Below are positions 1-64,000 of a stretch of DNA of 64,000 nucleotides, one piece after another; within the stretch, counting starts at the first letter, position 1, and every line of letters begins with the position of its first letter. The stretch comes from Nocardioides conyzicola (GTDB lineage: Bacteria > Actinomycetota > Actinomycetes > Propionibacteriales > Nocardioidaceae). The translations under genes were made by a program, and so were the position numbers. The stretch spans positions 776,133 through 840,132 of the forward strand of contig NZ_BAABKM010000002.1 of the NCBI RefSeq assembly GCF_039543825.1, given 5' to 3'. A model generated the notes under the pieces. The model was not told the DNA's origin. It did no database searches and saw only the letters and a program-made list of their open reading frames with translations.

Positions 1-824
1 GGATCAACGCGCCCCGAGCTCATCGCCTCGACGAGAGCAGTGATCCAGGCACCTCGCCGGTCTCCGGTCGAGGCTGCGCGGGCCGTCCGCTCGTCCACCG
101 GCAGCGGACGGGTGTCGAACATCAGCGCCGGTGTCGTGCCGCTCGGCACCAGCCGCCCGAGGAGCCAGCCGGCGTCGTCGGCGTGGACCTGTCCGCCGAG
201 GTCGAGAAGCTGGATCGACCGGTCCTCGGCGAGACCTCGCACCACCAGGGGCTCCGGGGCGCTCGACTCCACTCGGTACCCGCCGATCCGCGCGTCAACC
301 CAGCCACGCGCCAGCGAGGCGCTCTCGGCGAGACGCCCGGTCGCCGTCGTGTCGAGGAAGCACTCGAGCCCTTGGAGCTCGTAGCTGCAGATCTGGTGGA
401 AGGCCCAGTGCTCGCCGGCGGTCCGTGCGGCGATCTTCACCGGATCGCCACCGTCGAGGTAGGTCGCCTCGATCTCGTCGACGCAGAACATCTTCAGCGT
501 GTAGTCGAGTGCGACGTGGGTGATAGCAGCGCCCTCACTTCCACGATCCTCCGATCGGGTGCACTGGTAGGCAGCCCAGCGCGCCCACATCCACGGCGTC
601 ATCTCGTCAGCCAGGTCCGCCAGCTGCCTCAGGAGGACGACGTGGCCACTCCGCTGGAACATCGGGATGCCGCGGTGGTACTCGAGCGCAGTAGCGGCGT
701 CACCGGCGCGCTCGGCGGCGAACGAGCTGTCGAGGAACGCGTGGTAGTCGTGCGTCATCAGGTCGCTGATGCGACGACCGCGGCGGAAGCCCGGGTTCGT
801 CCGGGAAGAGTGGTCACGAGTCAT
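1..824 (-). CDS. Hypothetical protein, truncated by the window edge
   Basis: A frame open from an ATG at 824 to the left edge, about 274 residues, with no stop reached. The protein begins MTRDHSSRTNPGFRRGRR, then shows a helical, Trp/Tyr/His-rich stretch (around residues 20-75) and a mixed alpha/beta second half. No signal peptide, membrane segment or catalytic motif is recognisable to me. Codon choice is less GC-extreme than in the neighbouring housekeeping genes, which fits a lineage-specific or acquired gene. It faces away from the reductase gene at 926-1879 only by a 101-base gap and is not obviously in an operon with it. Function unknown. Confidence 0.6.
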   Translation of the reverse strand, partial: MTRDHSSRTNPGFRRGRRISDLMTHDYHAFLDSSFAAERAGDAATALEYHRGIPMFQRSGHVVLLRQLADLADEMTPWMWARWAAYQCTRSEDRGSEGAAITHVALDYTLKMFCVDEIEATYLDGGDPVKIAARTAGEHWAFHQICSYELQGLECFLDTTATGRLAESASLARGWVDARIGGYRVESSAPEPLVVRGLAEDRSIQLLDLGGQVHADDAGWLLGRLVPSGTTPALMFDTRPLPVDERTARAASTGDRRGAWITALVEAMSSGRVD

Positions 825-925
825 GTCCACCACTGAACGTCGCGGAGGCCGGCGTCGCCAGACCCATTCGGCGATCTGTGGAGAACTCGCAGGTATCCGC
901 CAGGCCTGTGGATGAGCGGGTTGCC

Positions 926-1879
926 TCAGCCCAGCAGCCCGAACCGGTCCAGGCTCGCGACGGTGTCCACGATCGTGTCGGCCGCTGGCCGCGGGTCCCA
1001 GCCGAGGGCCGCGCGCGCCTTCGAGACGTCGAACTCGTTGACCGGCACCGGGTCGCCGTCGACCTCGCGGGTCGGCGCCAGTGCCGCCCGCTCCCCCAGC
1101 CGCTCGCGCAGCGTGTCGGCCATGCCGAGCCACGACGTCGCGGGCGGCGAGGTGAGCAGGAACCGCTGACCCGCCGCTTCCGGCGCCGTCAGCGCGCGTA
1201 CGTGGGCCTGCGCCACGTCGCGGACGTCCGCGATCCCGAAGGACTGCCGCGGCGCCTCGGCGAACTGCCCCGACAGCAGGCCGATCACCAGGCCCGCGGA
1301 GCTCCCGACGCTCGCCCCCAGGACCGGCCCGAAGATCCCGGTCGGGTTGAGCACGACCAGCTCCGGACCGCCATCGGCGTAGTCCCACGCGGCCCGCTCG
1401 GCGATGACCTTCGAGAGCGGGTACGGCGCGAGCGACTCGCTCGGCTCGGTCCAGTCCTCCTCGGTCCACGGCCGGCCCACCGATCGTCCGTAGCCGATCG
1501 CGGCGAACGACGACGTCAGCACGACCCGCCGTACGCCGCCGGCCCGGGCCGCGGCCAGCACCCGCAGCGTCCCCTCTCGGGCGGGGACGACCAGGTCGTC
1601 CGGGTCGTCCGGCTGCGCCAGCGGGATCGGCGACGCCACGTGCAGCACGCCGTCGCACCCGGCCACCGCGTCGACCCAGCCGCGGTCGTCGGTCAGGTCG
1701 GCGGCCACGACGTCGATCCCCGACGGATCGGCGCCACCCTCCGCCACCATCGCGCGCACGTCGTCGGCGCGAGCGAGGTCGCGAACGGTCGTGCGCACGT
1801 CGTACCCCTCGCCCAGCGCGGCGACGACCGTGTGGGACCCGAGGTAGCCCGAGCCACCGGTCACCAGGACCCTGGTCAT
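926..1879 (-). CDS. NAD(P)-dependent epimerase/dehydratase, dihydroflavonol-reductase-like
   Basis: A 317-residue extended short-chain dehydrogenase. The N-terminus carries the Rossmann glycine motif TGGSGYLG (residues 7-14), a VLTSS strand near residue 124 supplies the catalytic Ser, and YPLSK near residues 154-158 is the YxxxK active-site pair. By family knowledge these cytoplasmic enzymes reduce or epimerise aldehyde, ketone or sugar substrates with NADP(H); the substrate cannot be read from sequence. The ATG overlaps the stop of the upstream MerR gene by four bases (ATGA), so the two are translationally coupled and this enzyme is the probable target of that regulator. An in-frame upstream extension to 2131 runs through the MerR gene and was rejected. 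Confidence 0.88.
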   Translation of the reverse strand: MTRVLVTGGSGYLGSHTVVAALGEGYDVRTTVRDLARADDVRAMVAEGGADPSGIDVVAADLTDDRGWVDAVAGCDGVLHVASPIPLAQPDDPDDLVVPAREGTLRVLAAARAGGVRRVVLTSSFAAIGYGRSVGRPWTEEDWTEPSESLAPYPLSKVIAERAAWDYADGGPELVVLNPTGIFGPVLGASVGSSAGLVIGLLSGQFAEAPRQSFGIADVRDVAQAHVRALTAPEAAGQRFLLTSPPATSWLGMADTLRERLGERAALAPTREVDGDPVPVNEFDVSKARAALGWDPRPAADTIVDTVASLDRFGLLG

Positions 1880-2286
1880 CGGATGTCCCTTCCTGCTTGG
1901 AGCTCGGCGACGACGGCCGCCTCGGCCACGGCGTCCCCGGCCTCGCGCGCGGCCCACAGCCGCTCCTTGGTCTCGATGTAGTGGAGCCGGGCGTGCAGCT
2001 GGTCGAGCTCGGCGCGCAGGCGTACGGCGTGCCGCTGCAGCAGCAGCTTCTGCTCGCGCGCGTCGCCGTCGGCCCGCTGGTCGCGGTAGCGACGCAGGTC
2101 CTCGATGCCCATGCCCGTGGCCCGCAGGCACGAGAGCCAGGTGAGGTCGTCGACGACCTCCTCGCTGTAGAAGCGGTGCCCGCTGCTCTCGTCGCGCGGG
2201 ATCGGCGGGACCAGCCCGATGCGTTCGTAGTAGCGCAGCGTGGCCTGGCTCAGGCCCGTGCGCTCGGAGACTTCATGGATCAACAC
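1876..2286 (-). CDS. MerR family transcriptional regulator
   Basis: A 136-residue MerR-type activator/repressor. Residues 2-70 form the winged helix-turn-helix (VSERTGLSQATLRYYERIGL is the diagnostic MerR helix pair with the RYYE signature), followed by a dimerisation coiled coil (about 75-115) and a short C-terminal effector region without a metal-binding Cys pattern, so the ligand is probably not a metal. The start is a GTG at 2286 that sits about 6 nt after a -10-like element, which suggests a leaderless message; a TTG at 2283 is the alternative. It is the first gene of a two-gene operon with the reductase, and a perfect palindrome in its own promoter implies autoregulation. Confidence 0.9.
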   Translation of the reverse strand: MLIHEVSERTGLSQATLRYYERIGLVPPIPRDESSGHRFYSEEVVDDLTWLSCLRATGMGIEDLRRYRDQRADGDAREQKLLLQRHAVRLRAELDQLHARLHYIETKERLWAAREAGDAVAEAAVVAELQAGRDIR

Positions 2287-2292
2287 CCCTCC

Positions 2293-2323
2293 ACTGTGCC
2301 GACCCTGAAGCGCTTCAGGTCAA
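2293..2323 (-). promoter_or_regulatory. MerR-type promoter with palindromic operator
   Basis: On the minus strand a -35 TTGACC (2323-2318) and a -10 CACAGT (2298-2293) are separated by 19 bp, the long spacer typical of MerR-activated promoters. A perfect 16-bp palindrome CCTGAAGCGCTTCAGG (2304-2319) fills the spacer and overlaps the -35. Transcription would begin at or next to the GTG of the regulator. Confidence 0.65.
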
Positions 2324-2331
2324 GTCCAGGC

Positions 2332-2472
2332 TCAGGGCCCCCGCACGCTGATCGGTGAGGTGATGACCGAGGCCCTGCCCGCCGCCTGTCCCACGGCAGG
2401 CAAGGCCCCGGCGCTCTGCACGACGCCGACACAGACGACGACCACGGATGCCGCCGGTCCACGAGTGCGCAT
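2332..2472 (-). CDS. Candidate small secreted peptide (46 aa)
   Basis: A 46-codon frame with a strong ribosome binding site (GGAGGGAG, 8 nt before the ATG at 2472). The product starts MRTRGPAASVVVVCVGVVQS and continues with an Ala/Gly-rich stretch (PAVGQAAG), which reads as a Sec signal peptide with a very short mature part. It lies upstream of the MerR promoter and divergent from the transpeptidase gene at 2563. No family is recognised. Its reality rests only on the ribosome binding site and signal-like N-terminus. Confidence 0.35.
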   Translation of the reverse strand: MRTRGPAASVVVVCVGVVQSAGALPAVGQAAGRASVITSPISVRGP

Positions 2473-2562
2473 GGCCGATGCTCCCTCCGTTGCCGAGGTC
2501 GACGGTGGCTTTGCCCCAGGATCTACCGAGATTCCGGTAGGCGCCTGCCGTACGGTGCGCTC

Positions 2563-3972
2563 ATGCCCGATGTCGCGATCGCCGCCCCCAACGAGGCGGC
2601 CGCCGACGCCGGCGAGCAGGTCGCACGGGCCGGCGGCAACGCCGTCGACGCCGCGCTCGCCGCGTCCCTGGTGACGATGGTCAACGAGGTCGGCCTGGTC
2701 TCGCTGAGCTCGGGCGGGTTCGTGACGATCCAGCCGTCGGGCGGCGGCGCGCCGTACACGGTGGACGGCTGGATGGACATGCCCGGCCGCGGCGGCGGAC
2801 CGCTCGGCGGCGGCACCTGGGACATCCACACCGGGTACGGCGGCGGCGTGGACATCACCATCGGACCCGGGTCGGTGGCGGCGCACGGCTCGGTGGCGGC
2901 GTTCGAGGAGGCGCACCGGCGCGACGGGCGGCTGCCCTGGCGGGAGGTGGTCGCGCCGGCGATCGACGTCGCGCGCGGCGGCTTCCGGCTGAGCGCCGCG
3001 TCGCGCTACTACCTGGAGTACGTCCACGACTCGATCTTCGGCTGGGACGAGACCAGCCGTGCGGCGGTCCACGACCTCCAAGGCGAGATCGTCACCGACC
3101 TCGTGGTCGTGCCCGACCTGGCCGACTCGCTCGAGCTGATCGCCACCGAGGGCGCGGTGGCGCTCCACACCGGCGACCTCGCCCGGCTGATCGCCACCGA
3201 CGTCCGCGCGCGCGGTGGCCTCCTCGGCCCGGACGACCTGGCGGCGTACGCGCCCGTCACCCGCCCCTCCCTCGCCACCCGCGCCGGTCGCTGGACGCTC
3301 GCCACCACGCCGCCGCCCACCGTGGGCGGCATCAGCGTCGCCGCGATGCTCGGGCTCCTCGAGGGCCGCCCGCAGGGCGCCTGGACCGACGCCGACGTCG
3401 AGCTGATGATCCGTATCCAGCGCGAGGTCCTCGGCCGGGGTCCCGCCTCGCTCCTGGAGTCGAGCTCGACCACCCACTGCTCCGCCACCGACACCGAGGG
3501 CGGCGCCTGCGCGGTCACGGTGTCGTCGGGCTACTTCTCCGGGATGATCGCCCAGGGCACCGGCATCTGGCTCAACAACACCCTCGGCGAGCAGGAGCTC
3601 AACCCCGGTGGCCTCCACGCCCTGGCTCCGGGCACCCGCTTGCTGTCCAACATGGCGCCGACCGTCGGCCGTCACGCCGACGGCTCGGTCCTCGCCATCG
3701 GCTCCCCCGGCGCGGGCCGGATCGCGACCGCCATCACCCAGGTCCTCGCCGGGATCGCGGGCGGCCTGAGCCTGCAGGAGGCGGTCCACCACCCCCGCGT
3801 GCACGTCCACCACCCCGGCCGTCCCGACGAGGTCGTCAAGCGCGAGACCGAGGAGGGCCTGACCATGTACTACGGCGGCGTCGGCGTCACGCTCGTCCAC
3901 CCCGACGGGCACCTGGTCGCCGCGGCCGACCCGCGCCGCGAGGGCGCCGTACGCCTGGTCCGCAGCACCTAG
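2563..3972 (+). CDS. Gamma-glutamyltransferase family protein, no signal peptide
   Basis: A 469-residue Ntn-hydrolase of the gamma-glutamyltranspeptidase family, which cleaves gamma-glutamyl amide bonds after self-processing into two chains. The N-terminal AGGNAVDAALAASL (about 25-38) is the family signature. The self-cleavage and nucleophile region is SSTTHCSATD near residue 305, where the Thr before His is the expected nucleophile, and the small-subunit motifs (GSPGAGRIATAI) follow. It is shorter than the usual 530-600 residues and begins directly at the catalytic domain, so it should be cytoplasmic. A TACGGT element (2551-2556) six bases before the ATG suggests a leaderless transcript. A secreted paralogue lies at 51379-53199. 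Confidence 0.85.
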   Translation: MPDVAIAAPNEAAADAGEQVARAGGNAVDAALAASLVTMVNEVGLVSLSSGGFVTIQPSGGGAPYTVDGWMDMPGRGGGPLGGGTWDIHTGYGGGVDITIGPGSVAAHGSVAAFEEAHRRDGRLPWREVVAPAIDVARGGFRLSAASRYYLEYVHDSIFGWDETSRAAVHDLQGEIVTDLVVVPDLADSLELIATEGAVALHTGDLARLIATDVRARGGLLGPDDLAAYAPVTRPSLATRAGRWTLATTPPPTVGGISVAAMLGLLEGRPQGAWTDADVELMIRIQREVLGRGPASLLESSSTTHCSATDTEGGACAVTVSSGYFSGMIAQGTGIWLNNTLGEQELNPGGLHALAPGTRLLSNMAPTVGRHADGSVLAIGSPGAGRIATAITQVLAGIAGGLSLQEAVHHPRVHVHHPGRPDEVVKRETEEGLTMYYGGVGVTLVHPDGHLVAAADPRREGAVRLVRST

Positions 3973-4030
3973 CCGCGGAGACCGCCTGAGACGTCGGGTT
4001 GCGGCAGGTCCAGACGGGCACGATGTGCGC

Positions 4031-6313
4031 ATGCGCAGGTATCTCGTGGCCCTCGGCCTCGCCCTCGTGGCCTCGGCAGGGAGCCTGGGCTTCGCGGCCT
4101 CCGGCACGGCCGCCGCTGCGCCGCTCTGCTCCGACAAGGTCGTGACCGACCGCGCCGACGTCCTCGACGACGCCGCGGTCGAGCGGGCGGCCGCCCGCTT
4201 CGACGACCAGGTCGTGGTGAAGGTCCTGTCGTTCAGGACGACCAACGGCCGCGACCTCTACGACCTGCTCCTCGACGCCCGGGCACAGTGCCACGGCTGG
4301 GGCTTCCAGGCGGACGGCTCGAGGTCGCTGCTGATCCTCGGCGTCGCCACTCAGGACCGCAAGCTCGGCAGCCACTACGACGGGGCAGCGCTGGAGACGT
4401 TCGAAGCCGCCCGCGACCACGCCGAGGTCGACGGCATGGGAGCCAACTTCGGCAACGGCGACTGGACCGCCGGCATGGTCGACGGGCTGACGATCTACGC
4501 GCGGGCCTACGCCCGTACGCCCACGCCGAGCACCGACCCGGACCCTGACAGCTCGATCCCGCTCGGCGGACCCGAGCAGGCCTCCGGCTCGGGGACCGGC
4601 AGCAACTGGGTCCTCGGCGGGCTGGGCGGCCTGTGCGTCGTCGGCGCCGCGGCGTACGGCGGGACGAGGCTGTGGCGATGGCGGGCCGCGACCACGAACG
4701 CGCGCGCCACGCTGAGCGGCGCGACCGACGAGATGGCGACGACGTGGGTCGAGGTCGACGGCGGGCGGGAGTACGTCGCCGCCCGGGTCGACGCGCTGCC
4801 CCAGGTCTCGGACGCGACCGTCACCCGGATCCGGACCGAGCACGCGGCAGCGGTCGCGGCGCTCGAGGCTGCCACCGCCGGCTACCTGGAGAGGTCCCAG
4901 ACCTACTCGACCGAAGCCGTCGCGAAGATGGATGCGGACGAGGCGTCAGGCGGAGTGGTCCCCGTCCAGCAGACCACCGCCCAGCTGCGCGCAGCACGAG
5001 AGGCGCTGACCCGGGTCGAGCAGTCCGTCACAGCGTTCGAGCAGGTCCGCGACCAGCTCCCGGCCCGGGTGGCCGAGCTGCGCGCCGCGGCCACCCGCCT
5101 GACCACGCTCCTCGCGGAGCGGCAGGGCGAGGGCTACCGGACCGCCGACATCGACGGTGCGCGGACGGCGGCCGAACAGGCCGCCCGCGACGCGGAGACC
5201 CTCGGCGGCCAGCTGCGATGGGGCGACGCCGACGCCGTGGTGGCGGCGGCGATGACCACCGTCGCCGGACACGAGGCCTGGCTGACCGGCCTCCCCGGCT
5301 ACCTCGCCGACCTGGGCACCGACACGGCCGCCCTGGAGGCCCGGGCGACCGAGCTCGACACCGCGATCGCCGAGGCCTACGTGACGACCGAGCACCTCGA
5401 GGCGACGTACGACGCGTCGTGCCTCGAGGGGGTGCGCGGCCGGGTCGACGCTGCGAAGGTCGCGCGGGTCGCACTGACCGACGCGCTGGCGACCATCCGG
5501 GCGAACTCGTCGATGACGACCCAGGAGTTCCGGCTGGCCCGGGAGCAGATCACCGCCGCCCGCCTCGCCGCGGACGCCATCGCGACGGACGCGGCGACGG
5601 CCGGGGTGCGGGAGCGCGAGCTCGAGCAGCTCACCACCGAGCTCCCGCTCACCGGACAGCGGCTGGCCGCGGAGGCCTACGCCCTCACCGGTCAGGTCGA
5701 GGACAACGCGGCGGCGATCTCCTACCTGGCCACCGCCCCCGACATCCGCCCCATCGGTGCCGAGGCCGCCGCGCTCGGCGAGCAGGCGGCGGCCCCCAAG
5801 GCGCCGCTGCTCCGACTCAAGACCGACCTCGACGCCGTCGCGGCGCGACTGGCCGCCAGCACCGCCACCGTCACGGCCGCGATCACCGACTACGAGGAGA
5901 CCCAGCGCTCGTTGCGCGCGGCCGAGGCGGCCGTCACCGAGGCCCGGAGCGAGGTCGGCCGCCCCGACATCGGCAGCCACGCCCGTGCCGCCGCCGAGGA
6001 GGCCGCGGCCCTGCTCGACCAAGCCTCCGGGCTCGCCACCCTCGATCAGATCCGACGCGGGGCCGACGCGGCTCGCAGCACGGCCAACGACGCCGTCGCC
6101 ATGGCCCGCCGCGACCGGCGCGAGGCCGAGGAGGAACGCGACGCCGCGCGCCGCCGAGCCGCGGCGGCCAGCGCCTCGCGCCGGTCCTCGTTCTCCAGCT
6201 TCGGCAGCAGCAGCGGCGGCTCCCACCACTCGTCGGGCGGCGGAGGTGGCTCCCGGAGCTCCGGCGGCGGGGGCTCGCGCGGGTCGGGTGGCGGAGGTTC
6301 GCGCGGCTTCTGA
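4031..6313 (+). CDS. TPM-domain membrane protein with long coiled coil and Gly/Ser-rich tail
   Basis: A 760-residue envelope protein. Residues 1-30 are a Sec signal (LVALGLALVASAGS, ending near AAAAP). Residues 35-150 match the TPM fold (VVTDRADVLDD start), a domain found in envelope proteins of photosystem-II-repair and phosphatase type. A membrane helix lies near 190-215 (WVLGGLGGLCVVGAAAYGG), then about 480 residues of Ala/Glu/Arg-rich heptads that predict a coiled coil. The last 45 residues are Ser/Gly repeats (SGGGGS units), typical of TPM proteins in this phylum. A GTG six bases upstream (4025) is an alternative start. The biochemical role is unknown; a cell-envelope or septal scaffold is a guess. 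Confidence 0.82.
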   Translation: MRRYLVALGLALVASAGSLGFAASGTAAAAPLCSDKVVTDRADVLDDAAVERAAARFDDQVVVKVLSFRTTNGRDLYDLLLDARAQCHGWGFQADGSRSLLILGVATQDRKLGSHYDGAALETFEAARDHAEVDGMGANFGNGDWTAGMVDGLTIYARAYARTPTPSTDPDPDSSIPLGGPEQASGSGTGSNWVLGGLGGLCVVGAAAYGGTRLWRWRAATTNARATLSGATDEMATTWVEVDGGREYVAARVDALPQVSDATVTRIRTEHAAAVAALEAATAGYLERSQTYSTEAVAKMDADEASGGVVPVQQTTAQLRAAREALTRVEQSVTAFEQVRDQLPARVAELRAAATRLTTLLAERQGEGYRTADIDGARTAAEQAARDAETLGGQLRWGDADAVVAAAMTTVAGHEAWLTGLPGYLADLGTDTAALEARATELDTAIAEAYVTTEHLEATYDASCLEGVRGRVDAAKVARVALTDALATIRANSSMTTQEFRLAREQITAARLAADAIATDAATAGVRERELEQLTTELPLTGQRLAAEAYALTGQVEDNAAAISYLATAPDIRPIGAEAAALGEQAAAPKAPLLRLKTDLDAVAARLAASTATVTAAITDYEETQRSLRAAEAAVTEARSEVGRPDIGSHARAAAEEAAALLDQASGLATLDQIRRGADAARSTANDAVAMARRDRREAEEERDAARRRAAAASASRRSSFSSFGSSSGGSHHSSGGGGGSRSSGGGGSRGSGGGGSRGF

Positions 6314-6362
6314 CCCACGACGCACAAGCGTGCCCGCTAGATTCGCGCGACCGTCGAGGGCA

Positions 6363-6420
6363 CCCAATAACGTCATACGGATGGAGCGTTCTAGGGCTCT
6401 TTCCGTATGACGTTATTCGG
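6363..6420. terminator. AT-rich palindromic hairpin after the TPM gene
   Basis: Perfect 16-bp arms (6366-6381 and 6402-6417, reading AATAACGTCATACGGA on the left) around a 20-nt loop that itself can pair GAGC with GCTC. Three more C-G pairs extend the stem past a one-base bulge. There is no T-tract. It lies 50 bases after the TPM stop, so it probably ends that transcript, but its low GC is unlike anything around it. Confidence 0.55.
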
Positions 6421-6438
6421 GACCTACGCCGAAATGGG

Positions 6439-6470
6439 ACGAGGCCCCCGACTGTCGCCGGGGGCCTCGT
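6439..6470 (-). terminator. Terminator of nrdJ
   Basis: A 12-bp perfect GC-rich stem (6439-6450 with 6459-6470) and an 8-nt loop, 14 bases downstream of the nrdJ stop. On the minus strand it is followed by a short CCCATTT run, the weak-tail form common in actinobacteria. Confidence 0.7.
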
Positions 6471-6483
6471 TCAACACGCGTGA

Positions 6484-9381
6484 TCAGCTGCAGCCGCTGG
6501 TGCTGCCGCAACCCTCGCAGACGTAGCAGGAGCCGGCGGGGCGCATCTTGGTGCCGCAGGTGAAGCAGAGCGGCGAGTCGACGGCGGTGCCGGTGATCTG
6601 CTCGAGGAGCTCGGCCGAGGTGTGGGCCGTGGCCGGGGCGGGCTTGGCGGCGGCTGCCTCCACGTCCGGGGTCTCGGCCACGGGGGTCTCGACCACGGAG
6701 GTGCCCGTCTCGACGACGGGGCCGGCGTCGAGGACGTCGATCTCGATGAGGTCGGCGGCGTTGTTGCCGGTCTCGGGGACGGGCTCGTAGGAGCCGGTCT
6801 CGAGGTAGCGCTGGCGCTCGTCGGCCGAGTAGATGCCGAGGCCCTCGCGGGTCTCAAAGTCCAGGTAGTCGAGGGCCAGGCGCCGGAAGACGTAGTCCAT
6901 GACGGACTGGGCCATCCGGATGTCGGCGTCGTCGGTGAGGCCGGCGGGCTCGAAGCGCTGGTTGGTGTACTTCGAGACGAAGGTCTCCAGCGGCACGCCG
7001 TACTGCAGGCCGATCGAGATCGAGATCGAGAACGCGTCCATCACGCCGGCCAGGGTCGAGCCCTGCTTGCCCAGCTTGAGGAAGATCTCGCCGAGCGTGC
7101 CGTCCTCGTGCGCACCCGAGGTCATGTAGCCCTCGGCGCCACCCACGGTGAAGGAGGTGGTGCGCGCGATGCGGGACTTCGGCAGGCGCTTGCGGACCGG
7201 GGCGTAGACGACCTTCTCGATCACCTTCGGCTCGGCCTCGACCACGGCGGCAGCGTTGGAGTCCGCGCCCTTGTTCTCGCCCTTGCCGGTCGCCAGCGGC
7301 TGGCCGACCTTGCAGTTGTCGCGGTAGACGGCCGTCGCCTTGAGGCCGAGCTTCCAGGACTGCAGGTAGATGTCCTCGATCTCCTCGACGGTCGCCGACT
7401 CCGGCAGGTTGACCGTCTTGCTGATCGCGCCGGACAGGAACGGCTGGGCCGCCGCCATCATCCGGACGTGGCCCATCGGGGCCAGGGCGCGGGCGCCCAT
7501 CGCGGTGTCGAAGATCTCGTAGTGCTCGGTCTTCAGGCTCGGGGCGTCGATCACGTGGCCGTGCTCGGCGATGTAGCTGACGATCGCCTCGACCTGCTCC
7601 TCGACGTACCCGAGCTTGCGCAGCGCCCGCGGGATCGTCTGGTTGACGATCTGCATCGAGCCGCCGCCGACGAGCTTCTTGAACTTGACCAGCGAGAAGT
7701 CCGGCTCGATGCCGGTCGTGTCGCAGTCCATCATGAAGCCGATGGTGCCGGTCGGCGCGAGCACCGAGGCCTGCGCGTTGCGGAAGCCGTTGACGGCGCC
7801 GAGCTCCTGCACGTCCGCCCAGGCCTGGGTGGCGAGCTGGTGGACCTGGCGGTCGGCGATGCCGAGCGTGCGGACCGTGTCGTTGGCGGCCTGGTGCTTG
7901 CGCATGACCCGCTTGTGGGCCTCCGCGTTGCGGGCGTAGCCGTTGTAGGGGCCGACGATGCCGGCGAGCTCGGCCGAGCGCTTGTAGGACTGGCCGGTCA
8001 TCAGCGACGTGATCGTGGCGGCCATCGCGCGGCCACCGTCGGAGTCGTAGCCGAGGCCCATCGCCATCAGCAGGGCGCCGAGGTTGGCGTAGCCGATGCC
8101 GAGCTGGCGGTAGTCGCGGGTGGTGTCGCCGATCGCCTCGGTCGGGAAGTCGGCGAAGCAGATCGAGATGTCCATCGCGGTGATGATGAAGTCGACGGCC
8201 TTGGCGAAGCGCTCGCCGTCGAAGGTGTCGTCGTCCTTGAGGAACTTCAGCAGGTTGAGCGACGCCAGGTTGCACGAGGAGTTGTCGAGCGACATGTACT
8301 CCGAGCACGGGTTGGACGCGGTGATCCGGCCCGTCTCCGGGTTGGTGTGCCAGTCGTTGATCGTGTCGTCGTACTGCAGACCCGGGTCGGCGCAGGCCCA
8401 GGCGGCCTCGCTGATCTTGCGGAAGAGCTCGCGGGCGTCGACGGTCTCGATGACCTCGCCGGTGCCGCGCGAGCGCAGCCCGAACTCGGTGCCGTCCTCG
8501 ACGGCGCGCATGAAGGCGTCGTTGACCCGGACGGAGTTGTTGGCGTTCTGGTACTGGACGCTCGTGATGTCGGCGCCACCGAGGTCCATGTCGAACCCGG
8601 CGTCGCGGAGGGCGCGGATCTTGTCCTCCTCCTTGGCCTTCGTCATCACGAACTCTTCGATGTCCGGGTGGTCGACGTCGAGCACGACCATCTTGGCCGC
8701 GCGACGCGTGGCGCCGCCCGACTTGATGGTGCCGGCCGAGGCGTCCGCGCCACGCATGAACGAGACGGGACCGCTCGCCGTGCCGCCGGAGGAGAGGAGC
8801 TCCTTGGAGGAGCGGATGCGGGAGAGGTTGAGGCCGGCGCCGGAGCCGCCCTTGAAGATGAAGCCCTCTTCCTTGTACCAGTTGAGGATCGAGTCCATCG
8901 AGTCGTCGACGGAGAGGATGAAGCAGGCGGAGACCTGCTGCGGCGACGGGGTGCCGACGTTGAACCAGACGGGGCTGTTGAACGAGAAGTACTGGTGCAC
9001 GAGCAGCCAGGTGAGCTCGTGCTCGAAGACCTCGGCGTCGGCCTCGGCCGCGAAGTAGCCGTGGTCGATGCCGGCCTTCGTGTAGGTCTTCACGATGCGG
9101 TCGATGAGCTGCTTGAGGCTCCACTCGCGCACGTCGGTGCCGACGGCGCCGCGGAAGTACTTGGTCGTGACGATGGTCGAGGCGTTGACCGACCAGAAGT
9201 CGGGGTACTCCACCCCGCGCTGCTCGAAGACCGTGACACCGGTCTTCCAGTTGGTCTGCACGACGTCGCGACGCTCCCACGTCAGCTCGTCGTACGGGTG
9301 CACTCCCGCAGTGCTGAAGACCCGTTCGATCTTCAGTCCGGCCCCTGCCTTGGCGGCCTTGCCGCTCACCGTCTCCGTCAT
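6484..9381 (-). CDS. nrdJ: Vitamin B12-dependent (class II) ribonucleoside-diphosphate reductase
   Basis: A 965-residue enzyme that reduces ribonucleotides to deoxyribonucleotides using an adenosylcobalamin-generated thiyl radical, so it works with or without oxygen. The motif NPCSE carries the Asn-Cys-Glu active-site residues, SACFILSVDDSM holds the first redox Cys, PTGTIGFMMD is the phosphate loop, and the C-terminal CFTCGTKMRPAGSCYVCEGC is the Cys-rich tail that re-reduces the active site. The length is normal for the long actinobacterial NrdJ. The ATG at 9381 follows AAGAGGG; an in-frame start further upstream would run into a region with no conserved sequence. It lies 150 bases after nrdR on the same strand and is very likely co-transcribed with it. 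Confidence 0.96.
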   Translation of the reverse strand: MTETVSGKAAKAGAGLKIERVFSTAGVHPYDELTWERRDVVQTNWKTGVTVFEQRGVEYPDFWSVNASTIVTTKYFRGAVGTDVREWSLKQLIDRIVKTYTKAGIDHGYFAAEADAEVFEHELTWLLVHQYFSFNSPVWFNVGTPSPQQVSACFILSVDDSMDSILNWYKEEGFIFKGGSGAGLNLSRIRSSKELLSSGGTASGPVSFMRGADASAGTIKSGGATRRAAKMVVLDVDHPDIEEFVMTKAKEEDKIRALRDAGFDMDLGGADITSVQYQNANNSVRVNDAFMRAVEDGTEFGLRSRGTGEVIETVDARELFRKISEAAWACADPGLQYDDTINDWHTNPETGRITASNPCSEYMSLDNSSCNLASLNLLKFLKDDDTFDGERFAKAVDFIITAMDISICFADFPTEAIGDTTRDYRQLGIGYANLGALLMAMGLGYDSDGGRAMAATITSLMTGQSYKRSAELAGIVGPYNGYARNAEAHKRVMRKHQAANDTVRTLGIADRQVHQLATQAWADVQELGAVNGFRNAQASVLAPTGTIGFMMDCDTTGIEPDFSLVKFKKLVGGGSMQIVNQTIPRALRKLGYVEEQVEAIVSYIAEHGHVIDAPSLKTEHYEIFDTAMGARALAPMGHVRMMAAAQPFLSGAISKTVNLPESATVEEIEDIYLQSWKLGLKATAVYRDNCKVGQPLATGKGENKGADSNAAAVVEAEPKVIEKVVYAPVRKRLPKSRIARTTSFTVGGAEGYMTSGAHEDGTLGEIFLKLGKQGSTLAGVMDAFSISISIGLQYGVPLETFVSKYTNQRFEPAGLTDDADIRMAQSVMDYVFRRLALDYLDFETREGLGIYSADERQRYLETGSYEPVPETGNNAADLIEIDVLDAGPVVETGTSVVETPVAETPDVEAAAAKPAPATAHTSAELLEQITGTAVDSPLCFTCGTKMRPAGSCYVCEGCGSTSGCS

Positions 9382-9531
9382 CCCTCTTGCGTCCCGTCTT
9401 TCGAGGTTGGTGTTGCTTCGATCATTACTGCTGCCACCGACACCGGCTCCGGTCGTGCGGAGCCTCGATGGCGACGATTGGTGGGCCCGGCGCACGTAGC
9501 TTCCCCACTGCGCACGCCGGGCCGTCTGTGG

Positions 9532-10014
9532 TCAGCCCGTGGGAACGGGCTGAGGGGTGTCGGCCACGCCGCGCTCGGCGCGCAACGTGGCGATCTCGTC
9601 CTCGAAGTCGTCCGCGGACTCGAAGGCCCGGTAGACGCTCGCGAAGCGCAGGTAGGCGACCTCGTCGAGGGCGCGGAGCGGGCCGAGGATGGCCATCCCG
9701 ACCTCGTGGGCGGGGATCTCGGCGGCGCCGGCGAGCCGGAGCGCGTCCTCCACCGCCTGGCCCAGGCAGGCCAGCTCGTCCTCGGAGACCGGCCGGCCCT
9801 TGCAGGCCTTGCGGACGCCGGCGATCGCCTTGTCCCGCGTGAACGGCTCGCTCGCGCCGGAGCGCTTGAGCACGGTCAGCTGCATCAGCTCCACGGTGGT
9901 GAAGCGACGCTCGCAGGACGAGCAGGTACGCCGGCGGCGGATCGAGCCGCCGTCGTCGGCCACCCGCGAGTCGAGGACCCGGGTGTCGGTGTGGCGGCAG
10001 TACGGACAGTGCAC
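9532..10014 (-). CDS. nrdR: Transcriptional repressor NrdR
   Basis: A 160-residue nucleotide-sensing repressor of ribonucleotide reductase genes. The N-terminal zinc ribbon has CPYC (3-6) and CSSC (about 31-34) pairs. An ATP-cone domain follows ([19 protein letters not shown], from about residue 48), which binds ATP or dATP and sets the oligomeric state. Start is a GTG at 10014. It is upstream of nrdJ, and two NrdR boxes lie in the promoter region at 10142-10188, so it should repress both itself and nrdJ. Confidence 0.96.
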
Positions 10015-10076
10015 GGGTCTCTCCTCTCGACGGATGTGGGCGCGCTACAAACACCCCGTGACGGGGTGCGCTGGCC

Positions 10077-10085
10077 TGTGGAAAA
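10077..10085 (-). promoter_or_regulatory. DnaA box, TTTTCCACA
   Basis: On the minus strand the sequence is TTTTCCACA, which fits the general DnaA consensus TTWTNCACA. It lies in the nrdR upstream region, 66 bases from the nearest edge of the perfect box at 10151. Confidence 0.45.
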
Positions 10086-10141
10086 CGGGGGTCACACTGT
10101 GTACAACAAGCCTTCACCTGTGGGTCTTCCGCATCCATCTG

Positions 10142-10157
10142 TGAACTAGATGTGGAT
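10142..10157 (-). promoter_or_regulatory. NrdR box, proximal
   Basis: Minus strand ATCCACATCTAGTTCA. The core ACATCTAGT is identical to that of the distal box, and the two cores are exactly 31 bp apart (three helical turns), the classic arrangement of tandem NrdR boxes. Confidence 0.8.
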
Positions 10158-10159
10158 AA
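10151..10159 (-). promoter_or_regulatory. DnaA box, perfect TTATCCACA, between the NrdR boxes
   Basis: The minus strand reads TTATCCACA, the highest-affinity DnaA sequence known from E. coli. It overlaps the proximal NrdR box by seven bases, so DnaA and NrdR could compete. Confidence 0.55.
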
Positions 10160-10172
10160 CTACATCGGTGTA

Positions 10173-10188
10173 AGTACTAGATGTAGTG
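10173..10188 (-). promoter_or_regulatory. NrdR box, distal
   Basis: Minus strand CACTACATCTAGTACT, a partial palindrome that matches actinobacterial NrdR boxes. It is 31 bp upstream of the proximal box. Confidence 0.8.
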
Positions 10189-10472
10189 GTAACCGTACGC
10201 CCGCTCGGGGGCGGGTGCAAGTGGTCGCGAGAAGTTCCTGGGCCGGGGCGCCGCGGCGTCGCAAAACCGCAGGTCAGCGGCCCGCCGTACGCCGAAATCC
10301 GTGTCGGGCGCGCGCGTGTCGCGGCGTGTCGGTCCGGCCCCTCTCCGCCTGAGCACGAGAAGCGATGACGTCTTTCACCCGGAGGGGTGGTTTTACTTTG
10401 CACTACCGACGGCAAATCACAGGTGACGGCCCACCCCCGAGCCGCGCAGTGAGAACGAAGAAGGTCACCGCG

Positions 10473-11255
10473 ATGCCCGCAGCACCGACCGCCGTCCCGA
10501 ACGAGACCCGCTCCGAGACGACTGCTCGACTCTTTGCCGAACGACGCGACGCCGACGCCGGCGAGCGCGCCCAGATCGACGAGGCGCTGATCCGCCTCAA
10601 CATGAAGGTCGCCGTCGACGCGACCCGCCGCTTCCGCAGCCGGGGCATCGCGACCGACGACCTCGAGCAGGTCGCCTACCTCGGCCTGGTCAAGGCCGTG
10701 CGCGGCTTCGACCCCGACCGCGGCTTCGACTTCCTCAGCTTCGCGATCCCCACGATCCGCGGAGAGGTGCGCCGCCACTTCCGCGACCTCGGCTGGATGG
10801 TCCGCCCGCCGCGGTCGATCCAGGAGACGCAGAGCAAGATCATCGGCTGCGAGAGCGAGCTCTTCCAGATCCACGGCCGGGCGCCCCGACCCTCTGAGAT
10901 CGCCGCCCACCTCGGCCTCGAGCTCGACGCCGTCGTCGAGGCGCTCGGCGCCACCGGCTGCTTCGCCCCCGTCTCCCTCGACGCGCCGGTCGGCGCGGAC
11001 GACGAGTCGCTCACGCAGCGGCTCGGCGGCCTCGACCACGACTTCGACGTCGCCGAGGCGCGGGCCGTGCTGGCCCCGTTGCTGGCTCGCCTCACCCCGC
11101 GTGAGCGCAAGATCGTGGAGCTGCGCTTCTTCCGCGGCGCCACCCAGTCGGAGATCGGCAAGGAGATCGGCGTGACGCAGATGCAGGTGTCGCGGCTGCT
11201 CACCCGGCTGATGTCGCGGATGCGCGAGCAGCTCGAGGTCCCCAGCGCCGCCTGA
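10473..11255 (+). CDS. SigB/SigF/SigG-family RNA polymerase sigma factor
   Basis: A 260-residue group 3 sigma factor for stress or developmental promoters. Region 2 is clear (ATDDLEQVAYLGLVKAVRGF, then a FLSFAIPTIRGEVRRHFRD helix), region 3 lies at about 130-190, and region 4 ends the protein (LTPRERKIVELRFF, then the QSEIGKEIGVTQMQVSRLL helix-turn-helix). The ATG at 10473 follows GAAGAAGG; an ATG at 10365 would add 36 residues without conservation. No anti-sigma gene is adjacent; the nearest candidate is the ATPase-domain gene at 14941-15909. It ends six bases from the convergent LuxR gene. Confidence 0.92.
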   Translation: MPAAPTAVPNETRSETTARLFAERRDADAGERAQIDEALIRLNMKVAVDATRRFRSRGIATDDLEQVAYLGLVKAVRGFDPDRGFDFLSFAIPTIRGEVRRHFRDLGWMVRPPRSIQETQSKIIGCESELFQIHGRAPRPSEIAAHLGLELDAVVEALGATGCFAPVSLDAPVGADDESLTQRLGGLDHDFDVAEARAVLAPLLARLTPRERKIVELRFFRGATQSEIGKEIGVTQMQVSRLLTRLMSRMREQLEVPSAA

Positions 11256-11261
11256 CCGCGA

Positions 11262-13967
11262 TCAGGACCCTTCGCGGGCCTCGACGATGTCGCGCAGCTG
11301 CGACCGGGCGGTCACGCCCAGCTTGGGGAAGGCGTTGTAGAGGTGCGCCGACACCGTCCGCGGTGAGAGGTAGAGCGACGCACCGATCTCGCGGTTGGTC
11401 AGCCCCGACGCCGCGAGCCGCACCACTTGGCGCTCCTGCGCGGTGAGGTCGCCCCAGGCCGACGACGAGGACTGCGCCGTCGCGACCCCGGCCGCCCGCA
11501 GCTCGGTGCGAGCGAGGTCCGCCCAGGCCCGGGCGCCGAGACGCCCGAAGACCTCGTACGCCGCCCGCAGCTGCGTGCGCGCGGCCGTCGGCCGGTGCTG
11601 GCGACGCAGCCAGACGCCGTACTCCAGCTGCGCGTTGGCCAGCTCGAACGGCCACTGCGCGGCCTCCGGGTCCGCGGTCGCCTCGAGGTGGAAGGGCTCG
11701 GGATCGTCGGCGATCAGGGCGCGGGCCCGGGCCAGCTGGAGCCGGTGCCGCGGCCCGGGATTCGTCATCCGGAGCGCGGCCACCTCCATCACCGGCCCGA
11801 CCTCGTCGGCCGCCCCGGCCCGGACGGCGGCCGCGACGTAGTCGGCGAGGTGGCGGTAGCCGAGGTACTGGTGCACCGGCTCGCCGTCGGGACGGAAGAG
11901 GCCGCGCAGCTGCTCGTGCACGCCGACCGGGTCGTGCTCGTCGAAGTGCACGTAGGACATCGCCACCCGCACGCTCATCTCCAGCGCCAGGCACTCGCCG
12001 ATCTCGATGTCGAGCAGGACCTCGGCGCACAGCCGGCGAGCGAGCGCCACGTCACCGCGGACGCCCGCGACCCGGGCCCGCAGCTCGCGGGCGTTGCCGG
12101 CGGCGTACGACAGCTGCTCGACCTCGGCGACGTCGGAGAGCATCCGCGCCGCCTGCTCCACCTCGTCGTACAGCCCCACGTCGAAGTGCAGGAGCGCCAG
12201 GCACGCCAGCGTCTGGCTCAGCTGCCCCGACCCCTCCGCGCGCTGCATCAGCTCGACGGCCCGGCGCTGCCGGGTGCGCGCGACGGTCGGCTCGTCCAGG
12301 ATCCATGCGGCGGCGCCCAGCAGCATCTCCTGCGAGGCCACGAGCTCGGGCGGGTACGACGCGTCGAACGGCGGGGCGTCGCGCACCAGCGCCAGGACGT
12401 CGGCGGGCCGGGCGAGCGGGTCGATGAGCGCGCGGACCCAGGCCCGGGCGGCCCGCTCCATCACCAACGCCGGTCCCTCCGAGGGCGTCGCCTCGCGGTC
12501 GTAGCGCTCCAGCCAGTCCGCGACCAGCCGGGTGTCTCCCCCGGTCGCATAGGTCAGCGTCGCGAGCGTCGTCAGCGAGGCCCAGCCGAAGCCCTGGTCG
12601 ACGTGCACCAGCTGGTCGAGCGCGTCGACGAGGGCGAGCCGGGCGTCGGTCTGACGCATGGTCTGGGCGAGCGCGTAGGCGACGAAGTGGCTCGCCCGGG
12701 CCCGCGTCGCCGGGTCGTCGCTCTCCTCGCGCAGCCGCGCCGCGGCCTGGGCCAGCCACTCGAAGTGCCCGACGGGGAAGCCCATCGCCAGCGCCGCGAG
12801 CATCCGCTCGTCGTGGTCGGCGCGGAGCGGGCTGAGCTCCGCCGCCCGCATCATCATCCGGGTCGCCTCGAAGCCCGCGCCCCGACGCTTCGCGCGCTCG
12901 GCGGCGGCGACCAGCTGGACGGCGACGTCCTCGTCGGCGACGACCGTCGCCTCGGCGCGGTGCCACGCCCGGCGGTCGGGGTCGTCGTCGTACGCCGTCG
13001 CGAGGTCGTCGTGGGCGCTCAGCCGCTCCTCGGTGGTGGCCACGGAGTACGCCGCCGCGCGGGCCAGCGGGTGCCGGAACTGCACCTGCCGCTCGACCAC
13101 CCGCACCAGGCCCGTCGTCTCGGCGACCGCCAGCGCGGCCACCATCTGGCCGGGCCGACCGACGCGGCCCAGGACGCCCAGGTCCCCGCCGCCGGCCGCG
13201 GCGAGCAGCAGCACCCGCCGGGTCGGCGCGGGCAGGTCGACCAGCTCGGCGGCGAAGGCCGCCTCGACCGTCGAGAGGCCCAGCTCGTCGACCCCCGAGC
13301 TGGCCGCGCGGCCGAGCTCGAGCAGCGCGAGCGGGTTGCCGGCCGACCGGTCGATGACGGCCGCGAAGGCGAGGGCGTCCAGGTCGAGGCCGGCGCGCCG
13401 CAGAACTAGCCCGGCCTGGCTCTCCGACAGCGCCGGGACCTCCACGGTCGGGTGGCCGAGGAACGCGTCCGGCGGCTGCTCCCCTCGGGCCGCCGCCACC
13501 ACCGACACCTGCGTGCCGGCGAGCCGGTTGGCGACGAAGCCCAGCACCGCGAGCGAGCTCTCGTCGAACCACTGCACGTCGTCGAGGACGACCAGCAGCC
13601 GGCCGGACCCGGCCCGCTGCTCGAGCCGGCCGGCCACGTCGAGCCGCAGCCGCAGCGGGTCGCCGGCGAAGACCTGCTCCAGCGCGTCGGTGGCACCGGC
13701 GCCGGCCAGCAGGTCGACCAGCGCCGCGAACGGCAGCCCCTGGTCGGCGGCATGACCGGTGACGGTGAGGACGGTCCACCCCTCGGCAGCCGCCGCGCGC
13801 GCCGTACACCCGAGGACCGCGCTCTTGCCCGCACCGGGGATGCCGACCAGCGCGGCGCAGCGCCCACCCTCGCCGAGCAGGTCGCGCAGTCGGGCGAGGA
13901 GGTCGTCGCGACCCACCAGCCCGTCGAGCTCGCCTGCCCAGAGACCCGATCCGGCGGACCCTGACAT
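11262..13967 (-). CDS. Large LuxR-family regulator with N-terminal AAA ATPase (LAL type)
   Basis: About 900 residues. The N-terminus holds a Walker A GIPGAGKS near residue 42 and a Walker B strand (LLVVLDDVQW near 125), the middle is an all-helical TPR-like scaffold, and the last 65 residues are a LuxR/GerE helix-turn-helix (LTAQERQVVRLAASGLTNRE). LAL regulators use ATP binding and an unknown inducer to switch on catabolic or secondary-metabolism genes. A TACGAT (13980-13975) seven bases before the ATG at 13967 suggests a leaderless start there; the in-frame ATG at 13976 lies inside that -10 and is the alternative. It is divergent from the hydrolase gene at 14075, its most likely target. Confidence 0.9.
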   Translation of the reverse strand: MSGSAGSGLWAGELDGLVGRDDLLARLRDLLGEGGRCAALVGIPGAGKSAVLGCTARAAAAEGWTVLTVTGHAADQGLPFAALVDLLAGAGATDALEQVFAGDPLRLRLDVAGRLEQRAGSGRLLVVLDDVQWFDESSLAVLGFVANRLAGTQVSVVAAARGEQPPDAFLGHPTVEVPALSESQAGLVLRRAGLDLDALAFAAVIDRSAGNPLALLELGRAASSGVDELGLSTVEAAFAAELVDLPAPTRRVLLLAAAGGGDLGVLGRVGRPGQMVAALAVAETTGLVRVVERQVQFRHPLARAAAYSVATTEERLSAHDDLATAYDDDPDRRAWHRAEATVVADEDVAVQLVAAAERAKRRGAGFEATRMMMRAAELSPLRADHDERMLAALAMGFPVGHFEWLAQAAARLREESDDPATRARASHFVAYALAQTMRQTDARLALVDALDQLVHVDQGFGWASLTTLATLTYATGGDTRLVADWLERYDREATPSEGPALVMERAARAWVRALIDPLARPADVLALVRDAPPFDASYPPELVASQEMLLGAAAWILDEPTVARTRQRRAVELMQRAEGSGQLSQTLACLALLHFDVGLYDEVEQAARMLSDVAEVEQLSYAAGNARELRARVAGVRGDVALARRLCAEVLLDIEIGECLALEMSVRVAMSYVHFDEHDPVGVHEQLRGLFRPDGEPVHQYLGYRHLADYVAAAVRAGAADEVGPVMEVAALRMTNPGPRHRLQLARARALIADDPEPFHLEATADPEAAQWPFELANAQLEYGVWLRRQHRPTAARTQLRAAYEVFGRLGARAWADLARTELRAAGVATAQSSSSAWGDLTAQERQVVRLAASGLTNREIGASLYLSPRTVSAHLYNAFPKLGVTARSQLRDIVEAREGS

Positions 13968-14074
13968 GCGATTCATCGTAGGGGCGGCACACCTAGGTCA
14001 GGTGACGGATGTGCAGAGGGTGGACGGCTCTCTAGCGTCGGAACCTCACCCCCTCCACGCATCCGGGAGCACCC

Positions 14075-14944
14075 ATGACCGACCCGACACCCACCCTCAC
14101 CGACAACGAGCTCGCCGAGATCGAGGTCGCCAACTCCTCCGGCAAGCAGCCGGTCGTCTTCGTGCACGGCCTGTGGCTGCTCTCCAGCAGCTGGGACCGC
14201 TGGCGCGAGCTCTTCGAGGAGGCCGGTTACGCGACCATCGCGCCCGGCTGGCCCGACGACCCGGAGTCGATCACCGAGGCCCGGGAGCACCCCGAGGTCT
14301 TCGCCCACAAGATGGTGCAGGGCGTCACCGACCACTACCTGGCCGCGATCGCCCGGCTGTCGACGAAGCCGGCCGTCGTTGGCCACTCGTTCGGGGGCCT
14401 GATCGCCCAGAAGATCGCCGGCGAGAGCGTCTCGGCCGTCACCGTCGCCATCGACCCGGCACCCTTCCGCGGCGTGCTGCCGCTGCCGGTCTCGTCGCTC
14501 AAGTCGGCGTTCCCGGTGCTCGGCAACCCCGCCAACTCCGGCAAGGCCGTCACGCTGACGCTCGAGGAGTTCACGTACGGCTGGGCCAACGCGCTCGACG
14601 ACGACGAGGCGCAGCAGCTCTACACGGAGTACCACGTCGCCGCCCCTGGAGCCCCGCTCTTCGAGGCGGCCTCGGCCAACCTCAACCCCTTCAGCCAGGT
14701 GAAGGTCAAGACCAAGAAGGCCGAGGACCGCGGCCCGCTGCTGCTGATCTCCGGCGAGAAGGACCACACGGTCCCGTGGGCGATCACCAACTCCAGCTAC
14801 AAGCGGCAGAAGCGCAATGACGCCCTCACCGAGATCGTCGAGATCAAGGACCGCGGCCACTCGCTGACCATCGACCACGGCTGGCGCGAGGTCGCCCAGA
14901 CCGCGCTCGACTTCGTGCAGAAGCACGGGCCAACGACAGCCTAG
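14075..14944 (+). CDS. Alpha/beta hydrolase
   Basis: A 289-residue hydrolase of the non-haem haloperoxidase/esterase group. Nucleophile elbow GHSFGG (Ser about residue 108), acid in GEKDHTVP, and base in RGHSLTIDHG near 270 form the triad; VFVHGLWLLSS supplies the oxyanion hole. There is no signal peptide, so it is cytoplasmic. A TAGCGT at 14033 gives a 30-nt leader with a GGGAG binding site before the ATG. The gene ends in a TAG that shares the CTAG at 14941-14944 with the stop of the convergent gene. Substrate unknown. Confidence 0.88.
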   Translation: MTDPTPTLTDNELAEIEVANSSGKQPVVFVHGLWLLSSSWDRWRELFEEAGYATIAPGWPDDPESITEAREHPEVFAHKMVQGVTDHYLAAIARLSTKPAVVGHSFGGLIAQKIAGESVSAVTVAIDPAPFRGVLPLPVSSLKSAFPVLGNPANSGKAVTLTLEEFTYGWANALDDDEAQQLYTEYHVAAPGAPLFEAASANLNPFSQVKVKTKKAEDRGPLLLISGEKDHTVPWAITNSSYKRQKRNDALTEIVEIKDRGHSLTIDHGWREVAQTALDFVQKHGPTTA

Positions 14945-15909
14945 GAGGCAGCGGAGCGGGCGTCGTCGGGGAGATCGAGCACGAACCACGAGGTCGTGCC
15001 GACGGCGTCCTGCTCCGAGCCCCAGCTGTCGCTGAGCGCGTCGACGAGCACCAGCCCGCGGCCGAAGACGCGCAGCGGGTCGTCGTCGCCGAGGACCTCG
15101 GCCGACGTGGCGGCCGCGCCGCCGTGGTCGCGTACGGCGACCGTCAGCATGCCGTCGTCGAGGGTCAGGATGAGCTCGCTGGTCGCGCCGGCGTGGATGA
15201 CGGCGTTGGTGACGAGCTCGGAGAGGCAGAGCTCGGCGGTCTCCGTCGGGTCGTCCGCGACGCCCCAGCCGGCCAGGGTCTGACGCAGGAACCTCCGGGC
15301 CAGGCCCGGCGCCCGCGGGTCGTCCTCGAGCGAGAGCGAGGCGGTCTGTGCGGGTGCGGCGGCGCCGGTCGGGGCCGTGCCCTCCGGTGCACCCACGCCG
15401 CGCGCCCGCACCCGGCGTACGGCGTCCGCGGCCTGCCGGGCCAGGGTCGTCAGCACGCCGCGCTGCGCGTCGGAGAAGTCCTGCGGGCGGTCGTAGTAGA
15501 CGAGCAGCCCACCGATCGGGCTGGCGATGCCGGGCAGCGGGAGCACGGCCAGGGCGCGGGTGCCCGCCTCGCGCTGGGTGGCGACCAGGCCGGCGTACCG
15601 CTCGCCGAAGCCGTCGAGGTCACCCAGCACCGGGACACCGGTGCGCACCACGCTGGTGAGCGGGACGTCGTCGTACGCGTCGATGTGGCACCACTGCGCC
15701 GGCTCGTCCAGCACGTCGTCGGGAGCGGTCAGGAAGCGGAGCCGCCGGCCACCGCCCTCGACCAGCGCGACGCCGACGCGGCGGACGTCCGGCAGCGCGA
15801 GGAGCTCGCGCAGCACCGCTCGCGCGACCGAGTCGACGTCGGCCGCTCCCGCGAGTCCGACGGGGCCGGAACCTTCGCGGTAGCTCCCCACCCGATCAGG
15901 GTAGATCAC
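14941..15909 (-). CDS. GAF-domain protein with RsbW-type histidine-kinase-like ATPase
   Basis: A 322-residue cytoplasmic protein. Residues 30-170 resemble a GAF sensor domain (PLPGIASPIGGLLVYYDRPQ segment). Residues 200-320 are a HATPase_c domain of anti-sigma-kinase type, with an N-box ELVTNAVIHA and a G1-box VRDHGGAA. Such proteins usually phosphorylate an anti-sigma antagonist or bind a SigF-class sigma factor; the sigma gene at 10473 is a possible partner, but this is inference. Start is uncertain: GTG at 15909 or GTG at 15891, both without a well-spaced binding site. Confidence 0.78.
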   Translation of the reverse strand: MIYPDRVGSYREGSGPVGLAGAADVDSVARAVLRELLALPDVRRVGVALVEGGGRRLRFLTAPDDVLDEPAQWCHIDAYDDVPLTSVVRTGVPVLGDLDGFGERYAGLVATQREAGTRALAVLPLPGIASPIGGLLVYYDRPQDFSDAQRGVLTTLARQAADAVRRVRARGVGAPEGTAPTGAAAPAQTASLSLEDDPRAPGLARRFLRQTLAGWGVADDPTETAELCLSELVTNAVIHAGATSELILTLDDGMLTVAVRDHGGAAATSAEVLGDDDPLRVFGRGLVLVDALSDSWGSEQDAVGTTSWFVLDLPDDARSAAS

Positions 15910-15982
15910 CCTTTCGGATGAACGGCGCGTCGCGGTGACGCGGCATCCCAGGACGTCAGGGTCCATCGGTGACAATGGCGCG

Positions 15983-16348
15983 GTGACGGGTGCAACGGGT
16001 GGCAAGCGGGTGGGGTCGCGCCGTGGCCCGCGACGAGGAAGATCGTTCCGGCCCGTCCTGCTCGTGCTCGCCCTCGGCATCACGCTGGCGGTCGTGGCCT
16101 GGGGCTACCTCGTGTACGCCGCGATCGACTTCGGCTCGACCGCGCGCGGCGGCGACTCCCAGGCATGGTGGTTCCTGGCGATCGCGTCGGTCGGCGCGGT
16201 GGCGTGCCTCTTCTTCGGGCTGATGCTGGTCGCCCGCCTGCTGCGCCAGCTCGGCATCACCCGGGCTCCGGCCCCTCGGGAGTCCGCCGACTCCCCCGTC
16301 GACCCCGACGCTCCTCGGCCGATCGGCGGGCGCCGGGCCGCTCGCTAG
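15983..16348 (+). CDS. Small two-helix membrane protein
   Basis: A 121-residue hypothetical protein with a basic N-terminus, two hydrophobic helices (PVLLVLALGITLAVVAWGYL near 24-43 and FLAIASVGAVACLFFGLMLV near 69-88), and a Pro/Asp-rich tail. GTG start 15983 stands six bases after a GACAAT -10, suggesting a leaderless message. It is divergent from the GAF/ATPase gene. Its stop shares the CTAG at 16345-16348 with the convergent DUF3052 gene. No function known. Confidence 0.7.
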   Translation: MTGATGGKRVGSRRGPRRGRSFRPVLLVLALGITLAVVAWGYLVYAAIDFGSTARGGDSQAWWFLAIASVGAVACLFFGLMLVARLLRQLGITRAPAPRESADSPVDPDAPRPIGGRRAAR

Positions 16349-16752
16349 CGATCCCGGAGCCGGCGCACGAACTTCAGGCCGGACCAGGTCTCGTCGATCG
16401 CGGCCACCTTCACGTCGACCCAGCCGAGCCGCAGACCGAGGTCGCGCACCGCGCCCTCGCCGAGGTCGCTGGCGATGCCGAGCCGGCGCTGCGCCGCCTG
16501 CTTGGGCCAGCAGACCCAGACCATCCCCGCCGTGACGGTGCGGTCGAACAGCACCGGCAGCCTCGCCTCGAGCTCGGCCAGCCGGGTGTGGAAGGTCAGG
16601 GTCACGTCCAGGCCCGACGCCGGCAGCCGGCGTACGACGCGCGCGCCCGTCTCCTCCAGCTCGAACCCGTCCGGAGCCCGGTCGAGCAGCACCCGGTGGT
16701 CGTCCTTGACCCCGAGCTTGCGCAGCAGCGCGGTGCCTGAGTAGCCGGCCAT
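16345..16752 (-). CDS. DUF3052 family protein
   Basis: A 135-residue protein of the actinobacterial DUF3052 family, beginning MAGYSGTALLRKLGVKDDHR, with an alpha/beta fold (VWVCWPKQAAQRR near residues 78-90) and no signal or membrane segment. Members are small and conserved in this phylum, but I know of no assigned function. The gene stands alone: a terminator hairpin separates it from the LysM gene upstream, and its stop overlaps the convergent membrane-protein gene by four bases. Confidence 0.85.
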   Translation of the reverse strand: MAGYSGTALLRKLGVKDDHRVLLDRAPDGFELEETGARVVRRLPASGLDVTLTFHTRLAELEARLPVLFDRTVTAGMVWVCWPKQAAQRRLGIASDLGEGAVRDLGLRLGWVDVKVAAIDETWSGLKFVRRLRDR

Positions 16753-16772
16753 GCGCTCACGATAAATGCCGC

Positions 16773-16802
16773 GAGGGGCGGAGCCTCACGGCTCCGCCCC
16801 TC
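16773..16802 (-). terminator. Terminator of the LysM gene
   Basis: A 13-bp perfect stem (16773-16785 with 16790-16802) and a TCAC/GTGA tetraloop. On the minus strand it follows the LysM gene by about 60 bases and is trailed by CATTTAT. Confidence 0.75.
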
Positions 16803-16861
16803 GTCTTCCCCGGTCCGTCGGGCGGGGTCGAATCGCCCGACGAAATCTGTGTGTCGCCCGG

Positions 16862-17215
16862 TCAGCTGACGGGGACGAGCAGGCGCTGCCCCGACTGGAG
16901 CGAGCTGTGGTCGAGCGCGTTGAGCTTCTCGATCCGGTCCATCATCGACGCGACGTCGCCGTCGTCGGAGGCCGCGGACGCGATCCCCCAGAGGGTGTCG
17001 CCCGGCTCGACGAGCACGACGGTCGTCGGCTCCGGGGTGCCGGCGTCGCCGGTGGCCACGGAGCCCGAGGCGACCATGATGCCGACGGCGAGGACCGCCA
17101 TCAGCGCCAGCACCACGACGACGGCGCGCCCGCGGCGGGTGAGCCGGACGCTGCCGCTCGGCCGGGCCTGGACCCGCTGGAAGGTGAGGGTCTGGTCGAT
17201 CGTCATCGTGCTCAT
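16862..17215 (-). CDS. LysM-domain membrane protein, SOS-associated (ChiZ/YneA-like)
   Basis: A 117-residue protein: cytoplasmic basic N-terminus, one membrane helix (AVVVVLALMAVLAVGIMVAS, about 31-50), and an external LysM domain (VEPGDTLWGIASAAS, about 68-82, to the C-terminal RLLVPVS) that should bind peptidoglycan. Position beside lexA and two LexA boxes in its promoter match the SOS cell-division inhibitors of Gram-positives, such as YneA of Bacillus and the Rv2719c product of M. tuberculosis. I infer that it halts septation during DNA damage. It is a short member without a recognisable catalytic domain. Confidence 0.85.
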   Translation of the reverse strand: MSTMTIDQTLTFQRVQARPSGSVRLTRRGRAVVVVLALMAVLAVGIMVASGSVATGDAGTPEPTTVVLVEPGDTLWGIASAASDDGDVASMMDRIEKLNALDHSSLQSGQRLLVPVS

Positions 17216-17322
17216 GTGGGGCTCCTGGGGAAGGTGGTCTTCTCGTTGACACCAGTTCTAGTGGCGACCACCGACAGTCGGTCCTGCTCCGTCTGGGCCA
17301 CCGTCTCGATCAGGTGTTCGAT

Positions 17323-17336
17323 CGAACGTGTGTACG
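17323..17336 (-). promoter_or_regulatory. LexA (SOS) box at the LysM transcription start
   Basis: CGAACGTGTGTACG on the plus strand matches CGAAC-N4-GTTCG with one mismatch. It lies directly after the -10 of the LysM promoter, where bound LexA would block initiation. Confidence 0.7.
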
Positions 17337-17365
17337 ACGTTAGAGCACCTGTTCGAACGACGCAA
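17337..17365 (-). promoter_or_regulatory. Sigma70-type promoter of the LysM gene
   Basis: Minus strand -35 TTGCGT (17365-17360), 17-bp spacer, -10 TAACGT (17342-17337). Transcription should begin near 17330, giving a leader of about 115 nt. Confidence 0.7.
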
Positions 17366-17375
17366 GCATTTCGGC

Positions 17376-17389
17376 CGAACAATTGTTCG
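17376..17389. promoter_or_regulatory. Perfect LexA (SOS) box
   Basis: CGAACAATTGTTCG is a perfect palindrome and an exact match to the actinobacterial SOS consensus CGAAC-N4-GTTCG. It lies just upstream of the LysM -35 and about 60 bases before the GntR start, so it could serve both directions. Confidence 0.85.
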
Positions 17390-17421
17390 ATGGACTTGTC
17401 GGGCGACATCGATCTATTGTG

Positions 17422-17433
17422 CTAGTCACCTAG
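17422..17433 (+). promoter_or_regulatory. Putative GntR (YtrA-type) operator
   Basis: CTAGTCACCTAG, two CTAG half-sites with 4-base spacing, directly before the GntR gene. CTAG is a rare tetramer in such genomes, which makes two in 12 bases notable. Autoregulatory role inferred. Confidence 0.4.
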
Positions 17434-17448
17434 ATGAATGGAGTCCTG

Positions 17449-17838
17449 ATGATCGAGTTCTCGTTGGACACGCGGTCCGGCGTCTCGCCGTACCTCCAGG
17501 TCGTCCACCAGGTACGCCGGGCCCTGCGGCTCGGCCTGCTGAGCGAGGGCGACCAGCTGCCGACCGTCAAGGACGTCGTCGCGAGCCTGGCGATCAACCC
17601 CAACACGGTCCTCAAGGCCTACCGCGAGCTGGAGCGCGACGGCCTGGTCGCCGCCCGTCCGGGCGTGGGCACCTTCGTCACCCGGACCCTCGCCGACTCC
17701 TCGCTCGCCGCGCACGAGCCGCTGCGCCGCGACCTCGCCCGCTGGCTGGTCAAGGCGCGGATGGCCGGGCTCGACGAGGAGAGCATCGAGGCGCTCTTCG
17801 TGAGCACCTTTCGCTCCGTGAACGAGGACATCGCATGA
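17449..17838 (+). CDS. GntR family regulator, YtrA subfamily
   Basis: A 129-residue repressor. The winged helix occupies residues 8-75 (LPTVKDVVASLAINPNTVLK holds the recognition helix), and the short all-helical tail of about 45 residues is typical of the YtrA subfamily, which controls adjacent ABC transporter genes. Start chosen at ATG 17449, five bases after GGAG; an ATG at 17434 would abut the putative operator. Stop overlaps the ATG of the ABC ATPase by four bases. Confidence 0.9.
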   Translation: MIEFSLDTRSGVSPYLQVVHQVRRALRLGLLSEGDQLPTVKDVVASLAINPNTVLKAYRELERDGLVAARPGVGTFVTRTLADSSLAAHEPLRRDLARWLVKARMAGLDEESIEALFVSTFRSVNEDIA

Positions 17839-18743
17839 CCGCCGTGGTCGCCGCGCGAGGCCTGGGCAAGCAGTACCGCCGGCGGCTGGGACAGAAGAAG
17901 TGGGCGCTGCGGGACTGCTCGCTCGAGATCCCCGAGAGCCGGGTCACCGGGCTGGTCGGGCCCAACGGCGCCGGCAAGACCACGCTAATCGACCTCGTCG
18001 TCGGCCTGCTGGCCCCGACCGTCGGGTCGATCGAGGTGTGCGGCGGCGTCCCCGGCGCCGGCGCGGCCCAGCTGGCGAAGGTCGGCTTCGTCGCGCAGGA
18101 CACCCCGACGTACGCCGGGCTCACCGTCGCCGAGCACCTGCGCCTGGGCGCCCGGCTCAACCCACGCTGGGACGACGCGATCGCCCGCGGCCGGATCGAG
18201 CGTCTCGGCCTCGACCCGGGCCAGAAGGCCGGTCGGTTGTCCGGCGGCCAGCGCGCCCAGCTCGCCCTGACCCTCGGCCTCGCCAAGCGCCCCGAGCTGC
18301 TCGTCCTCGACGAGCCGGTCGCGAGCCTCGACCCACTGGCGCGTCGGGAGTTCCTCTCGGCGCTGATGGAGGCGGTCGCCGAGCACGAGATCAGCGTGCT
18401 GCTGTCCTCCCACGTGATCTCCGACCTCGAGCGCGTCTGCGACCACGTGGCCGTCCTGGTCGACTCCCAGATCCGGGTCGCGGGCGACGTCGACGACGTG
18501 CTCGCGACCCACCACCGGCTCTCCGGCCCGCGCCGCGAGCCGGACACGCTGCCGGCCGACCTCCACGTCGTCTCGGCCAGCCACACCGACCGGCAGTCGA
18601 CGTACGTCGTCCGCACGACCGCGCCGATCCTCGACCCGGCCTGGTCCGTCACGGCCCTGAGCCTCGAGGACCTCGCCCTCGCCTACATGGAGCGCGCTGC
18701 GGCCGCCGCCTCCCCCCGTCCCGAGCTCGAGGTGCTCCGATGA
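17835..18743 (+). CDS. ABC transporter ATP-binding protein
   Basis: A 302-residue nucleotide-binding subunit of an export-type ABC system. Walker A GPNGAGKTT (about 40-48), Q-loop FVAQD, signature LSGGQRAQL (about 135), Walker B LLVLDEP and a switch His in LLSSHVISDLE. The 70-residue C-terminal extension is common in the antibiotic- and lipid-export class. It overlaps both neighbours by ATGA tetranucleotides, so regulator, ATPase and permease are one transcription and translation unit. By analogy with YtrA systems it may respond to cell-wall stress, but the substrate is unknown. Confidence 0.92.
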   Translation: MTAVVAARGLGKQYRRRLGQKKWALRDCSLEIPESRVTGLVGPNGAGKTTLIDLVVGLLAPTVGSIEVCGGVPGAGAAQLAKVGFVAQDTPTYAGLTVAEHLRLGARLNPRWDDAIARGRIERLGLDPGQKAGRLSGGQRAQLALTLGLAKRPELLVLDEPVASLDPLARREFLSALMEAVAEHEISVLLSSHVISDLERVCDHVAVLVDSQIRVAGDVDDVLATHHRLSGPRREPDTLPADLHVVSASHTDRQSTYVVRTTAPILDPAWSVTALSLEDLALAYMERAAAAASPRPELEVLR

Positions 18744-19771
18744 TCTGGCTGACCTGGCGGCAGTTCCGCACCCAGCTCCTCATCGCCGTCGGACTGGCGG
18801 CGGCGGCCTGCGTGGTCCTCGCGGTCACCGGCCCGAGGCTCGCCGACCTCGCGAGTCGCGACGTCAGCATCTACGACCTGCTCACCAGCAACGACCGGCT
18901 GCTCTTCTACGGCGGCGTCCTCCTGCTAGCGGTCGCGCCACCGCTGATCGGGGTCTTCTGGGGTGCGCCGCTGGTGGCGCGGGAGCTCGAGACCGGCACC
19001 TTCCGGCTGGTCTGGAACCAGTCGGTCACGCGCAGCCGGTGGCTCGCGGTCAAGCTCGGCCTGTCCGTGCTGGCCACGGTGGTGGTCGTCGGAGCGCTGA
19101 GCCTCGCGATCACCTGGTGGGCACACCCGCTCGACGGGGTGACCGGCGCCCAGCACGGCAGCCTGCCGCTTCGGCTCACCCCGGTCTCGTTCGCGATGCG
19201 CGGCCTCGTGCCGGTGGGGTACGCCGTGTTCGCGCTGCTCCTCGGGACCCTGCTCGGCCTGGTGCTGCGGCGCTCGCTCCCGGCGATGGCGCTGACCCTG
19301 GCGGTCTACGTGTGCGTCCAGGTCGCGGTGCCGCTGTGGGTGCGCCCGCACCTCGTGCCGGCGACCACGTCGTACACGGTCATCTCCGAGTCCAACCTCG
19401 ACGGCATCCTGTCGGACGGCTCGGGGACGTGGCGGATCAGCGTGCAGGCGAAGGGGCCGGGCGACTGGGTCCTGTCCAACCAGACGGTCGACGCCGACGG
19501 TGACGTCGCCGCCCTGCCCTCGGCGGTCACCGACTGCCTGCCGCAGCCCCCGAGCGAGCACGAGAGCGGCACCGCGCGCGTCGAGCCGGCGCCCGGGACC
19601 CTGGACACCTGCCTGGGCAAGCTCGCCGACGCGGGCTACCGGCAGCGCCTCGTCTACCAGCCCCGCACCCACTTCTGGCCGCTGCAGTACGCCGAGACCG
19701 GGCTCTACCTGGTCGCGTCCGCCGGCCTCGCCGCGCTCACGTTCTGGCAGATCCGGCGGCGGCGGACATGA
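18740..19771 (+). CDS. ABC transporter permease
   Basis: A 343-residue integral membrane subunit with about six helices: residues near 13-33, 57-78, 103-125, 150-172, 178-198 and 315-335. Between the fifth and sixth helix lies an external loop of about 110 residues with two Cys (near TDCLPQPP and LDTCLGK) that could form a disulfide. The motif VARELETGTFRLVWNQS after helix two is typical of ABC-2 permeases. It is the last gene of the GntR cassette; lexA starts 70 bases later with its own promoter. Confidence 0.88.
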   Translation: MIWLTWRQFRTQLLIAVGLAAAACVVLAVTGPRLADLASRDVSIYDLLTSNDRLLFYGGVLLLAVAPPLIGVFWGAPLVARELETGTFRLVWNQSVTRSRWLAVKLGLSVLATVVVVGALSLAITWWAHPLDGVTGAQHGSLPLRLTPVSFAMRGLVPVGYAVFALLLGTLLGLVLRRSLPAMALTLAVYVCVQVAVPLWVRPHLVPATTSYTVISESNLDGILSDGSGTWRISVQAKGPGDWVLSNQTVDADGDVAALPSAVTDCLPQPPSEHESGTARVEPAPGTLDTCLGKLADAGYRQRLVYQPRTHFWPLQYAETGLYLVASAGLAALTFWQIRRRRT

Positions 19772-19793
19772 GAGCGGGGCCGACACGCCCGTT

Positions 19794-19807
19794 CGAACAA
19801 ATGTTTG
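19794..19807 (+). promoter_or_regulatory. LexA box of the lexA promoter
   Basis: CGAACAAATGTTTG, one mismatch from the SOS consensus. It overlaps the -35 hexamer of lexA, the expected place for autorepression. Confidence 0.85.
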
Positions 19808-19840
19808 AACAGAGCGCCCGTGATGGCTAGCGTGACCCCC
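19805..19840 (+). promoter_or_regulatory. Leaderless lexA promoter
   Basis: -35 TTGAAC (19805-19810), 17-bp spacer, -10 TAGCGT (19828-19833), then seven bases to the ATG at 19841. The geometry puts the transcript start on the A of the start codon. Confidence 0.75.
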
Positions 19841-20557
19841 ATGGTCAAGAAGATGACGGTGCGCGAGCTGCCCGACGGGCCGCCCGACGCCACGGGGCTC
19901 ACCCCCCGCCAGCAGCGCGTCCTCGCGACGATCAAGGACGCGATCGAGACGCGCGGCTACCCGCCGAGCATGCGCGAGATCGGCGAGGCCGTGGGGCTGA
20001 CCAGCTCCTCGAGCGTCGCCCACCAGCTGAAGGTGCTCGAGGCGAAGGGCTTCCTCAAGCGCGACCCCAACCGGCCGCGGGCGCTCGAGGTGTTCCTGCC
20101 CGAGGTGATGGCGGCCCGGCGCTCGCTCGGCAGCGCCGACGAGTCGTCGTACGACGAGACCGGTCTGGGCGACCAGGTGCCGGCCGCGGCGTACGTCCCG
20201 CTGGTGGGTCGGATCGCGGCCGGCGGCCCGATCCTGGCCGAGGAGACCTACAACGAGGTCTTCCCGCTCCCCAAGCAGCTGGTCGGCGACGGCGAGCTCT
20301 TCCTGCTCGAGGTCTCCGGCGACTCGATGGTCGAGGCGGCCATCTGCGACGGCGACTACGTGGTCATCCGCAAGGAGCAGACCGCCGACAACGGCGAGAT
20401 CGTCGCGGCGCTGATCGACGGCGAGGCCACGGTCAAGACACTGCAGCGCAAGGACGGAAAGGTGTGGCTGCTGCCACACAACGCCAACTACGATCCCATT
20501 GACGGGACCAACGCCACCATCCTCGGGAAGGTGACCGCGGTCCTGAGGCGGGTCTGA
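19841..20557 (+). CDS. lexA: SOS repressor LexA
   Basis: A 238-residue repressor that cleaves itself when RecA filaments form. The N-terminal winged helix covers residues 20-85 ([20 protein letters not shown] is the helix-turn-helix). The cleavage site is Ala127-Gly128 in RIAAGGP, and the peptidase dyad is Ser162 (SGDSM) and Lys199 (ATVKT). The ATG at 19841 is preferred because a complete promoter ends seven bases before it; ATG 19823 would lie inside that promoter. LexA boxes at 19794, 17376 and 17323 indicate autoregulation and control of the LysM gene. Confidence 0.97.
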
Positions 20558-20627
20558 TCACCCGGGAATGACCTGATCGGACCCTGGGTTGCTTTAGGGG
20601 GAGATCCCCGATGCCACGGGAGGGCCG

Positions 20628-21455
20628 ATGAAAGACGCTGGTGCTGTGACCACGGCACCTGCTCTCGCCCGCCAACGGACGATGCCCGGCTGGGCGCGCG
20701 CCATCATGGAGCTGCTCCTGATCCTGGCGCTCTGGGTCTTCTACAGCCTGGCCCGGCTGCTGGCCGACACCAGCCTGCAGCCGGCGCTCAACCGCGCCAA
20801 CGACCTGCTGCACATCGAGGACCTCCTGGGCATCAGCTGGGAGGGCCCGCTCAACCAGCTCTTCACCGACCACACGGTGCTCGGCCTGGCCGGCAGCTAC
20901 TGGTACGCGACGCTGCACTACGTCGTCACCGCCGCCGTGCTGGTCTGGCTCTGGCGGCTCGGCGCCGACCGCTACGGTCCGGCCCGGCGGGCCCTGGTGA
21001 TCGGCACGCTGCTCGGCCTCGCGGCCTACCTGATGATGCCGACGGCGCCGCCGCGCTTCCTCAGCGGGTACGTCGACGTGCTCAGCCTGCACGCGGCCGA
21101 CGGCTGGTGGGGTGCCGATGCCTCGGCTCCCCGCGGTCTCGGCGGTCTGACAAACGAGCTGGCGGCGTTCCCGTCGCTGCATGCCGGGTGGTCGCTGTGG
21201 GTGGCGCTGGCGCTGCAGGTCTACGCGACCCGCAAGTGGGTCCGGGTCCTCGGCTGGGCGTACGCCCTCGGCACCGCGATCGTCATCGTGGGCACCGGCA
21301 ACCACTGGGTGATCGACGCGCTGATGGGCTGGCTGGTGATCCTGGTGGGCTGGGCGGCCGCCCAGGCGATCGGCCGGATCTCGCTGCCGTCGCTCTGGCC
21401 TCGGAGAACATTGGATGAACGACCATCACGCGAGGAGTCAACGGTCGTTGATTGA
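20628..21455 (+). CDS. PAP2-superfamily membrane phosphatase / inositol phosphotransferase-like
   Basis: A 275-residue membrane protein with about six helices. The C-terminal half shows the two PAP2 active-site blocks, PSLHAGWS (near 185) and GTGNHWVID (near 228); the first phosphatase block is replaced by a looser PTAPPRF, as in the inositolphosphotransferase (Aur1/Ipt1-like) branch. The active site faces outside, so the likely job is dephosphorylating lipid phosphates or transferring a phospho-head group. A GGGAGG site stands four bases before the ATG. It is followed after three bases by the phoD gene. Confidence 0.88.
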   Translation: MKDAGAVTTAPALARQRTMPGWARAIMELLLILALWVFYSLARLLADTSLQPALNRANDLLHIEDLLGISWEGPLNQLFTDHTVLGLAGSYWYATLHYVVTAAVLVWLWRLGADRYGPARRALVIGTLLGLAAYLMMPTAPPRFLSGYVDVLSLHAADGWWGADASAPRGLGGLTNELAAFPSLHAGWSLWVALALQVYATRKWVRVLGWAYALGTAIVIVGTGNHWVIDALMGWLVILVGWAAAQAIGRISLPSLWPRRTLDERPSREESTVVD

Positions 21456-21458
21456 GGC

Positions 21459-23144
21459 ATGACTGAGGACATGCCACCGTCGCTCCCCCTCGCCGACGCC
21501 CAGCTGCGCCGGCGCGCCGTCCTCGCCACCGGCACCGCGGGTGCCGCGGCACTCACCGTCGCCGGCCTCCCGTCCGGGCCGGCCGCCGCAGCCGGCCACC
21601 GGCCTTTCCGCCACGGGATCGCCTCCGGTGACCCGCTCCCCCACGCCGTCCTCATCTGGACCCGGGTGACGCCGACCGCGGCCAGCACCCCCGGCTCCGG
21701 CAAGGGCCCGCGCGTCAAGGTCGCGTGGGAGGTGTCGACCGACCGCCGCTTCCGGCACGTCGTACGTCGTGGCACGTTCAGCACCGGGCCGAGCCGCGAC
21801 CACACGGTCAAGGTCGACGTGACGGGGCTGAAGCCGGCGACCTGGTACCACTACCGCTTCCTGCTCGACGGCCACACCAGCCGGGTCGGGCGGACCCGGA
21901 CGGCGCCCGCGGTCTCGGCCTCGCCCAAACACCTGCGCTTCGGGATCGTCTCGTGCGCCAACCTCCAGGCGGGCTGGTTCAGCGCCTACCGCGGGCTCGC
22001 GGACCGCGACGACCTGCACGCGGTCATCCACCTCGGCGACTACTTCTACGAGTACGGCCCGGGGCAGTACGGCTACGGCAACGACGACCGCGACATCCGC
22101 AAGCACGTGCCGTCGCACGAGGTCCTCTCGCTCGCCGACTACCGGCAGCGGCACGCGCAGTACAAGCAGGACGGCGACCTCCAGGACCTGCACGCGAAGT
22201 ACCCGTGGATCATCACCTGGGACGACCACGAGGTCGCCAACGACCAGTGGAAGGCCGGCGCCGAGAACCACACCACCGGCGAGGGCTCCTTCGTACGACG
22301 CCGGGCCCGCGCACACCGCGCGTACGACGAGTGGATGCCGGTCCGGATGAACGGCACCGCGGCCCTGCGCGACGGCGACCGGCTCTTCCGGCGGTTCCGC
22401 TTCGGCCGGCTCGCCGAGCTGAGCATGCTCGACCTGCGCACCTACCGCGACGAGCAGCTCAAGGTCCCGGACGGCCACGTGAGCGACCCGGACCGCACCA
22501 TCACCGGTCGGCAGCAGATGGACTGGCTCAAGAAGGGCCTCCGCCGCGGCGGCGGGCAGTGGAAGGTCGTCGGCAACCCGGTGATGATCGCGCCGGTCGA
22601 CTTCGGTGCCCTGCCCGACGGCCTGGTCGACCCGGTCGACGACGTGACCGGGCTGCTGCCGCGTGACGGCGTCGCCTACAACGTCGACCAGTGGGACGGC
22701 TACACCGACGACCGCCGCGAGGTCTTCGCCCACATCCGCGACCACCAGGTCACCGACGCGCTCTTCATCACCGGCGACATCCACTCGGGCTGGGCGGCCG
22801 AGCTCCCGTACGACGCGTCGACGTACCCCCTCGGTGACTCCGCCGGCGTCGAGTTCGTGTGCTCGTCGGTGACCTCCAACAACCTCAAGGACATCACCGG
22901 CACACCGCCGCGGACCACGAGCGTCGCGGTGGAGGAGCTGATCAAGGCCAACAACCGGCACATCCAGTACGTCGACTTCGACAGCCACGGCTTCTCGGTG
23001 CTCGACCTGACGGCGACTCGGGCGCAGATGGACTGGTACGTCATCGGCGACCGGGCCGATCGGGACACCCCGATCACCTGGTCGACGTCGTACGCCACGA
23101 AGACCGGCACGGGCCGCATCGAGAAGGTGGCGAAGCCGCTGTGA
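21459..23144 (+). CDS. phoD: Alkaline phosphatase D, Tat-exported
   Basis: A 561-residue PhoD-type phosphodiesterase/phosphatase that needs Ca and Fe and releases phosphate from organic phosphates outside the cell. The N-terminus is a Tat signal (RRRAVLATG near 17-25, ending near AAAAG). The PhoD N-domain begins FRHGIASGDPLPHAVLIWTR, and the metal site is built by HLGDYFYEYG, TWDDHEVANDQW and FITGDIHSGW. It follows the PAP2 gene by three bases and overlaps the next gene by GTGA, so the three form an exported-phosphatase operon. Confidence 0.95.
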   Translation: MTEDMPPSLPLADAQLRRRAVLATGTAGAAALTVAGLPSGPAAAAGHRPFRHGIASGDPLPHAVLIWTRVTPTAASTPGSGKGPRVKVAWEVSTDRRFRHVVRRGTFSTGPSRDHTVKVDVTGLKPATWYHYRFLLDGHTSRVGRTRTAPAVSASPKHLRFGIVSCANLQAGWFSAYRGLADRDDLHAVIHLGDYFYEYGPGQYGYGNDDRDIRKHVPSHEVLSLADYRQRHAQYKQDGDLQDLHAKYPWIITWDDHEVANDQWKAGAENHTTGEGSFVRRRARAHRAYDEWMPVRMNGTAALRDGDRLFRRFRFGRLAELSMLDLRTYRDEQLKVPDGHVSDPDRTITGRQQMDWLKKGLRRGGGQWKVVGNPVMIAPVDFGALPDGLVDPVDDVTGLLPRDGVAYNVDQWDGYTDDRREVFAHIRDHQVTDALFITGDIHSGWAAELPYDASTYPLGDSAGVEFVCSSVTSNNLKDITGTPPRTTSVAVEELIKANNRHIQYVDFDSHGFSVLDLTATRAQMDWYVIGDRADRDTPITWSTSYATKTGTGRIEKVAKPL

Positions 23145-24379
23145 ACCTGGAGCGCCGTACCTTCCTCCAGGCCGGCGCCGCCGGCCTCGTGTTCTCCAGT
23201 CTGCCCGGCGCCGCGGCGTACGCCGCCCGTCCGCGCAAGCGCGCCTACGTGCTGGTCATCGACGGCTGCCGACCCGACGAGCTCGACAGCGGGCTGACCC
23301 CGCGGCTGGCCGCGCTGCGCGGCAGCGGGCTGCGCTTCCCGCGGGCCGCGTCGATGCCCGTGATGGAGACCATCCCCAACCACGTGATGATGATGACCGG
23401 GCTGCGCCCCGACCGGACGGGCGTGCCGGCCAACTCGATCTACGACCGTCGCGCCAAGGTCGTGCGCGACCTGGACCGGGCCAGCGACATCCGCTGCGAC
23501 ACGATCATCGAGCGGCTCAACCGTCGCGGCGCCACGACCGGCACCGTGCTGTCGAAGGAGTACCTCTACGGCGTCTTCGGCGGTCGCGCCACGCACCGGT
23601 GGGAGCCGCGGCCGACGCTGCCGATCACCGAGCACGCGCCCGACGTCTTCACGATGGAGGCGGCGCTGACGATGCTCGAGGACTTCGACCCGAACCTGAT
23701 GTTCGTCAACCTCGGCGACATCGACCGGTTCGGGCACGCCGACATCACCGGGCCGCTCGGGCTGAAGGCCACCCGGCGGGCCGCGCTGGCCGACACCGAC
23801 GCGCAGGTCGGCCGCTTCATCGACGCGCTGCACGACCAGGGCAAGTGGAGCCACTCGATCGTGATCGTGCTCGCCGACCACTCGATGGACTGGTCGACGC
23901 CCGACCACGTGATCAGCCTGACCGCGCCGCTCGCCGCGGACCCGCTCCTCGCCGGCAAGGTCCAGATCGCCGACAACGGCGGCGCCGACCTCCTCTACTG
24001 GACCGGTCCGGCGTCGCAGCGCGCGGACGCCGTACGCCGGATGCGGCGGATCGCCCGGGCCCAGCCCGGGGTGCTGTCCGCCCACGACCGCCGCGAACGC
24101 ACCCTGCGGCTCGGCCCGCAGGCCGGCGACGTGGTCGTCTTCTGCAAGGCCGGCTGGCGCTTCAGCGACCCCGACCCGGCGACCTCCAACCCGATCCCCG
24201 GCAACCACGGCCACCCCGCCACCCGAGCGATCCCCTTCTTCATCGCCGGCGGCCACTCCGTCGTACGCCGTCGTGCGGACACCCGCGTCGCCCGCACCGT
24301 CGACGTCGCCCCGACCCTCGCCTCCTTCTTCAAGGCCGGTCACCCCCGAGGCGGCTACGACGGCCGCGCCCTGCTGTAG
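23141..24379 (+). CDS. Nucleotide pyrophosphatase/phosphodiesterase-type phosphatase, Tat-exported
   Basis: A 412-residue member of the alkaline phosphatase superfamily, NPP branch. The short Tat signal is ERRTFLQAGAAGL. Metal and nucleophile residues are visible: VLVIDGCRPDEL (first Asp), METIPNHVMMMTG (Thr nucleophile next to the Asn), NLGDIDRFGH, ADHSMD and GNHGH. It should hydrolyse phosphodiesters or pyrophosphates outside the cell. The GTG at 23141 overlaps the phoD stop, which places its expression under the same operon; an upstream extension of the frame lies wholly inside phoD and was dropped. Confidence 0.92.
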   Translation: MNLERRTFLQAGAAGLVFSSLPGAAAYAARPRKRAYVLVIDGCRPDELDSGLTPRLAALRGSGLRFPRAASMPVMETIPNHVMMMTGLRPDRTGVPANSIYDRRAKVVRDLDRASDIRCDTIIERLNRRGATTGTVLSKEYLYGVFGGRATHRWEPRPTLPITEHAPDVFTMEAALTMLEDFDPNLMFVNLGDIDRFGHADITGPLGLKATRRAALADTDAQVGRFIDALHDQGKWSHSIVIVLADHSMDWSTPDHVISLTAPLAADPLLAGKVQIADNGGADLLYWTGPASQRADAVRRMRRIARAQPGVLSAHDRRERTLRLGPQAGDVVVFCKAGWRFSDPDPATSNPIPGNHGHPATRAIPFFIAGGHSVVRRRADTRVARTVDVAPTLASFFKAGHPRGGYDGRALL

Positions 24380-24436
24380 GCGCCGGCCGACACGCCGGGT
24401 TGGGCGTTTCTTGGTCCGGTCGTGGACAGTAGGGGG

Positions 24437-25984
24437 GTGCGTATTCCTCTCGGTCGCCTGACCCTGCCCGCAATCACGCTGCTCGCCGCCACGCTCGTCG
24501 GCGGGGCTCTGTCGATGCCCGCTCACGCCGAGACGGGCAACCCGGAGCCCACCGCGTCGACCGATGCCGCGGCGGACGCGCTGGACCAGGTGCAGTCGAT
24601 CCTCGCCGACCCCGCAGCCGCCGACGCCGACGGCCGCGACCTGACGCTCGCGCTGCGCGACCTGCGGATCCGCCAGGACCAGCTCTCCCGCACGGACCGC
24701 GCCCAGGCCTCCCGGCTGCTGAGCCGCCCGCCGCAGGTCTACGGGTGGACCAACGAGCAGACCCGGGCGTTCGGCGACAACGTCCTGGTCCACTGGGACA
24801 ACGGCCAGGCCACCTCCGACTTCGTGAACGACGCCGGCAACGTCGCCGAGCACGTGCTGGCGACGTACAAGGCGGCCGGCTACCGCGCCCCGATGCCGGA
24901 CGGCACGGCGGGCGGCGACAGTCGGCTCGACATCTACCTGGTCGACTTCAGCGCCGCCGGGCAGCAGGGTCTCTACGGCTTCTGCGACGGCTCCGTGGCC
25001 CCGCCGCGCAACGGGCCGTACAACACCCCGGCGTACTGCGCGTTCGACCACAACTTCTCGAGCTTCCCGGCACTGACGCCGGCGCAGAACCTCCGGGTGA
25101 CCGCGGCGCACGAGCTCTTCCACGCCACCCAGTTCGCCTACGACTACTACGAGGACGCCTGGTTCATGGAGGCGACGGCCACCTGGGCGGAGGACGAGGT
25201 GTACGACGACATCAACGACAACCGTCAGTACCTCCCCCTCAGCCCGCTGGCCCAGCCCCGCCAGTCGCTCGACCAGTTCAACAGCAGCAGCCTGCGGCAG
25301 TACGGCGAGTGGATCTTCTTCCGCTACCTCTCCGAGCGCTTCTCGAAGTCGCAGGGCGGGCTGCCGGTGATCGTGCGCAGGATCTGGCAGCGCGCGGACA
25401 GCACCCGCGGCACCCAGCACGACCTCTACTCGATCCGGGCGGTCAGCAAGGAGCTCGCCTCGCAGGGCACCGACCTGCGACGGGTCTACGCCCAGTTCGG
25501 CGACGCCAACCGGCGGCCGGCCCGCGCGTACGAAGAGGGCTCGCACTACCGCGCCGCCGGTGCCGCGCACACCTGGACCTTCACCCCGCGGAGCCACGAC
25601 ACGCGCTGGAAGACCTCGCGCGTCGACCACCTGGCCACCTCCACCCTGGCGGTGAAGCCCAGCGCGAGCATGAAGCGCTGGCGGCTCCGGGTCCAGGTCG
25701 ACCTGCCCAACCGCGCGAGCGGCGTGGCGGCGATCGTGACGAGGTACGACGCCAAGGGCCGTCCCAGCAGCAAGCTGGTCAAGCTGTCGAAGTCCGGCAA
25801 CGCGACGATGCGGCTGCCCTTCGACTCACGCCACCTCACCCGGGTCGACGTCACCCTCTCCAACGCGGGGATCCGCTACGCCAGGTGCTTCAGCGGACCG
25901 GTCGACGGGGTCTCGTACTCCTGCAGCGGCGTCCCGAAGGACGACAACCGCCCGATGCGCTACCGGATCTCAGCGATCCGCTGA
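24437..25984 (+). CDS. Secreted zinc metalloprotease-like protein
   Basis: A 515-residue protein with a Sec signal (LPAITLLAATLVGGALS, cleavage near AHAET at 30). A zinc site HELFH (225-229) and a Glu at 245 in WFMEATATW have gluzincin-type spacing, matching MXAN_6640-type putative metalloproteases. Residues 380-515 form a C-terminal beta-rich domain. GTG 24437 is chosen because GACAGT lies six bases before it and the hydrophobic core follows directly; GTG 24422 is possible. The last 15 bases overlap the end of the convergent helicase gene. Confidence 0.78.
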   Translation: MRIPLGRLTLPAITLLAATLVGGALSMPAHAETGNPEPTASTDAAADALDQVQSILADPAAADADGRDLTLALRDLRIRQDQLSRTDRAQASRLLSRPPQVYGWTNEQTRAFGDNVLVHWDNGQATSDFVNDAGNVAEHVLATYKAAGYRAPMPDGTAGGDSRLDIYLVDFSAAGQQGLYGFCDGSVAPPRNGPYNTPAYCAFDHNFSSFPALTPAQNLRVTAAHELFHATQFAYDYYEDAWFMEATATWAEDEVYDDINDNRQYLPLSPLAQPRQSLDQFNSSSLRQYGEWIFFRYLSERFSKSQGGLPVIVRRIWQRADSTRGTQHDLYSIRAVSKELASQGTDLRRVYAQFGDANRRPARAYEEGSHYRAAGAAHTWTFTPRSHDTRWKTSRVDHLATSTLAVKPSASMKRWRLRVQVDLPNRASGVAAIVTRYDAKGRPSSKLVKLSKSGNATMRLPFDSRHLTRVDVTLSNAGIRYARCFSGPVDGVSYSCSGVPKDDNRPMRYRISAIR

Positions 25985-27952
25985 CAACCGCTTCAACGCC
26001 TGGCGTACGACGGCGGGGTCGGTCGTCGTCCACATCGGCGGCAGGCTCGCCCTGAGGAAGCTGCCGTAGCGCGCCGTCGCGAGCCGCGGGTCGAGCACGG
26101 CGACGACGCCGCGGTCGGTGCTGGTGCGGATCAGCCGGCCGGAGCCCTGCGCCAGCAGGAGCGCGGCGTGGGTGGCAGCGACCTGCATGAACCCGTTGCC
26201 GCCGGCCTGGTCGGCCGCCTTCTGGCGGGCGCTGAGCAGCGGGTCGTCGGGCCGCGGGAACGGGATCCGGTCGATCAGCACCAGCTGGCAGGTGTCGCCG
26301 GGCACGTCGAGGCCCTGCCACAGGCTGAGCGTGCCGAAGAGACAGGTGTGCGGGTCGCCGACGAACTGCGCGGCGAGCTCAGGCAGCTGCGCGTCGCCCT
26401 GGGCGAGGGTGGTCAGGTGGGGCAGCCGCTCGCGGACCGCCTCGGCCGCGGCCTCGGCGGCGCGCCGTGAGGAGAACAGCCCCAGCGTCCGGCCCTCCGC
26501 CGCGTCGACCAGCTCGACGATCTCGTCGACCATCGCCGAGCTCATGCCGTCGCGGCCCGGCGGCGGCAGGTGCTTGGCGACGTACAGGATCGCCTGCCGG
26601 CCGTAGTCGAACGGGCTGCCCACGTCGAGCCCGCGCCACGGCATCGCGTCACCCGATGGCGCCGGCGCGGCGTCGCTCCCCAGGACCCGCTCGGACGGCT
26701 TGAGGCCGACGCTGGTGGCCACGGTCGCGAAGTCGCCGCCGAGCATCAGGGTCGCGGACGTGAAGACGACCGTCTTGTCGGTGAGCAGCCGGTCGCGCAT
26801 GGGCCCCCACACCTGCAGCGGCGCGACGCACAGTCGCGGCGGCATCCGCTCGGTGCCCTCGGACATCCAGAGCACGTCGGAGTCGAGGTCGGCGGCCATC
26901 CGCTCGGCGGTCGCGAAGACCTCCTGCACGGCGCCCTTCGCCTGGGTGAGGCCGGCATCCGCGTCCTCGCCGGCCTTGGGGTAGGCCGAGACGCACGCGC
27001 GGGCGGCGTCGCGCACCAGGACCAGCGCGTCGGACAGCTCCTCGGGGATCCGGTCGAACCGGCCCGGGCTCGCCTCGGCGATCGCGTCGCGCAGGGCGTC
27101 GGCGGCGTCGGCCAGGTCGTTGGCCTGGTCGCCCTCGATGTGGCGCTGGCTGCGCCGGGCGGCCCGCTCCACCTCGGCGGCCCAGAGCTCGTCGGTGGCG
27201 GCCTGGGTCACGCGGGTGGTCAGCTCGTGGGCCTCGTCGATCACCACGACGTCGTAGTCGGGGATCATCGGGACGCTCTCGATGGCGTCGATCGCGAGGA
27301 GCGAGTGGTTGGTGACGATCAGGTGGGAGCGGTGCGCCTTCTCCTTGGCCACCTCGGCGAAGCACTCCTGCCCGAACGGGCACTTCGCGGCGCCCAGGCA
27401 CTCGCGGTGGTTGACGCTGACCTGGCGCCACTCGCGGTCGGTGTGCCGCGGCGCCCGGTCGCGCTCGCCGCTGCCCTTGCCCTCGACCTCGGCCTCGGCC
27501 CAGGTGCGCAGCTCCAGCACCTTCTTGCCGAGCGACCCCTCCGGCAGCACGACCTCGAGGGCGCCCTGCTCGTCGGGCACGCCCTCGCGGATGCGGTGCA
27601 GGCAGGCGTAGTTGGAGCGGCCCTTGAGGACGGCGTACGACGTGTCGACGTCCCCGCCGATCGGGGCGGCCTTGACCGCCTCGACGAGCCGCGGGAGGTC
27701 GCGCTCGACCAGCTGGTGCTGCAGCGCGAGCGTCGCGGTGGCGACGACGACGCGGTCCTTGTGCAGCAGGCTGGGCACCAGGTAGGCGAGCGACTTGCCG
27801 GTGCCGGTGCCCGCCTGGACGAGCAGGTGCTCCTCCTGCTCCATCGCGTGCGTGACCGCCTCGGCCATCTGCACCTGGCCCGGGCGCTCCTGCCCGCCGA
27901 GCGCCGCCACGGCGGTCGCCAGCAGCTCGGTCACGGTGGGGGCGTCAGGCAC
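25970..27952 (-). CDS. ATP-dependent DNA helicase, DinG/XPD family
   Basis: A 660-residue superfamily 2 helicase with 5'-3' polarity expected. Walker A is AGTGTGKSLA (about 46-55) and the DEAH box is VVIDEAHELT. Between them four Cys (NYACLHR and CLGAAKCPFGQEC) supply the 4Fe-4S cluster that is diagnostic of the XPD/DinG group. C-terminal motifs include GRLIRTSTDRG (motif VI). It likely resolves D-loops, R-loops or G-quadruplexes in damaged DNA. No LexA box was seen nearby. It ends inside the convergent protease gene. Confidence 0.93.
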   Translation of the reverse strand: MPDAPTVTELLATAVAALGGQERPGQVQMAEAVTHAMEQEEHLLVQAGTGTGKSLAYLVPSLLHKDRVVVATATLALQHQLVERDLPRLVEAVKAAPIGGDVDTSYAVLKGRSNYACLHRIREGVPDEQGALEVVLPEGSLGKKVLELRTWAEAEVEGKGSGERDRAPRHTDREWRQVSVNHRECLGAAKCPFGQECFAEVAKEKAHRSHLIVTNHSLLAIDAIESVPMIPDYDVVVIDEAHELTTRVTQAATDELWAAEVERAARRSQRHIEGDQANDLADAADALRDAIAEASPGRFDRIPEELSDALVLVRDAARACVSAYPKAGEDADAGLTQAKGAVQEVFATAERMAADLDSDVLWMSEGTERMPPRLCVAPLQVWGPMRDRLLTDKTVVFTSATLMLGGDFATVATSVGLKPSERVLGSDAAPAPSGDAMPWRGLDVGSPFDYGRQAILYVAKHLPPPGRDGMSSAMVDEIVELVDAAEGRTLGLFSSRRAAEAAAEAVRERLPHLTTLAQGDAQLPELAAQFVGDPHTCLFGTLSLWQGLDVPGDTCQLVLIDRIPFPRPDDPLLSARQKAADQAGGNGFMQVAATHAALLLAQGSGRLIRTSTDRGVVAVLDPRLATARYGSFLRASLPPMWTTTDPAVVRQALKRLSADR

Positions 27953-28004
27953 CCGAGAACCCTAGCCGCGGGGTACCCCTCTCGCTGAGGCTGTCCCCAG
28001 GAGC

Positions 28005-28082
28005 GGCTGTAACGCCGGGTTAGCTGCTGTTCCCAGGGTGTTGCAACCTGGTGGGAACAGTCCGTAACCCGGCGTTACAGCC
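28005..28082. terminator. Nested long palindrome between sugar operon and helicase
   Basis: Outer arms of 18 bp are perfect (28005-28022 with 28065-28082); inside, CTGTTCCCA (28027-28035) pairs with TGGGAACAG (28052-28060), leaving a TTGCAA core loop. It follows the last gene of the sugar operon by 13 bases, so it could terminate that transcript, but the two-storey shape is more elaborate than a usual terminator. Confidence 0.6.
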
Positions 28083-28094
28083 CGCGCGTGCGCC

Positions 28095-29057
28095 TCAGTA
28101 CTCCACGTGGTCGAGGTAGAGGTGCCCGACGGCGGCGGTGGTGAGCGGCGTGACGTCGGGGGTGTCGTTCTCGACGATGTACTCCTCGACCTCGTGGCTG
28201 CGGAAGATCCGCGGGAAGTCGAGCACGCCGGTGCCGAGGTCGCACATGTCGCCGGTGGCGCCGTCGCGGTCCTTCACGTGGAACTGCCGGACGGTCTGCG
28301 GCGCCTGACGGACCACGTCGATCGCGAACCCGTTGGGGTCGGCGGCTCCGGTGTTCACACCACCGGTGTAGGCCCAGTAGAGGTCGACCTCGAGGTGCAC
28401 CAGCCGCTTGTCGAGCCGTGACGTCAGCACCTCCCACGGGGTCAGCCCGCCGCCGAGGTCGATCGTGAACTCGTGGGCGTGGTTGTGGTAGCCGTACCTC
28501 AGCCCGTACCGCTTCGCGACCGCGGCCTCGGCGTTCATCTGGTCGGCCCAGGTCTGCCAGTCCGACAGCGACGTCGAGTTGAGGTAGGGCACGACGACGT
28601 ACTTCTGGCCGAGCGTGACCGCGTTCTCCAGCTTGGTCCGCAGCGCGGCCGCGTCGGCGCTGATGCCGTCGTGGCTCGACGACGCCTTGATGCCGATGCC
28701 GCGCAGGAAGTCCCGCATCTGCACGGCCGTCTTGCCGTAGTAGCCGGCCATCTCGACCTTCTCGTACCCGTACTGGGCGAGCCGGGTCAGGACGGCGTCG
28801 AAGCCGGGCGACCCGCCGAGCGCGGCCCGCAGCGTGTAGAGCTGGATGCTGATCCGGTCGTGCTCGACGGTCCGCTTGCGCGGGCGGTGGCCGTGGCCGC
28901 GGCCGCCGTGGGCCTCCGCGGGCGCGACCAAGCCGGACCCCAGTACGGCGGCGCCGGCGACTCCCGCGGCCGCGCCGCGGAACAGCGTGCGCCGACTGGC
29001 GCCCTTCTCCTCGAGCGAGCGGCGCAGGGCGCCCTCGCCGTCATATCCGAAACACAT
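28095..29057 (-). CDS. Tat-exported sugar isomerase/epimerase-like TIM-barrel protein
   Basis: A 320-residue xylose-isomerase-like TIM barrel with a Tat signal: a long n-region MCFGYDGEGALRRSLEEKG, then SRRTLFRGAAAG and a cleavage site near APAEA, followed by a His-rich stretch (HGGRGHGH). Barrel metal ligands are plausible at EKVEMAG, YHNHAHE, HLEVDLYW and QFHVKDRDG. By family these enzymes interconvert keto and aldo sugars or act on 3-keto sugars; export is unusual. Start at ATG 29057 after GGGAAGGAAG; nine more residues are possible. It is the last gene of the sugar operon, 57 bases after the cytoplasmic paralogue. Confidence 0.85.
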   Translation of the reverse strand: MCFGYDGEGALRRSLEEKGASRRTLFRGAAAGVAGAAVLGSGLVAPAEAHGGRGHGHRPRKRTVEHDRISIQLYTLRAALGGSPGFDAVLTRLAQYGYEKVEMAGYYGKTAVQMRDFLRGIGIKASSSHDGISADAAALRTKLENAVTLGQKYVVVPYLNSTSLSDWQTWADQMNAEAAVAKRYGLRYGYHNHAHEFTIDLGGGLTPWEVLTSRLDKRLVHLEVDLYWAYTGGVNTGAADPNGFAIDVVRQAPQTVRQFHVKDRDGATGDMCDLGTGVLDFPRIFRSHEVEEYIVENDTPDVTPLTTAAVGHLYLDHVEY

Positions 29058-29114
29058 GACGAACTTCCTTCCCGAGACGTGCACGTGCTCCCGGACCGGT
29101 CGGTCCGGGACGAT

Positions 29115-30119
29115 TCAGTCCTTCGTGGAGAACGCCGCGTCGAAGGCGGCGGTGGGTGCGTCGAACGCGAGCCGCCTCACGAACTCCAGCGCCTCCGGGG
29201 CACCGACCAGGCGGTCCATCCCGGCGTCCTCCCACTCCACCGAGATCGGCCCGTCGTACCCGATGGTGTTGAGCATCCGGAAGCACTGCTCCCACGGCAC
29301 GTCCCCGTGCCCGGTGGACACGAAGTCCCACCCACGGCGCGGGTCGGCCCACGGCAGGTGCGAGCCCATCCGCCCGTTGCGGCCGTTGCCGGTCTGACGC
29401 TTCGCGTCCTTGCAGTCGACGTGGTAGATCCGGTCCTTGAAGTCCCACAGGAAGCCGGCCGGGTCGAGGTCCTGCCACACGAAGTGCGACGGGTCCCAGT
29501 TGAGCCCGAACGCCTCGCGGTGCCCGATCGCCTCCATCGTCGCGACCGTCGTCCAGTAGTCGTAGGCGATCTCGGAGGGGTGCACCTCGTGCGCGAACCG
29601 CACCCCGCACTCGTCGAAGACGTCGAGGATCGGGTTCCACCGGTCGGCGAAGTCGCGGTAGCCGGCAGCCACCATCTCCTCGGTCGCCGGCGGGAACATC
29701 GCGACGTACTTCCAGATCGCCGAGCCGGTGAACCCGACGACCGTCTTCACGCCGAGCTTCTGCGCGAGCCGGGCGGTCATCTTCATCTCCTCGGCCGCCC
29801 GCTGCCGCACCCCCTCGGGGTCGCCGTCGCCCCACACCTTCGCCGACAGGATCGCCTCGTGCCGCTCGTCGATCGGGTCGTCGCAGACGGCCTGGCCCTT
29901 GAGGTGGTTGGAGATCGCGTAGACGGACAACCCGTGCTTCTCGAGCAGGTCGAGCTTGCCCTGCACGTAGGCGTCGTCGTCGGCCTGCCAGGGGTCGAGG
30001 TGGTCGCCCCAGCAGGCGATCTCGAGCCCGTCGTACCCCCACCCGGCCGCCAGCCCGGCGACCTCCTCGAACGGCAGGTCGGCCCACTGGCCCGTGAACA
30101 GCGTGATCGGTCGTGGCAT
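29115..30119 (-). CDS. Sugar phosphate isomerase/epimerase (TIM barrel)
   Basis: A 334-residue cytoplasmic TIM-barrel protein of the AP-endonuclease-2 superfamily, which includes inosose isomerase, hydroxypyruvate isomerase and keto-sugar epimerases. Metal-site segments: [40 protein letters not shown] and [10 protein letters not shown]. The substrate is unknown. It stands between xylA (23 bases upstream) and the exported paralogue, so it probably acts on the sugar imported by this operon or on a product of the Gfo/Idh enzyme. Confidence 0.88.
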
Positions 30120-30142
30120 GTCAGTTCCTTCCGGTGGTGGGC

Positions 30143-31306
30143 TCAGCGGACACCGAGCAGGTGCTCCATCGCGAGCTGGTCGAGGGCTTCCATGGCGACG
30201 CTGCGGGCACGCAGCGCATCGAGGTCGTACGCAGCGTTGCGGACGTCGTCGAGCGACTCCCCCGGTGCGACCGTGGGCTGCTCGAGCTCCATGACGCCGG
30301 CGGCCTCGACCGCGGCGACGACCTCCGGGTCGGCCCGGAACGCCTGCACCTTCTCGCGCAGGATCAGGTAGTTGCGCATGCAGCCACGCGCCGACTCCCA
30401 GACGCCGTCGATGGCCTCGGCCCGCGGCGGCTTGTAGTCGAAGTGCACGTAGCCGTCGTAGCGCCGGTCGGTGCCAGCACCGAGCATGGCGTCCACGGTC
30501 CAGAAAGCGCCGCGCAGGTTGCCGGCGCCGAAGCGGAGGTCCTGGTCGAAGCGCGGCCCGTGCTGCCCGTTGAGGTCGATGTGGAAGAGCTTGTCGTGCC
30601 ACAGCGCCTGGGCGATGCCGTGCGCGAAGTTGAGCCCGGCCATCTCCTCGTGCCCGACCTCGGGGTTCACGCCGACCATCTCGGGGTGCTCGAGCTCGGA
30701 GATCAGCGCGATCGCGTGCCCGATGCTCGGCAGCAGGATGTCACCGCGCGGCTCGTTGGGCTTCGGCTCCAGCGCGAACCGCATGTCGTAGCCCTGCTCG
30801 ATCACGTAGGCGCACACGGTGTCGAGCGCGTCACGGAAGCGGTCCATCGCCGCGGGCACGTTCTTCGAGCCGCCGTGCTCGGCACCCTCGCGGCCGCCCC
30901 ACATCACGAACGTCTTCGCGCCGAGCGAGGCCGCCAGGTCGATGTTGCGCAGCACCTTGGCCAGCGCGTAGCGGCGCACCTCGCGGTTGTTGGCCGTGAT
31001 CGCGCCCTCCTTGAAGACCGGGTCGGAGAACGTGTTGGTGGTGACCATCTCGACGACGAGCCCGGTGTCGGAGAGCGCCGTGCGGAAGCGGTCGAGCGTC
31101 GCCTCGCGCTGGGCGTCGTCGGGCAGCAGGTCGTCGTCGTGGAAGGTCACCGCGGCCGCGCCGAGCTCGGCGAGCGTGTACGTCGCCTCCACCGGGTCGA
31201 GGAGGTCGCGGGAGGCCGGACCGAACACGTCGACGCCCTGCCAGCCGACGGTCCAGAGGCCGAAGGAGAACTTGTCGTCGGGACTGGGGGTGAAGCGGTC
31301 GCTCAT
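30143..31306 (-). CDS. xylA: Xylose isomerase
   Basis: A 387-residue class I xylose isomerase, the usual actinobacterial length. It converts D-xylose to D-xylulose (and glucose to fructose) with two divalent metals. Diagnostic segments are all present: VTFHDDDL with the catalytic His, [22 protein letters not shown] with the metal Glu, [16 protein letters not shown], and LFHIDLNGQ with the metal His/Asp. The ATG overlaps the stop of the Gfo/Idh gene (ATGA). No xylulokinase gene lies in the operon, so phosphorylation must be encoded elsewhere or the true substrate differs. Confidence 0.95.
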
Positions 31307-32490
31307 GCGGGGGGAATCTCCTGCCAGGTACGGGTGTCGGAGCTGGACTCGACGGCGGCCAGCACGCGTTGGACGTTGAGGCCGTCGGCGAACGACGGAC
31401 TGGGATCGGTGCCGTCGGCGATCGCGGTGACGAGGTCGACGACCTGGTGGGTGAAGCCGTGCTCGTAGCCGAGCCCGTGTCCCGGCGGCCACCACGCGGC
31501 GACGTACGGGTGCTCGGGCTCGGTGGCGAGGATGCGCCGGAAGCCGGCGACCTCCGCGTCGTCGGAGGCGTCGAAGAACTCGAGGACGTTCATGTCCTCG
31601 AAGTCGAACGCCACGCTGCCGGACGAGCCGTTGACCTCGATCCGGATCGCGTTCTTGCGGCCGGTCGCGAAGCGGGTCGCCTCGAAGACCCCCATCGCAC
31701 CACCGGCGAAGGTCGCCAGGAACGACGCGGCGTCGTCGACGGTGACCGGCCCGCGCTCCGTGCCGGTGCCACCGCCCCCGAGGCTGCCGGAGGTGTCGCC
31801 CGCGGCGTACGGGCGCTCCTTGACGAACGTCTCGAGACGGCCGGTCAGCTCGGTGATCCGGGTGCCGGTGATGAACTGGGTCAGGTCGACGATGTGGGCG
31901 CCGATGTCGCCGAGGGCGCCGGAACCGGCCTTCTCCTTGTCCAGGCGCCACGACAGCGGGGCCTCGGGGTCGGCGATCCAGTCCTGGAGGTACTGCGCGC
32001 GTACGTGGCGGACCTCCCCGATCCGTCCCTCGGCGACCAGCTGGCGGGCCAGGGCGATCGCCGGGACCCGGCGGTAGGTGAAGCCGACCATCGCGCGCAC
32101 CCCATGTGCGCGTGCCTGGTCGGCCGCGGCGCTCATCGCCTCGGCCTCGGCGACGGTGTTCGCCAGCGGCTTCTCGCACAGCACGTGCTTGCCCGCCTCG
32201 AGCGCCGCGATCGCGATCTCGGCGTGCGTGTGGCCGGGGGTGCAGATGTCGACGATGTCGATGTCGTCGCGCGCGATCACCTCGCGCCAGTCCGTCGAGC
32301 TCTCGGCCCACCCCAACCGCGCTGCCGCCTCGGCGGCCCGGTCGGCGTCGCGACCGACGACCACCGCCATCACGGGGTGGGCGGGCAACGCGAAGAAGTG
32401 CGGAGCGGTGCGCCAGGCCTGCGAGTGGGCGTTGCCCATGAACGCGTGCCCGATCATCGCGACACGCAGGGAACTGCTCGGGTCGGTCAT
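31303..32490 (-). CDS. Gfo/Idh/MocA family sugar oxidoreductase
   Basis: A 395-residue NAD(P)-dependent dehydrogenase. The Rossmann domain starts [16 protein letters not shown]; the conserved CEKPLA motif (about 110-115) carries the catalytic-site Lys, and the C-terminal beta-sheet domain includes [10 protein letters not shown] with the His of the EKP/GxxxDxxxH pair. Members oxidise sugars, cyclitols or sugar acids, often at C2 or C3. Its position between the transporter genes and xylA suggests it modifies the imported sugar. A hairpin at 32510-32553 separates it from the binding-protein gene. Confidence 0.9.
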
Positions 32491-32509
32491 GCGGTCTCCC
32501 AGGTGGAGG

Positions 32510-32553
32510 TGCCCGCCCCCGGCCCCTGACGGAGAGGGGGCCGGAGGCGGGCA
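32510..32553 (-). terminator. Intra-operon hairpin after the binding-protein gene
   Basis: 17-bp arms (32510-32526 with 32537-32553) with one mismatch and a 10-nt loop, very GC-rich and without a T-tract. It begins nine bases after the binding-protein stop, the usual place for a hairpin that lowers read-through or protects the upstream message. Confidence 0.6.
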
Positions 32554-32561
32554 GGTGTCGG

Positions 32562-33629
32562 TCAGGACTTGAAGGCGGAGCCGATGAACTGGTCGACGTT
32601 GTCCGCGGTCACGACCGGCGCGTAGAGCTGGACCTTGCGAGGAACCTCGACCTCGACCAGGTCGCTCATGGCCTTGCCCTGCACCAGCAGGCGAGCGAGC
32701 TTCACGCCGTCGGCGGCCTGCGTCGACGGGTAGATGACCGTCGCCTTGAGCACGCTGTCGCCGCTCTTGATGAGATCCATCGCGTTCTTCGAGCCGGCGC
32801 CGCCGATCATCTCGAACTCGTCCCGGTCGGCGTTCTTGATGGCCGCGAGGACGCCGACACCCTGGTCGTCGTCGTGGTTCCAGAGGAAGTCGATCTTCGG
32901 GGCCGCCTGGAGCAGGTTCGTGGCCGCCTCCTCGCCACCCTCGACCGTGAAGTCGGCGGCGACGCGGTTGTCGACGTCCAGGCCACACTCGGCCAGCGCG
33001 TCCTTGAAGCCCTGGCTCCGGTCCTGGGTGAGCGGCAGCGAGTCGATGCCCGCGATCTCGGCGACGACGGCGTCCTTGTTGCCGTCGGCCTCGCTGCAGA
33101 CCCACGCACCGGCCGAGACGCCCATGCCGTAGTTGTCACCGAGGACGGTCACGCGCGCCGCGTTGGGGTCGTCGAACTCGCGGTCGACGTTGATGACCGG
33201 GATGCCCGCCGCCATCGCCTTAAGGGCGATCGGGGTCATGGCCGCGCCGTCGAAGGGCAGGAGCACGATCGCGTCGACCTTGTCGTTGATGAAGGTCTCG
33301 ACCTGGCTGATCTGGACGTTGACGTCGTTGGTGCCCTCGGCGACCTTGAGCTCGACGTCGTCGTACTTCGCGGCCTCCTTCTTGGCGGAGTCGGTGATCG
33401 ATCCCATCCAGCCGTGGTCGGCGGCGGGTGCCGAGAAGCCGATGACGACCTTGTCGCCGGACTCGTCGTTGGAGCCCGCCGCGGCCGCGGTGGTGGGGGC
33501 GTCGGCCGCGTCGTCGTCGCCCCCGCCGGAGTCGTTGCTCGTGCAGGCAGCGAGGGACAGGACCGCGACGCCGGCGACCAGGCCGGAGGCGATGCGCTTC
33601 CTTCTCAGGGTGGTGGACCGCAGGGACAT
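32562..33629 (-). CDS. Sugar ABC transporter substrate-binding lipoprotein
   Basis: A 355-residue RbsB/XylF-type periplasmic-binding protein. Lipobox LAAC puts the lipidated Cys at about residue 29, followed by an Asp/Ala/Ser linker to about 58. The ligand fold starts [17 protein letters not shown], with hinge and sugar contacts such as [17 protein letters not shown] and LWNHDDDQG. It captures a monosaccharide, xylose or similar by context, and hands it to the permease. ATG 33629 follows AAGGAG. It is the first solute-specific gene after the membrane components and is followed by a strong hairpin. Confidence 0.93.
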
Positions 33630-33692
33630 GGTGGTGCTCCTTGAGTGGTGCGGAGGTGTGATGCGGATGTGAGGTGGTGCGGTGATGTTTCG

Positions 33693-34718
33693 CTAGGTGC
33701 TGCTCCGAGACGCCAACCGCTGCTGCAGGAGCACGGCGGCGACGATGATGGCTCCCTTGAAGAGCGACTGCTCGGAGAAGGAGCGGTTGTTGAGGATGAA
33801 GATGTTCGTGATCGTCGAGAAGATCAGGACGCCGAGGACGGTGCCGACGATCGTGCCGCGGCCGCCGGTCAGCAGGGTGCCGCCGATGACGACCGCCGCG
33901 ATCGCGTCGAGCTCCAGGAGGGTGCCGTGCGTCGAGCTGCCGGTCGTCGTCTTGGCGACCAGCATCAGGGCGGCGATGCCGCAGCAGAAGCCGATCAGCA
34001 CGTAGAGGTAGACCGTGTGCCGCTTCACGTTGATGCCGGCCAGGCGCGCGGCCTCGGGGTTGCCCCCGACGGCGACCGTACGGCGCCCGAACGTGGTGCG
34101 GTTGAGCAGGACCCAGCCGGCGGCGGAGACCAGGGCGAACAGCCAGATCTGGACGTCGATGCCCAGGACGTCCCGGTCGAAGAAGTCGTCGAACCCCGGG
34201 ACGTTGACGATCTGGGTCTTCTTGTCGCTGATGATCTCGGCCAGGCCCCGGGCGCTGGCCAGCATGGCCAGGGTCATGATGAACGGCACGATCCCGCCGT
34301 ACGCGATCAGGAGTCCGTTCACGAGGCCGCACGCCGAGCCGACCAGCAGCGCGACGACCACCATCCAGACCCAGGACGTGTCCTGCGCGAGCTCCTGGGT
34401 CGCGACCGTGGTGCACCAGACCGACGACAGGGCGACGATCGCGCCGACCGAGAGGTCGATGCCGCCGCCGATGATGACGAACGTCATCCCGATGCTGACG
34501 ACGCCGGTGACCGCCGCCAGCCGCAGGATCGTCGTGGCGTTGTCCCAGTCGGCGAACCGGCTCCCGGCCGTGATGGAGCCGACGATGCAGATCAGCAGCA
34601 GCGCGACGACCAGCCCCGCGTTGCGTCCGACGCTGGAGCGCAGCACGGCGAGCACCGGGTTCGGCTCCCGTGCGGTCTCGAGTGCGGCCTTCTCGACCCT
34701 GACGCTGTCTTGGCTCAT
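33693..34718 (-). CDS. Sugar ABC transporter permease, RbsC-type
   Basis: A 341-residue permease with about ten hydrophobic helices, of the branched-chain-amino-acid/ribose permease fold. Segments such as GMTFVIIGGGIDLSVGAIVA and the EAARLAGINV loop, which contacts the ATPase, are typical of RbsC/XylH. The ATG overlaps the ATPase stop by ATGA. Confidence 0.93.
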   Translation of the reverse strand: MSQDSVRVEKAALETAREPNPVLAVLRSSVGRNAGLVVALLLICIVGSITAGSRFADWDNATTILRLAAVTGVVSIGMTFVIIGGGIDLSVGAIVALSSVWCTTVATQELAQDTSWVWMVVVALLVGSACGLVNGLLIAYGGIVPFIMTLAMLASARGLAEIISDKKTQIVNVPGFDDFFDRDVLGIDVQIWLFALVSAAGWVLLNRTTFGRRTVAVGGNPEAARLAGINVKRHTVYLYVLIGFCCGIAALMLVAKTTTGSSTHGTLLELDAIAAVVIGGTLLTGGRGTIVGTVLGVLIFSTITNIFILNNRSFSEQSLFKGAIIVAAVLLQQRLASRSST

Positions 34719-36238
34719 GCCGAGACCTTTCCTTCCATGACCAGGTCCAGGACCCGGGACTCGTCGATCTCGCTGGCGCCGGACTCGTGCACGACCTCGC
34801 CCTCACGGACGACGAGCACCCGGTCGGCGAGCCCGAGCACCTCCTCGATCTCGCTGGACACGACCACGACGGCGACGCCGCTGTCGGCCAGCGTGCGGAT
34901 CAGCTGGTAGATCTCGCTCCGGGCGCCGACGTCGACGCCGCGGGTGGGCTCGTCGAGCAGGAGCACCCGGCACTCGCGCAGCAGCCAGCGGGCCAGCACG
35001 ACCTTCTGCTGGTTGCCGCCGGACAGGGTGCGGACCGCTCGGGTCACACCGTCGGGGCGTACGTCGAGGCTGGCCGTGAGCTCGGCGGAGCGACGGCGCT
35101 CCTCGCCCTGGTTGAGGAACCCGAGCCGGGCGAAGCGCGTCATCGACGACACCGTGATGTTGCGGTAGACCGCCTCGTCGAGCAGGAGGCCCTGGCTCTT
35201 GCGCTCCTCGGGCGCCAGCCCCATCCCGGCGTGCACCGAGGAGGTGACCGATCCCCTGCGCAGTCGCTTGCCGTCGACGTGGACGGTCCCGGTGGTGGCC
35301 CGGCGCGCGCCGTACACGGTCTCGAGGATCTCGGACCGACCGGCGCCCACGAGACCGGCGAGGCCGACGATCTCGCCGGCGTGCACGGTGAGGTCGACTC
35401 CCGTGAACACGCCGGCGAGGCTGAGGTCCCGCACCTCCAGCACCGGCACGCGACCCTCGCGGGGCGTCTCGGTGCGGGGCGGGAAGACGTACTCGATGGA
35501 GCGGCCGGTCATCAGCCGGATCAGCTCGGCGGTCGGGGTGTCGGCGACGGCGAGGCCGGTCGAGACCGTGCGGCCGTCCTTGAGGACCGTGATCCGGTCG
35601 CCGATCTCCCGGATCTCCTCGAGGCGGTGCGAGATGTAGACGACCGCCACCCCCTCGGCGGTGAGCCCGCGGATCACCCGGAAGAGGTTGTGCACGCCCT
35701 CCTGGTCGAGCACCGCGGACGGCTCGTCGAGGACGAGCAGCCGGGTGTCGTGGGAGAGCGCGCGGGCCATGCTGACGATCTGCTGCGAGGCCGGGGGCAG
35801 CTCGTCGACGATGCGCGACGGCGAGATCTCGGGGTGCCCGAGGCGGGTCAGCAGCTCGCGCACCCGCTTGTTGACCCGGCTGCGCTGGGTGAACCCGGCC
35901 CGCGAGACCTCGTGGCCGAGGAAGACGTTCTCGGCGACGTCGAGGTGCGGGACGAGGTCGAGCTCCTGGTAGATGGTCGCCACACCGTGCCCGATCGCCT
36001 TGGCGGGCGAGGAGAACCGCGTCTCCTCGCCGTCCCAGGAGATGGTCCCCTCCTCGGGCTGGTGGAAGCCGGAGAGCACCTTGATCAGCGTCGACTTGCC
36101 GGCGCCGTTCTGGCCGAGGAGGCAGTGCACCTCGCCGGGGCGGACGTCGAGGTCCACGCCGTCGAGCGCACGGACGCCCGGGAACTCCTTGACGATCCCG
36201 GTCATCTGCAGCAGCGGTGCCGTGGTGGTGGCGGTCAT
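34715..36238 (-). CDS. Sugar ABC transporter ATP-binding protein, RbsA/MglA-type (two domains)
   Basis: A 507-residue fused double ATPase. Domain 1: Walker A GQNGAGKST (about 41-49), signature LPPASQQIVSMARA, Walker B LLVLDEPSA. Domain 2: degenerate Walker A GLVGAGRSE, signature LSGGNQQKV, Walker B LLLDEPTRG. Degeneracy of the second Walker A is normal for this group. It energises monosaccharide uptake with the permease at 33693. ATG 36238 overlaps the stop of the ROK regulator by four bases, coupling regulator and transporter. Confidence 0.95.
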   Translation of the reverse strand: MTATTTAPLLQMTGIVKEFPGVRALDGVDLDVRPGEVHCLLGQNGAGKSTLIKVLSGFHQPEEGTISWDGEETRFSSPAKAIGHGVATIYQELDLVPHLDVAENVFLGHEVSRAGFTQRSRVNKRVRELLTRLGHPEISPSRIVDELPPASQQIVSMARALSHDTRLLVLDEPSAVLDQEGVHNLFRVIRGLTAEGVAVVYISHRLEEIREIGDRITVLKDGRTVSTGLAVADTPTAELIRLMTGRSIEYVFPPRTETPREGRVPVLEVRDLSLAGVFTGVDLTVHAGEIVGLAGLVGAGRSEILETVYGARRATTGTVHVDGKRLRRGSVTSSVHAGMGLAPEERKSQGLLLDEAVYRNITVSSMTRFARLGFLNQGEERRRSAELTASLDVRPDGVTRAVRTLSGGNQQKVVLARWLLRECRVLLLDEPTRGVDVGARSEIYQLIRTLADSGVAVVVVSSEIEEVLGLADRVLVVREGEVVHESGASEIDESRVLDLVMEGKVSA

Positions 36239-37443
36239 CGAGCTCCTCCCATGAGTGCGGCGGGCGGCGACGCCACGATCGTGGGGTCGTCGAAGACGGC
36301 CTCCAGGGCGACGGCGGCGCCACCGCGCACCGCGGCGGTGAAGCCGAGCGTCGAGATCTCGACCCGGGTGCCAGCCGCCTGCGGGGCGACCACGCCGCCG
36401 AGGAGGTGCTCCTCGATCGCCGGGCGCATCCGCTGGCCGATCTCGGCGAAGTAGCCGCTGAGCACGATCGCGGCCGGGTTGAGCGCGTTGGTCAGCATGG
36501 CGGCACCGACACCGACCCAGCCGCCGACGCTGTCGAGCGCGGCGATGGTGCGCATGTCGCCCAGGTCGGCGCGGCGGTTGAGCTCGACGAGGCGGTCGTC
36601 GAGCGACATCGCGGGGTCGCGCATCGGGTCGTCGGGGTCGGCGGCCGCGTCGAGGAGCGCCCGCAGACCGCTGACGGTCTCCCAGCAGCCGACCCGGCCG
36701 CAGCCGCAGCGACGGCCGCCCTGGTCGACGATCATGTGGCCGAACTCGCCGGCGTACCCCTGGTGTCCGCGCAGCAGGCGCCCGCCGGCGATGATCCCGC
36801 CACCGACGCCGACCTCGCCGAAGATCACCAGGATGTCCTGGCGGTTCGGGTCACCGGGCGTGGCCTCGGCGATCGCGGCGAGGTTGCCCTCGTTGTCGAT
36901 GGAGATCGGGTACGCCGCGCCGAGGCGGCCGCGCAGCTCGGCGCCGACCGGGACGTCGCGCCAGCGCAGGTTGGGTGCGACGGTCAGCATCTCGCGCGTC
37001 CGGTCCAGCAGGCCGGCGACGCCGACCGTGGCGCCGACGACGTGGCCGCCGCGTGCTCGGACGTCGGCCTCGGTGCGCTCGATGAGCTCGACCAGCCGGT
37101 CGAGGACCTCGTCGACGGCGACGCGGTGGGCGTCGAGCGGGAGCCGGTGCTCGGCGACCACGTTGCCGGCCAGGTCGAGGGCGATGGCGGCGACGTGGTT
37201 GACGTTGATCTCGGCGCCGATCCCGCAGACGGCGGACCCGTCGAGCTCGACGGAGGTGCCGGGGCGACCGACCCCGCCGCGCTCGATGCCGGCGGCCCGG
37301 ACCAGGCCGAGCTCGGCGAGCTCGGCGACCAGGGCCGACGCCGCGGAGCGGGTCATCCCGAGCTCGGCGGCGAGCCGGGCGCGCGACCGCGGGCCGTGGT
37401 CGCGCAGCTGGCGCAGGACGAGGGAGAGCTTGGCGCTGCGCAC
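36235..37443 (-). CDS. ROK family transcriptional regulator of the sugar operon
   Basis: A 402-residue repressor with an N-terminal winged helix (residues 5-65, RLAAELGMTRSAASALVAEL) and a C-terminal ROK sugar-kinase-like domain. The ROK zinc motif is CGCGRVGCWE, preceded by GYAGEFGHM. GTG 37443 follows GGGAGGT. As first gene of the eight-gene operon, it most likely represses it until the sugar binds, as XylR does; ACTTTGCAAAGT palindrome upstream is the candidate operator. Confidence 0.9.
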   Translation of the reverse strand: MRSAKLSLVLRQLRDHGPRSRARLAAELGMTRSAASALVAELAELGLVRAAGIERGGVGRPGTSVELDGSAVCGIGAEINVNHVAAIALDLAGNVVAEHRLPLDAHRVAVDEVLDRLVELIERTEADVRARGGHVVGATVGVAGLLDRTREMLTVAPNLRWRDVPVGAELRGRLGAAYPISIDNEGNLAAIAEATPGDPNRQDILVIFGEVGVGGGIIAGGRLLRGHQGYAGEFGHMIVDQGGRRCGCGRVGCWETVSGLRALLDAAADPDDPMRDPAMSLDDRLVELNRRADLGDMRTIAALDSVGGWVGVGAAMLTNALNPAAIVLSGYFAEIGQRMRPAIEEHLLGGVVAPQAAGTRVEISTLGFTAAVRGGAAVALEAVFDDPTIVASPPAALMGGAR

Positions 37444-37569
37444 CCGGCGACCTCCCGACCCTCGCGGCGAGCGCCGTCAGTCCCTGTGACTGCGGTCACT
37501 CATTTGTTGAGATGCCGCACAAAGTAGGCCGAACGAGACGGCGCCCGCAAGCGTTTCGGGCGAAAGAAT

Positions 37570-37597
37570 GCAAAGTCGTGCACAAACTTTGCAAAGT
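37570..37597 (-). promoter_or_regulatory. Candidate ROK operator, CAAAGT repeats
   Basis: A perfect palindrome ACTTTGCAAAGT (37586-37597) is joined by a further GCAAAGT at 37570-37576 that forms an inverted repeat with 37586-37592. Another CAAAGT is at 37514. The cluster lies 125-155 bases before the ROK start in a short, unusually A/T-rich gap. Confidence 0.6.
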
Positions 37598-37628
37598 AAC
37601 CTTCGAAAGTTCGGGCTCTGTGGTCGCC

Positions 37629-38819
37629 CTAGGGTGCGTACACCGACGAACTGATCATCCGCGCCGCGCCGATGACGCCGCCCTCGTCGCCGAGCTCGCT
37701 GAGCACGATCGGCAGGTTGCCGGTGGCCAGGGGGAGGGAGCGTCGGTAGGTGACGCCGCGGATCTCGGCGAGCAGCGCGTGCCCGAGCAGGGTGACCCGA
37801 CCGCCGACCACGATCAGGCCGGGGTTGAAGAACGACACCAGGCCGGCCAGCACCTCGCCGATGTGCCGCCCGCTCTCCCGGATCAGCTGCACCGCCTGCG
37901 CGTCGCCCTGGGAGACCGCGAGGCCGACGTCGGCGGCGGTGAGCTCGCCCTTCTCGGCGAGCAGCGCCGCCAGCACCGGCGACCGGCCGCTGCGGGCGGC
38001 GCTCGTGGCGTCACGAGCCAGCGCCGCACCGCCCGAGAAGGCCTCCAGGCACCCGGTGTTGCCGCACGCGCAGGTCGGGCCGAAGTCCTCCACCCGGATG
38101 TGGCCGATGTCGCCGGCGCACCCGTTGACGCCCCGGTAGAGCTGGCCGTCGATGACGATGCCGCAGCCGATGCCGGTGCCGATCTTGACGAACAGGAAGT
38201 CCTGCGCACCCTTGGCGACCCCCGCGTGCTGCTCGCCCACGGCGAGCACGTTGACGTCGTTGTCGAGCACGACGGGGCAGCCGAGCTCGCGGGAGACCGC
38301 GTCCCGCACCGGGTAGCCGTCCCACCCGGGCATGATCGGCGGCGACACCGAGACGCCGCGGCTGAAGTCGACCGGACCCGGTACGCCGATGCCCGCGCCC
38401 ATCACCTGCTCGACGCCGACCTCCGCAAGCACCTCGCGCACCAGCTCCAGAGCCGAGGCCAGCACCACCTCGGGTCCCTGCCGGATGTCGCTCGCCCGGT
38501 CCCGGGTCGCGAGCACCGTCAGCCGGCCGTCGGTGACGCCCACGGACATGCCGGTGGCGCCGATCGAGATCCCCACGAACCGGATGTCGGGCGACAGGTC
38601 GACCAGCGTCGAACGACGCCCCCCACGCGACGCCGCCGGTCCCGCCTCCTGGGCGAGGCCGAGCTCCGCCAGACGGGCGACCTCGGCCGCCACCGTCGTA
38701 CGGCTGACCTCGAGTCGGTCCGCGAGCTGGGCCTTGGACAGCGGCCCCTCGTCGCGGAGCTGGGCGAGGATCCGGGCCTGCATCGGGCTCTCGGCCCGGC
38801 CCGCCAGGGAATGACGCAC
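37629..38819 (-). CDS. Second ROK family regulator
   Basis: A 396-residue ROK protein with N-terminal winged helix (QLADRLEVSRTTVAAEVARL, about 32-51) and a complete glucokinase-like domain: NDVNVLAVGE, VKIGTGIGCGIVIDG, GCAGDIGHI and the zinc motif CACGNTGCLE. Most residues of a working sugar kinase are kept, so sugar binding is likely. GTG 38819. It is upstream of, and in the same orientation as, the sugar operon, but a 185-base gap with operator-like repeats separates them, so it is probably an independent regulator. Confidence 0.9.
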   Translation of the reverse strand: MRHSLAGRAESPMQARILAQLRDEGPLSKAQLADRLEVSRTTVAAEVARLAELGLAQEAGPAASRGGRRSTLVDLSPDIRFVGISIGATGMSVGVTDGRLTVLATRDRASDIRQGPEVVLASALELVREVLAEVGVEQVMGAGIGVPGPVDFSRGVSVSPPIMPGWDGYPVRDAVSRELGCPVVLDNDVNVLAVGEQHAGVAKGAQDFLFVKIGTGIGCGIVIDGQLYRGVNGCAGDIGHIRVEDFGPTCACGNTGCLEAFSGGAALARDATSAARSGRSPVLAALLAEKGELTAADVGLAVSQGDAQAVQLIRESGRHIGEVLAGLVSFFNPGLIVVGGRVTLLGHALLAEIRGVTYRRSLPLATGNLPIVLSELGDEGGVIGAARMISSSVYAP

Positions 38820-38899
38820 GCCGGGAGTCTCGCACGGTTGTCCACAGGTCGGCGTCGTCGCGGTTTTGTGGACCTGCCCGGCGGGGCATGATCGGCGAC

Positions 38900-39400
38900 G
38901 TGAGCCGTACTCGGGCGGCCCTCACCGCCCTCTTCCTGATCCCGGTGCTCCTGCTCGCCGGATGCTCCGACGACGAGCCCAAGCCGAAGTTCGCGCCGCC
39001 CTCGTCGGAGGCTCCGACGTCGCCGACTACAACTGAGGTGGACCCACAAGCAGCCTTCATCGATGAGTTCTTCTCCGAGGTCACCAACTCGATCTCATCA
39101 GGAGATCCCACGCCATTTCTGGAGATGGCGCCAGGCTGCAAGAACTGCCAGGTCATCGCTCGGAACCTCTCCGCCGCATACGAGGACGGCGGACGCATCG
39201 AAGGTGGACGCTGGACGGTCGAGTCGGCCACTAAGTCCAGCGAGTCGGAATGGAGCCTTTCGCTACGAACGGCCGAGGAGCGATGGCTGGATGCAGACGA
39301 CCAAGTCGTCAAGATCGTCGATCCCGCCACGTTGCAAGTGAGTTTGCTACTCAAGCCTGCCGGCTCCGGTTGGACGGTTCAGGAGATGAAGCTCGGGTGA
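38900..39400 (+). CDS. DUF6318-like lipoprotein
   Basis: A 166-residue lipoprotein: signal ALTALFLIPVLLLAGCSDDE with lipobox LAGC (Cys about residue 22), a Pro/Ser/Thr linker, and an NTF2-like mature domain containing MAPGCKNCQVIARNLSAAY and the end VQEMKLG, which resembles DUF6318. GTG 38900 stands seven bases after CATGAT and is preferred over ATG 38888. Codon use from 39030 on is clearly poorer in GC than the surroundings. The stop overlaps the GTG of the next gene (GTGA), so both are co-translated. Function unknown. Confidence 0.72.
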   Translation: MSRTRAALTALFLIPVLLLAGCSDDEPKPKFAPPSSEAPTSPTTTEVDPQAAFIDEFFSEVTNSISSGDPTPFLEMAPGCKNCQVIARNLSAAYEDGGRIEGGRWTVESATKSSESEWSLSLRTAEERWLDADDQVVKIVDPATLQVSLLLKPAGSGWTVQEMKLG

Positions 39401-40125
39401 TTACACGACTTATCGTGGCCAGCCTTGTGAGTGCGGTGATGGCCGCACTCACAACCAGCGCAGCAGCCCTTGGGTCCAACGAGAAGAACAAGCCGGTACA
39501 CGTCGGCACCACGATCGGCGGGCTTTGGGCCGGCGTAACCGAGGAGACCAACGAATCCGCGACCACCGCTCAGACTGCGGTGTTCGCCGGACATGTCGAT
39601 GTTGGCAGTGGCCTGTTCAACGGCTTCTGCGCTGGCGCGAACTGGACGGTTGCCTGCGACCCTGAGGACGTGGAGACGCCGCCGGCGTTGACTCCCGGCA
39701 TCGTTGCTTCGGCGTTTAGCCGCATCCCGTTGCCGGAGGCGAAGCTGGTGATCCAGCCACCGAACGGCCGCACGTTGGTGAACTTCGAGACGAACTTCTA
39801 CACCGAGCAGGGCGAGTTCACCCGCGCGGTGACGCTGCTGGGGCAGCGGGTGGAGCTGCGGATCTGGCCGGCGTCGTTCGGGTGGCGGTACGGCGACGGT
39901 GAGTCGGAGCGGACGACGAGCCCGGGTGCGGCGTACCCGGACCTGAAGATCACCCACACCTACCTGGAGAAGGGGCGGGTGAGCCCGCGCGTGGACGCGA
40001 CGTACGCCGCCGAGTTCCGCGTCGGCGGCGGCCCGTGGCGCGACGTCGCGGGCACGGTCACGATCCCAGGCACCCCGCAGCAGCTGCGGGTGGTCGAGGC
40101 GCGACCGGTGCTGGTCGGCGGCTGA
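39397..40125 (+). CDS. Secreted PKD-domain-like protein
   Basis: A 242-residue protein with a Sec signal (LIVASLVSAVMAALTTSAAA). Residues 105-225 form an all-beta domain with a PKD-like pattern (WRYGDGES, the YPDLKITHTYLEKG strand). The first half has relaxed GC and unusual codons; from about 39760 the sequence switches to the usual high-GC style, as if a conserved C-terminal part had been joined to a variable N-terminal part. It is coupled to the lipoprotein gene and probably acts with it at the cell surface. Confidence 0.7.
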   Translation: MITRLIVASLVSAVMAALTTSAAALGSNEKNKPVHVGTTIGGLWAGVTEETNESATTAQTAVFAGHVDVGSGLFNGFCAGANWTVACDPEDVETPPALTPGIVASAFSRIPLPEAKLVIQPPNGRTLVNFETNFYTEQGEFTRAVTLLGQRVELRIWPASFGWRYGDGESERTTSPGAAYPDLKITHTYLEKGRVSPRVDATYAAEFRVGGGPWRDVAGTVTIPGTPQQLRVVEARPVLVGG

Positions 40126-40176
40126 CGCCACCCGCGACATGGCTGTGACCCCGTCGGCGGTGCCGGCGGGGTGGTT

Positions 40177-41445
40177 TCAGTGGGTATGTCGGGTGTGGGT
40201 GGTGTCCCAGGCGTAGGAGTACCCGTACGGGGTGGTCCAGGTGAACCATGTGGGTCCGGTGCGTACGACGGTCCATCCGCCGTGGGTCTTGTACCGGTGG
40301 TGGCCTCTGCAGAGGGGTGCGAGGTTGGGGGACTCGGTGTTGGTGCCGTCGAAGTTCTCGAGGTGGTCGAGGTCGGCCGGCCGGGCGGGTCTGGTGCAGT
40401 GCGGGAACACGCAGGTGGCGTTGGTGAGCACCGCCTGTTCGCGCATCCGGTCGGTGGGCCGGTAGGCGTCGGTGTGCAGGTGCTCGTTGAGGTCGATGAC
40501 CGGGCGGATCGTGACCCGGGTGTTGGTGCCGGCGCACCAGCCCTTCACCTGCTCGACGGACACCGCGGAGCGGCTGTTCTCGACACCCGCGGCGCCACCC
40601 GTGACGGCGTGCTCGGAGAGGTGGACGTAGATCACCAGCTCCCGCTTCCGCGGCGCCGGCCGCTCTCCCGTCTGGAGGTCGAGGGTCAGCTCCCGGCGGG
40701 CCAAGGCCCCGGCGGCGAGGGAGCGGCGGACGTTGAGGGACTCGGTGGAGCCGAGGTCGGCGAGCTCTTTGGCGCCGGCGGTGATGGCGTCGTTGAAGTC
40801 GATCGCATCGGCCAGGTCCAGCTCCCCGTCGACGTGGACGGTCCCGTTGAACGACACCTGGTCCAGGTCGACGTCGAGGCAGCGTTCGTCGGCGGCCTCC
40901 CGGCGCCGCTTCTCGGCGAGGTCGGGGTCGAACCGGCGGATCGCGTCCTCGACGGCGCGGTCGATCTGCGCGAACGAACACCGCCCCACGTCGTGCGCGA
41001 GGTGAGCGTCCACGTGCCGCGCACCCGCTGCACAGAGCGGCTTGGTGGCCTGGGCGATCTTGCGGGCCTTCCACACCTGCACCCGACCCGACGTGACCGC
41101 GGCCCAGATCTTCGGGAGCCGGTAGCGGATCTCCACGGCGTCCCCCAGGTACGTGCGCCCCGCGTCGGTCGACATCCCCAACGCCAACGCGAGGTCACCG
41201 ACGCAGAACTCCGCCACCAGAGGTGCCCCAGGTCCGGCGACCGCGAGCTCGCCCTGAGTGCCGTCCACGGTGGCGGCATCGTCCAGGGTGTCGGTCGGGT
41301 TCATGACCGCCCACGCAACGGCAAGGTGCAGCCGGTCAACCTCGGCAGTTGCGAGGACCTGGTGGTTGGCGTGAAGCGCGGCCAGCACCTGGTCCGGCGA
41401 GTCGTACGACTCCCCGGATCGAGTGGCGTCCTGGCCTTCGCTCAT
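40177..41445 (-). CDS. HNH endonuclease-domain protein, DUF222 / 13E12 family
   Basis: A 422-residue protein of the repeated actinobacterial 13E12 family. DUF222 covers residues 30-300; the C-terminal HNH nuclease has CVFPHC, RPADLDHLENFDG, and LAPLCRGHHRYKTHGG, with the two Cys pairs, catalytic His and Asn all in place. The family is multi-copy in many actinobacteria and is thought to behave as a mobile or selfish element, but no transposase or terminal repeat is visible here. The frame is intact, so the nuclease may be active. Confidence 0.88.
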   Translation of the reverse strand: MSEGQDATRSGESYDSPDQVLAALHANHQVLATAEVDRLHLAVAWAVMNPTDTLDDAATVDGTQGELAVAGPGAPLVAEFCVGDLALALGMSTDAGRTYLGDAVEIRYRLPKIWAAVTSGRVQVWKARKIAQATKPLCAAGARHVDAHLAHDVGRCSFAQIDRAVEDAIRRFDPDLAEKRRREAADERCLDVDLDQVSFNGTVHVDGELDLADAIDFNDAITAGAKELADLGSTESLNVRRSLAAGALARRELTLDLQTGERPAPRKRELVIYVHLSEHAVTGGAAGVENSRSAVSVEQVKGWCAGTNTRVTIRPVIDLNEHLHTDAYRPTDRMREQAVLTNATCVFPHCTRPARPADLDHLENFDGTNTESPNLAPLCRGHHRYKTHGGWTVVRTGPTWFTWTTPYGYSYAWDTTHTRHTH

Positions 41446-41695
41446 AGGTCAACCCAAGCACTGGCCACCGACATTCAGACCCTGAAAACCCTTGTTTTGA
41501 CCGGGATGTGGACACTTTCCCGAAATATTTCCGCGGGATTTTCGCGGCCTCCGGTGGGGTGGTTGCCGGCGACCGGAAACCCGGCCGCGGACCGCAACCC
41601 ACCGCCCGCCGTACCCGGCGTAGCTGCCTATCGGCGGCCGACCCGAGCGGACCCGCAGCCGACTGGCAGCCGACTGGCAGTCGACGATGGTTTCC
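41446..41695. repeat. 250-base gap with AT-rich patch and 11-bp tandem repeat
   Basis: Upstream of the HNH gene, 41490-41555 is rich in A/T homopolymers (AAAACC, GTTTTG, AAATATTT). Further on, GCAGCCGACTG occurs twice in tandem (41655-41665, 41666-41676), followed by a degenerate third copy. No gene or clear promoter was identified. Confidence 0.5.
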
Positions 41696-42379
41696 TCAAC
41701 CACCGAGGGCGGCGAGCTGGCTGGCGACATAGTCGCCGAACTCGGTGTGCCCGGCGGGGGTGAGGTGGAGGCGGTCGTCGCGGTAGGGCAGGTCGAGGCT
41801 GGTGGTGCTGATGTAGGGGACGTCGTAGCGGGCGGCGAGAGAGGCCAGGAGGGCGTCGACGTGAGGGACGGCTCGGGCGCGGGAAGGGGCGCTGGCGGGG
41901 CCGACCACGACGACGCGGTGGCCGCGGAGCTGGTGCATCAGGCGGTAGAAGCCGGCGCGGATGGCGGCGTCGGGCTGGTCGTAGTCGTTGAGGCCGCCCT
42001 CGACCACGACGAGGGATGCGCCGCCGCGCACGGCGCGGGCCGCGCGGTCGGCGAAGTCGACGTGGGCGCACGGGCTGGCGTGGGAGCTGAAGCCGGAGCC
42101 GGAGAAGCCGGCGACGTGCACCCGGCCGTCCAGGCGGGAGGGCCAGGACCTCGACGAGCGGTCCAGGCCGAGCCCGGCCGACCACGAGTCGCCGATGACG
42201 ACGACGCGCTCCCCCGAGCCGGTGACGGCTGCCGCACGGGTCCGCGAGTCGGCGCTGAACCGCTCGCACCGGGTCACGTCAGCACTCTGGGCGCGCACGC
42301 CCAGGGCGACCGTCAGGGCCGCCGCCATCACCGTGATCGCGATCGCGCCCACCAGCCACGACCGTCGTACTGACTCCAT
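41696..42379 (-). CDS. SGNH/GDSL hydrolase, membrane-anchored or secreted
   Basis: A 227-residue esterase-like protein. A hydrophobic N-terminal helix (SWLVGAIAITVMAAALTVAL) acts as signal or anchor. The SGNH blocks are GDSWSAG with the catalytic Ser (about 64), GLND with the Asn (block III) and DDRLHLTPAGH with the Asp/His pair. ATG 42379 lies four bases after GGAG. It should deacylate a carbohydrate or lipid outside the membrane; the substrate is unknown. Confidence 0.88.
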   Translation of the reverse strand: MESVRRSWLVGAIAITVMAAALTVALGVRAQSADVTRCERFSADSRTRAAAVTGSGERVVVIGDSWSAGLGLDRSSRSWPSRLDGRVHVAGFSGSGFSSHASPCAHVDFADRAARAVRGGASLVVVEGGLNDYDQPDAAIRAGFYRLMHQLRGHRVVVVGPASAPSRARAVPHVDALLASLAARYDVPYISTTSLDLPYRDDRLHLTPAGHTEFGDYVASQLAALGG

Positions 42380-42495
42380 CAAGCTCCTACGCTCCCCGAG
42401 TGCTTCACCACCAGACTCAGCGTTAGGACGGCTGAGATGTTCCGGAATGACGGAGATTGGGCGGCTCCGCTATCGAATCGTGATCTTCTAGGGCC

Positions 42496-43380
42496 GTGAG
42501 CGACCTCCTGAACGTCCCCGGACCCGACGGCCGCACGATCGAGATCCTGGTGGGAGGGGACCCGGACGGGTTCGGCCTCCTCTTCCACGGCGGCTCTCCG
42601 TCGGCGGCCGCGGCGTACCCACCGTTCGACGCGACGGCGCGGGCGCTCGGCCTGAGGTTCGTGACGATCTCGCGACCCGGGTACGGCGGCTCGACGCCGC
42701 GACCCGCACCGGGGCGGTACGTCGACGACGTGGTCGAGTCGGTGGCGGTGCTCGACCACCTCGGCATCGACGAGTTCGTCACGCTCGGCTGGTCCGGCGG
42801 TGGACCGCGGGCGCTCGCCTGCGCCGCGCTGCTGCCCGACCGGTGCCGTGCGGCGACGTCCCTGGCCGGGGTCGCGCCGTTCCACGGGGAGGGCCTGGAC
42901 TGGTTCGCGGGCATGGCGGAGGAGAACCACGAGGAGTACCACGCCGCCGAGCAGGGGCCGGAGGTCTACGGGCCGTTCGTGGAGGAGCACATGCTGCCGA
43001 TGCTGGCGGCGTCGCCGGACGAGGTGGCCGAGGCGATGGGCGGCCTCGTGACGCCGGTCGACAAGGCGATGGTCACCGACGAGTTCGCTGACTGGATGAG
43101 CCGCACCTTCAACGCCGCCGGCGCGCAGGGAGCCGTCGGCGTCCGCGATGACGGCATCGCCGCGGTCAGCCCGTGGGGCTTCGAGCTCGCCGACATCCGG
43201 GTGCCGGTCGCGATCTGGCAGGGGCGCCAGGACGCGATGGTGCCCTACGAGCACGGCGAGTGGCTCGCCGCGCACGTCCCGGGCGCCCGGGCCCACCTCT
43301 TCGAGGACGAGGGACACCTGTCGCTCGTCGGCAGGCTCGAGGAGATCCTCACCGACCTCAAGGCGATCGCCGGGGTCTAG
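42496..43380 (+). CDS. Alpha/beta hydrolase
   Basis: A 294-residue cytoplasmic hydrolase. Oxyanion loop LLFHGGSPSA, nucleophile elbow GWSGGG (Ser about 98), acid in GRQDAMVP and base in DEGHLSLV. GTG start. It resembles proline-iminopeptidase- or haloalkane-type relatives, without a clear assignment. Its TAG stop shares CTAG (43377-43380) with the convergent transporter gene. Confidence 0.87.
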   Translation: MSDLLNVPGPDGRTIEILVGGDPDGFGLLFHGGSPSAAAAYPPFDATARALGLRFVTISRPGYGGSTPRPAPGRYVDDVVESVAVLDHLGIDEFVTLGWSGGGPRALACAALLPDRCRAATSLAGVAPFHGEGLDWFAGMAEENHEEYHAAEQGPEVYGPFVEEHMLPMLAASPDEVAEAMGGLVTPVDKAMVTDEFADWMSRTFNAAGAQGAVGVRDDGIAAVSPWGFELADIRVPVAIWQGRQDAMVPYEHGEWLAAHVPGARAHLFEDEGHLSLVGRLEEILTDLKAIAGV

Positions 43381-44588
43381 GGCGCGGCGACCAGGGCGGG
43401 CGTACGACGCAGGACGCCGGCGAGCACGACGGTGACCCCGAGCAGCAGCAGCGCGAGCAGGACGACGCCCAACCAGCCCGCGCCGGTCCACGCGGGGCCG
43501 GCGACGCTGCCGAAGACCGACGACCCGAGGTAGTAGGCGAAGAGGTAGAGCGACGCCGCCTGGGCGGCCGAGACGCCGCCCGCGTGGGCGCGCGCCGGCA
43601 CCCAGCCGCTGGCAATGCCGTGGACGACGAAGAAGCCGGCGACCAGCAGCCCGAGGCCGACGACGATCGCGGTCAGGGAGTGGGAGAGCGTCAGCAGCAG
43701 TCCGACCAGGGCGAGGACGCACCCGAAGGGGAGCACGGCCCGACGGCCGAGCTGGTCGGCCATCCGGCCGGAGACCGCGGAGCTGAGCGTGCCGAGCGGG
43801 TAGACGAGGAAGACGAGGCTCGCGGCGCCCAGCCCGAGGTGGAAGGGCGCCGCCTCGAGCCGGAAGCCGAGGGTGTTGAAGACGGCGACCAGCATGCCCA
43901 TCGAGCAGCCGCCGATCCCGTAGAGCGCCAGCAACGCGGGGTCCGAGACGGCGCGCAGGGTCCGGCCGAGCACCAGCCGGAGCCCGGGCGGCGAGGCGAC
44001 GAAGTGGGCGGACGGCGGCAGCAGCACGCGTACGGCGAGCGCGCAGCCCACCGCCAACAGACCGGACGCCGCCAGCGCCCAGCGCCATCCCGCGAGCTCG
44101 CCGACCGCCCCTGTCAGCAGGCGGCCGGACATGCCTCCGAGCGCCGTACCACCGATGTAGAGACCGGCCGCCCGGGCGTGCGCCGAGACGTGCAGCTCCT
44201 CACGGAGGTACGCCGTCGCGACGGCGGGCAGCCCGGCGAGGGCGACGCCCTCGAGGAACCGCAGGACCAGGACGCTCGACCAGGTCGGCGCCACGGCACA
44301 GGCGAGCGCCACGACCGCCGAGGCGGCCAGGGACCCGTGGATGAGCCGGGTCCGGCCGAGCAGCTCGGAGGCCGGTCCCGCCACCAGGAGGGCGAAGCCG
44401 AGCCCGAGGGTCGTGAGGGAGAGCGTGAGGGTGCTGGCGGAGGTCGAGACCCCGAAGGCGGTGGCGAGGTCCGGGAGCAACGCCTGCGTGCTGTAGAGCA
44501 GGGCGAAGGTCGCGAGGCCGGCGACGAAGAGAGCCGCGACCACGCGGCGGTAGTCGGCGCTCCCCGGGCGATGTCCCTCGATCTCCAC
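43377..44588 (-). CDS. MFS transporter
   Basis: A 403-residue, 12-helix major facilitator of the YnfM/CmlA-like drug-efflux group. The loop between helices two and three reads GPASELLGRTRLIHGS, and the second half repeats it as GRMADQLGRRAVLPFG. Start taken at GTG 44588, just before VEIEGHRPGSADY; a longer in-frame form from 44648 would overlap the promoter of the divergent LysR gene. Pairing with that LysR gene suggests inducible efflux. Confidence 0.87.
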   Translation of the reverse strand: MEIEGHRPGSADYRRVVAALFVAGLATFALLYSTQALLPDLATAFGVSTSASTLTLSLTTLGLGFALLVAGPASELLGRTRLIHGSLAASAVVALACAVAPTWSSVLVLRFLEGVALAGLPAVATAYLREELHVSAHARAAGLYIGGTALGGMSGRLLTGAVGELAGWRWALAASGLLAVGCALAVRVLLPPSAHFVASPPGLRLVLGRTLRAVSDPALLALYGIGGCSMGMLVAVFNTLGFRLEAAPFHLGLGAASLVFLVYPLGTLSSAVSGRMADQLGRRAVLPFGCVLALVGLLLTLSHSLTAIVVGLGLLVAGFFVVHGIASGWVPARAHAGGVSAAQAASLYLFAYYLGSSVFGSVAGPAWTGAGWLGVVLLALLLLGVTVVLAGVLRRTPALVAAP

Positions 44589-44659
44589 GGCGTCGACTGT
44601 GCCGCGCCGATCGTCATACTTCCAATGTGTCGAATGCCTGATCGTCATACGATCCGTGC

Positions 44660-45514
44660 ATGATGCTTCGCGACCTCGACTGGCTGCTGACGGTCGCCGA
44701 CCTCGAGCACGTCACGGATGCCGCAGCGGTGCTCGGCGTCCCGCAGCCGACGCTCTCGCGCGCCATCGCGCGGGTCGAGGCCGAGCTCGGCGTCCGGATC
44801 TTCGAACGCGTCCCCGACGGCGTACGCGTCACCCCGGCGGGCGAGCTCGTCGTCACGGCCGCACGCGAGCTGGGCACCCGGCACACCCAGCTGGTCGACG
44901 ACCTCGCCTCGATGCTGGACCCCGATGCCGGTGTCGTGCGCCTGGCCTTCCTCGACTCGATGGCGGGGCTGCTGGTGCCGCGGCTGCTGCGCGACTTCCA
45001 CCGGGTCGCCCCGCGCGTGCGGCTGGTCCTGCGCCAGGAGCCCTCGCGGGAGATCGTCGACGACCTGGCGACCGGCGCCGCGGACCTCGCGATCACGACC
45101 CGCCAGGACGGCCTGGGATGGGCGCCCCTCCTCGACGAGCGCGAGGTGCTCGTGGTCCCCGCGGGGCACCGGCTCAGCGGCCGCAAGCGGGTCGCGCTCA
45201 GCGAGCTCGCCGACGAGGAGCTGGTGATGATCCCGCCGGGTTTCGGCTACCGGCAGCTGGTCGACGACCTACTGCGGGCGGCGGGCATCGCCCCGGCGAT
45301 CTCCTTCGAGAGCCAGGACCTCGCGACGATCGAGGGGCTAGTGGCCGCCGGCCTGGGCATCGCGATCGTGCCCGAGCACTTCGCCGGAGCGTCCGGCACC
45401 GTCGGGATCACCTTGGCCGGCGCGAGCGTACGGCGCTCGATCGGCCTGGTCTGGCGCACGGACCGGGAGCTCTCCCCCGCCGCCGCGAGATTCCGCGACT
45501 TCGTGGGCTCCTAG
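44660..45514 (+). CDS. LysR family transcriptional regulator
   Basis: A 284-residue regulator with an N-terminal winged helix (residues 3-60, AAVLGVPQPTLSRAIARVEA) and a periplasmic-binding-like effector domain (residues 88-280). It is divergent from the MFS gene across about 70 bases, the standard arrangement for a LysR activator and its target. The TAG stop shares CTAG (45511-45514) with hflX. Confidence 0.92.
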   Translation: MMLRDLDWLLTVADLEHVTDAAAVLGVPQPTLSRAIARVEAELGVRIFERVPDGVRVTPAGELVVTAARELGTRHTQLVDDLASMLDPDAGVVRLAFLDSMAGLLVPRLLRDFHRVAPRVRLVLRQEPSREIVDDLATGAADLAITTRQDGLGWAPLLDEREVLVVPAGHRLSGRKRVALSELADEELVMIPPGFGYRQLVDDLLRAAGIAPAISFESQDLATIEGLVAAGLGIAIVPEHFAGASGTVGITLAGASVRRSIGLVWRTDRELSPAAARFRDFVGS

Positions 45515-46983
45515 AGCGCGTAGGCCTCGAGCTCGCCGGCGAGGTCGGCGTTGGCCCGACCCGCGACGATCGTGCCGTCGCCGGTGTGGTCCATCGAGGC
45601 GATCTCGCCCTGCTGGTGCAGGCGGTTGATCAGGTCGCCGCGCTCGTAGGGCACCAGCGCCCGGAACTCGACCTGCGGCCGCGGCAGCTCACCCTCGATC
45701 AGGGCAAGTGCGTCGGCGATGCCGTCGCCGGTCTTGGCCGACACGACCACCGAGTGCGGCTCGCGCTGGCGCAGTCGAGCGAGCACCATCGGGTCGGCCA
45801 GGTCGGCCTTGTTGATGATGATCAGCTCGGGGACCTTGGTCGCGTTGATCTCGGCGAACACCTCGCGGACCGCGGTGATCTGGCCCTCGGGGTCGGGGTG
45901 GGAGCCGTCGACGACGTGCAGGATCAGGTCCGAGTCGGCGACCTCCTCGAGCGTGCTCCGGAACGCCTCCACCAGCTGGTGCGGCAGGTGCCGGACGAAG
46001 CCGACGGTGTCGCTCATCGTGTAGACCCGGCCGTCAGCGGTCGACGTACGACGCGTCGTGGGGTCGAGGGTCGCGAAGAGCGAGTCCTCGACCAGGACGC
46101 CGGCGTCGGTCAGCCGGTTGAGCAGCGACGACTTGCCGGCGTTGGTGTAGCCCGCGATCGACACGCTCGGGATGTGGTTGCGACGGCGTTCCTGGCGCTT
46201 GGTGTCGCGGGTGCCCTTCATCTCGCGCAGGTCGCGGCGGAGCTTGGCGATCTTGGTGTTGATCCGGCGGCGGTCGGTCTCGATCTTGGTCTCACCGGGA
46301 CCACGGCCACCGATACCGGCACCGCCGGCGACCCGGCCACCGGCCTGGCGGGAGAGGTTGCCACCCCAGCCGCGCAGGCGCTGCTTCATGTAGTTGAGCT
46401 GCGCCAGCTCGGTCTGCGCCTGGGCCTCGCCGGAGCGGGCGTGCTGGGCGAAGATGTCGAGGATCAGCGCGGTCCGGTCGACGACCTTGACCTTGAGCTT
46501 GTCCTCGAGGTTCCTCAGCTGGCTGGGGGCGAGCTCGCCATCGCAGATCACGGTGTCGGCGCCGGTCGCCTGGACGATCTCGGCGATGCCCTCGACCTTG
46601 CCGCGCCCGACGTACGTCGCGGGGTCGGGCGTCTGCCGGCGCTGGTAGATCGCCTCGAGCACCTCGGACCCAGCTGTCTCGGCGAGGAGCGCGAGCTCGG
46701 CCATGGAGTTCTCGGCGTCCTCGACGGAGCCCTCGGTCCAGACGCCGACGAGCACGACGCGCTCGAGCCGGAGCTGGCGGTACTCGACCTCGGTGATGTC
46801 CTCGAGCTCGGTGCGCAGGCCGGCGACCCGGCGGAGCTGGTGCCGCTCAGCGAGCTGCATGGCGCCGACGGTCGGGTCCTCCTCAGGATCCGCCCCGGAG
46901 TAGCCCGACTCGACGATCTCGTCGTCCCAGTCGGCGGTCTCCTCGAGCTCGGAGTCGAGGGTGAAGTCAGATGCGTTACTCAT
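45511..46983 (-). CDS. hflX: GTPase HflX
   Basis: A 490-residue ribosome-associated GTPase that splits stalled or heat-damaged 70S ribosomes. The N-terminal HflX domain includes PATYVGRGKVEGIAE; a linker helix holds QLNYMKQRLRGWGGNL-like sequence and GGRGPGETKIETDRR; the G domain has G1 AGYTNAGKSSL, G3 DTVGF and G4 NKAD. An acidic N-terminal extension of about 45 residues precedes the domain. It stands alone between a convergent LysR gene and a divergent kinase gene. Confidence 0.96.
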   Translation of the reverse strand: MSNASDFTLDSELEETADWDDEIVESGYSGADPEEDPTVGAMQLAERHQLRRVAGLRTELEDITEVEYRQLRLERVVLVGVWTEGSVEDAENSMAELALLAETAGSEVLEAIYQRRQTPDPATYVGRGKVEGIAEIVQATGADTVICDGELAPSQLRNLEDKLKVKVVDRTALILDIFAQHARSGEAQAQTELAQLNYMKQRLRGWGGNLSRQAGGRVAGGAGIGGRGPGETKIETDRRRINTKIAKLRRDLREMKGTRDTKRQERRRNHIPSVSIAGYTNAGKSSLLNRLTDAGVLVEDSLFATLDPTTRRTSTADGRVYTMSDTVGFVRHLPHQLVEAFRSTLEEVADSDLILHVVDGSHPDPEGQITAVREVFAEINATKVPELIIINKADLADPMVLARLRQREPHSVVVSAKTGDGIADALALIEGELPRPQVEFRALVPYERGDLINRLHQQGEIASMDHTGDGTIVAGRANADLAGELEAYAL

Positions 46984-47038
46984 ACGCCCTCAAGAGTACG
47001 TTCGCGCGCCTGAGCGGGCGAACCCTTAACGTGACCGC

Positions 47039-47599
47039 ATGCACCTGCCCGACCTACCGCGCGGGATCCGCCTCCTCGGCATCACCGGCGCGCCCGGGGT
47101 CGGCAAGACGACCGCGGCCGCCGCGCTGGGGCTCCCCGTGGTGCCGATGGACGGCTTCCACTACGCCGACGTCGAGCTCGTACGGCGCGGCCTGCGCGAC
47201 CGCAAGGGTGCTCCGGACACCTTCGACGCGGAGGGGTACGCCGCGCTGCTGCGCCGGGTGCGCGCCCGGGAGCCGGACGTGGTGGCGCCGATGTTCGAGC
47301 GCGGCCTCGAGCAGCCGCTCGCCGGCGCGATCGCGGTCCCGGCCAGCGGGACGGTGGTGACCGAGGGCAACTACCTGCTGCTCGACCAGCCGCGCTGGCT
47401 CGCCGTACGCCGTGAGGTGGAGGTGGTCTGGCACCTGCACGTCGACGACGCCGTACGCCGTGAGCGGCTGGTCGCGCGGCACGTCGAGTTCGGCAAGACG
47501 CCCGACGAGGCGCGGGCCTGGGTCGCGCGGGTCGACGACGCCAACGCCGCCCTCGTCGAGGCCGCGGCCGACCGGGCCGACCTGGTGATCGAGCTCTAG
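47039..47599 (+). CDS. Nucleoside/pantothenate-kinase-like P-loop kinase
   Basis: A 186-residue small-molecule kinase of the uridine kinase/pantothenate kinase superfamily. Walker A GAPGVGKTT (about 18-26), VVPMDGFHY with the substrate Asp (about 40), VVTEGNYLLL (Walker B-like) and a lid with Arg residues (VRRERLVARH). Sugar or nucleoside phosphorylation is likely. TAACGT (47027-47032) six bases before the ATG points to a leaderless transcript. The stop shares CTAG with the convergent AraC gene. Confidence 0.85.
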   Translation: MHLPDLPRGIRLLGITGAPGVGKTTAAAALGLPVVPMDGFHYADVELVRRGLRDRKGAPDTFDAEGYAALLRRVRAREPDVVAPMFERGLEQPLAGAIAVPASGTVVTEGNYLLLDQPRWLAVRREVEVVWHLHVDDAVRRERLVARHVEFGKTPDEARAWVARVDDANAALVEAAADRADLVIEL

Positions 47600-48414
47600 C
47601 TCGGCGGGCGGGGCTCGGCGGCGAACTCCCCCGGCGTGAGCCCCGTGACGGCCCGGAAATCGCGGCCGAAGTGCGCCTGGTCGGCGTACCCGAGGTCGGC
47701 GGCGACGCGGGCGAGGTCGGGCCGGTCGTCGATGGCCAGCCGCTCGGCGGCCTCGTGCAGGCGGCGCCGCTGGATCAACCACTTCGGCGACAGCCCGATG
47801 CGGCGTGCGGTCAGCCGCTGCAGGGTGCGCTCGGCGATCGCGAACTTCTCGCAGACCTGCCCGACCCGCTGGACGGCGGTGTCGCCCTCGACGTACTCCA
47901 CGATCGCGTTGACCAACCGGCCCTCGTCGTCGACGGGCAGCAGCGCGGACAGCGCCTCCTCGACGGCGGCGACGGCGACCTGCCGACGCGCGGGGTCGTC
48001 GGGGTCGTCGCCGATCGCCTGCCGGATCGCCTGCACGAGTTCGTCGTCGGCCAGCGGCACCGCCGCGTCGGTGAGCTGGTCGACGGGGCCGCCGACGAGA
48101 GCGAGGCCCGCCGCGGGCTGGAGCATCGTGCCGAGCGCCCAGCCCGAGCCGGCGAGCTCCGTCGTGGACAGGCCGGTGCTCGGGCCGACGAGCAGGGCAT
48201 AGCTGTCGGACACGACGATGAGGCAGACGGGGTACTGCAGCACCCGCTGGGTGGAGGTCGCACCGTCCGGGAACGACCAGACCGGCATCCAGTAGCGGCG
48301 TACGACGTCGGCGAGGCCGGGGCTCGGCGCATAGCGGTGGATCGGCGGGGTGTAGCCGGACGCGTCGAGCAGGTGCGCCCGCTCGGTCGGGTCGATCGGT
48401 CGCGCTCCGGTCAT
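47596..48414 (-). CDS. AraC family transcriptional regulator
   Basis: A 272-residue regulator with an N-terminal sensing domain (DUF6597-like, residues 20-160) and a C-terminal double helix-turn-helix (about 175-265), of which CEKFAIAERTLQRLTARRIG and LGYADQAHFGRDFRAVTG are the two units. Divergent from the small metal-binding-fold gene at 48465, its likely target. Confidence 0.9.
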   Translation of the reverse strand: MTGARPIDPTERAHLLDASGYTPPIHRYAPSPGLADVVRRYWMPVWSFPDGATSTQRVLQYPVCLIVVSDSYALLVGPSTGLSTTELAGSGWALGTMLQPAAGLALVGGPVDQLTDAAVPLADDELVQAIRQAIGDDPDDPARRQVAVAAVEEALSALLPVDDEGRLVNAIVEYVEGDTAVQRVGQVCEKFAIAERTLQRLTARRIGLSPKWLIQRRRLHEAAERLAIDDRPDLARVAADLGYADQAHFGRDFRAVTGLTPGEFAAEPRPPS

Positions 48415-48464
48415 GTGTCGGATTCTTTCAATCCCCACTGACACCGAAACGCCATCGTGGAGGC

Positions 48465-48989
48465 ATGAGCTTCTACCTCGATGCCGCCGACCGCTTCTCC
48501 GCCACCGTGGACGCCACCGACGACTGGTCCGCGACCAGCCCGTGCGAGGGCTGGACCGCCGCCGACGTCGTTGACCACGTGGTCGACACCGAGCGCCAGT
48601 TCTTCGAGACCCACGGCGCCGACCTCGGCGAGCGCCCTGCGGGCGCACCTCCCGAGGTGTGGGCGGCCCACCTGGCCGCCGTACGACCTCTCGTGTCGGA
48701 CGACGACTTCCGGGGGCGCGAGTACGACGGCTTCTTCGGGCGGACGACGATCGGCGCCACCCTCGACGCGTTCTACGGCTTCGACCTGGTCGTCCACGGC
48801 TGGGACCTGGGGTCCGCGACCGGGCGGCCCACCACCTTCACCGACGCCGACATGGATGCGATGGAGCAGGCGTTCGTCGGCTTCGGCGACCACGCGTACG
48901 ACGAGGGCGTCTTCCGCCAGCCCGTCGAGGTGGCCGACGACGCCCCGCGCCAGGAGAGGCTCCTGGCGCGGATGGGGCGCCGCGCCTGA
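48465..48989 (+). CDS. Maleylpyruvate isomerase / DinB-fold protein (TIGR03086-like)
   Basis: A 174-residue four-helix-bundle protein. SPCEGWTAADVVDHVVDTER supplies the first metal-site His, and LVVHGWDLG near residue 110 supplies the second, the pattern of mycothiol-dependent maleylpyruvate isomerases and related mycothiol transferases. A TGGAGGC site precedes the ATG. Cofactor is probably mycothiol and substrate unknown. Downstream lies a 29-bp perfect hairpin. Confidence 0.87.
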   Translation: MSFYLDAADRFSATVDATDDWSATSPCEGWTAADVVDHVVDTERQFFETHGADLGERPAGAPPEVWAAHLAAVRPLVSDDDFRGREYDGFFGRTTIGATLDAFYGFDLVVHGWDLGSATGRPTTFTDADMDAMEQAFVGFGDHAYDEGVFRQPVEVADDAPRQERLLARMGRRA

Positions 48990-49000
48990 CCGGGTGATGT

Positions 49001-49063
49001 CGTCGAGTGACGCGAAACGGCCCTCGATCACGCGGATCGAGGGCCGTTTCGCGTCACTCGACG
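49001..49063. terminator. 29-bp perfect hairpin between convergent genes
   Basis: Left arm 49001-49029 and right arm 49035-49063 are exact reverse complements; the loop is five bases. The arms begin CGTCGAGTGACGCG. It sits between the convergent maleylpyruvate-isomerase-like and SDR genes, so it may act as a two-way terminator. No T-tract on either side. Confidence 0.65.
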
Positions 49064-49072
49064 CAGGTGGGG

Positions 49073-49849
49073 CTACTTCGGGGGCATCCGGATGCCGCCG
49101 TCGACGCGGATGACCTCGGCGTTCATGTAGCTGTTGGTGATGCACTCGACCACCATGCTGGCGAGCTCGTCCGGGACGCCGAGGCGCTTGGGGAAGAGCA
49201 CGTTGGAGCCGAGGTTGGCCTTGAACGCCTCGGAGTCCGGGCCCTCGCCGTAGATCGGGGTGTCGATCAGGCCGGGGGCGACCGTGTTGAGGCGGATGCC
49301 GGAGGCGGAGAGGTCGCGGGCGACCGGGAGGGTCATGCCGACGACGCCGCCCTTGGAGGCGGAGTACGACGCCTGCCCGATCTGGCCGTCGAACGCGGCC
49401 ACGCTCGCGAGGTTGACGATCGCACCGCGGCAGCCGTCGGCGTCGGGCTCGTTGCGGCTCATCGCGGTCGCCGCGAGGCGCACCACGTCGAAGGTGCCGA
49501 TGAGGTTGATCGCGATCACCTTGGTGAAGGCCGCGAGGTCGGCGGCCGAGTCGAACTCGCCGTCGCGGCCGATGGTCCGCTGCGCCCACCCGATGCCGGC
49601 GGAGTTGACGACCGCGCGCAGCGGCGCGATCTCGGCGGCCGCGTTGACCGCGGCCTTGATCTGGTCGGTGTTGGTCACGTCGACCTGGGCGAACACGCCG
49701 CCGATCTCCTGGGCGAGGGCTTCACCCTTGTCGGCCTGCAGGTCCGCGACCACGACGATCGCGCCCTTGGCGGCGAGCTGGCGGGCGGCTGCTGCGCCGA
49801 TGCCCGACGCGCCTCCCGTGACGATGGCACTGGCTCCGTTGATGTCCAT
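49073..49849 (-). CDS. SDR family oxidoreductase (3-hydroxyacyl-CoA dehydrogenase type-2-like)
   Basis: A 258-residue classical short-chain dehydrogenase. Cofactor motif TGGASGIG (10-17), Asp in VVADLQ for NAD preference, NSAG, Ser in NLASVAAFDG and YSASKGG (YxxxK). The insert of a longer loop between helix D and strand 5 and the end PGLIDTPIYGEGP match the HSD17B10-like group, which oxidises 3-hydroxyacyl-CoA. It stands 47 bases downstream of dapF in the reverse order and may be transcribed with it. Confidence 0.92.
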   Translation of the reverse strand: MDINGASAIVTGGASGIGAAAARQLAAKGAIVVVADLQADKGEALAQEIGGVFAQVDVTNTDQIKAAVNAAAEIAPLRAVVNSAGIGWAQRTIGRDGEFDSAADLAAFTKVIAINLIGTFDVVRLAATAMSRNEPDADGCRGAIVNLASVAAFDGQIGQASYSASKGGVVGMTLPVARDLSASGIRLNTVAPGLIDTPIYGEGPDSEAFKANLGSNVLFPKRLGVPDELASMVVECITNSYMNAEVIRVDGGIRMPPK

Positions 49850-49895
49850 GGTCCCGGAGCATAGCCACCGAGACAGCGGAACTGTCACGGTCGGG

Positions 49896-50714
49896 TCAGA
49901 GGTCGGTGGTCCCCCGGGCCACGACGACTGCCGGACCGGTCAGCAGGACCCGGTCCTCCGCGGTCCAGGTCACGGTGAGGGTGCCGCCGGGCACGTCGAC
50001 CCGGTAGGCGACGTCCTCCGCGGGAGGTCCGACGACTCCGTCGGCCACGGCTGCAGCGACCATCACGGCGCCGGCGCCCGTGCCGCAGGACCGGGTCTCG
50101 CCCGAGCCGCGCTCGTGGACGCGCATGGCGACGTGCCGCTCGGCGCGGCGTACGACGAACTCCACGTTGACGCCGTGCGGGTACGTCGCCTCGTCGTGGT
50201 CCGGGGCCTCGAGCAGGGTGCCGGCGTCGTCGAGCGAGTCGACGAACGCGACGGCGTGCGGGTTGCCCATGTCGACGTGGCGGGCGACCCAGGCGTGGCC
50301 GGGTACGGCGACCTTGGACTCACCGAGCACCGTCGGCTCGCCGAGGTCGACGGTGATCAGGTCACCCTCGACGGTCAGCGTCTTCACGCCGTCGCGGGTG
50401 CCGACCGGGACCGGCCGGGACGGATCCACGAGGCCCTCCTCGACGAGGTGGCGCACGAAGACCCGGATGCCGTTGCCGCACATCTCCGACAGCGAGCCGT
50501 CGGCGTTGCGGTAGTCCATGAACCACTGGTCGTCGTCGCGTACGACGCGCAGCACGCCGTCCCCGCCGATGCCGGCCCGCCGGTCGCAGAGCGCCCGGAC
50601 CCGCTCCGCCATCTGCTCGTCGGAGAGGTCGCCGTGCACCGAGCCGTCGTGGTCGGGCAGCAGCACGAAGTCGTTCTCCGTGCCGTGGCCCTTGAGGAAC
50701 GCGTACTCAGGCAT
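49896..50714 (-). CDS. dapF: Diaminopimelate epimerase
   Basis: A 272-residue cofactor-free epimerase that converts LL- to meso-diaminopimelate for lysine and peptidoglycan. The two catalytic Cys are in EMCGNGIRVF (about 79) and GSGETRSCGTGAGAV (about 215). FLKGHGTENDF begins the substrate site. The ATG overlaps the stop of the upstream flavoprotein gene by eight bases. Confidence 0.96.
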   Translation of the reverse strand: MPEYAFLKGHGTENDFVLLPDHDGSVHGDLSDEQMAERVRALCDRRAGIGGDGVLRVVRDDDQWFMDYRNADGSLSEMCGNGIRVFVRHLVEEGLVDPSRPVPVGTRDGVKTLTVEGDLITVDLGEPTVLGESKVAVPGHAWVARHVDMGNPHAVAFVDSLDDAGTLLEAPDHDEATYPHGVNVEFVVRRAERHVAMRVHERGSGETRSCGTGAGAVMVAAAVADGVVGPPAEDVAYRVDVPGGTLTVTWTAEDRVLLTGPAVVVARGTTDL

Positions 50715-51357
50715 GGGACGCTCCGTAGAGGCCCTTCGCGTAGTTGTCCTCGGCGTAGTAGGCGTCGAGCTCGTCCAGCGACATCCCGCTGGGCTCGACG
50801 TCCTTGGCGATCACCGCGCGCCGCGGGACCGTGCCGTTGGGGTCCCAGGTCTCCGGCTTCCACAGGCCGGAGCGCAGGAACGCCTTCGCGCAGTGGAAGA
50901 AGATCTCCTCGATCTCCACGACCACGGCCAGGATCGGACGGTGTCCCTTCACGAGCATCTCGTCGAAGAACGGTGCGTCGCTGACGAGCCGGGCGCGGCC
51001 GTTGATGCGCAGGGTGTCGCCGCGGCCGGGGATGAAGAAGTTCAGGCCGACGTGAGGGTTCTGGAGGATGTTCTTGTAGCCGTCGGCCCGCTTGTTGCCG
51101 GGTCGCTCGGCGAGCGCGATGGTGTGGTCGTCGATGACGTGCACGAGCTGACCGGCCGGGTCACCCTTCGGGGAGGCGTCGCACTCGCCCAGGGCCGACG
51201 CGGTCGCGAGCACGCAGAACGGCGTGGCTGCGAGCCAGTCACGGTCGACGTCGAGCAGTGCCGTACGACCCTTGTCGCGGGCGCGCTCGTTGGGCTCACC
51301 GAGGAGGCCGACCAGGTCGTCGACGGTCGTGATCTCGGTCCAGGTGGAGGTGGGCAC
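50707..51357 (-). CDS. Pyridoxamine-5'-phosphate-oxidase-fold flavoprotein (DR_2398-like)
   Basis: A 216-residue split-barrel FMN/F420-type protein. FCVLATASALGECDASPKGD and NPHVGLNFFIPGRGDTLRING carry the flavin-binding pattern of the PPOX family. It is probably a redox enzyme or a pigment-binding protein of unknown substrate. GTG 51357 is the first start; the GGAGGC binding site is too close, so a slightly later start is possible. It overlaps dapF and lies 21 bases after the transpeptidase gene. Confidence 0.85.
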   Translation of the reverse strand: MPTSTWTEITTVDDLVGLLGEPNERARDKGRTALLDVDRDWLAATPFCVLATASALGECDASPKGDPAGQLVHVIDDHTIALAERPGNKRADGYKNILQNPHVGLNFFIPGRGDTLRINGRARLVSDAPFFDEMLVKGHRPILAVVVEIEEIFFHCAKAFLRSGLWKPETWDPNGTVPRRAVIAKDVEPSGMSLDELDAYYAEDNYAKGLYGASHA

Positions 51358-51378
51358 GCCTCCACGATACGGGCCGAG

Positions 51379-53199
51379 TCACCGCCTTTTCCTGGTGACG
51401 ACCGCTGCCGCACCGCCACCGCGGCGGTCCGGCTCGGCCGCGACGGTCACCTGCCGGCCCGGACCGAACTCGATCCCCGTGGCGGCACCGATCTCGTGGG
51501 TCCCCGTGAACTGGTCGTCGTAGGTCACCACGTCGTGCCCGAGCGCATCGAGCGCACCGCCCCAGCGCTTGGCGAACGCCGGCTCGGCCAGGTCCTGGGC
51601 GGTGTTGCGCTGCGTGGCCCGGGGCGCCGCGATCGCCCGCGGGAGCGTCATGCCGAGGTCGAGCCGGTTGACGAGCACCTGCAGCACGGTGGTGATGATC
51701 GTGGAGCCGCCGGGAGATCCGACCGCCAGGAAGGGCTTGCCCTTCTTCAGCACGATCGTCGGCGACATCGACGAGCGCGGCCGCTTCAGCGGCTCGATCC
51801 GGTTGGGGTCTGCGGCGTCGTACTCCGTGCTGAAGTCGGTCAGCTCGTTGTTGAGCAGGAACCCGCGACCGGGCACCACGATGCCGGAGCCGCCGGTCTG
51901 CTCGATGGTCAGCGTGTACTCGACCACGTCGCCCCACTTGTCGGAGACGGTGAGGTTGGTGGTCTGGGTGTTCTCCGTGTCACCGGTGCGGGTGCCGGTG
52001 GTGCGCGCCTTGTCGCACTGCCCGTCGTACGACGTGACGTCGCCGGCCTCGACCGGCTTGGCCAGCGTCGCCGTGGGGCTGATCTCGCACGCGCGCTCGG
52101 CGGCGTACTTGTCGGAGAGCAGGTCGCGCAGCGGGACGTCGACCTGCGCGGGGTCGCCGACGTACGTGCCGCGGTCGGCGAAGGCGAGCGCGCTGGCCTC
52201 GAGGTAGCGGTGCAGCGCCTGGACCCGGGGCAGGCCGCCGAGGTCCGAGCGCTCGAGGATGTTGAGCGCCTCGCCGACCGTGGAGCCACCGGACGACGAC
52301 CCGCCCATGCCGAAGACCTGCAGCCCGCGGTAGCCCACCTTCGTCGGCTTCCGGTCGAGGGCGCGGTAGCGCTTCAGGTCGCGCTTGACCAGGAAGCCCT
52401 TCGGGACGGGCAGCTTCGTGGACTTCGTGGTCGGAGGCTTGCGGACGGCCCGGACGATCTCGCTGCCGATCGCGCCGTCGTAGAAGGGCTTCAGCCCCTT
52501 CTTCGCCAGCAGCCGGTACGTCGCCGCGAGGTCCGGGTTGCGGAACGTGCTGCCGACCCGCGGGGCGTGCCCGCCGCGCCAATAGAGCTTCCTGGTCGAG
52601 GTGAAGGCCTTGAACCGCTTCTCGTTCTGCTGCACCTGGCCGCGGAATGTCGGGTCGACCTCGAATCCCCGGTCGGCGAGCCGGGCGGCCGGGCGCAGCG
52701 ACGCGCCGAGCGAGCGGCTCCCCCACCGGTCGAGCGCGCGCTGCCAGGTCGCCAGGGTGCCGGGCACCCCGACCGACACGCCGCTGGTGACGAGCTCGGG
52801 CGAGAAGTTGTAGGGATCACCGGTCTTCGGGTCGATGAACGCGTCGTGCGGCATCGCCGCCGGCGCGGTCTCGCGACCGTCGATGGTCTGCACCTTGCCG
52901 GTCCTCGCGGAGTAGTGCACGAAGTAGCCGCCACCTCCGATGCCGGCGCTGAACGGCTCCGTGACGCCGAGCGCGGCCGCCGTGGCAACCGCAGCGTCGG
53001 TCGCGTTGCCGCCGGCGCGGAGCACCCGCAGCCCGACCTGGGTGGCGTACGGGTCGACCGAGGTCACCGCTCCCCCGGACCCACGTGCGGTGGCGTGCTT
53101 CGGTGGTTCGCCGGCCGTCGGAGCCGCGTGCGCGGGACCCGACAGCGAGACCAGGGTGGCAGAGACGGACAGGGCCGCGAGGGCAGCGACGACGCGCAT
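51379..53199 (-). CDS. ggt: Gamma-glutamyltransferase, secreted
   Basis: A 606-residue full-length gamma-glutamyltranspeptidase with a Sec signal (VVAALAALSVSATLVSLS, cleavage near AHAAP). AGGNATDAAVATAAALGV is the large-subunit signature. Self-cleavage exposes the Thr of NTQTTNLTVSD near residue 410; GSPGGSTI follows. It hydrolyses or transfers gamma-glutamyl groups outside the cell, for instance from glutathione or poly-glutamate; many actinobacteria use mycothiol instead of glutathione, so the substrate is uncertain. ATG 53199 has GGGAG seven bases upstream. Confidence 0.93.
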   Translation of the reverse strand: MRVVAALAALSVSATLVSLSGPAHAAPTAGEPPKHATARGSGGAVTSVDPYATQVGLRVLRAGGNATDAAVATAAALGVTEPFSAGIGGGGYFVHYSARTGKVQTIDGRETAPAAMPHDAFIDPKTGDPYNFSPELVTSGVSVGVPGTLATWQRALDRWGSRSLGASLRPAARLADRGFEVDPTFRGQVQQNEKRFKAFTSTRKLYWRGGHAPRVGSTFRNPDLAATYRLLAKKGLKPFYDGAIGSEIVRAVRKPPTTKSTKLPVPKGFLVKRDLKRYRALDRKPTKVGYRGLQVFGMGGSSSGGSTVGEALNILERSDLGGLPRVQALHRYLEASALAFADRGTYVGDPAQVDVPLRDLLSDKYAAERACEISPTATLAKPVEAGDVTSYDGQCDKARTTGTRTGDTENTQTTNLTVSDKWGDVVEYTLTIEQTGGSGIVVPGRGFLLNNELTDFSTEYDAADPNRIEPLKRPRSSMSPTIVLKKGKPFLAVGSPGGSTIITTVLQVLVNRLDLGMTLPRAIAAPRATQRNTAQDLAEPAFAKRWGGALDALGHDVVTYDDQFTGTHEIGAATGIEFGPGRQVTVAAEPDRRGGGAAAVVTRKRR

Positions 53200-53242
53200 G
53201 GATCAACTCCCGAGAAGTAGGTGCTCCTCTGCCCGTGCCCCC

Positions 53243-53794
53243 TCAGCCAGGAGGTAAACGCGGTCCCACGACGCGGTAGCGCGCACCGACGAACGCCCGG
53301 TTGCGGTCGACCTCGAGCAGCTCCAGGTCGAAGCGCCGCGGGAAGAGCGGCTTCCCGGACCCGAGCGTGACGGGCGCGATCGACACCACGACCTCGTCGA
53401 GCAGGCCCGCCTCGGCGAACTGCGCGGCCAGGTCGCCGCCGCCGACCATCCACAGGTCCTTGCCGCCGGCGGCGGCCACCATCTCCGCGTGCACCGCGGC
53501 CACCGGCGCGGCCGTCAGCTCGATGGTGTCGGCCACGACCCGCAGGTCGCGGTGCGTGAACACCCAGCAGGGCTGCTCGTACGCCCACACGTCGCCGATC
53601 CGGTCGTTGTGGTCGAGGACCCACTCGTACGTCGTCGATCCCATCGCGATCGCGCCGATCGTCGCGATGAACGCGCCATAGCTGAACGGGCCGTCCTCGT
53701 CGATCGGCTGCGTGAGCAGCCAGTCGAGGGAGTCGTCGTCGTCCGCCAGGAACCCGTCCAGCGTCGTCGCCGTGTAGAAGACCGTCTTGCTCAC
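53243..53794 (-). CDS. Dihydrofolate-reductase-fold protein (RibD C-terminal type)
   Basis: A 183-residue reductase of the RibD/DHFR-like family (YwjB group). The N-terminal FYTATTLDGFLADDD and the nucleotide loop WMVGGGDLAAQF are diagnostic. The substrate is not folate by default. GTG 53794 has GGAGGGA at proper spacing and overlaps the stop of the AraC/DinB gene (GTGA); an upstream extension inside that gene was dropped. Confidence 0.9.
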   Translation of the reverse strand: MSKTVFYTATTLDGFLADDDDSLDWLLTQPIDEDGPFSYGAFIATIGAIAMGSTTYEWVLDHNDRIGDVWAYEQPCWVFTHRDLRVVADTIELTAAPVAAVHAEMVAAAGGKDLWMVGGGDLAAQFAEAGLLDEVVVSIAPVTLGSGKPLFPRRFDLELLEVDRNRAFVGARYRVVGPRLPPG

Positions 53795-54696
53795 GCGTTC
53801 CCTCCGGTACGTCGTCGCAGCCACTCGATCGGGTCGCCGTGGTCGAGGTCCAGCCCGGCGGAGCGCATCAGGAGGCGGGTCAGCTGGCGGCGGTGGGCGG
53901 CGTACGTGAGCACGTGCGCCACCACGCTGCCCAGCTGGAAGCTCTCGGGCGGCTCGCAGAGCGCGTCGACGAGCACGTCGTCCCACCCACCGCGGCGGTC
54001 GATGTCGCGGACGGCGGCCAGCCAGCGCGGTGCGATCTCGTCGTGGCGCTCACGTAGGGCCGCCGGCTCGTCCCCGCGGCGCTCCGGGAGGTCGGCGCCC
54101 TCGATGGCCGCGACCCAGACCTCCTTGGTCCACACGTGGTGCTCGAGCACGGACGCGACCGAGCTCTCGTCGCCGTCCCACGACAGCACGACGGCACCAG
54201 GCAGCCGGATGGCCCGGTAGTCCTCGTCGGAGAGCTGCTTGGCCCGGTCGATCAGGTCCGCGGTGTCGTCGAGGTCGTGCTGGACGAGCTGTTCGGTGAG
54301 CGGGTTCATGGTCACCTCGTTGGAGTGCACCCACAGAGATGTCGGTGGGTGGAAGTGGATGCCGTTGGGCGCCGGGAGCCAGTGGTGCCCGGACGTCGGC
54401 CGGCTCGGCGGCTGGCCGTACGCGCGGGAGAAGGCCCGGCTGAACCCCTCGACGGAGTCGTAGCCCGCCCCGAAGGCCACGTCCGTCACGCTGGCGCCCT
54501 GCCGCAGCTGCCAGGCGGCGCGTTCGAGCATCACCCGGCGCCGCATCGCGACCGGAGGCTCACCGGCGCCGGCCGTGAGCTGGCGGGTGAAGTGGTACGG
54601 CGAGGAGTACGCCCCCTCGGCCATGTCGTCGAGCCGGTGGTGGTCCTCGTCGAGCACCGCGTCGAGCAGCTCCCGGAGCCGATCCCGTCCCGTCAT
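53791..54696 (-). CDS. AraC-type helix-turn-helix fused to a DinB-like domain
   Basis: A 301-residue fusion. Residues 10-100 are an AraC/XylS DNA-binding domain (MAEGAYSSPYHFTRQLTAG and AFGAGYDSVEGFSRAFSRAY). A linker with VHSNEVTMNP follows, then residues 135-295 form a DinB-like four-helix bundle with His residues in LEHHVWTKEVW and YAAHRRQLTRLL that could hold a metal. The domain order, regulator first, suggests that the DinB part senses a thiol, metal or ligand. It starts four bases after the miaA stop and is coupled to the reductase gene. Confidence 0.87.
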   Translation of the reverse strand: MTGRDRLRELLDAVLDEDHHRLDDMAEGAYSSPYHFTRQLTAGAGEPPVAMRRRVMLERAAWQLRQGASVTDVAFGAGYDSVEGFSRAFSRAYGQPPSRPTSGHHWLPAPNGIHFHPPTSLWVHSNEVTMNPLTEQLVQHDLDDTADLIDRAKQLSDEDYRAIRLPGAVVLSWDGDESSVASVLEHHVWTKEVWVAAIEGADLPERRGDEPAALRERHDEIAPRWLAAVRDIDRRGGWDDVLVDALCEPPESFQLGSVVAHVLTYAAHRRQLTRLLMRSAGLDLDHGDPIEWLRRRTGGNA

Positions 54697-54700
54697 GTCC

Positions 54701-55648
54701 TCAGTCTGGCGCCGGGGCAGCCTCGCGCACCCGACCGATCTTGCTCAGGGCGTGCTCGACGAGGTCGGGGTCGTCGTACCGGAGCCAGGTGATCCGCGGG
54801 TCCTTGCGGAACCACCCGTCCTGGCGCCGCGCGAACCGCCGGGTGGCGTACATCGTGCGGTCGCGGGCCTCCTCGAGGGTGAGCTCTCCGCGCAGGTGCG
54901 CCACCACCTCGCGGTAGCCGATCGCCACCGAGGCGGTGCGGCCGTCGGCCAGCCCCTCGTCGAGCAGCCGCTCGACCTCGGCCACGAAGCCGGCCTCGAA
55001 CATCAGGTCCACGCGCCGCTCGATCCGCTCATCCAGGGTCGGGCGGTCGATGTCCACGCCGATCTGGACGGTCAGCGGGTCGGCGTACTCCAGGGTCGGC
55101 AGCGAGGCGCTGTAGGGCCGGCCGGTGATCTCGATGACCTCGAGGGCGCGGACGGTGCGTCGCCCGTTCTCGACCAGCATCCGGCCGGCGGCCTCCGGGT
55201 CGAGGGTGCGCAGCCGGTCGTAGAGGGCGGCCGGTCCCAGCTCGGCGAGCTCGGCCTCCAGCCGGTCGCGGACGGCCGTGTCGGTGGCGGGGAACTCGAA
55301 GCGGTCCACGATGGCCCGGGTGTAGAGCGCCGAGCCGCCGACGAGGACCGGGGTCCGCCCCACGGCGCGCAGGTCGTCCACGACGTCGCGCGCCCACACC
55401 TGGAACTGGGCCACGGTGGCCGGAGCGCGGACGTCGAGGGTGTCGAGCAGGTGGTGCGGGATGCCGCGGCGCTCGGCGGGCGGCAGCTTCGCCGTACCGA
55501 TGTCCATGCCGCGGTAGACCTGCATGGCGTCCGTGTTGACCACCTCGCCGCCGAGGCGCTCCGCGAGGTCCAGCGACAGCTTGGTCTTCCCGGACGCGGT
55601 CGCGCCGACCACGGCCACGATCGGCACGCGGTCGGGGGTTGGCTGCAC
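54701..55648 (-). CDS. miaA: tRNA dimethylallyltransferase
   Basis: A 315-residue enzyme that adds an isopentenyl group to A37 of tRNAs reading UNN codons; MiaB then methylthiolates it. P-loop VVGATASGKTKLS, substrate site NTDAMQVYRGM with the catalytic Asp, and the C-terminal Gln/Arg motif TRRFARRQDGWFR are all present. GTG 55648 is chosen because CACACT lies six bases upstream, suggesting a leaderless transcript; GTG 55627 is a shorter option. Head of a transcription unit with the two genes after it. Confidence 0.95.
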   Translation of the reverse strand: MQPTPDRVPIVAVVGATASGKTKLSLDLAERLGGEVVNTDAMQVYRGMDIGTAKLPPAERRGIPHHLLDTLDVRAPATVAQFQVWARDVVDDLRAVGRTPVLVGGSALYTRAIVDRFEFPATDTAVRDRLEAELAELGPAALYDRLRTLDPEAAGRMLVENGRRTVRALEVIEITGRPYSASLPTLEYADPLTVQIGVDIDRPTLDERIERRVDLMFEAGFVAEVERLLDEGLADGRTASVAIGYREVVAHLRGELTLEEARDRTMYATRRFARRQDGWFRKDPRITWLRYDDPDLVEHALSKIGRVREAAPAPD

Positions 55649-55666
55649 GTGGCTAGTGTGGCAAAC
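55649..55666. promoter_or_regulatory. Overlapping divergent leaderless promoters
   Basis: On the plus strand TAGTGT (55654-55659) stands seven bases before ATG 55667. On the minus strand CACACT (55660-55655) stands six bases before GTG 55648. The two -10 elements overlap by five bases, so only one polymerase can open the DNA here at a time. Confidence 0.6.
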
Positions 55667-55846
55667 ATGACTGCACCGGTGCCCGAGGAGAACGACGAGC
55701 CGACCGCGACCCAGGACGACCGCACGCCGCCGGGCGAGCACCCGAGCGAGATGACGGAGGGCAACGACGCGACACCTCCGGGCGAGCAGGAGGAGAATGC
55801 GGAGACGTCGCTCGACGAACCGTCGGACGGCAGTGGAGGTGAATGA
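55667..55846 (+). CDS. Small acidic disordered protein (59 aa)
   Basis: A 59-residue hydrophilic protein rich in Glu, Asp, Pro and Thr, with no Lys and only one Arg. It has an internal repeat (DDRTPPGEHPSEMTEG and NDATPPGEQEENAETS). No signal or membrane segment and no known domain, so it is probably intrinsically disordered. ATG 55667 fits a leaderless promoter. One base after its stop the antitoxin-like gene begins. First gene of a five-gene cluster of tiny acidic proteins with a Nudix hydrolase. Confidence 0.68.
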   Translation: MTAPVPEENDEPTATQDDRTPPGEHPSEMTEGNDATPPGEQEENAETSLDEPSDGSGGE

Positions 55847-55847
55847 C

Positions 55848-56051
55848 ATGAGCTTCATCGACAAGGCGAAGGACGCGGTCTCGGACGCCGTGGACAAGCA
55901 CGGCGACAAGATCGCCGAGGGGATCGACAAGGCGGCCGGCCTGGCCGACGAGAAGACCGGCGGCAAGCACAGCGACAAGATCGCCGGCGGCGCCGCAAAG
56001 GCCAAGGACGCCCTCGACAAGCTCGACGGCAAGAACGACGACATCCGCTGA
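55848..56051 (+). CDS. MT0933-like antitoxin family protein
   Basis: A 67-residue hydrophilic helix-rich protein: MSFIDKAKDAVSDAVDKHGD, then KIAEGIDKAAGLADEKTGGK and a tail ending KLDGKNDDIR. The repeated DK(A/H)xDKI pattern and the TGGKHSDKI motif match the actinobacterial MT0933 (Rv0909) antitoxin family. No toxin gene is adjacent, so toxin-antitoxin function here is doubtful; an amphipathic LEA-like or stress role is possible. A GGAGG site lies in the end of the preceding gene. Confidence 0.82.
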   Translation: MSFIDKAKDAVSDAVDKHGDKIAEGIDKAAGLADEKTGGKHSDKIAGGAAKAKDALDKLDGKNDDIR

Positions 56052-56060
56052 GGTGGTCCC

Positions 56061-56204
56061 GTGAGTGAGTTCGACATCGAGGAGACACCGCCCGACGAGG
56101 ACGTCGCGGAGGACGAGGTGCTCTCCGAGGACACCGGCACGATCTACGACGCCACCGGCGAGGCGGAGACCACGCCGCACGAGCTCGTCGAGGACGACGA
56201 GTGA
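56061..56204 (+). CDS. Very acidic 47-aa protein
   Basis: A 47-residue protein with 20 Asp/Glu and no Lys or Arg, beginning MSEFDIEETPPDEDVAEDEV and ending ETTPHELVEDDE. It starts at GTG 56061, nine bases after the antitoxin-like gene, and its stop overlaps the GTG of the Nudix gene (GTGA). Disordered, acidic, perhaps a nucleic-acid mimic or a cofactor of a partner in the operon; no family is known to me. Overlap with both neighbours argues that it is a real gene. Confidence 0.65.
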   Translation: MSEFDIEETPPDEDVAEDEVLSEDTGTIYDATGEAETTPHELVEDDE

Positions 56205-56674
56205 CGCAGGGCCCGACGCACGGCCGCTTCGTGGTCGTGCCGGCGGCGTACGTCTTCCTCCTTCGTGACGGGGACGCCGGCACCGAGGTCCTGCTGCAGC
56301 TGCGGCAGAACACCGGCTACATGGACGACCACTGGGCCGCGGCCGCGGCGGGACACGTGGAGCGCGGCGAGACGGCGTACGACGCCGCGCACCGCGAGGC
56401 GCACGAGGAGCTCGGCGTCTCCGACCTGGACCTGGTGTTCGTGACGTCCATGCAGCGCACCGGTCACGACGAGCCGATCGACGAGCGCGTCGACTTCTTC
56501 TTCACCGCCCGCTCGTGGTCCGGCGAGCCGCGGATCGTCGAGCCCGACAAGGCCGCCGACCTGCGCTGGTGCCCGCTCGACGCACTGCCGGACCCGGTCG
56601 TGCCGCACGAGCGCTCCGTGTTGGAGTCGCTCCGAACGGGTACGACCACGGCGTACTCCACCTTCGGCTTCTGA
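56201..56674 (+). CDS. Nudix hydrolase
   Basis: A 157-residue Nudix pyrophosphatase. The Nudix box spans GHVERGETAYDAAHREAHEE and LGV (about residues 50-72) with all catalytic Glu present. Members hydrolyse nucleoside diphosphates linked to another moiety (X), for example oxidised nucleotides or ADP-sugars. The GTG at 56201 is coupled to the acidic 47-aa gene before it. Confidence 0.92.
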   Translation: MTQGPTHGRFVVVPAAYVFLLRDGDAGTEVLLQLRQNTGYMDDHWAAAAAGHVERGETAYDAAHREAHEELGVSDLDLVFVTSMQRTGHDEPIDERVDFFFTARSWSGEPRIVEPDKAADLRWCPLDALPDPVVPHERSVLESLRTGTTTAYSTFGF

Positions 56675-56698
56675 GCCACTTCCTGCGAGGAGATCCAC

Positions 56699-56965
56699 GT
56701 GACGCCCGACGACCTCGGCCCCATGCCCGACCCGGTCATCGAGCCCGGCGAGCCCAACCCCGGGGGCGTCGACGCCCTGCAGGACGACAGCGGTCCGATC
56801 GCGATCCCCGACCTCACCCCGGACGAGAACCCGGCCCTCGACGACAAGGCGCCCGAGACCGTGAAGAAGGAGGTCTCGGACAGCGAGGACACCTCCACCG
56901 AGGCCACCGAGTCGGGCGACGGTGACGAGACCGACCACCAGCCGGAGAAGGAGTCCCCGGCGTGA
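56699..56965 (+). CDS. Acidic disordered protein (88 aa)
   Basis: An 88-residue protein rich in Asp, Glu, Pro and Ser. The first third is Pro/Gly-rich (DPVIEPGEPNPGGVD) and the last third is poly-acidic (SGDGDETDHQPEKESPA). GTG 56699 has GAGGAG at correct distance. No hydrophobic core, signal or known domain. Its stop overlaps the GTG of the following gene. Confidence 0.65.
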   Translation: MTPDDLGPMPDPVIEPGEPNPGGVDALQDDSGPIAIPDLTPDENPALDDKAPETVKKEVSDSEDTSTEATESGDGDETDHQPEKESPA

Positions 56966-57189
56966 CCGGCCGCGACGACAGCGACGAGGAGCTCCAGCGG
57001 TCCACGCCCGGCTCCAGCGGACCCGAGCGCGCCGCCGGCGGGATGGGTGTCAGCAGCGAGCGGGTCGGTCCGACCGGCCCGGGCCAGACGGCGACCGACG
57101 GGCTGCGCGACGTCTCCGAGGACGAGCGCGAGCCCGGCGAGGAGACGCCCCCCGAGCAGTCCGCCGATGGGGCCTCGCGCTCGGAGTGA
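56962..57189 (+). CDS. Acidic disordered protein (75 aa)
   Basis: A 75-residue Glu/Asp/Gly/Ser-rich protein (EELQRSTPGSSGPERAAGGM, then DVSEDEREPGEETPPEQSA). It is coupled by GTGA to the 88-aa gene and ends three bases from the convergent secreted-protein gene. Last member of the acidic cluster. No recognised family. Confidence 0.62.
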   Translation: MTGRDDSDEELQRSTPGSSGPERAAGGMGVSSERVGPTGPGQTATDGLRDVSEDEREPGEETPPEQSADGASRSE

Positions 57190-57192
57190 TCG

Positions 57193-57882
57193 CTACGGAC
57201 AGCTGACGCTCGCGACGTCGGTCGACAGCACCCTGCTGCCGCGCGCGGTCACCTCGACATGCGTCGATCCCCCGGAGGGAACGGGCAGGTAGTAGTTGAC
57301 GCTCGACGTGGGCCGGACTGCCAGCGAGGCCGAGGAGTCGCCGTACGACGACGCGACCGTGTACCCGACCGTGGCGTCGCTCGTGCCTCGGTTGTCCAGC
57401 ACGATCCTGGCGACCGAGTCGTGGCCCTGGCACCCAACGCCGCCGAGCGCAGCCACCGGGTGGACCGTCGCGACGTAGCACGACGACTGCGCGGGGACGA
57501 TGGCCGAGAGCACGAGGCTCTTGCGACCCATCTCCGGGACCCGGACCCGCACCGAGGCCGTGGCCCGTTGCGCGACGGACACGACGACGGTCCGCTTCCG
57601 GTGTGCGGCGACCCACCGGTAGACGACCGGATCCGCGTACCGGTCACCGGCGCGAACGACCCTGAACTGCACGCGGCGCGAGGAGCGTCGGTTGTCGAGG
57701 ACGATGGTGCGTCTGGTGATGCCCGCGGAGGCGCCCTGGACACAGGTGACGTGGCGCGACAGCTTCGCGCGCGCGTCGTACACAGGCGCTGCGGCGCCGG
57801 CGTCCGCAGTGGTCAGCGTGGCGGTCAGCAAGCTGGCGACGGTGCCGAGGACGGCGGTCGCCCCGATCGTGGTGGTGCGCAT
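57193..57882 (-). CDS. Secreted protein of unknown function
   Basis: A 229-residue exported protein. The Sec signal TTTIGATAVLGTVASLLTAT ends near DAGAAAP. The mature part has two similar beta-rich halves (TIVLDNRRSSRRVQFRVV and RIVLDNRGTSDATVGYTV), a likely internal duplication of an Ig-like fold, with four to five Cys spaced for disulfides (VTCVQG, SSCYVAT, VGCQG, VSCP). ATG 57882 has GAAGGGA upstream. Function unknown; extracellular interaction or structural role is possible. Confidence 0.75.
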   Translation of the reverse strand: MRTTTIGATAVLGTVASLLTATLTTADAGAAAPVYDARAKLSRHVTCVQGASAGITRRTIVLDNRRSSRRVQFRVVRAGDRYADPVVYRWVAAHRKRTVVVSVAQRATASVRVRVPEMGRKSLVLSAIVPAQSSCYVATVHPVAALGGVGCQGHDSVARIVLDNRGTSDATVGYTVASSYGDSSASLAVRPTSSVNYYLPVPSGGSTHVEVTARGSRVLSTDVASVSCP

Positions 57883-57982
57883 GGAGGAGGTCCCTTCCCG
57901 AGACGAGATCGATGAGGGCGACAGCCTCTGCCTCGCTCGTGCGCCGATCAAGGACGCTCTCGGGACCTGTGGACAACCCGTG

Positions 57983-59458
57983 TCAGCGGCAGGCGGGAGC
58001 GTCCGGAAGTGGCGCCGGTACGCCGAGGGTCGGCATGCCGAGGCCGACGCCGACCGGCGTGGCTCCCGGTTCCTGAGCCTGTCGATGGGCCCACGCGTCG
58101 CCGGATCGCGTCCGTCGTACGGCGAGGACCGGGCCGTCGGCGACCAGGTGGTGCGGGGCGGCGTACGTGATCTCGACGGTCACCCGGTCGCCCGGTCGCA
58201 CCTCGACGTCCTCGGGCGGGGTGAAGTGCACCAGCCTGTTGTCGGGGCCGCGGCCGGAGAGCCGGTGGGTCACCTTGTCCTTGCGGCCCTCGCCCTCGGA
58301 GACCATCAGCTCGACCCGTCGGCCGACGAGCCTCTTGCCCTCGTCCCACGCGACCTCGTTGACCAGCGCGGCCAGCCGGTCGTAGCGGTCCCTGACCACC
58401 TCGGGCGGGATCTGGCCGTCGAGGGTGGCGGCGGGGGTGCCGGGACGCTTGGAGTACTGGAAGGTGAAGGCCCCGGCGAAGCGGGCCTCGCGCACCACGT
58501 CGAGCGTCGCCTGGAAGTCCGCCTCGGTCTCGCCCGGGAAGCCGACGATGATGTCGGTGGTGATCGCCGCGTCGGGCATCGCGGCGCGGACCCGCTCGAT
58601 GATGCCGAGGTACTTCGCCTGCCGGTAGGACCGGCGCATGTCCTTGAGCACCTTGTCGGAGCCGGACTGCAGCGGCATGTGCAGGGAGGGCATCACGTTG
58701 GGCGTCTCGGCCATCGCCTCGATGACGTCGTCGGTGAACTCCGCCGGGTGCGGGCTGGTGAAGCGGACCCGCTCGAGACCCTCGATCTCGCCGCAGGCGC
58801 GCAGCAGCTTGGAGAACGCCTGCCGGTCGCCGAACTCCACGCCGTACGCGTTCACGTTCTGGCCCAGCAGGGTGATCTCGGAGACGCCCTCGGCGACCAG
58901 CGCCTCGACCTCGGCGAGGATCTCGCCCGGGCGGCGGTCCTTCTCCTTGCCGCGCAGCGCGGGGACGATGCAGAACGTGCAGGTGTTGTTGCACCCCACC
59001 GAGATCGACACCCACGCGGCGTACGCCGAGTCGCGCTTGGTGGGCAGGGTCGACGGGAAGACCGCGAGCGACTCGAGGATCTCGACCTGCGCCTCCTCCA
59101 TCACCCGCGCGCGCTCGAGGAGCACGGGCAGCGAGCCGATGTTGTGGGTGCCGAAGACGACGTCGACGTACGGCGCCTTCGTGGTGATCGTCGAGCGGTC
59201 CTTCTGCGCCAGGCAGCCGCCGACGGCGATCTGCATGCCCGGGTTGGCGGCCTTGATCGGCGCCAGGTGGGAGAGGTTGCCGTAGAGCTTGTTGTCCGCG
59301 TTCTCGCGCACCGCGCAGGTGTTGAAGACGACGACGTCGGCCTGCGCGTCAGCGGGGGCAGCGACGTAGCCCGCGTCCTCCAGCAGCCCCGTCAGGCGCT
59401 CGGAGTCGTGGACGTTCATCTGGCACCCGTAGGTGCGGACCTCATACGTACGTGCCAT
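57983..59458 (-). CDS. miaB: tRNA-2-methylthio-N6-dimethylallyladenosine synthase
   Basis: A 491-residue radical-SAM methylthiotransferase that completes ms2i6A37 in tRNA after MiaA. The N-terminal UPF0004 domain has three cluster Cys (YGCQMN, NTCAVRE, VGGCLAQ). The radical-SAM cluster is CNNTCTFC (about 158-165), and the TRAM domain lies at about 390-450. A long Arg/Pro/Ala-rich C-terminal tail (about 40 residues) follows it. The ATG is preceded by a weak binding site. No other gene is coupled to it. Confidence 0.97.
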
Positions 59459-59521
59459 GGCCAGAAAAGGGTACGGCGGTCCTGCCCACCCGCCGAAAAC
59501 CAGGGCTACGCTGCCGCCACC

Positions 59522-61006
59522 ATGAGCTCCCACCTCGACCGTCGCGCCCTGCTCCTCGCCGGAGCAGGCGTCGCCACCAGCGCCGCCCTGATGACCTTCG
59601 AGCCGGCCGCCGCCGGCACCACGACGACGAAGGTGTTCAAGGGCAGGTTCGCCGGCTCGCACGTGCCCGACTGGGTCTACCTGCCCTTCCACGTGCCGGC
59701 CGGCGTGCGCGAGATCAAGGTGAGCTACAGCTACACCCCGACCACGGGCGGCGTGACCACCACGAACGTCGTCGACATCGGGATCTTCGACCCGTCCGGC
59801 GCCGGGCTCGGCAACGCGGCGGGCTTCCGCGGCTGGTCGGGCGGTGCCCGCAGGTCCTTCCGGCTGAGCCGGACCTCCGCGACGCCGGGCTACCTCCCGG
59901 GCCCGATCAGCAAGGGTCGCTGGCGGATCGCGCTCGGTCCCTACCAGATCAACGGCGCGGGCACGCCGTACGAGGTGCGGGTGACGCTCCGGCACGGCAA
60001 GCCCGGCCCGAAGTTCAAGCCCGTGATCGCACCGACGTCGGTCCCGGGCACCGGTCCGGGCTGGTACCGCGGCGACCTGCACGTCCACACCGTGCACTCC
60101 GACGGGTCGCAGACGCAGCGTCAGGCGTACGTCGCCGCCAAGGCGGCCGGCCTCGACTTCATCGGCAGCTCGGAGCACAACACCAGCTCGGCGCAGCTCA
60201 CCTGGGGGAAGCACGTGCCCGCCGACTTCCTGGTCGTCCCCGGCGAGGAGGTCACCACCCGCGCCGGCCACTGGCTCGCGGCCGGGCTCCCGGTGCGGCG
60301 GCCGAACGGCACGTGGATCGACTGGCGCTACCGCCCGGAGGACGGCAGGCTCGCGCGGTTCGCCCGGCAGGTGCGCGGCGCCGGTGGCCTCGCGATCGCC
60401 GCCCACCCGGCCACCCCGGTCGACTCGATCCGCTGGGACTTCGGGTACGACGACATGGACGCGATCGAGGTCTGGAACGGGCCGTGGTCGGGGTTCAACG
60501 CGGTCACCAACAGCAACGCCGTGGACCAGTGGCACCAGCTGCTGGTGGACGGCACGTTCCTGCCCGCGGTGGGCAACTCCGACTCCCACAGCTCCGGCCA
60601 GAAGATCGGCGCCGCGCACACGGTCGTGCGGGCCGCGTCGCTCTCGGTCGGCGCGGTCATCGCCGGCTACCGCGGCGGGCACTCGTGGATCACGGCGTCA
60701 TCGGGCATCGACCTCGACTTCACCGCGACCCTCGGCGACGTCAGTGGTCAGTGCGGCGACCGGGTGCCCAGCGGGCCGGGTGACAGCGTCGCCGTACGCC
60801 TCGAGGTGAAGAGCGGCCTCACGTCCGGAGACACCGCCACGCTGATCGGTCCCGACGGTGTCCTCGGCACCGCCGTCGCCGCGGGCAGCGCCGTCACGCT
60901 CACGGCCGACGTGACGGGCGGTACGGCGTTCGTGCGGGCCGAGGTCAGGCGGGGCACGACGATGCTCGCGCTGACCAACCCGATCTTCCTCACCGGCACG
61001 GGGTAA
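59522..61006 (+). CDS. PHP-domain (CehA/McbA-type) metallohydrolase, Tat-exported
   Basis: A 494-residue protein with a Tat-like signal ([20 protein letters not shown]). Residues 35-160 form a beta-rich domain; residues 180-400 are a PHP metal-hydrolase domain, with [12 protein letters not shown] (two His and one Asp), [19 protein letters not shown] and GNSDSH as metal ligands; a small beta-sandwich ends the protein. PHP enzymes hydrolyse phosphoesters or carbamates. It is divergent from miaB across 63 bases. Confidence 0.88.
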
Positions 61007-61047
61007 CTACCTGACGCGTGTCAATTCGACTGCTAGCGTGCCCGGCT

Positions 61048-62160
61048 GTGACTGACACCACGTCCCCGCCGGACGGCCAGGACCTCCCGGAGCTGGGCTG
61101 CTACGGACTCGCCGGTCACTCCGCGAGCCCGCGGGACCTGCTCGCCGAGGTCCGCCTCGCCGAGCGCCTCGGCATCGGCTCGGTCTTCCTCTCCGAGCGC
61201 TTCAACGTCAAGGACGCCGCCGTGATGGCCGGCGCGGCCGGCGCGGTGAGCGAGAACATCGGCATCGCCACCGCCGCCACCAACCACAACACCCGGCACC
61301 CGCTGGTCACCGCGACGTTCGCGACGACCATGCACCGGATGACCGGCGGCCGGTACGCCTTCGGGCTCGGCCGCGGCTTCGACCTGCTCTTCGACGTGAT
61401 GGGGGTCCCGAAGATCACCGGGGCGCAGATGGAGGACGCGATCGGGATCTACCGGTCGCTGTGGCACGGACAGGCGGTGATGGGCCACGACGGCCCCGCC
61501 GGCCACTACCCGTACCTCTCGCAGGACAGCTCGTTCGACGAGGACATCCCGGTCCTGATGATGGCGATCGGGCCGCGGTCGCTCGAGCTCGCCGGCCGCG
61601 TCGCGGACGGCGTCGTCCTGCACACGTTCCTGTCCGACGAGACCCTCGCGCGCTCCGTCCGGATCGTCCGCGACGCCGCCGAGACGGCGGGTCGGGACCC
61701 GGCGTCGGTCCGGGTCTGGGCCGTGATGGCGACCGTCGAGGAGTCGATCACCGAGGAGGCCCGACTGCGCAAGCTGGTCGGCCGGCTGGCGACGTACCTC
61801 CAGGGGTACGGCGAGGTGCTGGTGCGGGCGAACGGCTGGGACCTCGCCGCGCTGGAGCGCTTCCGCGCCGACGACCTGGTGCAGGGCTACCCCGGTGCGT
61901 TCGACGCCATCGGGACCGTCGAGCAGCTGAGCCACCTGCGCGACGACGTCCTGCCCGCGGAGTGGCTGGCCGCCTCGGCGACCGGCAGCGCCGCCCAGTG
62001 CGCCGTACGCATCCAGGACCAGCTCGACGCCGGTGCGGACAGCGTCATCCTGCACGGCGCCACACCCACCGAGCTCGCGCCGGTGCTGGACGCGTGGCGC
62101 GAGATCCGCCCGGCCGAGCGGCTCGCCGGGCTGCCCACCAACCCGGGGCGGTCGCGATGA
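61048..62160 (+). CDS. LLM-class F420-dependent oxidoreductase
   Basis: A 370-residue luciferase-like monooxygenase-fold enzyme, TIM barrel, which would use reduced F420. Segments: GIGSVFLSERF (start of barrel), IGIATAATNHNTRHP, GRYAFGLGRGFD and SLELAGRVADGVVLHTF. TIGR03857-type members act in actinobacterial catabolism of unknown substrates. GTG 61048 lies eight bases after TAGCGT, suggesting a leaderless start. It overlaps the next gene by ATGA. Confidence 0.88.
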   Translation: MTDTTSPPDGQDLPELGCYGLAGHSASPRDLLAEVRLAERLGIGSVFLSERFNVKDAAVMAGAAGAVSENIGIATAATNHNTRHPLVTATFATTMHRMTGGRYAFGLGRGFDLLFDVMGVPKITGAQMEDAIGIYRSLWHGQAVMGHDGPAGHYPYLSQDSSFDEDIPVLMMAIGPRSLELAGRVADGVVLHTFLSDETLARSVRIVRDAAETAGRDPASVRVWAVMATVEESITEEARLRKLVGRLATYLQGYGEVLVRANGWDLAALERFRADDLVQGYPGAFDAIGTVEQLSHLRDDVLPAEWLAASATGSAAQCAVRIQDQLDAGADSVILHGATPTELAPVLDAWREIRPAERLAGLPTNPGRSR

Positions 62161-63176
62161 TGCTCGAGGAGCTGACCGCCGCCTGGCTCGGCGAGGTCCT
62201 GGGCCGCGAGGTCGGCGAGCTGGCCGTCGAGCAGGTCGGCACCGGCCAGATCGGGACCTGCTTCCGGCTCCGCTTCGGCGCGGACGAGTCGGTGCTCGTC
62301 AAGCTGCCCCCTCCCGACACGTCCGCCCGCGACATGATGGCCGGCGCCTACCGGGGCGAGGTGCGGTTCTACCAGCAGCTCGCCGCGACCGTCGCCGTCC
62401 GCACCCCTGACTGCCACCTCGCGGAGATCGCCGAGGACTCGGGGGACTTCGTGATCGTCCTCGAGGACATGGCGCCCGCCGAGCAGGGTGACCAGATCGC
62501 GGGCTGCACCGGCGCCCAGGCCCGCGATGCCGTGGTCAACCTCGCCGGCCTGCACGGCCCGCGATGGTGCGACCCGACGCTGGCCGACATCGACACGCTC
62601 TCGGTCAACGGCCCGGACGACATCGCCCTGCTGCTCGACATGTGGGAGCCGACCTGTGAGCTCTTCCTGTCCGGCCTCGGCGACCTCATCCCGGCCGAGG
62701 ACGCCGCGACCCTGCGCGCCTGCGGGACCGTCATCGAGCGCTGGCTGCTGGCGCGCAGCGAGCGGTTCGCGCCGGTGCACGGCGACTACCGCCTCGACAA
62801 CCTGCTCTTCCCGCCCGACGGCGGGGCCGGCGTGGTCGCCGTGGACTGGCAGACCCTGAGCCTGGCCCTCCCCGCCCGCGACCTCGCCTACTTCGTCGGC
62901 ACCAGCCTCACCACCGACGACCGGCGGCTCCACGAGCGCGAGCTCGTGGCCGCCTACCACGCCGCGCTCACGTCGTACGGCGTCGAGGGCTACTCAGCCG
63001 AGCAGTGCTGGGACGACTACGTGTTCGCCATGATCCAGGGACCGCTCGTGTCGATCTTCGGCTGCGCCTACGGCACCCGGACCGAGCGGGGCGACCGGAT
63101 GTTCGCGGTGATGATCGCCCGCACCTGCGCGGCGATCCGCGACCTCGGCACGCTCGCGCTGGTCGCGGGCCAGTAG
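62157..63176 (+). CDS. Aminoglycoside-phosphotransferase-like kinase
   Basis: A 339-residue protein of the APH/choline-kinase fold. The ATP-binding Lys is in SVLVKLPPPD (about residue 50), the catalytic loop is VHGDYRLDNLLF (about 200-211) with the Brenner Asp and Asn, and VVAVDWQ is the metal Asp. The ecdysteroid-kinase-like (DUF1679) group to which it is closest phosphorylates steroids or other small molecules. Coupling with the F420 enzyme suggests a shared catabolic pathway. Confidence 0.88.
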   Translation: MMLEELTAAWLGEVLGREVGELAVEQVGTGQIGTCFRLRFGADESVLVKLPPPDTSARDMMAGAYRGEVRFYQQLAATVAVRTPDCHLAEIAEDSGDFVIVLEDMAPAEQGDQIAGCTGAQARDAVVNLAGLHGPRWCDPTLADIDTLSVNGPDDIALLLDMWEPTCELFLSGLGDLIPAEDAATLRACGTVIERWLLARSERFAPVHGDYRLDNLLFPPDGGAGVVAVDWQTLSLALPARDLAYFVGTSLTTDDRRLHERELVAAYHAALTSYGVEGYSAEQCWDDYVFAMIQGPLVSIFGCAYGTRTERGDRMFAVMIARTCAAIRDLGTLALVAGQ

Positions 63177-63186
63177 GTTCGCAGGC

Positions 63187-64000
63187 ATGACGCTGCGACG
63201 TGGGTTGGTGCTGGGTGGCGGCGGGATCACCGGGATCGCGTGGGAGACCGGCCTGCTGTTCGGCCTCCAGGAGCTCGGGGTCGACGTGACCGAGGCCGAC
63301 GCCGTCGTCGGCACGTCGGCCGGGTCGGTCGTCGGCGCCCAGGTCACCACGGGCAACACGCTCGCGGACCTCTACGCCTACCAGGTCTCCACGCCTCGCC
63401 CGGCGCCGCTGGCGTCGATCGGGCCCGGCGTGATGGTCGGGTTCGCCTGGTCGATGCTGCGGGCCCGCGGCGAGCTGGAGGCCTTCGGCCGGCTGGTCGG
63501 CCAGTGGGCCGTGCGCCGGGCCGCCGCCGGCAGGACGCCGACCGTGGAGGAGCGCTTCGCCGCCATCCGCGAGCGGCTGCCGGTCCAGGAGTGGGCCGGC
63601 GACGGCCGGTTGCTGGTCACCGCCGTTGACGCCACCAGCGGCGCGCTCCGCGTCTTCGACGGCTCCGACGGCGTCTCGCTGGTCGAGGCGGTCGCCGCGA
63701 GCTGCGCCGTACCCGGCGTCTACCCGCCCGTCCCGATCGACGGCCGTCCCTACATCGACGGCGGCGCCCGGTCGGGCTCGAACGCCGACCTGCTCGCCGA
63801 CTGCGACCGAGTGCTCGCGTTCACCCCCGTGGACCGCGCCTTCGGGCCGATGCGGACCGCCGGCCAGCTGCTCGGGTCGGTCCCCCACCTGGTGGTCTCA
63901 CCCGACGCGGACTCGGTGGCCGCGATCGGCAAGAACGTCCTCGACCCCGCCCGGCGCCCGGCCTCCGCACGGGCCGGCTTCGCGCAGGCCACCGCCGTCG
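63187..64000 (+). CDS. Patatin-like phospholipase, truncated by the window edge
   Basis: The first 271 residues of a patatin-family lipid hydrolase. Glycine loop LGGGGITG (oxyanion hole), nucleophile elbow GTSAGS (Ser about 43) and the catalytic Asp in DGGA form the Ser-Asp dyad. No signal peptide. It lies ten bases after the kinase gene, so it is likely part of the same operon (F420 enzyme, kinase, lipase). The 3' end lies outside the window. Confidence 0.88.
   Translation, partial: MTLRRGLVLGGGGITGIAWETGLLFGLQELGVDVTEADAVVGTSAGSVVGAQVTTGNTLADLYAYQVSTPRPAPLASIGPGVMVGFAWSMLRARGELEAFGRLVGQWAVRRAAAGRTPTVEERFAAIRERLPVQEWAGDGRLLVTAVDATSGALRVFDGSDGVSLVEAVAASCAVPGVYPPVPIDGRPYIDGGARSGSNADLLADCDRVLAFTPVDRAFGPMRTAGQLLGSVPHLVVSPDADSVAAIGKNVLDPARRPASARAGFAQATAV

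Follow-up and report, generated by a model that had tools for sequence, protein, structure and literature searches.

A row of six genes facing miaA

At positions 55667-57189 of the window (the whole stretch of 64,000 nucleotides that was analysed), six genes on the forward strand encode proteins of 59, 67, 47, 157, 88 and 75 amino acids, called here A, B, C, the Nudix hydrolase, E and F. The row is divergent from miaA and separated from it by 18 bases. An earlier sequence-only reading had placed five small genes and a Nudix hydrolase here, divergent from miaA and joined by gaps of 1-24 bases or by GTGA overlaps, and the coordinates agree with that description. The features are as follows.

54701-55648, reverse strand: miaA (tRNA A37 dimethylallyltransferase), divergent neighbour; GTG start at 55648; Pfam IPPT 4.2e-79
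55649-55666, no strand assigned: promoter-like intergenic stretch GTGGC-TAGTGT-GGCAAAC between miaA and A
55667-55846, forward strand: A, acidic disordered protein of 59 aa; conserved tail NAETSLDEPSDGSGGE; 436 relatives at E 0.01
55848-56051, forward strand: B, amphipathic two-helix protein of 67 aa, MT0933 family; PF14013 1.1e-14
56061-56204, forward strand: C, acidic protein of 47 aa; TGTxYxxxGE in its C-terminal half; 16 of 50 loci
56201-56674, forward strand: Nudix hydrolase of 157 aa; PF00293 8e-22; Nudix box intact
56699-56965, forward strand: E, acidic disordered protein of 88 aa; 44 of 50 loci; 1475 relatives at E 0.01
56962-57189, forward strand: F, protein of 75 aa; core GVSSERxGxxGPGQ; 34 of 50 loci

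Gaps of 1, 9 and 24 bases separate A from B, B from C and the Nudix gene from E, respectively, and the C-Nudix and E-F junctions are 4-base GTGA overlaps. Acidic residues against Lys and Arg number 18 and 1 in A, 15 and 13 in B, 20 and 0 in C, 26 and 4 in E, and 18 and 7 in F; C, with 20 Asp or Glu, no Lys or Arg and one His, is as it had been described (20 acidic residues and no basic one). The acidic proteins had also been said to belong to no named family, and of the six products only B and the Nudix hydrolase exceed a Pfam cut-off; A, C, E and F of the window have no Pfam or NCBIfam match above cut-off. No publications on this gene cluster were found by title or abstract opening. Downstream, a convergent frame (57193-57873 or longer, reverse strand) ends beside F, and similar sequence is present in the locus L107; past this convergent gene, a miaB-like stretch was recognised by eye within 57983-60682 (reverse strand), which would place the gene row between miaA and miaB.

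Conservation in Nocardioides and across the class

A search for Nudix orthologues (cut-off E < 1e-50) covered 58 related genomes, 37 of them of the genus Nocardioides with the window's own included; an orthologue is present in 32 of the 37 and absent from 5, and a miaA match adjoins the Nudix gene in 32 of 32. From a scan of named genomes 80 Nudix loci were kept, and in 50 of these miaA is divergent from and adjoins the Nudix gene or its row, as in the window. Among these 50 miaA-linked loci, E was detected in 44, F in 34, A in 33, B in 31 and C in 16 (its detection in L151 being doubtful). All six genes occur in L107 (Nocardioides sp. Root1257), L115 and L137; the window's exact order is found in L107 and also in L137, there behind an extra Nudix gene. 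Two further loci, L123 (with A, E and F) and L186 (with F), start near the Nudix gene at a contig end and lie outside the 50. The sequence-only reading needs correction in that the Nudix gene also stands alone: of the 80 named loci, 28 have it without A, B, C, E or F (fetched flanks of at most 3 kb). These belong to Pseudonocardia, Microbacterium, Actinopolymorpha and other genera, and a nearby contig end truncates one of them, L169.

In a protein search at E 0.01, A has 436 relatives, E 1475 and F at least 1911. Among the 120 matches listed for each, the named organisms are Nocardioides or members of its family with two exceptions, a relative of A from a soil metagenome (P0213) and a relative of E labelled as a Mycobacterium MAG (P0310). 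In 98 genomes of the class, the same threshold was passed by A in 2 and by F in 4, of which two are weak matches from other genera. Because the matches to A and F are nearly confined to Nocardioides, these two look like young families of the genus, as, by the loci seen, do C and E. Confinement to one species had been named beforehand as grounds for giving up the proposal; homologues are instead found in the same setting across Nocardioides, and this indicates that the six genes are real.

In the closest pair of loci compared (L045 and L046), A has a dN/dS of 1.36, whereas the other ratios run from 0.16 for E, through 0.21 for C and the Nudix gene and 0.22 for F and miaA, to 0.26 for B. E gave 0.20-0.49 in four other close pairs, and more distant pairs gave 0.44-0.79 for A, 0.56-0.72 for C, 0.73-1.07 for E and 0.54-1.10 for F, values that might fit disordered proteins with a small number of fixed motifs. 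Junctions were counted from automatic gene calls with the window excluded: 4-base overlaps join E to F in 11 of 11, C to the Nudix gene in 5 of 6 and B to A in 3 of 3, and B overlaps the Nudix gene in 2 of 21. The Nudix gene and E overlap in 6 of 26, are spaced within 30 bases in 13 of 26, and lie up to 115 bases apart. From the overlapping junctions we infer that the genes of the row may be translationally coupled, and the row would be transcribed as a single operon.

Across the class, we took the miaA flanks from 60 of the 98 genomes, a choice made to span families, and searched them with our own B profile. A B-like gene stands divergent beside miaA in 18 of the 60, in 8 families (3 in Nocardioides, 1 in another genus of the same family and 14 in seven other families), so that B, as a correction to the earlier reading, is not specific to this system; judged by this distribution, B is older than A, C, E and F. 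In one family, inferred to be Streptomyces-like, B is present in 6 of 7 miaA loci and is preceded in 5 of the 7 (L058, L059, L188, L190 and L191) by an acidic disordered protein whose IP[RK]Q tail is conserved. Homology between this tail and that of A, which look alike by eye, was rejected as unsupported (hhalign 0.05%). In another family, inferred to be Kribbella-like, 4 of the 5 fetched loci (L040-L043, not L039) carry miaA, an acidic SGGDVE-repeat protein, B and the Nudix gene, the repeat protein being encoded between miaA and B. Separately, in L045 (5218-5652, reverse strand) and L046 (3688-4122, forward strand), the interval between miaA and the A-F cluster contains an additional copy of the Nudix gene and a gene for a universal stress protein; the match of the latter to PF00582 (4.4e-27) was obtained in L046, the one locus tested.

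The encoded proteins and the gap before A

By the charge-hydropathy (Uversky) line, A, B, C, E and F all class as disordered, and each of the acidic proteins carries a conserved motif. NAx[TS][TS]xDxPS is present in 112 of the 120 relatives of A listed, and TGTxYxxxGE in 7 of 7 aligned C sequences, from a locus comparison out of which nine duplicate loci were dropped. The start of E resembles DLGPMPxPxxEPxEPxPGGVDA and its end E[SP]PA, with PA terminal in 115 of the 120 relatives listed; F has the core GVSSERxGxxGxxQ in 117 of 120 and a C-terminal PKAGYxSxDPRS-type motif (AGY..DPR) in 111 of 120 of those listed. The F of the window lacks the latter motif, and that of L107 also stops before it. 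In the window, F is cut short at 57150-57193 beside the convergent frame, and the arrival of the convergent gene may have truncated it. The AlphaFold model of E has a mean pLDDT of 70 and a pTM of 0.23, with pLDDT 79-88 over residues 1-20 and two short helices; in this model E is not plainly unstructured.

B matches PF14013 at 54.8 bits (cut-off 27) and is the sole match to that family in the genome. Its low-confidence model (mean pLDDT 66.7, pTM 0.36) contains helices at 3-37 and 42-61; the hydrophobic moment of the first exceeds that of all 2000 shuffles, and that of the second is reached by 14% of shuffles. B weakly resembles HSP9/12 (E 0.34) and SAS049 (E 0.0011, well short of the cut-off), none of its matches to solved structures rises above chance (best E 0.071), and the models of E and B offer no domain suited to a fold search. 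A 222-aa MT0933-type protein with a long Pro/Thr/Glu-rich repeat tail is encoded in L051 (4163-4831, reverse complement), adjoining a normal copy at 3830-4033.

The small genes also vary in company. F was never found without E in 47 loci, and B and C avoid each other: in 47 of the 50 miaA-linked loci (L125, L151 and L166 left out) both occur in 3, C only in 12, B only in 26 and neither in 6 (Fisher 9.5e-05). On the miaA tree, which held 49 of the 50 loci, C without B amounts to 5 changes. Replacement of B by C was considered and is not claimed, because the independent pairs were too few to decide (independent-pairs test, median p 1).

The Nudix box is complete (G51-x5-E57-x7-REAHEELGV, in agreement with GX5EX7REUXEEXGU), and G51, E57, R65, E66, E69 and E70 are invariant in 29 aligned Nudix sequences, L021, L031 and L042 having been left out of the alignment. 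The subgroup has signatures of its own (AAAAAGHVE, ERVDFFF and LPDPVVPHE), and none of the NCBIfam curated equivalogs is reached: the best scored 33 bits against a cut-off of 245, and MutT 32.2 against 148. By profile, the nearest solved relatives are the MutT-like 4dyw (6.7e-15), plant NUDX1 (AtNUDX1, 1.5e-10) and geranyl diphosphate phosphohydrolase (6ypb, 2.5e-10), after which several MutT-named proteins rank. A defence system was considered and rejected, PADLOC giving a weak Nudix match alone (PDC-S07, 7.5e-07).

In the gap before A, a -10-like TAGTGT lies on the forward strand at 55654-55659 with the ATG of A 7 bases downstream, a leaderless geometry; on the reverse strand the reading CACACT (55660-55655) overlaps it, six bases before the miaA start codon. 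In the window sequence, the -11A of each direction pairs with the -7T of the other within a symmetric element, a geometry described for bidirectional promoters (PMC10268837). The criterion for such promoters is two mapped divergent starts 7-25 bp apart, and transcripts beginning exactly at both start codons would start 19 bases apart in the window. Over 51 regions (the 50 miaA-linked loci and the window), CA[TC] followed after 2-12 nt by [TC]AGT[GC]T occurs at the miaA end of the gap in 46, a count made without a shuffle control and with CA[TC] taken by pattern (in L107 it is not the miaA start); the spacing is 5 in 41 of these 46. The strict TAGT[GC]T, sought in a shorter stretch, occurs in 36 of 51, where shuffles predict 0.3. 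An ATG or GTG stands exactly 7 bases after the element in 14 of 51, window included, among which that of L139 (GTG) is probably a chance occurrence, the first detected gene lying further on. From its symmetry, the element is possibly a shared bidirectional promoter, doubly leaderless; because the fixed spacing is to miaA, the constraint may be that of miaA's own promoter. In L107, miaA and A are separated by additional sequence (2310-2485), and a TAGTCT element remains with A.

Candidate functions and known relatives

The sequence-only reading had suggested that the acidic proteins could be nucleic-acid mimics, chaperones for a stress state or partners of the Nudix enzyme; each of these is no more than a candidate role. 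The best reading of the locus, which we put forward tentatively and at well below even confidence, is an operon that protects in the manner of hydrophilins and includes a MutT/NUDX1-type Nudix enzyme. An operon tied to miaA, and expressed constitutively with it, would yield strongly hydrophilic proteins as a matched set alongside a Nudix pyrophosphohydrolase. The bulk of A, C, E and F would provide hydration and charge, and their short conserved motifs would each dock on a fixed partner; B, helical and amphipathic, would resemble LEA proteins and would not be an antitoxin here; and the Nudix enzyme would clear nucleotides that are damaged or in excess, or else prenyl diphosphates. Hydrophilins are recognised by Gly above 6% and hydrophilicity above 1. 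A, E and F, with Gly above 6% and GRAVY below -1, pass on both counts; C falls short in Gly (4.3%) and B in hydrophilicity (GRAVY -0.77). We count in favour of this protective reading the conserved junctions, the hydrophilicity and disorder, the helices of B and its weak resemblances, the universal-stress gene in L045 and L046, the Nudix profile and the promoter-like element, and against it the shortfall of B and C on the hydrophilin rule, the dN/dS of 1.36 for A and the values of E and F in distant pairs, the partly ordered model of E, the Nudix-E overlap in only 6 of 26 and the spacing fixed to miaA.

Nearly as likely is that A, C, E and F act as adaptors through their motifs, or as mimics: each would bind one folded partner (the Nudix enzyme, MiaA or MiaB, or a nucleic-acid-binding protein) while its acidic remainder competes with RNA or DNA. 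Bulk protection would not require such conserved motifs, which favours adaptors, and the motifs are distinct from the variable remainders (in 112, 117 and 115 of the 120 listed for A, F and E). The overlap of C with the Nudix gene in 5 of 6, the constant company of E wherever F was found in 47 loci, and the fact that 5 of 7 Streptomyces-like loci have, in the corresponding position, an acidic protein whose own tail is conserved all point the same way. Against this, a search of the genome at E 0.01 returned no second match to A or F, E can lie up to 115 bases from the Nudix gene, and the Nudix gene does without any of them in 28 of 80 loci (within the fetched flanks).

That the Nudix enzyme serves MiaA, trimming prenyl diphosphates or sanitising nucleotides for tRNA modification, with the small proteins tuning it, seems to us doubtful. 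The donor substrate of MiaA is dimethylallyl diphosphate, and a prenyl diphosphate is on that account no more than a conceivable substrate of the Nudix enzyme. Its constant position beside miaA in Nocardioides, profile relatives that include plant NUDX1 and geranyl-diphosphate phosphohydrolase, and the possible shared promoter speak for such a role; yet its best profile match is the MutT-like 4dyw, nucleotide-named relatives match too, and the same Nudix occurs in Pseudonocardia, Microbacterium, Actinopolymorpha and others where no miaA match lies within the fetched flanks of at most 3 kb. Broader in scope, and unlikely, is the view that the position facing miaA has long housed disordered tRNA-modification regulators in Actinomycetes: lineage-specific acidic proteins (A, C, E and F in Nocardioides, the GGDVE-repeat protein in Kribbella-like and the IP[RK]Q-tailed protein in Streptomyces-like genomes) would each act through its own motif, with B as helical co-factor and a shared promoter tying their dose to that of MiaA.

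A toxin-antitoxin module, with B as an Rv0909-type antitoxin and either a small protein or a distant SRPBCC protein as toxin, is very improbable. PF14013 is the family of Rv0909, which forms a toxin-antitoxin pair with Rv0910 in the Rv0909-Rv0910 operon (PMC2781298), and the genome holds 20 matches to PF10604 (SRPBCC, Rv0910-type), 13 on the same contig and 7 on others. None of these is among the six genes, however; the nearest is about 38 kb away, and B was not detected in 19 of the 50 miaA-linked loci. The sequence-only reading had noted that no toxin is present; the absence of an Rv0910-type gene beside B bears this out for the known type of toxin and leaves the pair unsupported. Since a B-like gene faces miaA in 8 families, here with no toxin gene, the MT0933 "antitoxin" label, given by family alone, may mislead.

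More improbable still is that A is a Pup-like terminal tag. Its EENAE and GG[EQ] end resemble the C-terminus of the genome's own Pup (the window's A ends in SGGE and the Pup in ETNAEDFVKSFIQKGGE), 32 of the 120 relatives listed end in GG[EQ] and 95 of 120 in Q or E, but 69 of 120 end in PSQ or PSS without glycines, and homology to Pup was rejected, being undetected by Pfam and by hhalign (probability 0.15%). Spurious reading frames in a high-GC region, which small size, skewed composition and the A ratio above 1 in one pair might suggest, are scarcely credible against conserved frames and junctions, hundreds of relatives and the low dN/dS of C, E and F in the close pair.

Four undescribed small-protein families with conserved motifs, gathered in one row, make the role of acidic disordered proteins in bacteria a tractable question, and with a shared promoter, if genuine, the locus would tie tRNA i6A modification to protein protection or nucleotide clean-up.

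Set beside known systems, A is like Pup in size, acidity, disorder and, in 32 of the 120 relatives listed, the GG[EQ] end, and differs in that no sequence homology is detected and the genome's own Pup lies elsewhere. B shares with MT0933/Rv0909 its PF14013 match (1.1e-14); the Rv0909-Rv0910 pair differs from the present row, which has no SRPBCC gene and in which B goes undetected in 19 of 50 loci. The Nudix hydrolase has the full box and domain of the MutT/NUDX1-type enzymes (4dyw, AtNUDX1 and 6ypb), its relatives by profile, while falling in a subgroup of its own that fits no curated substrate model. Finally, the proteins of the row differ from hydrophilins and from LEA-like and HSP12-like proteins in being strongly acidic, in their conserved motifs, in standing beside an enzyme gene and in having no significant family match; they share with them a hydrophilic character and either disorder or a simple amphipathic helix, and A, E and F, unlike B and C, pass the hydrophilin rule.
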